Assembly (NCBI GenBank): GCA_002690725.1
Contig: NZFS01000006.1
Location: forward strand, 68,036 to 112,454
Length of the DNA: 44,419 nt
From: Gammaproteobacteria bacterium
GTDB taxonomy: Bacteria; Pseudomonadota; Gammaproteobacteria; Magnimaribacterales; D2472
Direction of reading: 5' to 3'
This document shows, piece by piece, positions 1 to 44,419 of the stretch. Within the stretch, counting starts at the first letter, position 1. The number at the start of each line of letters is the position of its first letter. The translations under genes were made by a program, and so were the position numbers. The notes beneath the pieces were generated by a model. The model searched no databases and had not been told where the DNA came from. It was given only the letters and a program-made list of their open reading frames with translations.

Positions 1-344
1 CCTCCATTCACTCCAATTATTCCACCTGGGGCTGCAAACGCATTTAAAGAATCATCATCAATAAGAAGAAGTGTAAAGTATCTATCTTTTACCTGACTAT
101 ATTCTGAAAGTCTGTATATAAGGTGCTCTGTATAATCAAAAAGAAGTGGATCAGATATCAATGGCGCTTGAGAATAAACTTGTTGAAGAAACATTTCACC
201 AATTGCTTTTTCTTGAGAGGTGGAAACAGCACCTGAAACTCTGTCTCCAAGTTCAGGCAAAGAAATTTCGTTTATTTGCTCATCAAATGCATTAAGATTT
301 GAATAAAAAAATATTGCTAATAAGTATTGAAATAAGACTCTCAT
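1..344 (-). CDS. bepA: BepA-like periplasmic M48 metalloprotease/chaperone, N-terminal part (cut by window edge)
   Basis: The first 114 codons read inward from position 344 toward the left edge. The protein opens with a signal peptide (residues 1-19, hydrophobic LLAIFFY core, likely cleavage after LNA). It continues with features typical of BepA/YfgC before its HEXXH zinc site: a LPELGDRVSG stretch, a SAPLISDPLL-like segment (here QAPLISDPLL), then LNAFAAPGG. The catalytic HEXXH and the TPR domain lie outside the window. In the family BepA degrades or assists stalled LptD and BamA at the outer membrane. It is divergent from perM, as in Escherichia coli, which supports the name. Identification rests on the N-terminal quarter only. 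Confidence 0.85.
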   Translation of the reverse strand, partial: MRVLFQYLLAIFFYSNLNAFDEQINEISLPELGDRVSGAVSTSQEKAIGEMFLQQVYSQAPLISDPLLFDYTEHLIYRLSEYSQVKDRYFTLLLIDDDSLNAFAAPGGIIGVNG

Positions 345-375
345 TACAAAAACAGTATATAAAATTAATAATTAG

Positions 376-392
376 AACATTATAACAATGTT
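376..392. repeat. Short inverted repeat between bepA and perM
   Basis: AACATT (376-381) and AATGTT (387-392) form a 6-base inverted repeat around a 5-base spacer in the 99-base gap between the divergent genes. It could be an operator or a chance palindrome in AT-rich DNA. Nothing else in the gap supports a choice. Confidence 0.3.
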
Positions 393-423
393 AAAGTTTA
401 ATATTTTTTAATAAATTCTTATA

Positions 424-429
424 TATAAT
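424..429 (+). promoter_or_regulatory. Possible -10 box for perM
   Basis: A perfect TATAAT ends 14 bases before the perM ATG at 444, with no good -35 hexamer 16-18 bases upstream. If used, the transcript would begin around 436 and leave a leader of about 8 bases. Confidence 0.35.
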
Positions 430-443
430 GGTGATTGGAATTT

Positions 444-1508
444 ATGATTGAACATTTATCAAATATATTTAAACGCATTTTTAATAATGAAGAGACAATA
501 ATATTTTCTGTAATCATTATTTTAAGTCTTATAGCCTTCAGCTTATTCATTGAAGTCTTAACACCATTTATAATAAGTATTATTGTTGCCTATTTACTGG
601 TTGGACTTCAAAAAAATATTGAGATGTACAATGTGTCTCAGCCATTATCAACCATTATTGCATTTTCAGTATTTATTATTGTTGGAGCCGCAATGTTCAC
701 ATGGTTAATTCCTCTTCTTTACGTTCAACTCCAGTCATTTGTTTTAGATATACCAAGATTATTCAATGACTTCCTTAACTTTGTTTCAACAATACCTGCA
801 GCATTTCCAGAATTAGTAGATTCAGATCAAATCAGTGTGTTTTTTCAAGCAGTATCGTCAGAGCTAAGTTCTATAACTCAAAATATTGTTAAATCATCTA
901 TATCAGGAATACAAAGCACAATTACAATTCTTCTGTATGTAATTTTATTTCCAATTCTTGTTTACTTTTTTTTATTTGACAGGAAAAATATTATTGAGGG
1001 TTGTCTTAAAATTATTCCAGGTGACAGAGCTATGTTGTCACAAGTATGGTCAGAAATGGACATTCAATTAAGTAATTATGTTAGAGGAAAAGTTCTTGAA
1101 ATTTTTATTGTTGGAATTGCAGCGGCAATTTTATTTGCTGCATTTGGTTTAAATTATGGAGCTTTGTTAGCAGTCTTAGTTGGTCTTTCAGTACTTATAC
1201 CTTTCGTTGGCGCATTTTCTGTAACTATACCTATTGTTATCATTGGGCTATTACAATTTGGTCTAGGAACAGAATTTTACTTATTAATTGGGTTATATCT
1301 TTTGCTTCAATTCGTCGATGGCAATCTTCTTGTACCAATAATATTTTCAGAGGCGGTGAAACTTCATCCAATAGTTATTATTCTTGCAGTATTTATTTTT
1401 GGGAGTATGTTTGGTTTCTGGGGTGTATTTTTTTCAATACCACTTGCAACATTCATAAAAGCTGTTTGGAATGCATGGCCAGGAATTTCATCCGCAAATG
1501 AGGAATAA
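444..1508 (+). CDS. perM: PerM-like AI-2E family transporter
   Basis: A 354-residue polytopic inner-membrane protein of the AI-2E transporter/PerM family (E. coli PerM is 353 residues). Several hydrophobic spans are visible: residues about 18-50, 60-90, 155-175, 210-235, 240-270 and 280-345. The C-terminal signature is present, with PIIFSEAVKLHP followed by GSMFGFWGVFFSIP. I chose ATG 444. An in-frame TTG three codons earlier (435) is possible, but it lies almost on the TATAAT and has no ribosome binding site. The gene sits between bepA and the bcp/dapA group as in other gammaproteobacteria. The transported substrate of PerM is not established. Its stop overlaps the start of the next gene by 11 bases. 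Confidence 0.85.
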   Translation: MIEHLSNIFKRIFNNEETIIFSVIIILSLIAFSLFIEVLTPFIISIIVAYLLVGLQKNIEMYNVSQPLSTIIAFSVFIIVGAAMFTWLIPLLYVQLQSFVLDIPRLFNDFLNFVSTIPAAFPELVDSDQISVFFQAVSSELSSITQNIVKSSISGIQSTITILLYVILFPILVYFFLFDRKNIIEGCLKIIPGDRAMLSQVWSEMDIQLSNYVRGKVLEIFIVGIAAAILFAAFGLNYGALLAVLVGLSVLIPFVGAFSVTIPIVIIGLLQFGLGTEFYLLIGLYLLLQFVDGNLLVPIIFSEAVKLHPIVIILAVFIFGSMFGFWGVFFSIPLATFIKAVWNAWPGISSANEE

Positions 1509-2457
1509 GCTATACATATATTTATTAGTTTTTTACACTCTTATGATAAGTAGCGAAAATTATGGGATAGTGGTTCATGGTGGTGCCGGTGTAATGTCTA
1601 ATCTTACTGAAGCTCAGCAGAAAATTATTGAACAGAAACTTACAAAAACGCTTATTGCTTCATATCAAATTTTAGAAAACGGTGGTTCAAGTATAGATGC
1701 CGTTGAGTTTGCAGTATCAGAATTTGAAGATTCTCCATTATTCAATGCTGGAAAAGGTTCTGTTTATGCATCTAACGAGACTCAAGAAATGGATGCATCA
1801 ATAATGTATGGAAAAAATAGATTAGCTGGAGCAGTAGCATCAGTGAGAGTAATTAAGAATCCAGTAAAACTTGCAAGAGCTGTTGCCGAGGAGACATCTC
1901 ATGTTCTGCTTGTGGGAGATGGAGCAGAAACATTTGCAAAAAAAAATGGGTTAGAAATTGTTGATCCTATTTATTTTTACTCTGAAAAAAACTTAAAAAG
2001 ATTAAAAAAATTAAAAAATAAAGTTGCAGAAAATTCGAGTGTCCAAGATAAAATTGGAACAGTTGGTGCAGTTGCAATTGATAAAGCTGGTAATATCTCA
2101 GCAGCAACATCAACAGGTGGAATGACCAATAAAATGCCTGGGAGAGTAGGTGATTCTCCTATTATAGGTTCGGGTACATGGGCACAGAATGGAGTTTGTG
2201 GAGTTTCATCAACTGGCCATGGAGAGTTTTTCATTAAATATCAAGTTGCAAGAGAAGTTTGCACCAGAATGGAGTATTTAAATCAATCTTTAAAAGAGTC
2301 AACTACAAATATAATCAATGAATTAAAGGATATTGGCGCTTCAGGAGGTTTGATTGCAATCGATAAAGACGCAAATATTTCAACACCATTTAATACTGAT
2401 GGAATGATCAGAGGAAGTATTACGAGTAATAAAACTTTGAGTGTTGAAATATATTAA
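1498..2457 (+). CDS. Secreted isoaspartyl peptidase/L-asparaginase (Ntn hydrolase, type III)
   Basis: A 319-residue member of the plant-type asparaginase/beta-aspartyl peptidase family. Such enzymes hydrolyse isoaspartyl dipeptides and asparagine after self-cleavage into two subunits. Visible motifs are GIVVHGGAG near the N-terminus, LFNAGKGSVY, and the autocleavage site IGTVGAVA, whose Thr (about residue 188) becomes the catalytic N-terminal nucleophile. TSTGGMTNK and the GTGxYA-equivalent region GSGTWAQNG follow. Starting at ATG 1498 gives a hydrophobic leader (IYLLVFYTLMISS), suggesting export to the periplasm. An internal ATG at 1543 would make it cytoplasmic. The start overlaps perM by 11 bases, so the two are probably co-translated. 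The 3' end overlaps bcp by 4 bases, convergent. Confidence 0.85.
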   Translation: MRNKLYIYLLVFYTLMISSENYGIVVHGGAGVMSNLTEAQQKIIEQKLTKTLIASYQILENGGSSIDAVEFAVSEFEDSPLFNAGKGSVYASNETQEMDASIMYGKNRLAGAVASVRVIKNPVKLARAVAEETSHVLLVGDGAETFAKKNGLEIVDPIYFYSEKNLKRLKKLKNKVAENSSVQDKIGTVGAVAIDKAGNISAATSTGGMTNKMPGRVGDSPIIGSGTWAQNGVCGVSSTGHGEFFIKYQVAREVCTRMEYLNQSLKESTTNIINELKDIGASGGLIAIDKDANISTPFNTDGMIRGSITSNKTLSVEIY

Positions 2458-2921
2458 AGGTTTTTTACTGCTTCAAGAACTTCCTCGACATGCCCTTTAA
2501 CTTTGACTGATCTCCACTCTTTAATGATTTTTCCATCTACTGAAACTAAAAATGTCGATCTATCGACACCCAAATATTCTTTTCCATACATTGATTTGAG
2601 TTTTATAACATCAAAAGATTTACACATTTTTTCATCGGGGTCCGATAAAAGTTCAAACGGAAAAGATTGTTTTTGTTTAAAGTTTTCATGCGATTTTATA
2701 CTATCTCTTGATACTCCAAGAATTTCAGTATTTAGCTTCTGAAATGATTTAAAATTATCACTAAAGTCATTTCCTTCAACGGTACAGCCAGGAGTGCTAT
2801 CCTTAGGATAGAAATAAATGACTAAGTTCTTTCCTTTAAAATCCTCTAAAGATAGACTTTTATTGCTGGTACATTCACCCGAAAATTTTGGGCATTTTTT
2901 TCCTTCAAGTTTTTTTTCCAT
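2454..2921 (-). CDS. bcp: Thioredoxin-dependent thiol peroxidase (Bcp/PrxQ type)
   Basis: A 155-residue peroxiredoxin that reduces hydrogen and organic peroxides. The peroxidatic Cys lies in STPGCTVEGNDF (about residue 46), in the thioredoxin fold after LVIYFYPKD, and the downstream SRDSIKSHENF stretch is typical of Bcp. The resolving Cys found five residues after the peroxidatic Cys in E. coli Bcp is absent (that position lies within GNDF), so the enzyme may use another Cys or act as a 1-Cys type. A ribosome binding site AAGGA on the minus strand (2926-2930) sits 4 bases before the ATG. It is divergent from dapA across a 60-base gap and convergent with the asparaginase gene. Confidence 0.92.
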   Translation of the reverse strand: MEKKLEGKKCPKFSGECTSNKSLSLEDFKGKNLVIYFYPKDSTPGCTVEGNDFSDNFKSFQKLNTEILGVSRDSIKSHENFKQKQSFPFELLSDPDEKMCKSFDVIKLKSMYGKEYLGVDRSTFLVSVDGKIIKEWRSVKVKGHVEEVLEAVKNL

Positions 2922-2930
2922 ATTTTCCTT

Positions 2931-2959
2931 TTAATAATTTTAAATAAATAGTGTATAGT
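2931..2959 (+). promoter_or_regulatory. Predicted sigma-70 promoter for dapA-bamC-purC
   Basis: TTAATA (2931-2936) and TATAGT (2954-2959) are separated by 17 bases in the gap between bcp and dapA. Each hexamer matches consensus at four or five positions. The predicted start is about 15 bases before the dapA ATG. Confidence 0.4.
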
Positions 2960-2981
2960 CATATTTTTACTTATTTTGAAA

Positions 2982-3872
2982 ATGATGCAAGCTTTAAAAG
3001 GAAGTCTAGTGGCATTAGTCACACCAATGACGGAAAATGATGATATCGACTATCAATCATTAGAAAGTCTTATAGATTGGCATATTGAACAGGGAACTAA
3101 CGGAATAGTATCAGTAGGCACAACTGGAGAGTCTGCAACACTTGATGTAAAGGATCATCTTGATGTAGTAAAATATACAATTGATTATGCAAACTCAAGA
3201 ATTCCGATTATTGCTGGTACAGGTGCTAATTCAACGTCTGAGGCAATTGAATTAACTGAAGAATCTAAGAAACTTGGAGCTGACTATACTTTAATAGTTA
3301 CTCCTTACTACAATAAACCTAATCAAAATGGCTTAATAAAACATTATTTAAAACTTGCTGATAATGTTGATATACCTCAAATTTTATACAATGTTCCCTC
3401 ACGAACTGCATGTGATTTATCGCCTGCATCAGTAAAATTACTTTCAGAGCATAAAAATATTATTGGAATTAAAGAGGCAGTTAATACCGAAGAAAGAATG
3501 AGTGATTTATTAGAAATTTCTAAAGATAATGATGAATTTATATTGCTTTCTGGAGACGATCCGTCATTTCTTTCAATGATGCAAAAAGGTGGAGATGGTG
3601 TGATTTCTGTAGCAGCAAATGTTGTGCCTAATATTATTTCAAATATTTGTTCGTTAATTTTTGAAGGTAAAAATGAAGAAGCAATAAATATTAATCAGAA
3701 ACTTTACGATCTTTATGAACTATTGTTTATTGAATCTAATCCTATTCCAGTAAAGTGGATGTTATATAAAATGAATTTTATTAAAAATTCAATAAGGCTA
3801 CCATTAGTAGAATTAGACAAAAAATATCAAGAAAATGTATTAAATGAAATGCTAAAATTAGAATTGTTATGA
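2982..3872 (+). CDS. dapA: 4-hydroxy-tetrahydrodipicolinate synthase
   Basis: A 296-residue TIM-barrel aldolase that condenses pyruvate with aspartate semialdehyde, the first committed step of lysine and meso-diaminopimelate synthesis. Conserved residues are visible: the GTTGES loop with Thr47-Thr48, TPYYNKP with the active-site tyrosines, YNVPSRT with Tyr136, and the Schiff-base Lys164 in IGIKEA. The frame also allows TTG 2976, but ATG 2982 or 2985 fits the family start (KGSLVALVTPM) better. It overlaps bamC by 4 bases (ATGA). The dapA-bamC-purC order matches E. coli, but gcvR, found upstream there, is absent. Confidence 0.96.
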   Translation: MMQALKGSLVALVTPMTENDDIDYQSLESLIDWHIEQGTNGIVSVGTTGESATLDVKDHLDVVKYTIDYANSRIPIIAGTGANSTSEAIELTEESKKLGADYTLIVTPYYNKPNQNGLIKHYLKLADNVDIPQILYNVPSRTACDLSPASVKLLSEHKNIIGIKEAVNTEERMSDLLEISKDNDEFILLSGDDPSFLSMMQKGGDGVISVAANVVPNIISNICSLIFEGKNEEAININQKLYDLYELLFIESNPIPVKWMLYKMNFIKNSIRLPLVELDKKYQENVLNEMLKLELL

Positions 3873-4855
3873 TTAAACTAGTATTGCCATTCTTTATAAT
3901 ACTTATGATCAGTTCTTGCTCAATGTTAGGAGGTCCCGATGGTTACTTTCCTGATAAAAAATATGATTTTCTTAAAGAAGAGATTGAAGACACAATAAGT
4001 CTTCCAGATGAGCTAGATTCTCCTGATATTGAAAATCATTACCCTGTTCCAGAAATTCTTGAAATCGATACAAATTTAGAAATACCCAAGCCAAGACAAA
4101 TTTTTGCATCAGCTGGAGATAGTTCCGTTCAACTTCGAAGGCTTGGTGAGCTTATGTGGATTTATATAGAAACTCTTCCATCAACCTCATGGCCAATATC
4201 AAAAAATTATTGGGACACTTCTTCTTATGATGTTACAAAAGCAGATCCATTATCTGGGGAAATTGATATTGATTATGATCAAACATCAAAACTTTTAATG
4301 AGGGTTGAGCATGGTATTAAAGAAGCATCAACAGAGATATTTTTATTTAAGGTTAACAAAATTAGCACAGAAATAGAAAGCGATCCTGAATTTATTCAGG
4401 CTGAAATGGAAAAAATGCTTAATTATTATGCTGAATCATTATCAACTTTTTCAGGTACATCACTTGCAGCTCAAAATTTAAATGAAATGAAAAAGGCAAG
4501 CATATTTTCTGAAAATGGAAAGACAGTTATTGCGCTTGATCTAAATTTTGATAGAGCTTGGTCTTCAGTAAGTAAAGCTTTAGATGCAGCTGAAGTTGTA
4601 ACAAACGATAGAGATAGAAGTAAAGGAATATTTTTTGTAAGCTTTGCCAAAGAAGAAGAGAGAAGATTTTTTGGACTTTTTGGAGGCAAAAATTTAAATG
4701 ATAGCTCTCAAAATCTTATTTTTAGTGAAGATGCCCAATTTGAGATAACAATTACACCGAAAGAAAATAAATCATACGTTAGAGCAACATCAAAAGATGG
4801 TAATATTGAGAAATCTGAAGAACTTTTATCAAAAATTAATGAGTCTTTAAGCTAA
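3869..4855 (+). CDS. bamC: Outer membrane assembly lipoprotein BamC
   Basis: A 328-residue lipoprotein of the BAM complex that inserts beta-barrel proteins into the outer membrane. The N-terminus is a lipoprotein signal peptide ending in a lipobox (MISSC, Cys17). An acidic, proline-containing unstructured stretch follows (residues about 20-80), as in BamC, where this region binds BamD. Two domains come after it, the second starting near KTVIALDLNFDRAWSSVSKALD. Sequence similarity in this family is low, so the call leans on the lipobox, the domain pattern and the dapA-bamC-purC position. It overlaps dapA by 4 bases and purC by 1 base (TAATG), so all three are likely translationally coupled. 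Confidence 0.85.
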   Translation: MIKLVLPFFIILMISSCSMLGGPDGYFPDKKYDFLKEEIEDTISLPDELDSPDIENHYPVPEILEIDTNLEIPKPRQIFASAGDSSVQLRRLGELMWIYIETLPSTSWPISKNYWDTSSYDVTKADPLSGEIDIDYDQTSKLLMRVEHGIKEASTEIFLFKVNKISTEIESDPEFIQAEMEKMLNYYAESLSTFSGTSLAAQNLNEMKKASIFSENGKTVIALDLNFDRAWSSVSKALDAAEVVTNDRDRSKGIFFVSFAKEEERRFFGLFGGKNLNDSSQNLIFSEDAQFEITITPKENKSYVRATSKDGNIEKSEELLSKINESLS

Positions 4856-5571
4856 TGAAAAAAATTAACGAAATAACAAAAGGTAAAGCTAAGTCAATGT
4901 ATACAACAGAAAATGATGATCATCTAATTATGCATTTTAGTGATGATACATCTGCTTTTGATGGTAAGAAAAAAGAAGCTCTTCTTGGTAAAGGTGCTGT
5001 AAACAATCAATTCAATGCATTTATTATGAAACATCTTCAAGAAAACGGTATTGAAAGTCATCTAATAGATGTAATTGACAGCACAGATTCTCTCGTATTT
5101 AAATTAGATATGTTTCCAATTGAATGTGTAATTAGAAACAGGGCATCAGGTTCAATATGCAAAAGACTTGGAACTGAAGACGGACTAGTTCTTGAAAATC
5201 CATTATTTGAGTTTTTTCTAAAAGATGATGATTTGGGTGACCCATTAATTAATGATGAGCACATTATATCTTTTGGTTGGGCAAACACAGATCAAATCGA
5301 AGAAATGAAAAAACAAACCTATAGAGTAAATGAGATATTATCAAAACTGTTTCTAGATTCAGGCCTAATATTGGTTGATTTTAAAGTCGAATATGGCCTA
5401 TATAAAGAAAAAATTTTATTAGCAGATGAGTTCACACCAGATGGATGTAGATTGTGGGACTCAAAAACAATGAAAAAAATGGATAAAGATCGCTTTAGGC
5501 AAGGCTTAGGAGATGTTGTTGAATCCTATCATCAAGTTGCAGATAGGCTTGGTATGAATATTGAAACTTGA
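4855..5571 (+). CDS. purC: Phosphoribosylaminoimidazole-succinocarboxamide synthase
   Basis: A 238-residue SAICAR synthetase (E. coli 237) that joins CAIR and aspartate using ATP in purine synthesis. Family features include the N-terminal ITKGKAKSMY ATP-binding strand, the DDTSAFDGKK segment, VIRNRASGS, and LADEFTPDGCRLWD near the C-terminus. The start overlaps the bamC stop by one base. The last codons of purC overlap the IscR operator and the -35 region of the iscR promoter, so the 3' end of this gene is also regulatory DNA for the next operon. Confidence 0.97.
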   Translation: MKKINEITKGKAKSMYTTENDDHLIMHFSDDTSAFDGKKKEALLGKGAVNNQFNAFIMKHLQENGIESHLIDVIDSTDSLVFKLDMFPIECVIRNRASGSICKRLGTEDGLVLENPLFEFFLKDDDLGDPLINDEHIISFGWANTDQIEEMKKQTYRVNEILSKLFLDSGLILVDFKVEYGLYKEKILLADEFTPDGCRLWDSKTMKKMDKDRFRQGLGDVVESYHQVADRLGMNIET

Positions 5572-5588
5572 CTAATTTAGTCAGGTAT
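5564..5588. promoter_or_regulatory. Type 1 IscR binding site (predicted iscR autoregulatory operator)
   Basis: A 25-base imperfect palindrome with GACT and AGTC core half-sites separated by AATTT, and outer bases that match the published E. coli type 1 IscR consensus at all but one position (A in place of T at the second base). It overlaps the -35 hexamer of the predicted iscR promoter, the arrangement expected for repression by [2Fe-2S]-IscR. The consensus is recalled from the literature; the match was made by eye. Confidence 0.85.
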
Positions 5589-5595
5589 TTATAAT
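5568..5595 (+). promoter_or_regulatory. Predicted sigma-70 promoter of the isc operon
   Basis: TTGACT (5568-5573) and a perfect TATAAT (5590-5595) are spaced 16 bases apart. The expected start, about 7 bases past the -10 box, falls at or next to the GTG start codon at 5603, which implies a leaderless iscR message. Confidence 0.7.
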
Positions 5596-5602
5596 TCTTG
5601 AC

Positions 5603-6037
5603 GTGAAGTTAACTACAAGAAGCAGATATGCTGTAAATGCACTTACAGAGCTAAGTTTTCTACAATCTACAGGACCAGTATCTTTAAGTGATATATCAAC
5701 AAATCAAAATATTGAGTTGAGTTATTTAGAGCAAATTTTTAGGAAGCTAAGAATTGCTGGAATCGTAAAAAGCATTCGGGGCAGAAATGGTGGTTACGTT
5801 TATGCTAAGAATCCTGCAAATATTTCTATTAAGGAAATAATGCATGCTGTTGATGAAGTTCTTGATGCAACTAAATGTAATGGCACTTTTGCATGTCAAA
5901 ATGGAAAAAAATGTGTCACACATGATTTATGGCATGATCTCAACTTAGTTGTTGAGGATTATTTAGAAAAAATAACAATTGAAAGCCTTGTAGAAAGCAA
6001 TAATAGCCCATATATTAAGGTAAACGAGATTAATTAG
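5603..6037 (+). CDS. iscR: Iron-sulfur cluster regulator IscR
   Basis: A 144-residue Rrf2-family winged-helix regulator that represses the isc operon when it carries a [2Fe-2S] cluster. The N-terminus (MKLTTRSRYAVNAL) aligns with the start of E. coli IscR, which fixes the GTG start although no ribosome binding site precedes it. The recognition helix region reads LSYLEQIFRKLRIAGIVKSIRG, followed by the wing GRNGGYVYA. The cluster ligands Cys92, Cys98, Cys104 and His107 sit at the same residue numbers as in E. coli. The C-terminus is shorter than in E. coli (162 residues). The stop codon is directly followed by the iscS ATG. Confidence 0.97.
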   Translation: MKLTTRSRYAVNALTELSFLQSTGPVSLSDISTNQNIELSYLEQIFRKLRIAGIVKSIRGRNGGYVYAKNPANISIKEIMHAVDEVLDATKCNGTFACQNGKKCVTHDLWHDLNLVVEDYLEKITIESLVESNNSPYIKVNEIN

Positions 6038-7258
6038 ATGAGCAAACAATCTACAATTTATTTAGACTATGCGTCTACGACTCCTGTTGATCCTAGAGTT
6101 GCATCCAAAATGATGGAATTTTTAACACCTGAAGGTGAATTTGGTAATCCTGCATCACGCTCTCACAGATTTGGCTGGAAAGCAGATGAGGCCGTTGAAC
6201 AAGCAAGATCGCATGTTGCTAATCTTGTAAACTGTGATCCAAGAGAAATTGTATGGACTTCAGGTGCTACTGAAGCAGACAATTTGGCAATAAAAGGGGT
6301 TGCAAGATTTTATAAATCTAAAGGAAATCACATTATCACGTCAAAAATTGAACACAAAGCTGTGTTAGATCCATGCCGACAACTTGAAAGAGAAGGTTTT
6401 GACGTCACATATCTGGACCCAGATGAAAAAGGAGTTATTAGCCCAAGCGCAGTAAAGTCAGCAATTAAAGATACAACTGTTCTAGTTTCAATTATGCATA
6501 TTAATAATGAGTTAGGAACTGTTAATGATATTGAAGAAATTGGGAATATAACTAGAGATAATGGTTCATTTTTCCATGTAGATGCTGCACAAAGCACAGG
6601 TAAAGTTGATATTGATCTTGAGAAAATAAATGTTGATTTGATGTCATTTTCTGCTCATAAAACTTATGGACCAAAAGGAATTGGAGCTTTGTATGTAAGA
6701 AGAAAACCAAGAGTTAGACTAGAAGCTTTAATTCATGGAGGAGGACACGAAAGAGGCATGAGATCTGGTACATTAGCTACTCATCAAATAGTAGGAATGG
6801 GCGAGGCATTTCGTATCGCAAATAAAGAGATGAATCAAGATTGCAATAAGATATCAAAATTTCATGAAATGTTTTTAGATAAAGTAAAAGAAATCGATCA
6901 TGTTTATATTAACGGTGATCTCGATAATAAAGTCCCTAACATTTTAAATATAAGTTTTAATTTTGTAGAAGGCGAGTCATTAATCATGGGTTTAAAAGAC
7001 ATTGCAGTATCCTCTGGCTCTGCGTGTACATCAGCAAGTTTAGAGCCTTCATATGTTTTAAGAGCTTTAGGTAGAAAAGATGAATTAGCTCATAGCTCAA
7101 TTAGATTTTCCTTTGGCAGATTTACAAGCGATGATGATGTCAATAATACTTTGGATATATTAGCTAATGTTGTCTACAGATTAAGAGAGCTTTCACCTTT
7201 ATGGGAAATGCATCTTGACGGCATTGACTTAGATACTGTTGAATGGAATGCACACTAG
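6038..7258 (+). CDS. iscS: Cysteine desulfurase IscS
   Basis: A 406-residue pyridoxal-phosphate enzyme that takes sulfur from cysteine and passes it as persulfide to IscU and other acceptors. Visible features are the N-terminal [13 protein letters not shown], the [11 protein letters not shown] segment, His107 in IEHKAV, the PLP Lys208 in [12 protein letters not shown], and the active-site loop Cys330 in [14 protein letters not shown]. These are offset by two residues from E. coli IscS (Lys206, Cys328). The C-terminal [13 protein letters not shown] tail that contacts IscU is intact. It starts at the base after the iscR stop. Confidence 0.98.
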
Positions 7259-7267
7259 GAAATAATT

Positions 7268-7672
7268 ATGGCTTATAGCAAAAAAGTAGTAGAAAAATTT
7301 GAAAATACGCTCAATAATCCAGAAGCTTTCAAGGTTGGAAGATTTGATCCAAAAGATTCTGATGTTGGTACGGGCATGGTAGGTGCTCCTGCATGTGGCG
7401 ATGTTATGAAACTTCAAATTAAGTGTGAACCAAAAGGTAATACTCATGTTATTAAAGATGTTAAATTTAAAACTTATGGCTGTGGTTCTGCAATTGCTTC
7501 GTCCAGTGAATTGGTAGAAATGCTTATTGGGAAGACTATCGAAGAAGCTAAATCAATTAAAAACATAGAAATTGCTAAGGCTTTAGAGTTACCTCCCATA
7601 AAGATTCATTGTTCTGTTTTAGCAGAAGATTCGATCAAACAAGCAGTAGAGGATTACGAAACAAAACAATAG
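7268..7672 (+). CDS. iscU: Iron-sulfur cluster scaffold IscU
   Basis: A 134-residue scaffold on which [2Fe-2S] clusters are built. Ligands are Cys43 in GAPACGDVM with Asp45, Cys72 in YGCGSAIASSS, and His114-Cys115 in KIHCSVLAED. The LPPIK motif (residues 108-112) corresponds to the LPPVK that the chaperone HscA recognises in E. coli IscU, with a Val to Ile change. This matters because no hscA or hscB gene is present in this operon. It lies 9 bases after iscS, and iscA follows 3 bases later. Confidence 0.98.
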   Translation: MAYSKKVVEKFENTLNNPEAFKVGRFDPKDSDVGTGMVGAPACGDVMKLQIKCEPKGNTHVIKDVKFKTYGCGSAIASSSELVEMLIGKTIEEAKSIKNIEIAKALELPPIKIHCSVLAEDSIKQAVEDYETKQ

Positions 7673-7675
7673 ATA

Positions 7676-8017
7676 ATGGAAACATTTACTGCCTCAGATT
7701 TAAACTTTTCAAATAGCGCCATAGCACATTTCAACAAGGTTTTAAAAGATAGAGGAAGAGGTGAGGGTGTAAGATTAGGTATCAAAAAAGCTGGCTGTTC
7801 TGGCTATGAATATACTTTTAATTTTGTTGATGAAGTTTTAGATAATTATATAGCTTTTGAAAAAAATGGATGTAAGATTTTTGTTGATTCTAATAGCTTT
7901 TCTTTTCTCAAGGGTAGTTTAATTGATTACGTTGATGATGGTTTAAATCAAGGTATCAAATTTGTAAATCCAAATGCTAAAGCTGTTTGCGGTTGCGGCG
8001 AAAGTTTCACTCTTTAA
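7676..8017 (+). CDS. iscA: Iron-sulfur cluster assembly protein IscA
   Basis: A 113-residue A-type carrier that delivers iron or assembled clusters to apoproteins. The three family cysteines are present: Cys41 in KKAGCSGYEY, and Cys105 and Cys107 in AVCGCGESF near the C-terminus. A longer, divergent first 15 residues distinguishes it from E. coli IscA (107 residues). By sequence alone it could equally be an ErpA-like A-type protein, but its place between iscU and fdx supports IscA. Confidence 0.93.
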   Translation: METFTASDLNFSNSAIAHFNKVLKDRGRGEGVRLGIKKAGCSGYEYTFNFVDEVLDNYIAFEKNGCKIFVDSNSFSFLKGSLIDYVDDGLNQGIKFVNPNAKAVCGCGESFTL

Positions 8018-8020
8018 ATT

Positions 8021-8362
8021 ATGGCAAAAATTAAAATATGGCCTCATGAGGAAATCTGTCCTAATGGTGCAGAAATAGAATCTCTTCCAGATGAGACTAT
8101 ATGTGAGGCAGCTCTTAGAAATCATATAAAGATTGAACATGCTTGCGAGATGTCAGCAGCATGTACTACTTGTCACTGTATAGTTAGAAAAGGTTTTGAA
8201 AGCCTTGAATCTGCTAGTGATATTGAGGAAGATTTGCTCGATAAAGCCTGGGGTCTTGAGCAGACATCTAGACTAAGCTGCCAGGCAGTTCCGCCCTTTA
8301 ATGAAGAGATAGAGATAGAACTACCAAAATATAATATCAACATGGTTTCAGAAGATCACTAA
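8021..8362 (+). CDS. fdx: Isc-type [2Fe-2S] ferredoxin
   Basis: A 113-residue adrenodoxin-type ferredoxin that supplies electrons during cluster assembly. Cluster ligands Cys42, Cys48, Cys51 and Cys87 lie in HACEMSAACTTCHC and RLSCQA, at the same numbers as in E. coli Fdx. The DKAWGLE motif next to the last ligand is also conserved. It starts 3 bases after iscA, the place where hscB and hscA would lie in most gammaproteobacterial isc operons. The stop shares one base with the iscX start. Confidence 0.97.
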   Translation: MAKIKIWPHEEICPNGAEIESLPDETICEAALRNHIKIEHACEMSAACTTCHCIVRKGFESLESASDIEEDLLDKAWGLEQTSRLSCQAVPPFNEEIEIELPKYNINMVSEDH

Positions 8363-8565
8363 TGGAAAAAATTGATTGGCTCGATGTTTTAGAAATTGCA
8401 ATACAACTGAATGAAAAATTTCCAGAACTTGATCCTCAATGGATAAGCTTTCCTGATCTACACCAAAAAATCTGTGATCTAGATAATTTTGAAGGCGATA
8501 AAGATAAGTCTAATGAAAAGATATTAGAAGCTATTCAGATGCATTGGATAGAAGAATATCAATAA
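8362..8565 (+). CDS. iscX: IscX, Fe-S assembly accessory protein
   Basis: A 67-residue acidic protein (E. coli 66) that binds IscS and iron and modulates the rate of cluster assembly. Typical features are the N-terminal WLDVLEIAIQLNEKFPELDP, the SFPDLHQKICDLDNFEGD middle and the ILEAIQMHWIEEYQ end. The start overlaps the fdx stop (TAATG), so translation is probably coupled. It closes the isc operon. No hairpin terminator is visible in the 41 bases before ndk, so read-through is likely. Confidence 0.95.
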   Translation: MEKIDWLDVLEIAIQLNEKFPELDPQWISFPDLHQKICDLDNFEGDKDKSNEKILEAIQMHWIEEYQ

Positions 8566-8571
8566 CTCTAA

Positions 8572-8577
8572 TATAAT
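8572..8577 (+). promoter_or_regulatory. Possible -10 box for ndk
   Basis: A perfect TATAAT lies 29 bases before the ndk ATG in the iscX-ndk gap. No convincing -35 hexamer is found at standard spacing, so this is a weak call. Confidence 0.3.
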
Positions 8578-8606
8578 AGCGAATAAATTTTTAAAGGTTA
8601 CTAAAT

Positions 8607-9032
8607 ATGTCAACTGAAAAAACTCTTTCAATTATTAAACCTGACGCAGTAAGTAAAAACATTATTGGAAAAATAATATCAAGATTTGAGGAAAATGGTT
8701 TAAGTATTGTTGCGGCTAAATTAATTCAATTATCTGATGAAACCGCATCTGGATTCTATGCTGAACATGAAGGGAAGCCCTTTTTTGATGCTTTAAAAAA
8801 GTTTATGACTTCGGGCCCAGTATTCATTCAAGTACTAGAAGGAGAAAATGCAGTACAAAAAAATAGAGATTTAATGGGAAGCACCGATCCTAAAGAAGCA
8901 GATAATGGCACAATAAGAGCAGATTTTGCATCTAGTATAGATGCAAATGCTGTTCATGGATCTGATTCTGTAGAGAGTGCATATAGGGAGATTGAGTATT
9001 TCTTTAAGGCTGAAGAAATATTGAATAAATAA
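8607..9032 (+). CDS. ndk: Nucleoside diphosphate kinase
   Basis: A 141-residue enzyme (E. coli 143) that balances nucleoside triphosphate pools by ping-pong phosphate transfer. The phosphorylated His117 is in NAVHGSDS, the ATP-binding Lys11 in LSIIKPDAV, and the [14 protein letters not shown] and GTIRADFA segments are typical. It lies between iscX and rlmN, as in many gammaproteobacteria. Its stop is followed, after one base, by the rlmN TTG start. Confidence 0.98.
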
Positions 9033-9033
9033 A

Positions 9034-10116
9034 TTGTTAAAAAAAATTAATCTTTTGGGCTTCTCACTTGAATCGCTCGAAAGTTTTTTTTCTGATCTCG
9101 GGGAACCAAAGTTTAGAGCCAAACAATTATTAAGTTGGATTCATCAAAGAGGAGTTACTAAATTTGATTTGATGACAGATTTCAATAAACTTTTGCGTAA
9201 AAAATTAAATTCAATCGCAGTCATAAAGCCTCCAAAAATACACAAAGAATTTTTGTCTGATGAAGGAACAAAAAAATTTCTTATTGAATTGGATTCAGGC
9301 TCAATGATCGAAATGGTTATTATTCCAGAAAAAAGTAGAACAACCTTATGTGTTTCTTCTCAAGCAGGCTGTGCCTTGCAATGCACGTTTTGTGCAACTG
9401 GGGCTCAAGGATTTGATCAGGATCTAGGAAGCGATGAAATTATTGGACAACTATGGCTGGCAAATTTCATGACTAAAAAACTAAATCCCATTACAAATGT
9501 TGTTTTTATGGGTATGGGTGAGCCTCTTTTAAATTATGATGCAGTTCTTGAGTCAGCTAAGATCATGAAAAATCAATGCGCATATGGATTATCAAGAAAA
9601 AGGATAACTATTAGCACTTCTGGTATAGTCCCAAAAATTGATAAATTATCAAAAGATATTGATGTTTCGCTTGCAATATCATTGCATGCACCAGATGATA
9701 ACTTGCGAGATGAAATAGTTCCAATAAATAAGAAATATCCTATCAAATCTCTAATAAAAGCATGCGAGGATTATTTAAAAAGTTTTAGTAATAAGAAAAA
9801 TATTACAATGGAATATGTCTTGATAGATGGAGTGAACGATTCTATCGACCATGCAAAAAAACTTTCTATTCTTTTGAAAGATGTCTCATGCAAAATAAAT
9901 TTAATACCTTTCAATAGTTTTGAAGGATCAAGTTACAAAAGACCTAAGAATAAACAAATGAATTCTTTCAAAAAATATCTTATGGGAAAAGGCTATATTA
10001 CCACTTTGAGGACCACAAGGGGTAATTCAGTTAGTGCTGCCTGTGGCCAGCTTGTAGGGGACTTATCTAATACCATAAAAGGTAAAAATCTGATAAACCA
10101 CAGAACAATACAATGA
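9034..10116 (+). CDS. rlmN: Dual-specificity 23S rRNA/tRNA adenine C2-methyltransferase RlmN
   Basis: A 360-residue radical SAM enzyme that methylates C2 of A2503 in 23S rRNA and A37 in certain tRNAs. The radical SAM cluster ligands are Cys113, Cys117 and Cys120 in AGCALQCTFC. Cys337 in SAACGQL is the residue expected to carry the transferred methylene. VVFMGMGEPLLNYD and ISTSGIVP are family motifs. The start is TTG, one base after the ndk stop. No other start lies near the conserved N-terminal LGFSLESLESFF, so translation is presumably coupled to ndk. It overlaps rodZ by 4 bases. Confidence 0.97.
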   Translation: MLKKINLLGFSLESLESFFSDLGEPKFRAKQLLSWIHQRGVTKFDLMTDFNKLLRKKLNSIAVIKPPKIHKEFLSDEGTKKFLIELDSGSMIEMVIIPEKSRTTLCVSSQAGCALQCTFCATGAQGFDQDLGSDEIIGQLWLANFMTKKLNPITNVVFMGMGEPLLNYDAVLESAKIMKNQCAYGLSRKRITISTSGIVPKIDKLSKDIDVSLAISLHAPDDNLRDEIVPINKKYPIKSLIKACEDYLKSFSNKKNITMEYVLIDGVNDSIDHAKKLSILLKDVSCKINLIPFNSFEGSSYKRPKNKQMNSFKKYLMGKGYITTLRTTRGNSVSAACGQLVGDLSNTIKGKNLINHRTIQ

Positions 10117-10874
10117 CTATAGAATTAAAATCTGCAAGTTCAGTTAAAACGGGTAAAAAGTTTTTGGAAAAAAGGAAAGATTTAGGTGTTTCAATAAAAG
10201 AAGCATCAGAAATTTTATATATAAATAAAGACTATCTTCAAGCAATTGAAACTGGGACTTATAATATTTTTCCAAGCGAATCATTTGCAAAAGCATATTT
10301 TAAGAAATATGAAGACTTTTTAAAAATTAAAGAAGAATTTCCAAGCGTTTTTGACTTAAAGCCAAGTACAAATCAACCAAAGATATCACAAGAAATTATT
10401 ATTAATAAGAATCGAGATGTAAAGAAAATTTTTATTTCGTTGGGTTTAGCAATTTCTTTGATATTCGCAATATATCTTTTTTTTGCACTTGATTCTTCAT
10501 ATAAAAATCTAAATGAAGAGAGCATTTCCGATATAGAAAATCAACCTGTAAATGAAATAGACTATCAGAATAATGCTGAGATAATTGAGTTAATCGAAGC
10601 TGAAAAGCTAGTAGCACCAATTGAAAATGCTAACAATATACTCAAACTCCAATTTCAAGGAGAGTCCTGGATGGAAATTTATATCGATAATAAAATAAGC
10701 GAAGCACAACTATTTAATGCAGGAGATTCGTTTGAAAGAGAGATTTTAAGATCATTTAAAATTGTTGTTGGTAATGCTGATTTTGTGAAAGGAACATATA
10801 ATGGTTATGAAATTGATTTTATTGCTGATGCTAATAGACTATCAGGAGTGAGCACTATTATTTTAAATGAGTAA
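10113..10874 (+). CDS. rodZ: RodZ-like cytoskeletal/HTH membrane protein
   Basis: A 253-residue bitopic protein that in the family links MreB to the wall elongation machinery. Residues 12-70 form the RodZ-type helix-turn-helix ([25 protein letters not shown]). One transmembrane span follows at about 106-125, and residues about 175-250 form the periplasmic DUF4115-like domain ([24 protein letters not shown]). It is shorter than E. coli RodZ (337), mainly in the linker. The gene order rlmN-rodZ-ispG-hisS supports the name. pilW, which lies between rlmN and rodZ in E. coli, is missing. It overlaps ispG by 8 bases. Confidence 0.88.
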
Positions 10875-11970
10875 TTGGATAAAACGAAAGAATACCAAGG
10901 TTGTAAATGTTGGTAATGTTCCAGTTGGCGGTGGAAATCCGATTTCTATTCAGTCAATGACAAATACTGACACTAAGGATGTTGTATCAACTATTAAACA
11001 AATTAAGAATCTTGAATTAGCCGGTGCAGATATTGTAAGAGTCTCAGTTCCAGGTTTTGAGGAAGCACAAGCATTTAAAGAGATTAAAAAGGGCGCAGAT
11101 ATTCCTTTAGTTGCAGATATTCATTTTGATTATAAAATTGCTTTAGAAGTAGCTGATACGGCTGATTGTTTAAGAATAAATCCAGGCAACATTGGAAAAG
11201 AGAATAGGGTCAAGGAAGTCATAAACTCTGCAATTGATAATAATATTCCTATAAGAGTTGGTGTAAATGCTGGTTCATTAGAAAAAGATCTGCAAAAAAA
11301 ATATGGAGAGCCAAATGCTGATGCTCTTGTTGAGTCTGCTCTTCGGCACGTAGAAATACTCGATAAGTTCAATTTTGAAAATTACAAAATGAGTCTTAAA
11401 GCTTCAAATATTGAAATGACTGTAGATGCATACAGAAAAATCTCTACACTCATAAATCAACCTCTCCATCTTGGAATAACTGAGGCCGGAAGCTTCAGAG
11501 CTGGAACTGTAAAGTCTTCAATAGGAGTAGGCATGCTTTTGTCAGAGGGTATCGGTGACACTATAAGAATCTCATTAGCTTCAGATCCCATTGATGAAAT
11601 TAAAATCGGATGGGATATTTTAAAGAGTCTTAACATTAGAAGTCGTGGAGTAAAAATTATTGCATGTCCGAGCTGCTCAAGACAAAACTTTAACGTAATA
11701 GAAGTTGTGAATGAACTTGAGCAAAGACTTGAAGACATTTCTGATGATATAGAAGTAGCAATAATTGGATGCTATGTTAATGGTCCAGGTGAGAGTAAAG
11801 CAGCAAATATTGGATTAACAGGCGCTAGCCCAAATAATTTGTTATATATTGATGGGGCACCTAATAAGAAAATTGCGAATGAAAACCTGGTGGACGAGCT
11901 TGAAGAACAAATAAGAGTTAAGATTTCTAAAAATAAAATTGAATCAGAAAAAATTATACTAAGAAGCTAA
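10867..11970 (+). CDS. ispG: 4-hydroxy-3-methylbut-2-enyl diphosphate synthase
   Basis: A 367-residue [4Fe-4S] enzyme (E. coli 372) of the MEP isoprenoid pathway. It converts methylerythritol cyclodiphosphate to HMBPP, the substrate of IspH encoded at 36137. The N-terminal TIM barrel shows [16 protein letters not shown] and [11 protein letters not shown]. The cluster ligands are in ACPSCSR and GCYVNGPGE in the C-terminal domain. It overlaps rodZ by 8 bases and is followed one base later by hisS. Confidence 0.97.
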
Positions 11971-11971
11971 C

Positions 11972-13240
11972 ATGGAAAAAATTAACTCTTTGACAGGAAT
12001 GCTTGATTTAATATCCAGTAAATCAGATCAAAATGAATTTGCAAATAAGATATTTTCTACCGAAGAGTCTCTGAGGGTGATTTTTGAAAATTTTTCTCTT
12101 TGTGAAATCAGAACACCTGCTCTAGAAAATACAAATCTCTTTAAAAGATCAGTTGGAGACACCTCAGATATTGTAAATAAGGAGCTATACACATTTTTAG
12201 ACAAGAATGAAAAAAGTATTAGTCTAAGACCAGAAGGAACTGCAAGTGTCATAAGATCAGTTGTTGAAAAAAAACTTGATGGACAACTTCATAAATTATG
12301 GTACCTAGGACCAATGTGGAGATATGAGAGACCTCAAAAAGGGAGATTTAGGCAATTCAATCAAGCTGGAGTTGAAATTTTAGGATACGAAGAGGGTGTT
12401 GCAGAGTTTGACTTAGTTTCTTTGATTTGCAGCATTAACAAAGAGTTAAAAATTCATGAACCAATTTTAAAGATTAATCATTTAGGAGATAAAGATGCAA
12501 AAAAAGAATATTGCAAGGCTCTTACAGATTTTTTAAAACCCATGGAAAATGATTTAGATGAAAAAGATCAAGAAAGGCTTAAAAAGAACCCATTAAGAAT
12601 TTTAGATTCAAAAAATGAGGAAATAAAAAAAATATTGGTAAATGCACCATCTATATCAGATTTTCTTCCTTCAAGCAGTATAGATTTGTTAACGAAACTA
12701 AAAAAAACTTTTTCAGATGATTGCAATATACAAATTGATTACAACTTAGTCAGAGGTTTGGATTACTACACAGGGTTGGTTTTTGAGGCAATCTCCTCAG
12801 ATTTGGGAGCTCAAGATGCATATCTTGGTGGAGGCAGATATGATAGTTTATGCAAGAATTTGGGAGGTAAAGATTTACCGGCAATTGGTATGGCTATTGG
12901 AATTGAGAGACTGACGTTGATTTCAAATTATAAGCATAAAAATAAAACATCGATATCTTTCATAATAATATCTGGTAATGAGGAGCCAAAAGCATATAAA
13001 ATAGCGCACGACTTGAGGGCACTTAATAAACAAATTAATATTGATGTCCAGTTGTCATATGCAAGTTTAAAGTCAAAACTTCGTAAGGCAAATAAGAATA
13101 ATGCTTCTTATGCCGTTATTATCGGAGATGAAGAGTTGACTTCAAATACTGCAATTTTGAAATCGCTGAAAGAAAAGGATTCTGAGCAGTCGATTTTGAA
13201 GATTGATGAACTTAAAAAGTTTATCTTAAATTTAGAGTAG
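11972..13240 (+). CDS. hisS: Histidine-tRNA ligase
   Basis: A 422-residue class II aminoacyl-tRNA synthetase (E. coli 424). Visible motifs are the motif 1 region, motif 2 (WRYERPQKGRFRQFNQAG), the two histidine-binding motifs (LVRGLDYYTG and GGGRYDSL), motif 3 (AIGMAIGIERL), and a C-terminal anticodon-binding domain. It lies in the conserved ispG-hisS-yfgM-bamB-der string, one base after ispG. Confidence 0.97.
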   Translation: MEKINSLTGMLDLISSKSDQNEFANKIFSTEESLRVIFENFSLCEIRTPALENTNLFKRSVGDTSDIVNKELYTFLDKNEKSISLRPEGTASVIRSVVEKKLDGQLHKLWYLGPMWRYERPQKGRFRQFNQAGVEILGYEEGVAEFDLVSLICSINKELKIHEPILKINHLGDKDAKKEYCKALTDFLKPMENDLDEKDQERLKKNPLRILDSKNEEIKKILVNAPSISDFLPSSSIDLLTKLKKTFSDDCNIQIDYNLVRGLDYYTGLVFEAISSDLGAQDAYLGGGRYDSLCKNLGGKDLPAIGMAIGIERLTLISNYKHKNKTSISFIIISGNEEPKAYKIAHDLRALNKQINIDVQLSYASLKSKLRKANKNNASYAVIIGDEELTSNTAILKSLKEKDSEQSILKIDELKKFILNLE

Positions 13241-13249
13241 GTTTAGATA

Positions 13250-13894
13250 ATGAATAATGTTTACGAAAATAATATAAGATTTTTACCATTATTAAAGTTT
13301 TTAGATAAATACAAGATATTGTTAATATCTTTAACTATTTTACTTTTGGGAATCATAGTTTTTTTTGTTATTAATAATCAAATTCAGGACAAAAAATCAG
13401 AACAAGCTTCTGATCTTTATAAGGAATGGTTGACTATATTTTCAGAGGATAATCCTGATACAGTAGAAATTAACAAAATGTTAAAAATTTTTTTAAACGA
13501 TTATAAAAAAACTGGTTACACAAAACTTGCTCTTTTAAGCAAAGCTAATTTAGATGCAAAATTAGAAAATTATGAAGAGTCAATTAAGAACTTCAAAGAA
13601 ATTATCGAACTCACAAACGGTTATAGTGGAAATAAAATTTTTAATAAAATTGCTAGAGTGAGTGCATCAAGACTGCTTTTATCCTCTGATAAATATGAAG
13701 AAGCGCTTCAGATGCTTGATATTTATTCTTCTTCAGACACGAATGCATACATTCATGAATTAATGGGTGATATTTTATATAAACAGCAAAAAAATGAACT
13801 TGCTATGTCTCAATACGAAATGGCTGCTCAGAAATATACTGATGAAACATCAAAATCTATTATTTCAATGAAGATTTCTAATATAGATAACTAA
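13250..13894 (+). CDS. yfgM: YfgM-like TPR inner-membrane protein
   Basis: A 214-residue protein with a short cytoplasmic N-terminus, one transmembrane helix (about residues 23-43, LLISLTILLLGIIVFFVI) and a periplasmic part built of TPR-like helices (YEESIKNFKEII, YEEALQMLDIY, NELAMSQYEMAAQKY). In E. coli YfgM associates with PpiD and the Sec translocon as a periplasmic chaperone. Similarity within the family is weak, so the name depends on topology, length (E. coli 206) and position between hisS and bamB. Confidence 0.85.
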   Translation: MNNVYENNIRFLPLLKFLDKYKILLISLTILLLGIIVFFVINNQIQDKKSEQASDLYKEWLTIFSEDNPDTVEINKMLKIFLNDYKKTGYTKLALLSKANLDAKLENYEESIKNFKEIIELTNGYSGNKIFNKIARVSASRLLLSSDKYEEALQMLDIYSSSDTNAYIHELMGDILYKQQKNELAMSQYEMAAQKYTDETSKSIISMKISNIDN

Positions 13895-13895
13895 C

Positions 13896-15056
13896 ATGAA
13901 TTTCCAAAAGATATATCCACCAATTTACTTAAGTTTGATTATTGTTTTAAGTTCGTGCTCAACAATTGATGGTCTAAGATTTTGGAAAAGTGACGAAATT
14001 GATCCAGATGAGCCAAAAAAACTAGTTCAAATACCTAATCAACAAGATATTAAAATTTTGTGGAAAAATTCATTTGATGGTTTAAATGAAATTGGAAATT
14101 TTTTACCTGGTTTTAGTAAAGAAAATCTTTATTTTAGTGATTCAACAGGAAATGTATCTTCAATAAATTCAAAAACTGGAAAAGAAAATTGGTCTGTTGA
14201 ACTTAATTTTTTAGCTGCTGGAACATCTGCTGGATTTGATATTTTAATTGTTTCTGATGTTGATGGAAATGTTATTGCCTTAAATCAAGTGGATGGAAGC
14301 AAATTATGGTCTACAAATGTGCAAGGAGAGGTTTTAAGTAGGGCCGCTATTGATGCAAAGGTGGTTGTTGTAAAGACAAATTCAGGCGAGTTAATTGGTT
14401 TAGATAAAAGTGATGGAAATATTATTTGGTCATATAGATCAAAATTACCATTATTAACTATAAGAGGCAGTAGCAGCCCTGTAATTGAAGACAATTTAAT
14501 ATATGCATCTTTTGACAATGGTAGATTGGGTGCTTTTGAGCTTGCTTCAGGATTTCAAATTTGGGACGGTGCTATATCTTACGTAAGAGGAGTGTCAGAA
14601 CTTGAAAATTTAATTGATTCTGATTCAGATCCTGTTGTTGACTCAGGTCTTATATACACCACTAATTATCAGGGAAATGTTAATATTTTTGATACTTCTC
14701 AAAGAAGATCTATATGGAATTATGAAACATCATCATTTTATTCGCCTTTAATATCAAGAGGCATGATGGCTGTTGTTGAGACAGATTCAACTATTAGAGC
14801 TTTTGCATTAAAAACATTACAAGAATCATGGGTAAGTGATGAATATTTAAATAGAGAACTATCAAATGCTGTCAACTTTAAAGGTAGTCTGGTTGTGGGT
14901 GACTTTGAAGGACACATTCATATTATCGATCTATTAAATGGAAGAACGCTTAGCAGAAAAAAAGTTTCAAAAAAACCAATTAAGACAATTTTTAGTAGAA
15001 GTGATAGCTTGTATGTAGTTGACGAGGCTTTTAATTTAATTTCAATTAACATATAA
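13896..15056 (+). CDS. bamB: Outer membrane assembly lipoprotein BamB
   Basis: A 386-residue BAM-complex lipoprotein (E. coli 392). It begins with a signal peptide and lipobox (VLSSC, Cys21). The mature part is an eight-bladed PQQ-type beta-propeller, with repeated blades such as STGNVSSINSKTGKENWSV, DGNVIALNQVDGSKLWST, SGELIGLDKSDGNIIWSY and NGRLGAFELASGFQIWDG. BamB supports BamA in barrel insertion. BamC is encoded upstream in the same window (3869-4855). It begins one base after yfgM and is followed by der. Confidence 0.95.
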   Translation: MNFQKIYPPIYLSLIIVLSSCSTIDGLRFWKSDEIDPDEPKKLVQIPNQQDIKILWKNSFDGLNEIGNFLPGFSKENLYFSDSTGNVSSINSKTGKENWSVELNFLAAGTSAGFDILIVSDVDGNVIALNQVDGSKLWSTNVQGEVLSRAAIDAKVVVVKTNSGELIGLDKSDGNIIWSYRSKLPLLTIRGSSSPVIEDNLIYASFDNGRLGAFELASGFQIWDGAISYVRGVSELENLIDSDSDPVVDSGLIYTTNYQGNVNIFDTSQRRSIWNYETSSFYSPLISRGMMAVVETDSTIRAFALKTLQESWVSDEYLNRELSNAVNFKGSLVVGDFEGHIHIIDLLNGRTLSRKKVSKKPIKTIFSRSDSLYVVDEAFNLISINI

Positions 15057-15069
15057 ATGATTCTCAGAA

Positions 15070-16470
15070 ATGGTTACCTCAATTGCAATAATAGGGCGTC
15101 CAAACGTAGGTAAATCCACCTTATTTAATAAATTAACAAATTCAAGAGACGCAATTGTCTCTGACTTTCCTGGTTTAACTAAAGACAGGAATTACGGATA
15201 TATTGATCTTAAAAATAAAAAAACGCTTTTAATTGACACAGGTGGAATAGCAAGCGAAAAGGATAAGATAATTGAGGCAATTTCAAATCAAGCATGGTTA
15301 GCTGTGGAGGAATCAGAACTTGTAATTTTTTTAATGGATGGCTCTGAGGAGCTTAATAACTATGACTATGAAATTATATCCAAATTGAGAAAATTAAATA
15401 AACGGTTTATAAGTGTTTTAAATAAGCTTGACAAAAAATCAAAATCATCAATAAAAGTTGATTTAGAAAAAAACGGAATTAAAGATTTTATTGAGATAAG
15501 CTCAGAACATTCATTAAATCTTAATGATCTAAAGTCTGTGCTAGAAAAGAAAATAATACACAATTCCATTGAGGTGCCAGATGGTAAAAAGGTTGCAATT
15601 CTGGGAAGACCAAACTCAGGCAAATCAACTTTCATCAACAACTTAATTAATGAAGATAGATTAATAGTAAGTGAGATTGCTGGAACAACTATAGATGCTA
15701 TAAGTATCCCTTTTGAATTTGATAACGAAAAATTTATCCTAATTGATACCGCTGGAATAAGAAAAGGATACAAATATAATCACAAAGTAGAGTACTTCTC
15801 TTATGTCAGAGCAATACATGCAATCGATCAAAGTGATATTGTTATTCTCATATGTGATATAAATGAGGGAGTTGTCGATCAAGATTTAAAGATACTAAAT
15901 ATGGTTGTTGAAAATGGAAAACCAGTTATTTTGGCGCTCAATAAAATTGATTTAATTTCAAAATCAGAACTAGAAAAAAAATATGATTCAAAAAAAATGC
16001 GAAGTGATTTTTTTGATAACTATGAGCGTGTTGAGATATCAGCCCTCAAGGGAAAGGGCTTTAAAAAAATATTTAATTTAACAAATAAAATCCTAAAAAA
16101 ATCCCAAGAAACTTTCACGACATCAGCACTTAATAAGATGCTTGAAAAATTTGTAAACGCAAATTCTCCGCCATCAATTTCTGGAAGGCAAATTAAATTT
16201 AAATATGTTCACTTTGGTGGAGTTAATCCAACAACTTTAATTATCTACGCAAGTCAAGATAAGAAAATACCTCAAAATTATAGAAGATATTTGGAAAATT
16301 CATTTAAATCTGCACTTAACTTCAAAAGTATTCATCTAAAGATCATATTTAGAAAATCTGATAATCCTTATGAATCTAAAAAAAATCAATTATCAGAGAG
16401 ACAGACTAAAAAAAGAAAACGCTTAATTAAACATAAAAAAAAAATCAAAGAAGTAATGTTTATTATTTAA
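15070..16470 (+). CDS. der: Ribosome assembly GTPase Der (EngA)
   Basis: A 466-residue GTPase with two tandem G domains and a KH-like C-terminal domain, needed for 50S subunit maturation. P-loops are IGRPNVGKST (about residue 8) and LGRPNSGKST (about 178). Each domain has its G3 (DTGG, DTAG) and G4 (NKLD, NKID) motifs. The C-terminal end is strongly basic. The length is slightly below E. coli (490). It closes the rlmN-to-der string, and no hairpin terminator follows in the 64 bases before sdhC. Confidence 0.97.
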   Translation: MVTSIAIIGRPNVGKSTLFNKLTNSRDAIVSDFPGLTKDRNYGYIDLKNKKTLLIDTGGIASEKDKIIEAISNQAWLAVEESELVIFLMDGSEELNNYDYEIISKLRKLNKRFISVLNKLDKKSKSSIKVDLEKNGIKDFIEISSEHSLNLNDLKSVLEKKIIHNSIEVPDGKKVAILGRPNSGKSTFINNLINEDRLIVSEIAGTTIDAISIPFEFDNEKFILIDTAGIRKGYKYNHKVEYFSYVRAIHAIDQSDIVILICDINEGVVDQDLKILNMVVENGKPVILALNKIDLISKSELEKKYDSKKMRSDFFDNYERVEISALKGKGFKKIFNLTNKILKKSQETFTTSALNKMLEKFVNANSPPSISGRQIKFKYVHFGGVNPTTLIIYASQDKKIPQNYRRYLENSFKSALNFKSIHLKIIFRKSDNPYESKKNQLSERQTKKRKRLIKHKKKIKEVMFII

Positions 16471-16490
16471 TTAGAGAGAAAAATCTACTG

Positions 16491-16524
16491 TATAATTCCT
16501 TAGTAAATTATTAGTATTTATAAT
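16491..16524 (+). promoter_or_regulatory. Putative promoter region of the sdh-suc operon
   Basis: Two perfect TATAAT boxes lie at 16491-16496 and 16519-16524. The downstream one ends 10 bases before the sdhC ATG at 16535, so a transcript from it would have a leader of only 3-5 bases. Neither has a good -35 hexamer at standard spacing. Confidence 0.4.
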
Positions 16525-16534
16525 CTAGCACACA

Positions 16535-16918
16535 ATGCAAGAACGACCAGTATATTTAGATTTAAGTAAAATTAGACTCCCAATGTCTGCTTTGATCTCT
16601 ATAACACATAGGCTATCAGGCATGTATATTTTTTTTGTTACATTACCCTTATTATTGTTTGTAATTGATCAATCTACATCCTCAAAAGCAAATTATGAAA
16701 GATTAATTATGGATATGAGTTCAATATCTTTATATTCAATTTTCATATTTTTAAGTGTCTCTATTTTTTGGTATCACATTCTTACTGGAATCAGACATTT
16801 GATTATGGATTTTTTACATTTGGGTGAGTCTTTAAAAGGTGCACACTATTCATCTATTTTTACAATAATATTTTGGATTAGTTCTTCTTTAATTTTCTTT
16901 GGATATATTTTTGTATGA
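16535..16918 (+). CDS. sdhC: Succinate dehydrogenase cytochrome b556 subunit
   Basis: A 127-residue membrane subunit with three transmembrane spans that anchors succinate dehydrogenase and binds heme b and quinone. The SITHRLSGMYIF motif (residues 22-33) supplies the quinone-site Ser and Arg. His81 in WYHILTGIRHLIMDF corresponds to the heme ligand His84 of E. coli SdhC. The gene overlaps sdhD by 4 bases. It starts the run that continues to sucD. Confidence 0.95.
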   Translation: MQERPVYLDLSKIRLPMSALISITHRLSGMYIFFVTLPLLLFVIDQSTSSKANYERLIMDMSSISLYSIFIFLSVSIFWYHILTGIRHLIMDFLHLGESLKGAHYSSIFTIIFWISSSLIFFGYIFV

Positions 16919-17271
16919 AAGGCTCAATAATATGGAATATACAAAGGTATAGCTCGTTGATAGTCCTTAGTTACATTTTTTATGTGGTCACATTTGTTCT
17001 TAGAAATGAATTAAATTTTTTTTCTTGGTCTAACTTCTTTTTATCATTTGAAATTAGATTTATTACAACTTTAGTTTTTCTTTTAATTGTTACACATGCT
17101 TTTATAGGGCTGTGGACAGTTGGAACGGATTATTTAACAAATAGAACTTTAGGATTTCTAAGTAAAAATCTTGCAGGGAGGGCAGATTTTTTAAGATATG
17201 TATTTTTTAGTGCTTTTTGTTTGTTAGGTTTTGTTTACTTAACTGCCATTTTTTATATAATATGGTTATAA
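16915..17271 (+). CDS. sdhD: Succinate dehydrogenase membrane anchor subunit
   Basis: A 118-residue three-helix anchor that completes the quinone and heme b site with SdhC. His61 in [16 protein letters not shown] matches heme ligand His71 of E. coli SdhD, and Asp72-Tyr73 in the same motif match the quinone-site Asp82-Tyr83. The start overlaps sdhC by 4 bases. sdhA follows after 28 AT-rich bases without a recognisable ribosome binding site. Confidence 0.94.
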
Positions 17272-17299
17272 TAAAAGATTATATTTAATTATAAATTTT

Positions 17300-19084
17300 A
17301 TGAATAATATATTCACAAATAACATTAAAAAAATTGAATTTGATGCATTAATAATTGGTGGAGGCGGTTCTGGAATGCGTGCCTCATTAGAACTTGCTAA
17401 ATCTGGATTAAAAACAGCGGTAGTATCAAAAGTTTTTCCAACAAGATCTCATACCGTGTCTGCTCAAGGTGGCATAACATGCGCTATTGCAAGTGCTGAT
17501 CCAAATGATGATTGGAGGTGGCACATGTATGATACTGTCAAAGGTGCTGACTTTATTGGTGACCAAGATGCTATCGAATATTTATGCTCTGAAGGTCCTA
17601 AAGCAGTTTTTGAGTTAGAACATATGGGCCTTCCTTTTTCAAGATTTGAAAATGGAAGAATATATCAGAGGCCATTTGGAGGACAGTCGAAAGATTTTGG
17701 AAAAGGTGGTCAAGCTGCACGTACTTGTGCTGCTGCTGACAGAACAGGCCATGCTCTTCTTCATACCCTATATCAAAATAATGTTAAAGAAGGAGCTAAT
17801 TTTCTTAATGAATGGTTCGCTGTTGATTTAGTTAAAAATTCAAAAGATGAGGTAACTGGCGTAATTGCATTTTCTATTGAAAATGGTGAGGTGGCATATT
17901 TAAAAGCACAGGCAACTGTTTTAGCGACTGGTGGCGCTGGAAGAATATATGCATCGACAACTAATGCTCTAATAAATACTGGCGATGGTTTAGCAATGGC
18001 CCTAAGAGCAGGATTTCCAGCTCAAGATATGGAAATGTGGCAGTTCCACCCAACTGGAATATATGGTGCGGGCTCATTAGTGACTGAGGGATGTAGAGGT
18101 GAGGGCGGTTTTTTAATAAACAAAGACGGCGAAAGATTTATGGAAAGATATGCACCTAACGTTAAAGACCTTGCAGGCAGAGATGTTGTTGCGAGATCAA
18201 TGGTACTTGAAATTTTAGAAGGAAGAGGTTGTGGTGAAAATAGCGATCATATTTATCTTAAACTAGACCATTTAGGTGCCGAAGTTTTAAACTCAAAGTT
18301 ACCAGGTATATGTGAGCTTTCAAAAACATTTGCTCATGTAGATCCAATTTATGAACCTATCCCTGTCGTACCAACATGTCACTATATGATGGGAGGAACT
18401 CCTACAAATGTTTCAGGACAGGCGTTTAATAGAGTTGATAATCAAGATTATTTAATACCTGGATTATTCTCTGCAGGTGAAGCAGCATGTGTTTCTGTTC
18501 ATGGAGCAAATAGACTTGGTGGAAACTCTTTGCTGGATTTGGTTGTCTTTGGAAGAGCAACTGGCAAACACATACAAGGAGAATTAAAGTCTGGAGGAGG
18601 AGTTGAATCAGCATCTAAAAGTGATATTGATAGCTCGCTCGAGAGATTAAACAAATTAAATGAGTCCTCTGAAGGATTTGATCCAGCTGAAGTCAAAAAA
18701 GAACTTCAAGAATGTATGCAGAATTACTTTGGTGTATTCAGAAGAGGCGAATATATGAAAAAAGGTCTCGATAAACTAAATGAACTGAGAGAAAAAGTTG
18801 ATAATTTACATCTCAAAGATAAGAGTGATGCTTTTAATACTAATCGGGTTGAAGCTATTGAACTACAAAACTTATTCGAAGTTGCTGAATCAACTGCAAT
18901 TTCTGCATATAGAAGAACTGAAAGTAGAGGTGCCCACGCTAGAGACGATTACCCAGATAGAGATGACGATAATTGGTTATGCCATTCTATTTATGATCCA
19001 ATATCAAAAGAAGTGTCCAAAAGAGAAGTTAATTTTGAACCACAGAAGGTTGAAGCTTTCCCACCAAAGATAAGGACTTATTAA
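17300..19084 (+). CDS. sdhA: Succinate dehydrogenase flavoprotein subunit
   Basis: A 594-residue catalytic subunit (E. coli 588) that oxidises succinate to fumarate. The FAD-binding motif [16 protein letters not shown] is near residue 18. His51 in [11 protein letters not shown] is the expected covalent FAD attachment site. Catalytic and substrate residues sit in [26 protein letters not shown], and [19 protein letters not shown]. The stop overlaps the sdhB start by one base. Confidence 0.98.
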
Positions 19085-19824
19085 TGTTTGATAAAAAATT
19101 ACAAGTCAGCCTATATAGATACAATCCGGAAGAAGATAAGTTCCCTTATATGAAAAATTACACTATTAATAAACCTGAAAAAGATATTATGGTTTTAGAT
19201 CTTCTACACTTACTAAAAGAGGAGGATCAATCAATATCCTACAGAAGATCATGTCGAGAAGGTGTTTGTGGTTCTGATGGAATGAATATAAATGGCAAAA
19301 ATGGTCTTGCTTGCATCACACCAATCTCCTCAGTTGTAAAAAGAAATAAAATTGAATTAAGACCTTTGCCTGGTCTTCCAGTAATTCGTGATTTAGTAGT
19401 AGATATGACTGAATTCTATGCACAGTATGAAAAAATTAAACCTTTTCTTCAAAATGAAACAACAGCACCAGAACAAGAAAGACTCCAATCTCCCGAAGAA
19501 AGAGATAAATTAGATGGATTATACGAATGTATACTATGCGCATGTTGTTCAACAAGTTGTCCATCTTTTTGGTGGAATCCGGACAAATTTGTTGGTCCTG
19601 CTGCACTTCTTCAAGCATACAGATTTCTTGCAGATTCAAGAGATCTAAAAACTAAAGAAAGGCTTGAAGCACTGTCTGATCCGTTCAGTGTATACAGATG
19701 TCATGGAATTATGAATTGTGTAAGTGTTTGTCCAAAAGGCCTTAATCCAAATAAGGCAATTGGAGAAATAAAATCAATGTTACATAAAAATAAAAAGGAT
19801 ATAATTGTCTCGGATGGGGTATAA
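19084..19824 (+). CDS. sdhB: Succinate dehydrogenase iron-sulfur subunit
   Basis: A 246-residue subunit that passes electrons from FAD to quinone through three clusters. The [2Fe-2S] ligands are in RSCREGVCGSDGM and GLACIT. The [4Fe-4S] and [3Fe-4S] ligands are in CILCACCSTSCPSFWW and CHGIMNCVSVCPKGLNP. Length is close to E. coli (238). TAATG coupling joins it to sdhA, and 21 bases separate it from sucA. Confidence 0.98.
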   Translation: MFDKKLQVSLYRYNPEEDKFPYMKNYTINKPEKDIMVLDLLHLLKEEDQSISYRRSCREGVCGSDGMNINGKNGLACITPISSVVKRNKIELRPLPGLPVIRDLVVDMTEFYAQYEKIKPFLQNETTAPEQERLQSPEERDKLDGLYECILCACCSTSCPSFWWNPDKFVGPAALLQAYRFLADSRDLKTKERLEALSDPFSVYRCHGIMNCVSVCPKGLNPNKAIGEIKSMLHKNKKDIIVSDGV

Positions 19825-19845
19825 AAAAGATTAAGTATACGTAAA

Positions 19846-22656
19846 ATGACAATATCAATGAAAGAGCTATGGGGGAGCTCACATGTCTCGGCAGGGCATG
19901 CAGCATACCTCGAAACCCTCTACGATACTTTCTTAAAAAATCCAGAACATTTATCAGAAGACTGGCTAGATTTTTTTACCAATCTTCCAAAACAGCCTAA
20001 TTCCAATGGTGAAATATCACATCTTGAGATTATCAAGGAGTTTAAAAATTTTTCAAGAAGCAAAGCTACTCCAAAAAATGAAACTACGCTTGATGATAAA
20101 CAGGGTAAAGTAATTAGATTGATTCAGTCATACAGAAATAGAGGTCACCTCAAGGCAAAGCTTGATCCTTTGGGTATGATGGAAAGACGGGAGATAGAAG
20201 ATTTAAATATTGAGTTTCATGGCCTATCTCATAGTGACTTAGATCGAGATTTTTTTACAGATACTTTTACTGAAAGCAATAAATTATCATTAAGAAACAT
20301 TATTAAAACCCTCGAAGAGGTATATTGTGGAAAAATTGGCATAGAGTGTAATCATATTCTTGATTCAGAAGAGAGAAGATGGTTTCAAAAAAAATTTGAA
20401 TCAAAGCTAACTGAATATGTTTTTGATGATGATGAAAAAGTAAACATATTCGAACGACTAAATTCTGCAGATGGATTAGCTAAATATCTATCTGCAAAGT
20501 ATCCAGGAATGAAGCGTTTTGGAATTGACGGAGCTGAAGCATTAGTACCTCTAGTAGAAAGTGTTATTCAAAATTGTGGTTCAATTGGTGCATCACAAAT
20601 TTGTTTGGGAATGGCACACAGAGGAAGATTAAATCTACTGGTAAATGTTTTAGGTAAACTTCCAAGCGAGCTATTTTCTGCCTTTGATGAGGATTTTGAA
20701 TTAGAGGGAGCTAGCACTGGTGATGTTAAGTATCATTTAGGATTTTCTTCTAATTTTGAGACTCCTGGTGGAGAAGTGCACGTATCTTTGTTTAATAATC
20801 CATCACATCTTGAAATTGTAGATCCAGTTGTTCTTGGCTCTGTTAGAGCAAGACAAGATCGAATAGGTGATACAGACAGAACTGAGGTAGTACCAATTCT
20901 TCTTCATGGAGACGCATCTTTTTCAGGCCAAGGGGTTGTAATGGAATCATTGCAGATGTCACAAACAAGAGGCTTTAATGTAGGCGGAACTATTCATATT
21001 ATTGTAAATAATCAAATCGGTTTCACAACAAGCAATGTTAATGACTCTAGATCAACTGATTATTCCTCTGATGTTGCAAAAATTATCCAAGCTCCGGTAA
21101 TCCATGTTAATGGTGATGACCCAGAAATGGTTCTTAACGCTGCAAAAATAGCATGTAAATATAGAAAAAGATTTAAAAAAGATATTGTTATTGACTTATT
21201 TTGCTATAGAAGAAGAGGACATAATGAGGCAGATGACCCTTCTGCAACTCAACCATTGATGTATCAAAAAATTTCAAAACATCCCTCAGTATTAAATCAA
21301 TACGAAGATTATTTAATTAATACTGGAGTTTTAACACCTGATATAGCAAATAAAATTAAGAGTGATTATAGAAAATCTCTTGAGATTGGAGAGTCTGTTG
21401 CAAAAAACTTGTCAAAGAATCCTAATAATGAACTTTGGTTTGATTGGAAGCCATATCTTAATATAAAGTGGTGGCCAAAAGTTGATACTAAGTTTAGTGC
21501 AGAAAAGCTTCATAAGCTTGGAAAAGAAATTTGTGAAATACCTGATTCCTTTGTTTTAGGAAATCAGGCTAAGAAAATTTTTGAAGAAAGAATAAAAATG
21601 AATGATGGTGATATCCCAGTTAATTGGGGATATGCTGAAAGCATGGCATATGCATCCTTACTCGAAGAAGGTTATCCAATTCGAATTACAGGACAAGATG
21701 TGAGGCGCGGCACTTTTTCTCACAGACATGCATGTGTTTTTGATTCAGATTCTGGAATGGGCTTTATACCTCTTAAAGAAATAGCAGAAAAAAATAATAC
21801 AAAATTTGATATTTATGATTCATTACTATCTGAAGAAGCTGTTCTTGCATTTGAGTATGGTTATTCTGCCACATGGCCAAGTGGCCTAACAATTTGGGAA
21901 GCTCAATTTGGTGATTTCGCAAACGGTGCACAAGTTGTCATTGATCAGTTTATTGTCTCTGCTCAACATAAATGGGAAAGATTATCTGGCTTGGTTATGT
22001 TATTACCTCATGGATATGAGGGTCAAGGACCCGAACATAGCAGTGCAAGAATTGAAAGATTTTTACAACTATGTGCTACTGAAAATATTCAAGTTTGCGT
22101 GCCAAGTTCTCCAAAACAGATATTTCATTTGCTAAGAAGACAGGTTATTAGAAAAATGCGAACCCCGTTAATAGTTATTTCACCAAAGAGTCTTTTAAGA
22201 AACCCAAAGGCCGTTTCAAGTACAAAAGAATTAATAAATGGGACTTTTGAGTGTGTCATTGACGATGAAATTAAGAAAAATGAGAATGTCAAAAAAGTAA
22301 TAATGTGTTCAGGGAAGGTTTATTACGATTTAGTAAATAAACGAGATAAAGAAAAGCATGATGATATAGCAATTATCAGGATAGAACAATTGTATCCTTT
22401 TCCATACGATGACCTTGAAGAAATCTTAACAAAGTATCAAAATGTAGAAGAATATATATGGTGTCAAGAAGAACCAAGCAATCAAGGAGCATGGTTCAGT
22501 CACAGGCATAGAATTCAGAGAGTTTTAGATAGACTTGGAGATGGTAAAGAAGCCAATTTAATTAGCAGGCCACCTGCGGCAGCACCGGCAGTTGGTTTGA
22601 TGAAGTTGCATCTTCAACAACAAAAAGATCTAATAAATGAGGCAATTTGTAAATGA
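19846..22656 (+). CDS. sucA: 2-oxoglutarate dehydrogenase E1 component
   Basis: A 936-residue thiamine diphosphate enzyme (E. coli 933) that decarboxylates 2-oxoglutarate and transfers the succinyl group to SucB. Typical segments are the N-terminal [13 protein letters not shown], the [11 protein letters not shown] and YHLGFSS regions of the substrate site, [18 protein letters not shown], the thiamine-binding [10 protein letters not shown], and the C-terminal [15 protein letters not shown] and [22 protein letters not shown]. It overlaps sucB by 4 bases. Confidence 0.98.
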
Positions 22657-23849
22657 GTATTGAAATAAAAGCACCAACTTTCCCAGAGTCAGTGGCTGAT
22701 GGAACTATTGCTAATTGGATTAAGAAAGAGGGAGAAAGTGTAAACCAAGACGAAGTAATTGCAGAAATTGAGACAGACAAAGTTGTGTTAGAGGTGCTTG
22801 CGCAATCTAATGGAGTAGTATCAAAAATTCTTAAAACAGAAGGTGAAACGGTATTAAGTTCTGAGGTAATTGGTGAATTCAGTGAATCTGAAGGTAAACC
22901 AGAAACTCTAAAGAAAAATAATGAAACAATAGTTGATTTAAAAGAAGACAAAAATGAAGAAACTGAAGTAGAAAGGGATAACAAAAAAATAAGTCCAGCT
23001 GCAAAAAAAATAATAATAGAAAATAATATAGAGACAGAAAATGTAAAATCTTCTGGTAAAAATAATAGAATTACTAAGGCCGATGTTATAAATCATATTA
23101 GTCCAGATATCGAAGAAAGTTCTGTGTTATCTGAATTCTCTGAAGATGATAGGCCTCAAAAACGAGTACCTATGTCTAGGCTTAGATCAACTATTGCCAA
23201 AAGGCTTGTTTCTGTCAAGCAAGATACTGCAATGTTAACTACTTTTAACGAAGTGGATATGCTACCTATTAAAGATTTGAGATCAAAATATGGTGAGGAG
23301 TTTGAAAAAGAGCATGGTGTAAAATTAGGTTTTATGGGTTTCTTTGTAGTAGCAGCAGTTCAAGCTCTTAAAAAGTTCCCAATGGTAAATGCATCTATTG
23401 ATAAAAATGATATTGTATATCATGGTTTCCAAGATATTGGTGTTGCAGTATCAACAGAGCGAGGTTTAGTTGTACCTATAATAAAAGATGCAGATACCAA
23501 ATCTCTTTCTGAAATAGAAAAATCAATTCTTGAGTACTCAAAAAAGGCAAAAGAAGGAAAATTATCTATTGATGAAATGCAAGGCGGAACATTTACAATA
23601 TCTAATGGTGGTGTTTTTGGCTCTTTGCTGTCAACACCAATATTGAATGCGCCACAAACTGCAATACTTGGAATGCATGCTATTCAGGAAAGACCAATTG
23701 CAATTGCTGGCGAGATAGTTATAAGACCTATGATGTATCTAGCTATGAGTTATGATCATAGACTACTTGATGGCAAAGAAGCTGTAACTTTTCTTGTTTC
23801 TATCAAAGAGCAGCTTGAATCACCAGAAAGGTTACTATTAAATTTATAA
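22653..23849 (+). CDS. sucB: Dihydrolipoyl succinyltransferase (2-oxoglutarate dehydrogenase E2)
   Basis: A 398-residue E2 core (E. coli 405). It has one lipoyl domain with modifiable Lys43 in ETDKVVLEV, a charged flexible linker, a peripheral E3/E1-binding domain (about 110-150, [14 protein letters not shown]), and the catalytic domain with His369 and Asp373 in [12 protein letters not shown]. The ATGA overlap with sucA and the lpd gene just downstream put the E1, E2 and E3 subunits of the complex side by side. Confidence 0.97.
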
Positions 23850-23859
23850 TATTTAAAAT

Positions 23860-25278
23860 ATGTTTGACGTAGTTGTAATAGGAAGTGGTCCAGCTGGATA
23901 TGTTGCTGCAATTAGAGCATCCCAACTTGGCCTAAAGACCTTATGTATCGAGGAAGCTCTCGACAAGAAAGGAAAACCAACCTTTGGTGGGACTTGTTTG
24001 AATGTTGGATGTATTCCATCGAAAGCACTTTTAGATTCATCACATAGATATCACGAAGCTAAAAAAAACCTTGGTTCGCATGGTGTCAAAATTGAAGGTA
24101 TTAAATTGGATCTTCAATCAATGATGAAAAGAAAAAATGATATCGTTTCAAAATTGACCGGTGGAATTGATGGTCTTTTTGCATCAAATAAAGTTGAGAC
24201 TATTTCTGGAAAAGGAATGATAGTTTCATCTAATAAAATTAGAGTTGAAAAAATTGATGGATCGTATGAGGAAATTGATACTAAAAATATTATTATTGCC
24301 ACTGGCTCAACTCCAATAGAAATACCATCAGCAAGTTTTAGTAAAAATATTGTAAACAGTACTGGGGCACTTTCATTTGAAACTGTGCCAAAGACATTAG
24401 GAATTGTTGGCGCTGGAATAATTGGATTAGAGTTGGGAAGCGTTTGGTCACGACTTGGTTCAGATGTAACAGTTTTAGAAGCAATGAATGATTTTTTACC
24501 AATGACAGATCCAGATATCTCAAAAGATGCTTTTAAGGAGTTCAACAATCAAGGCCTCAATATTCAATTAGGAGCAAAGGTTACAGGCACGAAGGATTTA
24601 AAGAATTCTGTTAAAGTTAAATACGATCTTAAAGATAAAGAAGTTGAAGTAGATTTTGAAAAGTTAATTGTTGCGGTTGGAAGAAAACCAAATTCATCAG
24701 AAGTATTTTTAAATGATTTAGATATTAAAATAAATAATGGATTTATTGAAGTAAATGAATTTTGTCAGACATCAATCGATAATATTTGGGCGGTTGGAGA
24801 TGTTGTTAGAGGACCAATGCTTGCTCATAAAGGGAGCGAGGAGGGTATTATGGTGGCAGAAAGAATAGCAAATAAATTTATGCAGGTAAATTATGACTTA
24901 GTACCGTCTGTTATCTACTCACATCCAGAAATAGCTTGGGTTGGTAAAAATGAAAATGAACTTAAATCTGAAGGTGTAAATTATAAAGTTGGTAAATTTC
25001 CATTTGCTGCAAGTGGAAGAGCTTTGGCTGTAGATCAATCTGTTGGATTTGTAAAAGTTTTATCTGAAGAGAGAACAGACACTATTCTTGGTGTTCATGT
25101 TATTGGACCTGCTGCTGCCGAAATAGTACAACAGGCTTTAATATCTATGGAATTTGGATCTAGTGCCGAAGATATTGCTCTTACAATGTTTAGTCATCCA
25201 ACAGTATCGGAAGCATTTCATGAGGCTGCTCTTGCTGCAAATAACCAGGCAATTCATATCGGAAATAAAAGAAGATGA
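23860..25278 (+). CDS. lpd: Dihydrolipoyl dehydrogenase (E3)
   Basis: A 472-residue FAD disulfide oxidoreductase that reoxidises dihydrolipoamide and reduces NAD. The redox pair is Cys46 and Cys51 in [16 protein letters not shown]. The FAD motif [13 protein letters not shown] is at the N-terminus, and the NAD-binding [13 protein letters not shown] lies mid-protein. The base pair His446/Glu451 is in [12 protein letters not shown]. coli places lpd with aceEF; here it lies between sucB and sucC, so it probably serves 2-oxoglutarate dehydrogenase first. It overlaps sucC by 4 bases. Confidence 0.97.
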
Positions 25279-26435
25279 ATCTTCACGAATATCAGGGCAA
25301 AGCTTTATTTGCTGAATTTAATTTACCTGTTTCAAAAGGTAAGGTTGTTTTCGATGCAGATGAAATTATTGATGCATGTAACGAAATAGGTGGTTCAAAA
25401 TGGGTAGTGAAAGCCCAAGTTCATGCTGGAGGACGAGGAAAAGCAGGGGGTGTAGAGTTGATTGATAACCCTCAAGATGGAGTAGAATTTGCAAAAAAAT
25501 GGCTTGGTAAAAATTTAATCACTTATCAAACTGACAAAAAAGGACAACCAGTCAATTCTATTTTAGTTGAAGAATGTATGACCATCGCTAAAGAACTTTA
25601 TTTAAGTGCTGTAATTGATAGAGAAACCCAAAAAATAGTATTTATAGGATCAAGCGAGGGTGGTGTAAATATTGAAGATGTTGCTAAAAAATATCCTGAA
25701 AAAATAATTTACGAAGCTGTAGTTTATGGAGATAAAGCCCTTTCAGAAAATGCAGAAAATATAGCTAAGGTACTCAAATTAAATAAAGATCAAACAAATC
25801 AATTTATACCTATGATTGAGAATCTATTGAGATTATTTGTAGAAAAAGATTTAAGCCTTTTAGAAATAAACCCCTTAGTAATAACTGAAAATGGAGATTT
25901 GCATTGTTTAGATGCAAAAATAAATATTGATTCAAATGCTTTGTACAGACAACCTGATTTAGCTGAAATGTATGATCAATCCCAAGAAGATCCTCAAGAA
26001 GCTGAGGCTGCAAAAAATGATCTTAGTTATGTTTCATTGGATGGAAATATTGGCTGTATGGTAAATGGCGCTGGCTTGGCAATGGGCACGATGGATACCA
26101 TTAAATTTTATGGAGGAAATCCTGCAAATTTTCTTGATGTTGGAGGAACTGCAACTCAACAAAGAGTGGCTAAGGCTTTTAAAATTATCCTTGATGATCC
26201 TGATGTTAAAGTTGTTCTTGTTAATATATTTGGTGGCATTGTAAGATGCGACTTAATTGCCGAGGGAATTATTTCAGCAATCAAAGAGGTTGATGTGAAA
26301 ATACCTGTTGTCGTTAGATTGGAAGGAAATAATGCCGAAAAAGGATCACAAATTTTATCAAAGGCAAGTATTAAAATTGATAGCATAAACAATTTAGCTG
26401 ATGCAGCAAAAAAAGCAGTTGAGTTTGCAAAATGA
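25275..26435 (+). CDS. sucC: Succinyl-CoA synthetase beta subunit
   Basis: A 386-residue beta subunit (E. coli 388) with an N-terminal ATP-grasp domain that couples succinyl-CoA cleavage to nucleoside triphosphate formation. It starts with the signature [71 protein letters not shown] and [17 protein letters not shown] are all conserved. It overlaps lpd and sucD by 4 bases each. Confidence 0.98.
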
Positions 26436-27301
26436 GTATCTTAGTAAACAAAGATACCAAACTTATTGTTCAAGGATTTACAGGTTCTCAAGGCACTCTT
26501 CATTCAGAGCAATCCATAGAGTATGGAACAAATATTGTAGGTGGTGTCACTCCTGGGAAAGGAGGTATCAAACATCTTGGAAAACCTGTTTTTAATTCAG
26601 TTCGTGATGCAGTAAAAGAGTTAAATCCAAATGCCTCTATAATTTTTGTGCCAGCAAAATTCTGTAAAGACTCAATAATAGAAGCAGCAGATGCAGGGAT
26701 TAAGTTAATTATTTGTATCACAGAAGGTATTCCGACTATTGATATGCTTGATGTGAAGAGGCATATAGATGATCTTGGAATTAGGTTAATTGGACCTAAT
26801 TGTCCAGGCATTATTACTCCTGGAGAGGCTAAGCTTGGAATAATGCCAGGGGATATTCATATACCAGGGTCTATTGGAATTATTTCTAGATCTGGAACAC
26901 TTACATATGAAGCAGTAAAACAAACCACAGACCTGGGTTTCGGTCAAAGCAGTTGTGTTGGAATTGGTGGCGATCCTATTCCTGGCTCATCATTTATAGA
27001 TATGCTGAAATTATTCGAGGATGATGATAAGACTGAAGCAATCGTGATGGTTGGTGAAATTGGAGGATCAGCGGAAGAAGCTGCTGCAGAATATATAAAA
27101 AATAACATAACAAAACCTGTAATATCCTATATTGCTGGACAAACTGCACCAGCTGGAAAAAGGATGGGTCACGCTGGAGCTATTATTGCTGGAGGAAAGG
27201 GAACCGCAAAAAATAAAATTGAAAAGCTAAAAAAATGTGGTGTTCATATTGCAGATAACCTAGTCTCAATTGGCAGCAAAGTCGCTGAAGTTATTGGTTG
27301 A
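26432..27301 (+). CDS. sucD: Succinyl-CoA synthetase alpha subunit
   Basis: A 289-residue alpha subunit (E. coli 289) carrying the phosphohistidine and the CoA-binding Rossmann fold. The CoA site region is [19 protein letters not shown] near the N-terminus. [12 protein letters not shown] follows mid-protein, and the phosphorylated His247 is in [16 protein letters not shown]. The 3' end overlaps the convergent MATE gene by 36 bases. No terminator hairpin is visible, so transcription of the two genes may collide. Confidence 0.98.
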
Positions 27302-28648
27302 GATTTTTTTAATTTGATTTTTTACAACCCATTTCAACCTAAAAATAGAGAGAAAAGAAAAAATTGTTAAACCAATAATCATTCCAAACCACATTCCCTT
27401 GGCGCCTAAAGGAGTACCAAATCCAAAATTAGTAAGATAGTATCCAATAGGCATTGCGAAAATCCAATAAGATATCATTAGTAGTATCATTGGGATAAAA
27501 GTGTCTTTATATCCTCTTAGACTTCCAAGAGCTCCCATCTGAATACCATCAGGTAATTGAAATATTGCAGCGAACAATATCAAACTTATAGCAAGCTCAA
27601 GAACAGGAACTTCTGTAGTATATAAACCAACAATAAATGAGCCAAATGAAATTATTATTATACTGTTTAAAAGCGCACCAGAAATACAAAGTAAAATTGT
27701 TGAAGTTGCAGCTATTTTTGCTTGATATGGATTTTTTTCACCAATCAAGTTACCAACTCTTGTTGATGAAGCTAAACCAATTGCCAGCGGCACCATAAAA
27801 AATAAACTTGCAATACTAATAGCAACAGAATGACTTGCTACAACAATTTCTCCAAGAACACTCAATATTATTGCAGCACCAGAAAACATACTTAATTCGA
27901 TAAAAATTCCAAGACCAATAGGTAGACCTAATTTAAATACTTCTTTTGTTGTCTTTAATGAAGGAAGTGTAAATCTAGAAAATGGCTCTGTTCTTTTATA
28001 ATTTTTTGAATAATTTATATAAACAAATATTGATATCATCATAATGAAAGAGACGATAGAAGTTGCAATTCCACAACCAATACCTCCAAGTTTTGGTGCA
28101 CCAAACCATCCATATACAAATATCAAATCAAGAGGAATATTTAAAAGCATTCCAGAAAAAGCAATATAAAATACTGGTTTGGTAAATGTCATTCCTTCGC
28201 TATAACATCTAAGACAGGTAAAAATTGTTACAAAAAACCATCCAATTGAAACAGCTTTTAAGTAGCCAATTGTCACCGATGTAATTGAATTTTTTATTGG
28301 AAGAAGCTCAATAATGATATCCATATTATAAAAAATAAATGCCATCAACAATCCAAGTCCTGCAGCAACCCAAATAATTTCTCTAAGTTTTTGCCCAATT
28401 TCTAGAAATTTCTTTGCTCCATATAGTTGAGCAACGATTGGAGTAACTGCAAAAATAATTCCTGTGAAAAAAAACCAAATTGTATTTGAAAAAGCTGTAC
28501 CAACTGCTAACCCTGCAAGATCATTAGCGCTTGCTCTGCCAGCTATTATAGTGTCAGTAGCTCCCATAAGTGTATAAGATAATTGAGAACCAAATATTGG
28601 AACGCCAATCTTTATAAGTTGTTTAAATTCAAATAAATACTTCGCCAT
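27266..28648 (-). CDS. MATE family multidrug/Na+ exporter (NorM-like)
   Basis: A 460-residue, 12-helix MATE exporter of the NorM branch. Such proteins expel cationic drugs, dyes or metabolites in exchange for Na+ or protons. Visible features are the N-terminal [28 protein letters not shown], the matching second half ([26 protein letters not shown]) and the [15 protein letters not shown] loop. It is the only complete gene before 41996 on the minus strand apart from bcp. It converges on sucD with a 36-base overlap and is divergent from the acyltransferase gene. No ribosome binding site precedes the ATG. The substrate cannot be inferred from sequence. Confidence 0.92.
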
Positions 28649-28711
28649 ACAGAAATAAAGTTGTTATTAATTAAATTTTGAGTACTTTATCATATTAAAA
28701 TATCAATTTTC

Positions 28712-28715
28712 GGAG
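28712..28715 (+). promoter_or_regulatory. Ribosome binding site of the acyltransferase gene
   Basis: GGAG lies 6 bases before the ATT at 28722 and 63 bases before the TTG at 28779. It marks ATT 28722 (or less likely ATT 28719) as the initiation codon. Confidence 0.6.
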
Positions 28716-28721
28716 AAAATT

Positions 28722-29441
28722 ATTAGAAAAGATAACCGACCATACTGGCTCAAAAAATATATAACCAAATTAAATAATTTGTATGTAAGACATTTTTTAA
28801 AGCCACAATTTAAATTTTTAGGAAAAGGAGGTGCATTCTTTAAACCAAGATACATAAAGGTATTTGGTTTTAATGTAAGTATTGATGACTATCCTACAAT
28901 TATTGGTGCAAGTGATGCCAATGTCCAACTTACTGCATGGAATATTGGTGATCACAAAGGGGAGATAATTATTGGAAAATATTCTCTAATTACACCTGGA
29001 GTAAGAATAATTTCTGCGGAAAAAATTGAAATTGGTAAGGCATGTATGATTGCTCATGGAGCATATATTTCTGACGCTGACTGGCATGGAATATACGATA
29101 GAGCTGAGCCAGTAGGTAAAACCAAACCAATTAAATTTAAAGATAATGTCTGGATAGGAGATAGCGCTATAATTTGCAAAGGCGTAACCATTGGTAAAAA
29201 TAGTATTATTGGCGCAGGATCTGTTGTAACCAAAGATGTGCCTGATAATTGTGTTTTTGCAGGAAACCCAGCAAAGCTAGTAAAAAAACTTGATGCTGGA
29301 GATTTCAATACAAGAGAGGATTTTTTTAAAGATCCAAAAAAACTAGCTCAAGATTTTAAAATGCTTGATAGATATGCTCTAAAAAATAATACATTTTTGA
29401 ATTGGATAAAAAGCATCATTTCACCTAACGAAACTCATTAA
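28722..29441 (+). CDS. LbetaH-fold acetyl/acyltransferase, probable ATT start
   Basis: A 239-residue hexapeptide-repeat transferase of the maltose O-acetyltransferase/colanic acid acyltransferase type. The left-handed beta helix runs from about residue 75 to 185 (ITPGVRIISAEKIEIGKACMIAHGAYIS, VWIGDSAIICKGVTIGKNSIIGAGSVV). It has the likely catalytic His in DADWHG and ends in the common NPAKLVKKLD. The first standard start in frame is TTG 28779, but coding continues upstream as RKDNRPYWLKKYITKLNNL, which resembles the N-terminus I recall for this group. Upstream of that only ATT codons (28719, 28722) are available, with GGAG at the right distance. The acceptor is unknown; polysaccharide or lipid modification is plausible. 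It is divergent from the MATE gene. Confidence 0.75.
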   Translation: MRKDNRPYWLKKYITKLNNLYVRHFLKPQFKFLGKGGAFFKPRYIKVFGFNVSIDDYPTIIGASDANVQLTAWNIGDHKGEIIIGKYSLITPGVRIISAEKIEIGKACMIAHGAYISDADWHGIYDRAEPVGKTKPIKFKDNVWIGDSAIICKGVTIGKNSIIGAGSVVTKDVPDNCVFAGNPAKLVKKLDAGDFNTREDFFKDPKKLAQDFKMLDRYALKNNTFLNWIKSIISPNETH

Positions 29442-29489
29442 CCAGCTTTGTATATATAAAAAACAATTATATTAAAAATATATACTATG

Positions 29490-29524
29490 TTGTATAAATT
29501 TATTGGCATATTAATTGCATACAA
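29490..29524. repeat. Inverted repeat upstream of the winged-helix gene
   Basis: TTGTAT (29490-29495) and ATACAA (29519-29524) are inverted around a 23-base AT-rich spacer within the 131-base gap before the regulator gene. It could be an operator for that regulator, but 6-base arms are common by chance in such AT-rich DNA. No convincing promoter was seen in the gap. Confidence 0.25.
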
Positions 29525-29562
29525 TCTAATGAAATTGTTCTTTTTCAATTATTTTCACAAGT

Positions 29563-29567
29563 GGAGG
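29563..29567 (+). promoter_or_regulatory. Strong Shine-Dalgarno sequence of the winged-helix gene
   Basis: GGAGG lies 5 bases before TTG 29573. The in-frame GTG at 29561 overlaps this element and therefore cannot be the start served by it. Confidence 0.8.
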
Positions 29568-29572
29568 TTTTT

Positions 29573-29965
29573 TTGAGTTTATTAAAAAAAGATAGTTACA
29601 TTTCGAAAGCAAAGATTCTAATTAATACCATTTTGAAAAATATGGATAATCCTTTAAAACCAGAATCACTTAATTTTTTTCAAGCTGATGCATACAGATT
29701 TTATTTTTTGATGAGTTTTATGAACGAGCACATTGAAGAAAATGAGATGTCACAAGAGTACGCTATTTCACTGGTACCAAAAAAATATGCATCAAGGATT
29801 AAACGTCTTCAGGTATTAAAACAAGCGGTAGCTCTTGGTTATATAAGTGAAAAGTCATCTTCAATTGATAAAAGAAGGAGAATTTATGAACCCACAGAAA
29901 TATTAATTAAAGATTTTTTAGAATACTCAGAATCCATACTCCGCGATAATAGTTCTTCATCATAA
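29573..29965 (+). CDS. Small MarR-like winged-helix protein
   Basis: A 130-residue protein I cannot assign to a named regulator. The middle (about residues 55-105) looks like a MarR-type winged helix: a recognition-helix segment KKYASRIKRLQVLKQAVALGYI, then a basic wing SSIDKRRRIYEPTE, then a C-terminal helix ILIKDFLEYSESIL. The start is TTG 29573, fixed by GGAGG 5 bases upstream, rather than the GTG at 29561. One of the strongest ribosome binding sites in the window suggests efficient translation. It stands alone between the acyltransferase gene and msrB, with 131 AT-rich bases upstream and 45 bases downstream. Its targets are unknown. Confidence 0.7.
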   Translation: MSLLKKDSYISKAKILINTILKNMDNPLKPESLNFFQADAYRFYFLMSFMNEHIEENEMSQEYAISLVPKKYASRIKRLQVLKQAVALGYISEKSSSIDKRRRIYEPTEILIKDFLEYSESILRDNSSSS

Positions 29966-29976
29966 AAGCTATTACC

Positions 29977-30011
29977 TACCTAAATACCATCTTTTTAATT
30001 ACAATTAGGTA
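29977..30011. repeat. Inverted repeat covering the msrB start
   Basis: TACCTAA (29977-29983) and TTAGGTA (30005-30011) are perfect 7-base inverted arms with a 21-base spacer. The second arm covers the only purine-rich bases before msrB and the first base of its ATG. It could be an operator or an RNA hairpin hiding the start; this is speculative. Confidence 0.3.
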
Positions 30012-30406
30012 TGACAAAGAATACCAAAACAGATAATGACTGGAAAAATCTTTTGGATGCAGAATCATATCGTGTAACTAGACAATCTGGAACTGAGAGA
30101 CCCTTTACTGGTAAATATTGGAATTTTTCTAAGGAAGGTGTCTATAAATGTATCTGTTGTGGCGAAAGTCTATTTGAGTCAGAAACAAAATTTGACGCTG
30201 GGTGTGGTTGGCCCAGCTTTTTTATTCCTTTTAACGAAAGTTGTATAAATGAGTTTGAAGACAATTCTCTTGGAATGAGAAGAGTTGAGGTAAAATGCTC
30301 GAATTGTGATGCCCATCTTGGACATGTCTTTAATGATGGTCCTCAGCCAACTGGCCTAAGATATTGTATAAATTCTGCCTCTTTAGATTTTGAAGACAAT
30401 CAGTAA
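30011..30406 (+). CDS. msrB: Peptide-methionine (R)-S-oxide reductase MsrB
   Basis: A 131-residue repair enzyme that reduces methionine R-sulfoxide in proteins. The zinc ligands Cys47, Cys50, Cys96 and Cys99 are in CICCGE and CSNCDAH. The catalytic Cys119 is in [10 protein letters not shown]. The [16 protein letters not shown] and GHVFNDGP motifs are intact. There is no signal peptide, so the protein is cytoplasmic. Its 3' end overlaps the proposed murJ start by 17 bases, which ties this oxidative-damage enzyme to the murJ-ribF-ileS run. Confidence 0.97.
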
Positions 30407-31958
30407 AAATCATAATGATATTTCTAATGGATTATTTACTAATCTAAAGAAGGTTGTATCTGGAACTGGTTTATCAAGAATTTTTGGTCTCATAAGAGAT
30501 ATATCTACTACAAATCTTTTAGGCGCATCACTATTTCATGACATCTTTGTGATATGTTTAAAAATACCAAATCTTTTTAGAAGATTTTTTGCTGAGGGAG
30601 CATTTAATCAAGCATTTATTCCTATATACAGTGATTATGAGCGAGTAAATAATATTGATGAAACAAACAAATTTCTTAGCTCACTCTTGGGCGTACTCAT
30701 AACTTCTTTATTTATATTTACAATACTAGTTTTAATTTTTGCACCTATATTTATTTTTGTATTTGCGCCTGGATTTTATTTTGATCCTGTCAAAAAAGAC
30801 TTATCTGTAGATATTCTCAGAATTATGTTTCCCTATCTTGCTCTTATATCATTGGTAGCTTTTGCTGGAGGAATACAAAATACGCATAAAAAATTTTCTA
30901 TTCCTGCATATACACCAGTACTCTTTAATCTTAGTCTTATTATTGCTGCAATTTTTATTGCTCCAATATATGAGATGCCAATATATGTTCTTGCATGGGG
31001 AGTATTTTTGGCCGGAATACTCCAACTTTTAATTCAAATATTACCCCTTAAAAGAATTGATAGACTTCCAGTGCCAAAGTTTAATTTAAAAAATCCTGGC
31101 TTAAATAAATTTTTCAAATTAATTATTCCTGCAATTCTTGCAGGTGGAATCATTCAAATTAATCTTTTAGTTGATACAATCTTTGCTTCTTTTCTTGAAA
31201 CTGGAAGTCCAACATGGCTATATGTTTCTGATAGATTGATTCAATTTCCAATGGGTATTTTTGCTATAGCAATTGGCACTGTACTTCTACCAACATTATC
31301 AAAGTTTGATTTAAACCATGAGAAAGATAAATTTGTTAACGGTATAAGAAAAGGACAGAAATTTGTTTTGTACATTGGAATACCTTCAATGATAGGCTTA
31401 TTTTTTTGTGCTGAAGATTTAATAAGTACAATTTTTTATAGAGGAGCTTTTTCTGGAATAGATGTTATTAATTCTGCATATAGCTTAATGGCTTTTTCAT
31501 TTGGATTACCATTTTTTATGTTAATGAAAGTATTGACTCCTGCTTTTTTTGCTAGAAAAGATACTAAAACTCCAATGTATGTTGCAGGCATGTCATTATT
31601 TATAAATGCTTTCTTAAATTTTTATTTAGCATTTATTTTAGATCTGGGACACATAGGTATTGCATTAGGAAGTTCAATAGCAGCAATAATAAGTGTTTGT
31701 GTTCTTGAGATAGCCTTGTACAAAAACGGATTTATTCAGCTTAGAAGCATTTTTAATAAATTTAATTTTAATATTTTTATTTCGAGTATATTTTTAATCA
31801 CATTCTTATATTTTTATACATCAGAAATAAATTTTTTAAAATTAACTCAATATGAAAGAGTTTTTTATTTAATAATTGAAGTTATAGTCTCTATCTCAAT
31901 ATATTTTTTTATTTCTAGATTGGTATTAAAGAAACCTTTAAAATTTTTATTCAATTAG
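30390..31958 (+). CDS. murJ: Lipid II flippase MurJ
   Basis: A 522-residue MOP-superfamily protein with about 14 transmembrane helices (E. coli 511) that moves lipid II across the inner membrane. The N-terminal signature is [24 protein letters not shown], then [26 protein letters not shown] with the conserved Arg-rich and Glu residues of the central cavity. The start must lie before [13 protein letters not shown]. The only standard codon there is TTG 30390, inside msrB and without a ribosome binding site, so translational coupling to msrB is likely. ribF follows one base after the stop. Confidence 0.95.
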
Positions 31959-31959
31959 T

Positions 31960-32922
31960 ATGTATTTAATTAGAGGCCAACATAATCTTAGTTTATTTAA
32001 ATCAAGATATCCTGATATTTCTTTATCAGGAACCATTGGAAATTTTGACGGATTACACATTGGACACCAAGCAATTTTAAATAAGATACAAAATAATGCT
32101 AAAAAATTTCAAGCAAAAACTATAGTATTTTTTACTGAACCTCATGCATCAGAGTATTTCTCTAAGGTACAAAATTCTAATAAAAATCCTCCCCCAAGAA
32201 TATGTCCCTGGAGGGAGAAGGTAAAACTTTTAGAAAAAAGTGGTATAGATTTCGCGTGTTTCCTAAAATTTAATAATGCTTTAAGAACAATGTCTCCAGA
32301 GAATTTCATATCTGAAATTTTAGATTCAATTAATTTAGTGAGTTTTACAGTGGGTGATGATTTTCGATTTGGTGCTGATAGAAAAGGCGATACCGATTTA
32401 TTAAAAGATTGGGGACAAAAAAATGGAATTTTGGTTGAAAATACTGAAACAGTTATTTTAGATGGGCAAAGAGTTAGCAGTACTAGAATAAGAGAGGAAC
32501 TCCTAAATAATAATTTTAATAATGCTGAAAAATTACTTGGAAGGCCGTATACCTTTTCTGGAAAAGTTGTTCATGGTCAACACTTAGGAAGAACAATTAA
32601 TATTCCAACAGCAAATATATGGCTTCCTAATCAAAGACTACCAATTACAGGAGTTTATGCTGTTAAATGTAAATTAAATAATTTAAGTCTTAAAGGAATT
32701 GCCAATATGGGAATTAGACCAACTGTTGGAGGAGAAAAACCTGTGTTGGAAGTTCACTTATTTGAATTTAATGAAAATATTTATTCTCAACGACTTCAAG
32801 TTAAATTTATAGAAAAAATAAGAGATGAAAGGAAGTTTGAAAATTTAGACATGTTAAAATCTCAGATTCAAAAGGATATATCAATAACAAAAAATATTTT
32901 AAGTACTCCAAATGACAGTTAA
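31960..32922 (+). CDS. ribF: Bifunctional riboflavin kinase/FAD synthetase
   Basis: A 320-residue enzyme (E. coli 313) that makes FMN and then FAD, the cofactor of SdhA and Lpd encoded upstream. The N-terminal nucleotidyltransferase domain shows TIGNFDGLHIGHQAIL, VGDDFRFGADRKGD and SSTRIREEL. The C-terminal riboflavin kinase domain shows GKVVHGQHLGRTINIPTAN and ANMGIRPTVGG. It lies between murJ and ileS, a common gammaproteobacterial order (murJ-ribF-ileS-lspA-ispH). It overlaps ileS by 11 bases. Confidence 0.97.
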   Translation: MYLIRGQHNLSLFKSRYPDISLSGTIGNFDGLHIGHQAILNKIQNNAKKFQAKTIVFFTEPHASEYFSKVQNSNKNPPPRICPWREKVKLLEKSGIDFACFLKFNNALRTMSPENFISEILDSINLVSFTVGDDFRFGADRKGDTDLLKDWGQKNGILVENTETVILDGQRVSSTRIREELLNNNFNNAEKLLGRPYTFSGKVVHGQHLGRTINIPTANIWLPNQRLPITGVYAVKCKLNNLSLKGIANMGIRPTVGGEKPVLEVHLFEFNENIYSQRLQVKFIEKIRDERKFENLDMLKSQIQKDISITKNILSTPNDS

Positions 32923-35683
32923 TTACAGAGATACATTAAATCTTCCTGAAACTGATTTTTCTATGAAAGCTGGTTTGCCAAGAAAAGAACCAGAAATATT
33001 GGATAAATGGTCTAGTACAGATTTATACGGAAAGATAAGAAAAAAATATGAGGGTAAAGAATTATTTCTTTTGCATGATGGGCCTCCCTATGCAAATGGT
33101 GACATACATCTTGGGCACTCAGTAAATAAAATCCTGAAGGATATAACTATTAAATATAAAACTCTTCAAGGTTTTGATGCTCCTTATGTACCTGGTTGGG
33201 ATTGCCATGGTCTTCCAATCGAGCTAAATGTTGAAAAGAAACATGGAAAAAATAGCGAGCTTGTAAAAAATAAAGAGAGTTTTCAAAAAGCTTGTAAAGA
33301 ATATGCTGAGAGTCAAATAAATAAACAGTTAGATGACTTTAAAAGACTAGGTGTGCTTGGTGATTGGGAAAATTCATACAAATCATTAGATCCAAAATTT
33401 GAAGCAGATATTGTTAGATCTTTAGGCATTATCTATAAAGAAGGTCACCTTGAAAAAGGTGAAAAACCTGTTCATTGGTGTCAAGAAAGCGGATCGTCCC
33501 TTGCAGAGGCAGAAGTTGAATATATTGATAAAACTTCAAAAGCTATTGATGTTGCATTCAAGGCTCATCATTCATCTTTAAAAAAGTTGAAAGATGTTTT
33601 CAATGCTGAAGATTTAGATGAAGTGTCATTTGTAATATGGACTACAACACCATGGACGATTCCATCAAACGTAGCTGTATGTATAAATCCTAAATACAAA
33701 TACTCACTAATTAAAATGAATAACAAATTTTATGTCATTGCATATGAAATGATTGAACAGTGCTCTAATAGATGGAAGCAAAAATTTGATGTTATATCGA
33801 CAACGCAAGGTAAAAAATTATGTGATATTGATCTTGTTCATCCCTTTTTAGATAGAAAATCAATTCTTCTTCATGCAGATCACGTTACAACTGAAACAGG
33901 AACAGGTTGTGTTCATACTGCTCCTGCTCATGGCATGGATGACTATTTAATATGTAAGAAAAATAATATTGATACAATCCACTCTCTAAATAATAAGGCT
34001 TTTTTCAAAGATGAATTGGATTTTATTGCAGGACTTCCTGCAATGAAAGCAGATCCATTAATCGTTGAAAAATTAAAAGAATATAATGCCTTAATTAATA
34101 TAGAGGACTATCATCATTCTTATCCTCATTGTTGGAGACGAAAAACGCCTCTAATTTTTACATCCACTCCTCAGTGGTTTATTTCAATGAATAAAAATAA
34201 TCTAAACAAAGATGCTCTTAAACATATTAAAAGCGTTAATTGGGAACCCTCATGGGGTCTTCAAAGAATTGAATCTATGCTTACTGATAGACCAGATTGG
34301 TGTATCTCTAGACAGAGAAATTGGGGTGTTCCTATAACTTTAGTTGTTCACAAAGACACGGGAGAAATTCATCCTGATCAGAAAGATTTATTTGAAAAAT
34401 TTGCACAAATTATTGAGAAAGATGGTATTTCAGCTTGGGATAATCTGGATTTAAAAGATTATATCGATGATTATGAAGAATATATTAAAACCTCTGATTC
34501 ACTTGATGTTTGGTTTGATTCTGGAGTAACTCACTATGCAGTTTCTGCAAAGAAATTTGGTAATAATGTTGTTGCAGATCTTTACTTAGAGGGTTCAGAC
34601 CAACACAGGGGATGGTTTCAATCATCATTATTAACAAGCATAGCTATGAATAACCATGCGCCATATAAAACAGTTCTGACTCATGGGTTTGTTGTTGATG
34701 AACAAGGAAGAAAACAATCAAAATCACTTGGAAATGTTGTTTCTCCTCAGAAAGTTTGGGATAGCTTAGGAGCTGACATTTTAAGATTGTGGGTAGCTTC
34801 AACAGATTTTAGAAGTGAAATGGTTGCATCCGATGAAATATTAAGGAGAACCTCAGATCAATATAGACGTATTAGGAATACTTTTAGATTTATTTTAGGA
34901 AACTTGAGCGACTTTAGTGACAAATATAAAATTTCTTTTGAAGAACAAGTTGAATTAGATAAGTGGATTATTAATGAAACAAAAATTCTTCAAACAGAAG
35001 TTTTAAAATTATATAAATCATATTCTTATCATAGGGCAATTCAAAAAATTCATAATTTTTGTGTTAATGAATTAGGTGGGATATACCTAGATATTGTCAA
35101 GGATAGGCTATATACCTGCAAAAATGATTCTTCAGCAAGAAGATCATGTCAAACAAGCCTTGATTTTATTTTAAATGTTTTGGTAAGACTTACTGCTCCA
35201 ATTCTTTCTTATACATCAGAAGAAATTTGGCAAACAAGCAATAGATTGAATGGCCAAGAGGAATCTGTTTTTCTCTCAAATTTTGATATTTCTGATATAG
35301 ATTTTAAATCTAATATCAATCAATCTGAATGGAAAAGAGTTTTTGAAATTAAGGATGCTGTTAATCAATCAATAGAAGAAATGAGAAATGAAAATAAAAT
35401 TAAAGGATCACTTGATTCAGTAGTAGATATTCAAGCAGATTCAAGCGACATAAATATTCTTAGGAAGCTAGGCAAAGAACTTCATTTTTTATTTATTTCT
35501 TCAGAAGCAAATATAAGTGAGGGAAAAAGTTTTAAAATTAAGGTCAGTCCCTCAAAAAATACAAAATGTGTAAGGTGCTGGCACAGATGTTCATCAGTAG
35601 GATCTAGCAAAGAACATCCTGAGCTATGTAACAGGTGTATTGATAATATAGAAAATGATGGTGAGCAAAGAAAATCTATATAA
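32912..35683 (+). CDS. ileS: Isoleucine-tRNA ligase
   Basis: A 923-residue class I synthetase (E. coli 938). The HIGH signature is HLGH at residues 66-69 in PPYANGDIHLGHSVN, and the KMSKS loop appears as KQSKS in DEQGRKQSKSLGN at about residue 601. The editing domain has WTTTPWTIPSN and TETGTGCVHTAPAHG. The C-terminus ends in a zinc finger with CVRCWHRC and LCNRC. Gln in place of Met in the KMSKS loop is a tolerated substitution. It overlaps ribF by 11 bases and lspA by 29. Confidence 0.97.
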   Translation: MTVNYRDTLNLPETDFSMKAGLPRKEPEILDKWSSTDLYGKIRKKYEGKELFLLHDGPPYANGDIHLGHSVNKILKDITIKYKTLQGFDAPYVPGWDCHGLPIELNVEKKHGKNSELVKNKESFQKACKEYAESQINKQLDDFKRLGVLGDWENSYKSLDPKFEADIVRSLGIIYKEGHLEKGEKPVHWCQESGSSLAEAEVEYIDKTSKAIDVAFKAHHSSLKKLKDVFNAEDLDEVSFVIWTTTPWTIPSNVAVCINPKYKYSLIKMNNKFYVIAYEMIEQCSNRWKQKFDVISTTQGKKLCDIDLVHPFLDRKSILLHADHVTTETGTGCVHTAPAHGMDDYLICKKNNIDTIHSLNNKAFFKDELDFIAGLPAMKADPLIVEKLKEYNALINIEDYHHSYPHCWRRKTPLIFTSTPQWFISMNKNNLNKDALKHIKSVNWEPSWGLQRIESMLTDRPDWCISRQRNWGVPITLVVHKDTGEIHPDQKDLFEKFAQIIEKDGISAWDNLDLKDYIDDYEEYIKTSDSLDVWFDSGVTHYAVSAKKFGNNVVADLYLEGSDQHRGWFQSSLLTSIAMNNHAPYKTVLTHGFVVDEQGRKQSKSLGNVVSPQKVWDSLGADILRLWVASTDFRSEMVASDEILRRTSDQYRRIRNTFRFILGNLSDFSDKYKISFEEQVELDKWIINETKILQTEVLKLYKSYSYHRAIQKIHNFCVNELGGIYLDIVKDRLYTCKNDSSARRSCQTSLDFILNVLVRLTAPILSYTSEEIWQTSNRLNGQEESVFLSNFDISDIDFKSNINQSEWKRVFEIKDAVNQSIEEMRNENKIKGSLDSVVDIQADSSDINILRKLGKELHFLFISSEANISEGKSFKIKVSPSKNTKCVRCWHRCSSVGSSKEHPELCNRCIDNIENDGEQRKSI

Positions 35684-36140
35684 CTATAGATTTATAACAA
35701 TTATTCTTGTCTTGGTAGCTTTTGATATATTCTCTAAAGTTATTGCAAATAACAATTTGTTATTTGGTCAATCAACTGAAACCTTTATACCTTTTATCAA
35801 ATTATTGCTAATTTACAATTCAGGAATTGCTTTCGGAATTTTTGATGATAGAGGAGACTTAGCTTCAAATTTATTATTAATATTGACAATATTAATAACC
35901 CTGTATCTTCTATGGATGATAATTACAGAGACAAGATATAGATATAAAATTGCTCTGTCATTTATAGTTAGTGGCGCAATTGGTAATGTTCTTGACAGAG
36001 TTTATGATGGAAGCGTAACTGACTTTCTTCATTTGAAAATATATAATTACTCGCTTTTTGTATTTAATTTAGCTGATGCATTTATAACGATAGGTGCAAT
36101 ATTAATTATATACTTTGAATTTAAAGTTTATTTGAAATGA
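35655..36140 (+). CDS. lspA: Lipoprotein signal peptidase LspA
   Basis: A 161-residue, four-helix aspartyl protease that removes signal peptides from diacylated prolipoproteins such as BamB and BamC encoded in this window. Conserved motifs are YNSGIAFGIF, GAIGNVLDRVYDG, and the catalytic aspartates in SVTDFLH and FNLADAFITIG. ATG 35655 lies 29 bases inside ileS; ATG 35658 and GTG 35661 are possible alternatives. It overlaps ispH by 4 bases. Confidence 0.96.
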   Translation: MMVSKENLYNYRFITIILVLVAFDIFSKVIANNNLLFGQSTETFIPFIKLLLIYNSGIAFGIFDDRGDLASNLLLILTILITLYLLWMIITETRYRYKIALSFIVSGAIGNVLDRVYDGSVTDFLHLKIYNYSLFVFNLADAFITIGAILIIYFEFKVYLK

Positions 36141-37075
36141 CAAAAGAAATAAAATTAGCTAATCCACGAGGCTTTTGTGCTGGTGTTGATAGAGCAATAG
36201 ACATTGTTAATAAAGCTCTTGATATATATGGAGCTCCTGTGTACGTAAAACATGAGGTTGTTCATAATAAAGTAGTTGTTGAGGATTTAAGAAATAGGGG
36301 TGCAGTATTCATTGAGGAAATTGACGAAATTCCTGATGATTCTTTAGTAATTTTTAGTGCCCATGGGGTATCCAGTGAGGTTGAGGAAACTACCAAAGCT
36401 AGAAATCTTAATTTCTTTGATGCCACATGTCCATTAGTTACTAAAGTGCACATGGAAGTAAGAAAGCACGCTAAGGCAAACAGAGATATTATTTTAATTG
36501 GTCATGAGGGTCATCCTGAAGTAGAAGGCACAATGGGTCGCCATATAAATTCTGAAAATAGCACAATCTATCTTGTTCAAGACGAAAATGATGCATTAAG
36601 CGTGAGTATAAACAATAGTGAAAGACTTGCTCTTGTCACACAAACAACACTTAGTGTCGATGAAACGTTATCAATAATAGATATTCTTAGAAAAAGATTT
36701 CCAAATATCGAAGTTCCAAAAAAAGATGATATTTGCTATGCAACACAAAATAGACAGGATGCCGTAAAACAACTAGCACTCGAATCAGATTTTATTATTG
36801 TAGTTGGCTCAAAAAATAGCTCTAACTCAAACAGGCTGAAAGAGCTTGCTGAAAAATGTGGCTGCAAATCAACTTTAATTGATGAATTTTCAGATTTAAA
36901 TTTAGAGGATCTTAAAAAGTGTGAAAATATTGCTATAACTGCTGGAGCATCTGCTCCAGAATCTAGAGTTATGGAAATTGCAAAATCTCTAGGAGACTAT
37001 TTTGGTGCAAAGCTTATCGAAGATGGTGAAGATACTGAGAATGTTTATTTCAAGATGCCTCCTGGATTGAGATAA
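36137..37075 (+). CDS. ispH: 4-hydroxy-3-methylbut-2-enyl diphosphate reductase
   Basis: A 312-residue [4Fe-4S] enzyme (E. coli 316) that reduces HMBPP to IPP and DMAPP, the last step of the MEP pathway and the partner of IspG at 10867. The cluster ligands are Cys14 in NPRGFCAGVDRA, the Cys in FDATCPLVTKVH, and the Cys in ICYATQNRQ. The substrate-contacting SKNSSNSNRL and GASAPESRV motifs are present. IPP feeds undecaprenyl phosphate synthesis, linking it to MurJ. It overlaps lspA by 4 bases and abuts ampD. Confidence 0.97.
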   Translation: MTKEIKLANPRGFCAGVDRAIDIVNKALDIYGAPVYVKHEVVHNKVVVEDLRNRGAVFIEEIDEIPDDSLVIFSAHGVSSEVEETTKARNLNFFDATCPLVTKVHMEVRKHAKANRDIILIGHEGHPEVEGTMGRHINSENSTIYLVQDENDALSVSINNSERLALVTQTTLSVDETLSIIDILRKRFPNIEVPKKDDICYATQNRQDAVKQLALESDFIIVVGSKNSSNSNRLKELAEKCGCKSTLIDEFSDLNLEDLKKCENIAITAGASAPESRVMEIAKSLGDYFGAKLIEDGEDTENVYFKMPPGLR

Positions 37076-37615
37076 ATGGAAATTGAAAATCATATTTTTA
37101 AAAATATAAAGCTCCTCAATTCTCCAAATTTTAATAAAAGACCAGAAAACTCAAATATTAGTTTAATAGTTATTCATTCAATTAGCCTACCTCCAAATAA
37201 GTATGACAATGATTATGTAGAAGATTTTTTTATGAACAAACTTAATATATTAGATCACGATTATTTTAATGAGATTAAAGATTTAAAAGTTTCATCACAC
37301 CTATATATCAAGAGAAGTGGCAAGATGATTCAATTTGTCCCTCTAAATATGAGAGCTTGGCATGCTGGAGAGTCTTCATATAAAGGTATCACGGATTGTA
37401 ATGACTATTCCATAGGTATAGAACTTGAAGGATCGGATGATGACTGCTTTACAGATAAGCAATACGAAACGCTAATTCAAACAACAAAATCTATCATAAA
37501 AAACTATGCTCAAATAAATAAAGAAAAAATAGTAGGACATTCTGATATTTCTCCTGGTCGAAAGACTGATCCAGGAAATAAGTTCGATTGGAATAGATAT
37601 TTTGAGGCACTATGA
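37076..37615 (+). CDS. ampD: 1,6-anhydro-N-acetylmuramyl-L-alanine amidase AmpD
   Basis: A 179-residue cytoplasmic zinc amidase (E. coli 183) that splits anhydromuropeptides during wall recycling. Zinc ligands are His34 in IVIHSIS, His155 and Asp165 in VGHSDISPGRKTDPG, almost at the E. coli numbers (34, 154, 164). SSHLYIKRSGKMIQFVP, RAWHAGES and SIGIELEG are also conserved. It begins at the base after the ispH stop and overlaps the ampG-like gene by 4 bases, so importer and amidase are probably co-expressed. Confidence 0.96.
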   Translation: MEIENHIFKNIKLLNSPNFNKRPENSNISLIVIHSISLPPNKYDNDYVEDFFMNKLNILDHDYFNEIKDLKVSSHLYIKRSGKMIQFVPLNMRAWHAGESSYKGITDCNDYSIGIELEGSDDDCFTDKQYETLIQTTKSIIKNYAQINKEKIVGHSDISPGRKTDPGNKFDWNRYFEAL

Positions 37616-38868
37616 TTAATCAAAACTTTCTTAAAATAGTCTCATTTACTGGCTATGGATTTGCTTCTGGCCTTCCTTATGTTCTAATTTTTATCACTCT
37701 TACAGCATGGTTAAGAGATGCTGGTATTGATTTAAGTTTAATTGGATTTATTAGTTGGATCATGCTGACATATTCACTAAAATTTTTATGGGCTCCACTT
37801 GTTGATAAATCGCCAACAAAACTATTTAAAAAATTTGGTCACAGAAGAAGTTGGATTATTACAATGCAGCTTCAAATAATAGTGTCTTTAGTAGTTCTAT
37901 CATTTATTAATCCAGTAACTGATTTAATAGTCTTTGCCTTATTTGCCTTCATTATTGCATTGGCAGGGTCAATTCAAGATATTGCAATTGATGCATACAG
38001 AATAGAAAGTGCAAAATTATCAGACCAAGGAAACTTGGCTGCAGGTTACCAATTTGGTTACAGGTTAGCTATTTTAGTTGGATCTTCATTTGCATTAATT
38101 TATGCTGAAAATTACTCTTGGTCTTCAACTTATCAATTGATGGCAATTATTTTGGGAATAAATATATTTCTATCAATATATATATCTGTAGAAAAACCAA
38201 ATCCTGACCTTGTTAAATTAAATTATCAGGATTCTTTAATTGAACCTGTTAAAGATTTCTTTAATAGATTTGGTGTAAAAATTGCCTCTATGTTGTTATT
38301 GATAATTGCTACATATAGGCTTACTGATATTGTAATGGGCCCAATGGCAAATCCTTTTTACATAGATATGGGCTATTCATTATCTGAAATAGGCTATGTT
38401 GTAAAAGTTGTTGCATTAATAGCAACTATTATAGGTGTATTCGTTGGAGGTATTTTTATAAAGAGGTTTGGTTTATATCAATCGCTTTTAATAGGAGCTT
38501 TTCTGGTAATGATCACAAATTTACTGTTCTCTTATGCTTCCATATATGAAAAAAATCTTGCTTTACTTTCATGTATTGTTGCTTCAGATAGCCTCGCAGC
38601 TGGAATTGTTGGTACTGTAAACATTACTTTTCTAACTAGCTTAGTTTCTGCAAAATATACTGGATTTCAGTATGCTTTGTTGACATCACTAATGGCATTC
38701 TTAGGAAAAGTTTTTGGAGGTTTTTCTGGTGTTTTTGTAGAAAACTTTCAAATGTTATTTGGTTTTAACTATGGATGGATGAGCTTTTATATTTTTACTT
38801 CAATGTTAGCAATTCCAGCAATTATAATAATTTTGTTCAATAAAAAATTCTTTTTGTTACAAAAATAA
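37612..38868 (+). CDS. ampG: AmpG-like muropeptide permease (MFS)
   Basis: A 418-residue major facilitator protein with about 12 hydrophobic spans. The N-terminal FASGLPYVLIFITLTAWLRDAGI and the loop FLWAPLVDK typical of AmpG are present, followed by GHRRSWIITMQ and QDIAIDAYRIE. AmpG imports GlcNAc-anhydromuropeptides, the substrates of AmpD, encoded immediately upstream with an ATGA overlap. This context makes AmpG more likely than a generic MFS transporter. There is no ampC- or ampR-like gene beside it. Confidence 0.9.
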   Translation: MINQNFLKIVSFTGYGFASGLPYVLIFITLTAWLRDAGIDLSLIGFISWIMLTYSLKFLWAPLVDKSPTKLFKKFGHRRSWIITMQLQIIVSLVVLSFINPVTDLIVFALFAFIIALAGSIQDIAIDAYRIESAKLSDQGNLAAGYQFGYRLAILVGSSFALIYAENYSWSSTYQLMAIILGINIFLSIYISVEKPNPDLVKLNYQDSLIEPVKDFFNRFGVKIASMLLLIIATYRLTDIVMGPMANPFYIDMGYSLSEIGYVVKVVALIATIIGVFVGGIFIKRFGLYQSLLIGAFLVMITNLLFSYASIYEKNLALLSCIVASDSLAAGIVGTVNITFLTSLVSAKYTGFQYALLTSLMAFLGKVFGGFSGVFVENFQMLFGFNYGWMSFYIFTSMLAIPAIIIILFNKKFFLLQK

Positions 38869-38870
38869 TA

Positions 38871-39200
38871 ATGTTTATTAGAGGTGTATTTTTTGTATCT
38901 ATCTTTATTGTATTTATTTTAAGTATTGTAAATGCTGGGAGCATCCCAACTTTTAAAAATTTTTCATTTGATGCTGACAAGATTGTCCACTCGGTAGTTT
39001 ATTTTATTCTTACCTACTTGGGCCTTTTGAGTAGATTTAATATATCGAAATTAACTTTATCCTTATTGATATTCTTTTTTGGACTTTTTGTTGAAATAGT
39101 TCACTTTTTTGTTCCATATAGATTTTTTGAATATTTTGACTTACTTGCAAACCTAATTGGAGTTACAATTGCGCAGCTTGTTTATAAATTAAAAAGTTAA
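38871..39200 (+). CDS. VanZ-like small membrane protein
   Basis: A 109-residue protein with four hydrophobic segments and the VanZ-family pattern: DADKIVHSVVYFILTYLGLL, then GLFVEIVHFFVPYRFFEYFDLLANLIG. Key polar residues of the family (Asp-Lys-x-x-His, Glu, Arg, Asp-x-x-Ala-Asn) are visible. VanZ homologues outside teicoplanin resistance clusters have no settled function. It starts two bases after the ampG-like gene, so it is probably in the same transcript. A wall-related role is only suggested by that position. Confidence 0.8.
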   Translation: MFIRGVFFVSIFIVFILSIVNAGSIPTFKNFSFDADKIVHSVVYFILTYLGLLSRFNISKLTLSLLIFFFGLFVEIVHFFVPYRFFEYFDLLANLIGVTIAQLVYKLKS

Positions 39201-39267
39201 ATATTACTATTGATTTATATTTTTTAGCCCTTAACTATTGATTTAGATAAATTTTAGTTATTTATAT

Positions 39268-39273
39268 GGAGAG
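39268..39273 (+). promoter_or_regulatory. Shine-Dalgarno sequence of groES
   Basis: GGAGAG lies 4 bases before the groES ATG. The 77-base gap upstream shows no CIRCE inverted repeat and no clear sigma-32 promoter by eye. Confidence 0.8.
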
Positions 39274-39277
39274 ATAA

Positions 39278-39565
39278 ATGAAGTTAAAACCATTACATGA
39301 CAATGTTCTTGTAAAGAGAACTGAAGAGGAAGAAACCTCTTCCGGCGGTATAATTCTTTCAGGTTCTGCAAAAGAAAAACCTTCACAAGGTGAAGTAGTT
39401 GCAGTTGGGCCAGGTAAGGTTTCAAATACAGGTGAATCTGTATCAATGAATGTGTCTGTTGGCGATACAGTTATATTTGGCCAATATGGCGGAAATGAAA
39501 TAAAGCTTGACGGTGAAGAGTATCTTATTCTTAGCGAGAAAGATATTTTCGGCGTTGTCGTATAA
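39278..39565 (+). CDS. groES: Co-chaperonin GroES
   Basis: A 95-residue heptameric lid of the GroEL folding chamber (E. coli 97). The N-terminal MKLKPLHDNVLVKR, the mobile loop EEEETSSGGIILSGSAKEKPSQG, VVAVGPGKV and GDTVIFGQYGG are typical. A strong ribosome binding site precedes it and groEL follows after 23 bases. Confidence 0.98.
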   Translation: MKLKPLHDNVLVKRTEEEETSSGGIILSGSAKEKPSQGEVVAVGPGKVSNTGESVSMNVSVGDTVIFGQYGGNEIKLDGEEYLILSEKDIFGVVV

Positions 39566-39575
39566 ATTTTTTAAT

Positions 39576-39581
39576 AGGGAG
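39576..39581 (+). promoter_or_regulatory. Shine-Dalgarno sequence of groEL
   Basis: AGGGAG lies 7 bases before the groEL ATG in the 23-base groES-groEL spacer. Confidence 0.8.
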
Positions 39582-39585
39582 ATAA

Positions 39586-41232
<1,647 letters not shown>

Positions 41233-41252
41233 TTTATATTTGATGTTTAAAT

Positions 41253-41280
41253 AAAAAACGGGGATTTATCCCCGTTTTTT
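41253..41280 (+). terminator. Rho-independent terminator after groEL
   Basis: The stem CGGGGA (41259-41264) pairs with TCCCCG (41269-41274) around a TTTA loop, extended by six A before and six T after. The T tract completes an intrinsic terminator 20 bases past the groEL stop. It is the only clear hairpin terminator in the window. Confidence 0.93.
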
Positions 41281-41327
41281 ATTAGATTTCATTTATTATT
41301 TACTTTAATATGTATACACACACTTTT

Positions 41328-41333
41328 AAGGAG
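41328..41333 (+). promoter_or_regulatory. Shine-Dalgarno sequence of the PuuD-like gene
   Basis: AAGGAG lies 5 bases before ATG 41339, one of the best matches to the anti-Shine-Dalgarno sequence in the window. Confidence 0.85.
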
Positions 41334-41338
41334 TAATT

Positions 41339-41974
41339 ATGGATTTGTTTACTGATCAGGCTTTTTTTAGATCTTTTCATATTCTTTTTGGCATAGCATG
41401 GATTGGTCTTTTATATTACTTTAATTTTGTTCAGACTGAATACGTAAAAGTTGCAGATCCTGACGCTAAGGCAGATGTAATGAAAAAACTTGCTCCTAAT
41501 GCACTTTGGTGGTTTAGATGGGCTGCCTTTTTTACCTTTTTAACGGGCTTAATTCTTTTCTATCAAATTACAGCAAGAATTGGAACAGAAATAATACTAG
41601 GTTCAACAATGGGTACCTTAATGATGTTAAATGTTTGGGGTATCATTTGGAGAAATCAAAAAATTGTTCTTGGGATGAAAGAGGGTGATGTAGCGAAAGC
41701 GGCGGCAAAAGCCGGTCTTGCATCAAGAACTAATACTCTTTTTTCAGTTCCAATGTTGATGTATATGGTTTATTCAGCACATGCTCAGGGATCCTATCTA
41801 GTATTAGATAATTGGAGTGCAACTAGTTTAATTATTGGTTTAGCTATAATCTTTGCAATTGAAGCAAATGCCATTTGGGGTAAGATGCTGCCAGCCATTG
41901 CTAGTGTAAGGGCTGTTATCACATCATCATTTGCTTTAGCAGTAGTCTTTAAAATTATTACAGACTTATTGTAA
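41339..41974 (+). CDS. PuuD-like (urate oxidase N-terminal domain) membrane protein
   Basis: A 211-residue protein with about five hydrophobic segments, related to the membrane domain found at the N-terminus of bacterial urate hydroxylase PuuD (Urate_ox_N type). Supporting motifs are FRSFHILFGIAWIGLLYYFNFVQ and LWWFRWAAFFTFLTGLI. The cytochrome c domain that follows in full-length PuuD is absent, with no CXXCH anywhere. Whether it acts on urate is therefore doubtful; no other purine catabolism gene lies nearby. It stands alone after the groEL terminator with a strong ribosome binding site, suggesting high expression. Several histidines and tryptophans in the first two spans could hold a heme, but this is inference. 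Confidence 0.7.
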   Translation: MDLFTDQAFFRSFHILFGIAWIGLLYYFNFVQTEYVKVADPDAKADVMKKLAPNALWWFRWAAFFTFLTGLILFYQITARIGTEIILGSTMGTLMMLNVWGIIWRNQKIVLGMKEGDVAKAAAKAGLASRTNTLFSVPMLMYMVYSAHAQGSYLVLDNWSATSLIIGLAIIFAIEANAIWGKMLPAIASVRAVITSSFALAVVFKIITDLL

Positions 41975-41995
41975 AAGCACTAATAAATTTGATTG

Positions 41996-43257
41996 CTATT
42001 TATTTTTTTTAATTTTAATTTTTGATATTGAATTTTCATCAAGTTCTAATATTTCAAAACGATAATTATTTACTTCAATACACAAATTTGCTTGAGGAAT
42101 TTGATCCAAATATTCTGTTATTAGTCCGTTAATAGTTTTAGAATTATCTTCAGGAATAGCCCAGTTTAAATAGTTATTTAAGTCCCTGATTTTTGAGTTG
42201 CCATCAGTTAAAATAGATCCATCTTTTAATTTAGTAAATTCTTTTCCAATTCTTCTTTGTCTCCACCAAATTTACCAGTAATCTCTTTGAATATATCTTC
42301 AACAGATATCAGGCCTTCAATCTCTCCGTATTCATCCACAACCAGTGCAATGCTTTGATTACTAGCTAGGAACTCTCTCAACTGTTTCATAAGTAATGTT
42401 GACTGAGAGACAAAATAAGTTTTTTGAAGAATCTCTTTAATATCTCTGATTTCTCCTTGATTTAATTTATCTAAAAACGAATATGAGTCTTTAAGATGCA
42501 AAATTCCTATCATATTATCAATTGTGTCTTGAAAAACTGGAAGTCTTGTATATTCAGTAGACTCGATTATCTTTGTAGCTTCAACATAATCTTGATTAAT
42601 GTCTATACCAATTATTTCTGATGTTGGAATCATAATATCTTCAACTATAAGCTCTTCCATTCCAAGAACTGATGAGAGCATTTTTCTGTATTGCTTTGGT
42701 ATAAGGTCACCAGACTCTTCTAAGAGTGTCTTAAGTTCTTCTGTATTAAGGTTTTCATTCAATGTTGCATCTTTTGCATCTAACTTGAATATTTTGAGGA
42801 TCTGCTTACTTAAAAAATTTGTAAGAAATATTAGTGGCTTAAAAACATAAACAAGAATCTTTAATATAAAAGATGATCTTGTTGCAAAACTTTCTGGTTT
42901 TATAGCAGCCATTGTTTTTGGAGTAATTTCTGAGAAAATCAAAATAATAATTGTAAGAATTACTGACCCAAGAACAACATTTCCACCAAAATAATTTAGC
43001 ATCATTATAGTTACTAATGCCGAAGCTAAAATGTTAGCAAAATTATTTCCTACCAGTATTGCAGAAAGCAACTGATCAGGTCTTTTTAGCAGATCTAAAG
43101 CTCTTTTGGCACTTGTTTTAGATTTTTTTGATAAGTTTCTAAGCTTAATTTTATTTGCAGCCATCATTCCAGTTTCTGAACCAGAAAAAAATCCACTAAG
43201 TATTAATAAAAATATAAGTGTTAAAAAAAGAATTAATAATGAGGGATCTTCTTGCAT
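41996..43257 (-). pseudogene. corB: CorB/CorC-type (DUF21-CBS-CorC_HlyC) membrane protein, frameshifted
   Basis: A CorB/YfjD-like protein in two frames. From ATG 43257 the first frame gives 343 residues: a DUF21 membrane domain (SGFFSGSETGMMAANKIKLRNL, LVGNNFANILAS, SEITPKTMAA) and a CBS pair (MIPTSEIIGID to EYGEIEGLISVEDIFKEITG). It stops at 42226-42228. The next frame holds the missing C-terminal CorC_HlyC domain (DGSILTDGNSKIRDLNNYLNW, TINGLITEYLDQIP), ending at 41996. Restoring one A in the minus-strand GAAAAG run at 42242-42245 joins them into about 420 residues, near the E. coli size. The family is linked to Mg/Co efflux or tolerance. A real mutation and a sequencing or assembly error cannot be told apart here. 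The longer upstream start at 43308 would run into ypjD and is rejected. Confidence 0.85.
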
Positions 43258-43823
43258 TATGCTCCAACTAAATATGAATTCATATAATATGCACCGAGAA
43301 CAGCACACATAGAAACAAAAAGACTTCTGGTCGCATATTTTATTGGAAAATTGAAGTACTTAACGCCAATAACTGTTATGACAAAAATGAGCCACGCAAT
43401 AAATGTAAAAAGCGCTTTAAAAATTATATTTGCTTAAAAAACTGTTTGTAAGCTGAAACCTGACACTAAAGAGAAAGATAAAAATAATAATCCAATACCA
43501 AGTAATTTGAACACAATTTTATAATTTTTCTCAACAGAAAAAGGCTCAATATTTATGAGTTCACCTTTTTTTAAATTCCTTATTTTTCTCTCAAGAATAC
43601 TAATTTCAGAATAGGCGATGAAAATAATAAGTAAGCTTAGTCCTGTGACCATAAAATGAATTGTTGGCATTAAAGATATCACTTCGTAAGCTGTGGAATA
43701 AATTAAAATATAGGAAATAACTGCTATAGAACTTGCTACGTAGAGCGATTTTTCCTGTTTGTAGAAAAATCTAATAATAAAGTATATGACTATACTTATA
43801 GTCACTTGGCTTATAAAACTCAT
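43257..43823 (-). pseudogene. ypjD: YpjD/CcsA-like membrane protein interrupted by an in-frame stop
   Basis: A membrane protein reading 129 residues from ATG 43823, then TAA at 43434-43436, then 58 more residues in the same frame to a stop at 43257-43259. The part after the stop reads ANIIFKALFTFIAW and continues to a hydrophobic C-terminus, matching the KAVLTFIAW-like region conserved in YpjD. The part before it has three hydrophobic spans and an IERK-like segment (SILERKIRN). The intact protein would be about 188 residues, shorter than E. coli YpjD (263), so the N-terminal half may be reduced as well. The TAATG overlap with the corB start shows the two were coupled. Stop-codon change and assembly error remain open. 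Confidence 0.75.
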
Positions 43824-43925
43824 TAAAAATAAAGATTAATTAAAACTTTGCATAATAATACTATCAATATTAGCAAGGTTAACCTAAAATACACATCTTT
43901 TTAAACAAAATTAAATATTTTTGGT

Positions 43926-44419
43926 ATGGTAATTATAAGATTAGCTAGAAGTGGAGCAAAAAAAAATCCATATTATTTTATCACTGTCGCAGATGAAAGA
44001 CGTCCAAGAGATGGTGCATTTATTGAAAGATTAGGCTTTTTTAATCCATCAGCAAGTGGAAATGAAGAAAGGTTAAGAATAGATCTTGAAAAAATTGAAG
44101 AATGGACATCAAAAGGTGCTCAAGTAAGTGATAGAGTCAATTCACTCGTTAAAGAAGCAAAATTAACTCCAGAAGAACTTGCAGCGAAGATTGAGGCAAA
44201 GAAGCTAAAAGCAGAAGCAAAAAAGGTAGCATTAGCAGAAAAATTAGCCAAAGAAGCGGCGGAAGCTGCTTCACAAGAAGAAGCACCAGCTGAAGAAGCT
44301 CCTGCTGAAGAAGAAGCACCAGCTGAAGAAGCTCCTGCCGAAGAAGCACCAGCCGAAGAAGCACTAATCGAAGAAGAAACTCCTGCTGAAGAAGAAGCAC
44401 CAGCTGAAGAAGCTCCTGC
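43926..44419 (+). CDS. rpsP: Ribosomal protein S16 with long Ala/Pro/Glu repeat tail (cut by window edge)
   Basis: The first 164 residues of bS16; the stop lies outside the window. Residues 1-80 are the normal S16 fold ([49 protein letters not shown]). S16 is usually about 80-90 residues, but here a Lys/Ala/Glu helix-like stretch follows (about 81-116). After that comes an acidic low-complexity tail of EEAPAEE-type repeats to at least residue 164. ffh, which precedes rpsP in E. coli, is absent; instead ypjD is divergent across 102 AT-rich bases with no clear promoter. rimM, trmD and rplS would be expected downstream. Confidence 0.95.
44277..44419 (+). repeat. Direct repeats encoding the S16 acidic tail
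   Basis: Three identical 29-base copies occur at 44277-44305, 44310-44338 and 44391-44419, each encoding EEAPAEEAP in the same frame. Degenerate copies lie between the last two. The array runs off the window edge, so its full length is unknown. Such in-frame repeats can change length by slippage or recombination. Confidence 0.9.

Follow-up and report, generated by a model that had tools for sequence, protein, structure and literature searches.

The window, that is, the whole stretch of 44,419 nucleotides that was analysed (G000:C7:68036-112454), is the final 44 kb of the 112,454-base contig C7 of a marine SAR86 bacterium. The source genome comprises 920,759 bases in 16 contigs, its completeness is 79%, and the GC content of the window is 32%. 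The contig is colinear with the nearest genome, G030, which has a DNA identity of 96.4% to the window locus. Close to the contig end, two overlapping genes are each interrupted by one lesion, namely a gene for a 188-aa membrane protein, designated the ypjD-position gene here, and corB. The locus contains the following features:

43926..44419, plus strand: rpsP (bS16), cut off by the contig end within its tail of Ala/Glu-rich repeats
43437..43823, minus strand: 5' part of the ypjD-position gene (188-aa membrane protein), ATG and 129 codons before the premature stop
43434..43436, minus strand: premature TAA of the ypjD-position gene, codon 130 of 189, a one-base difference from G030
43260..43433, minus strand: conserved tail of the ypjD-position gene, 58 codons 3' of the premature TAA
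43255..43259, minus strand: TAATG, the normal stop of the ypjD-position gene (TAA 43257-43259) overlapping the corB ATG
42226..43257, minus strand: corB frame as assembled, 343 aa, with CNNM and CBS-pair domains and no CorC domain
42238..42248, minus strand: one-base deletion in corB versus G030, in a T-run, at position 42242 in the alignment
41996..42241, minus strand: rest of corB (CorC_HlyC domain) in another frame, the conserved C-terminus

The mechanical list of open reading frames placed the corB start at a GTG farther upstream; the ATG at 43257 was adopted here because most relatives read start there.

The preliminary description had reported a TAA at 43434-43436 that is followed by 58 open residues, and re-reading of the minus-strand frame 43823..43257 verified both the coordinates and the count. 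The codon at this site specifies Ser or Thr in all 29 aligned relatives. The tail is identical to that of the intact G030 protein except at its positions 15 and 22, and the open frame past the TAA is therefore not due to chance. The structure model of the intact 188-aa protein (mean pLDDT 80.4) contains six long helices, and a stop at codon 130 would cut off the last two of these predicted helices. The model found no fold match in the PDB at an E value of 0.001 or better. A search of viral_contigs with 41 bases around the stop, with the variable base left open, yielded no match, and a near search in E. coli genomes met only a groL neighbour (38 bases).

The tail had previously been ascribed to the conserved C-terminus of YpjD. 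Its conservation was confirmed in the comparison with G030, but the assignment to YpjD is weakly backed, by a weak similarity and the gene position. E. coli YpjD, a cytochrome c assembly family protein, has 263 aa instead of 188 aa, and the similarity is local and extends over about 100 residues. In one BLASTP comparison it amounted to 29% over 101 columns (E 1e-4), and hhalign aligned 52 columns with a probability of 47%. The cut-off of Cytochrom_C_asm (PF01578; 29.9 bits) was not reached by the window fragment, which scored 11.2 bits, and among three intact relatives one scored 12.2 bits and two did not match at all. The name ypjD-position gene was chosen because the similarity to YpjD is weak and the Pfam cut-off was not reached. 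Like ypjD of E. coli, the gene is located directly upstream of corB and is divergent from rpsP; however, ffh lies between ypjD and rpsP in E. coli K-12, whereas the SAR86 locus has no ffh. Literature searches on YpjD with CorB and with magnesium yielded no tested function of YpjD. In other families of the order, the gene is missing between corB and rpsP in 12 of 15 regions (L117-L121, L123-L125, L127, L129-L131); of the remaining three, L122 and L128 lack rpsP within the segment that was read, and L126 breaks off too early. In G034 (L116), a 188-aa gene adjoins a corB gene of 418 aa.

For corB, a frameshift beside the stop in the ypjD-like gene had been described, with the two lesions 1.2 kb apart in genes coupled by TAATG. 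The frameshift was traced to a one-base deletion versus G030 near 42242, in a run that has only 4 T in the source genome, and the spacing was correct. A domain scan identified CNNM (PF01595) and the CBS pair (PF00571) both in the truncated window product and in G030. The CorC_HlyC domain (PF03471) occupies residues 343-419 of the G030 CorB and is missing from the 343-aa window product, which stops where this domain begins in G030. The window protein thus shares the CNNM domain and the CBS pair with the CorB/CNNM Mg2+ transporters (YfjD of E. coli), while CorC_HlyC is present in the intact relative; unlike in this family, the codons for CorC are shifted to another frame in this assembly. The best NCBIfam match was PRK11573, with 280 bits for the truncated window product alone compared to a cut-off of 475. 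In E. coli, too, corB is the neighbour of the ypjD position and rpsP. CorB proteins transported Mg2+ in liposomes, and an archaeal CorB without a CorC domain still bound Mg-ATP (PMC8242095). In Salmonella, corB is listed among the cobalt-resistance loci, although its deletion had no phenotype in the Mg assays of one study (PMC12421838).

Next, the locus was compared with that of relatives. When 60 relatives were searched at the DNA level, 44 genomes matched, in part weakly, and the frames were read in 30. In addition, a scan with the intact ypjD-position protein yielded 44 named loci, 37 labelled SAR86 and seven labelled Gammaproteobacteria, which include the 29 relatives with a whole ypjD-position gene among the 30 frame-read genomes. 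The isolate names of 26 of these loci begin with AG- and of four with AH-, which we take to denote single-cell genomes, and several loci are titled MAG. Both genes were intact in all 44 named loci, with lengths of 183-188 aa for the ypjD-position protein and 416-423 aa for CorB, including the nearest genome, G030. Among the 30 frame-read relatives, the ypjD-position gene was whole in 29, always with 187-188 aa, and corB was open to its normal end in all 30. L025 carries only part of the ypjD-position gene, and L021 is without the usual corB ATG. A conserved two-part protein was ruled out by the single frame in 44 of 44 named loci; a two-part YpjD in relatives had been named as a possible refutation of a lesion, and none occurred among the relatives read.

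The substitutions versus G030 were used to evaluate selection on the codons behind the lesions. The 58 codons behind the TAA contained five synonymous and two nonsynonymous changes, and the last 76 corB codons, a segment that starts a few codons behind the deletion, contained 11 synonymous and four nonsynonymous changes. For both tails pooled, 6 of 22 changes were nonsynonymous, compared to a neutral expectation of 73% that was derived from the observed substitution spectrum (binomial P about 1e-5). In the 334 corB codons before the lesion the fraction was 7 of 30 (P about 7e-8). In the ypjD-position gene, codons 1-129 were not distinguishable from neutral (five of eight nonsynonymous); four of these nonsynonymous changes could be polarised, and three of the five lie on the branch of the source genome. 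Since selection still seems to act on the codons 3' of each lesion, the breaks are either very recent or false. The counts mix the branches of the source genome and of G030 and therefore only bound the age: unless the breaks are false, they occurred long after the split. An old pseudogene was ruled out by the codon constraint behind the lesions. Decay with relaxed selection, one of the earlier proposals, was thus not borne out by the codon-constraint test, as constraint is kept behind both lesions and in corB before its lesion.

Other copies of corB or corC had also been suggested as a check. The only second corB match in the source genome was a 285-aa open frame that matches in the CBS region and has the size of CorC (G000:C4:14997-15464). 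Similar second corB matches exist in most of the relatives listed. No second copy of the ypjD-position gene was found in the source genome. Because this genome is 79% complete, other copies could be missed.

The two genes are not the only interrupted ones on the contig. Of 124 C7 frames of at least 100 aa with a match in G030, 115 were full length in both genomes. The nine others were the corB/ypjD-position pair, a kpsF/kdsD-family gene, a murD-like gene, two pieces of an alpha-E gene, one frame at the start of the contig, and two whose G030 counterparts run antisense to longer frames. The following additional lesions were located:

C7 11,765: one-base insertion in the kpsF/kdsD-family gene, T10 run
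C7 31,546: one-base indel in the murD-like gene, T9 run
C7 56,060 and 56,466: two insertions in the alpha-E gene

The frameshifts of these three genes sit in A/T runs of 7-10, and all three genes are intact in G030. The kpsF/kdsD-family and murD-like genes are full length in G019 and G031 as well, and the alpha-E gene was not found in the G019 and G031 stretches. A search of the source genome revealed no second full copy of the kpsF/kdsD-family or the murD-like gene. The first of these scored 335 bits for the KpsF/GutQ family (cut-off 203.7), with KdsD as the best match but below its own cut-off. For the second, MurD was the best match with 190 bits, and it is called murD-like because this is below the cut-off of 211.95; Pfam Mur_ligase_M was above its cut-off. 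The alpha-E gene scored 214.6 bits compared to a cut-off of 20.8. Well-studied bacteria cannot build their cell walls without MurD.

Contig C7 contains 130 Ns in runs of one or two. Within frames of at least 150 aa, 118 Ns were located; the third codon position held 82 of these, the first 24, and the second 12. Among the 88 Ns that could be aligned to each of G030, G019, and G031, 45 fell on sites that vary among these genomes, compared to 28% of all aligned sites, and the stretches of these three genomes that were compared contain no Ns. Six other contigs had 408 Ns in the 106,768 bases sampled. The Ns resemble strain differences that were left unresolved when several strains were merged into one consensus. 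Among the 44 named loci, Ns were present in only two, L096 (SAT84) and L104 (SP273), both of which are MAGs. Names with SAT, SP, or TMED presumably stem from Tara Oceans MAG studies. The scattered Ns of L096 and L104 resemble those of the source assembly, whose closest known counterparts would be strain-merged Tara Oceans MAGs, whereas two further loci with Tara-type names, L086 (SP266) and L094 (TMED225), contain no N. In the Tara Oceans MAG method, MEGAHIT contigs from different samples were joined with Minimus2 at 95% identity (PMC5769542, PMC5507172). The source genome may stem from this Tara Oceans/Minimus2 pipeline. Between about 5.5 and 45.5 kb of C7, the identity to G030 drops blockwise (85% and 90% versus 97% nearby), a pattern as from recombination or a composite contig.

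Both lesions are near the contig end, the stop in the ypjD-position gene at a distance of 984 bases and the corB deletion at 2,177 bases. The window contains no N, and the nearest N is more than 42 kb from either lesion. Private substitutions numbered 1,668 in the source genome and 1,804 in G030, with spectra that are alike. The last three 2-kb bins contained 21, 15, and 2 private substitutions here and 21, 13, and 2 in G030, and there was no local surplus in the final 2.4 kb. Base errors by oxidative damage were ruled out, as the private C>A changes numbered 45 here and 56 in G030.

In three further stretches outside C7, 49 of 57 matched G030 frames were full length. The other eight comprised five frames antisense to longer frames, one start difference at a 2-base gap, and two halves of a gene pair on C4. 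No broken gene was therefore seen in the approximately 55 kb aligned in these stretches, and the lesions may be peculiar to C7. The apparent gene fusion or stop-loss on C4 was rejected, as an N lies within the stop codon of the source genome. At L147:3989-5164, the stop that separates a LOG-family gene from the gene after it is masked by Ns in the source genome. All nine relatives searched had at least one stop inside the match, the position of which was read in G030 only.

Taken together, we consider it rather probable that both breaks are false and arose, close to the end of a contig, as errors in a metagenome assembly that merged several strains, which would make the finding an ordinary one. 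An assembly fault is favoured because the relatives are intact, the assembly contains Ns, other genes on C7 are frameshifted, the lesions are near the contig end, and the codons behind them still look selected. In the organism itself both genes would probably be intact and presumably co-transcribed. A 188-aa six-helix membrane protein would then be followed, via the TAATG overlap, by a CorB protein of about 420 aa with CNNM domain, CBS pair, and CorC domain and a putative role in Mg2+ transport, and the lesions would be expected to lack support in the reads. The bases are not generally bad, because the last 2.4 kb have no surplus of private substitutions. The local stretch of poor sequence that the preliminary description had offered as one explanation was therefore upheld only in part: an assembly fault is favoured, but neither Ns nor surplus substitutions mark the lesions. 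Its other explanation, decay of a Mg/Co homeostasis module, is opposed by the intact genes in all 44 loci and by the frameshifts in C7 genes without a known link to Mg. Several results speak against an artefact: private substitutions are not in excess, the window is free of Ns, and the approximately 55 kb outside C7 showed no broken gene. The lesion in the ypjD-position gene is, moreover, a nonsense substitution, a different kind of change from an indel error at a tract. Furthermore, AT-rich reduced genomes can harbour genuine frameshifts at A/T tracts of essential genes, as in Blochmannia, where transcriptional slippage may rescue them (PMC3017870), and the frameshift in the murD-like gene alone is therefore no proof of error.

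A possible but doubtful alternative is that both genes were truly and very recently inactivated, with the initial break in one gene making its operon partner worthless. The proximity of the two lesions, which lie within 1.2 kb in overlapping genes, would fit such a sequence of events, as would the missing surplus of substitutions that would mark bad sequence, the five of eight nonsynonymous changes in the first 129 codons, and the location of three of the four polarised changes on the branch of the source genome. However, constraint is not relaxed behind the lesions (6 of 22), nor in the part of corB that precedes the deletion (7 of 30), the lesions occur in none of the 44 named loci of relatives, and C7 also carries broken genes that have no known link to Mg. 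Transcriptional slippage at A/T tracts, the mechanism proposed for Blochmannia (PMC3017870), is very unlikely to restore the frames in the cell. The A/T runs of 7-10 at the other C7 frameshifts and the low GC content of the window (32%) would be compatible with slippage, but the corB run has only 4 T, a nonsense codon is beyond repair by this mechanism, none of the tract frameshifts is shared by G030, and the two of these genes that were found in G019 and G031 are intact there. By analogy with insect endosymbionts, a free-living, AT-rich, streamlined marine bacterium might carry real frameshifts at A/T tracts of envelope genes (murD-like, kpsF/kdsD family) that are rescued by slippage, with the pair of corB and the ypjD-position gene, whose lesions are beyond such a rescue, at the start of a real loss, a combination that we regard as highly improbable. 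The least likely reading is that only CorB is functionally affected, its CorC domain being trimmed while CNNM domain and CBS pair still work in a regulatory variant. The end of the 343-aa product at the start of CorC_HlyC and the Mg-ATP binding of the archaeal CorB (PMC8242095) would agree with it, but the out-of-frame CorC codons still look selected (4 of 15 nonsynonymous), the full-length frame is kept in 30 of 30 relatives and 44 of 44 loci, and the stop in the partner gene would be left without explanation. Searches of the literature on SAR86 pseudogenes, SAR86 streamlining, and MAG frameshift errors yielded nothing that bears on the lesions.

If the assembly is at fault, as we favour, the locus cautions against calling genes lost on the basis of one assembly before close relatives have been compared; C7 alone would have yielded five "lost" genes, the murD-like one included. 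If the loss were real, the start of the loss of a likely Mg-efflux pair would have been caught in a streamlined ocean bacterium.

The break of contig C7 coincides with the repeat in rpsP. In the loci of relatives in which the bS16 tail was inspected (n = 13; L116-L121, L123-L125, L127, L129-L131), it was Ala/Glu-rich or otherwise repetitive in 12, and L117 has nearly no tail. In family f3 (L118, L119, L127), the bS16 open frame comprises 325-381 aa and contains repeats of a AEAVTDVAEGAVDVAE-like motif.
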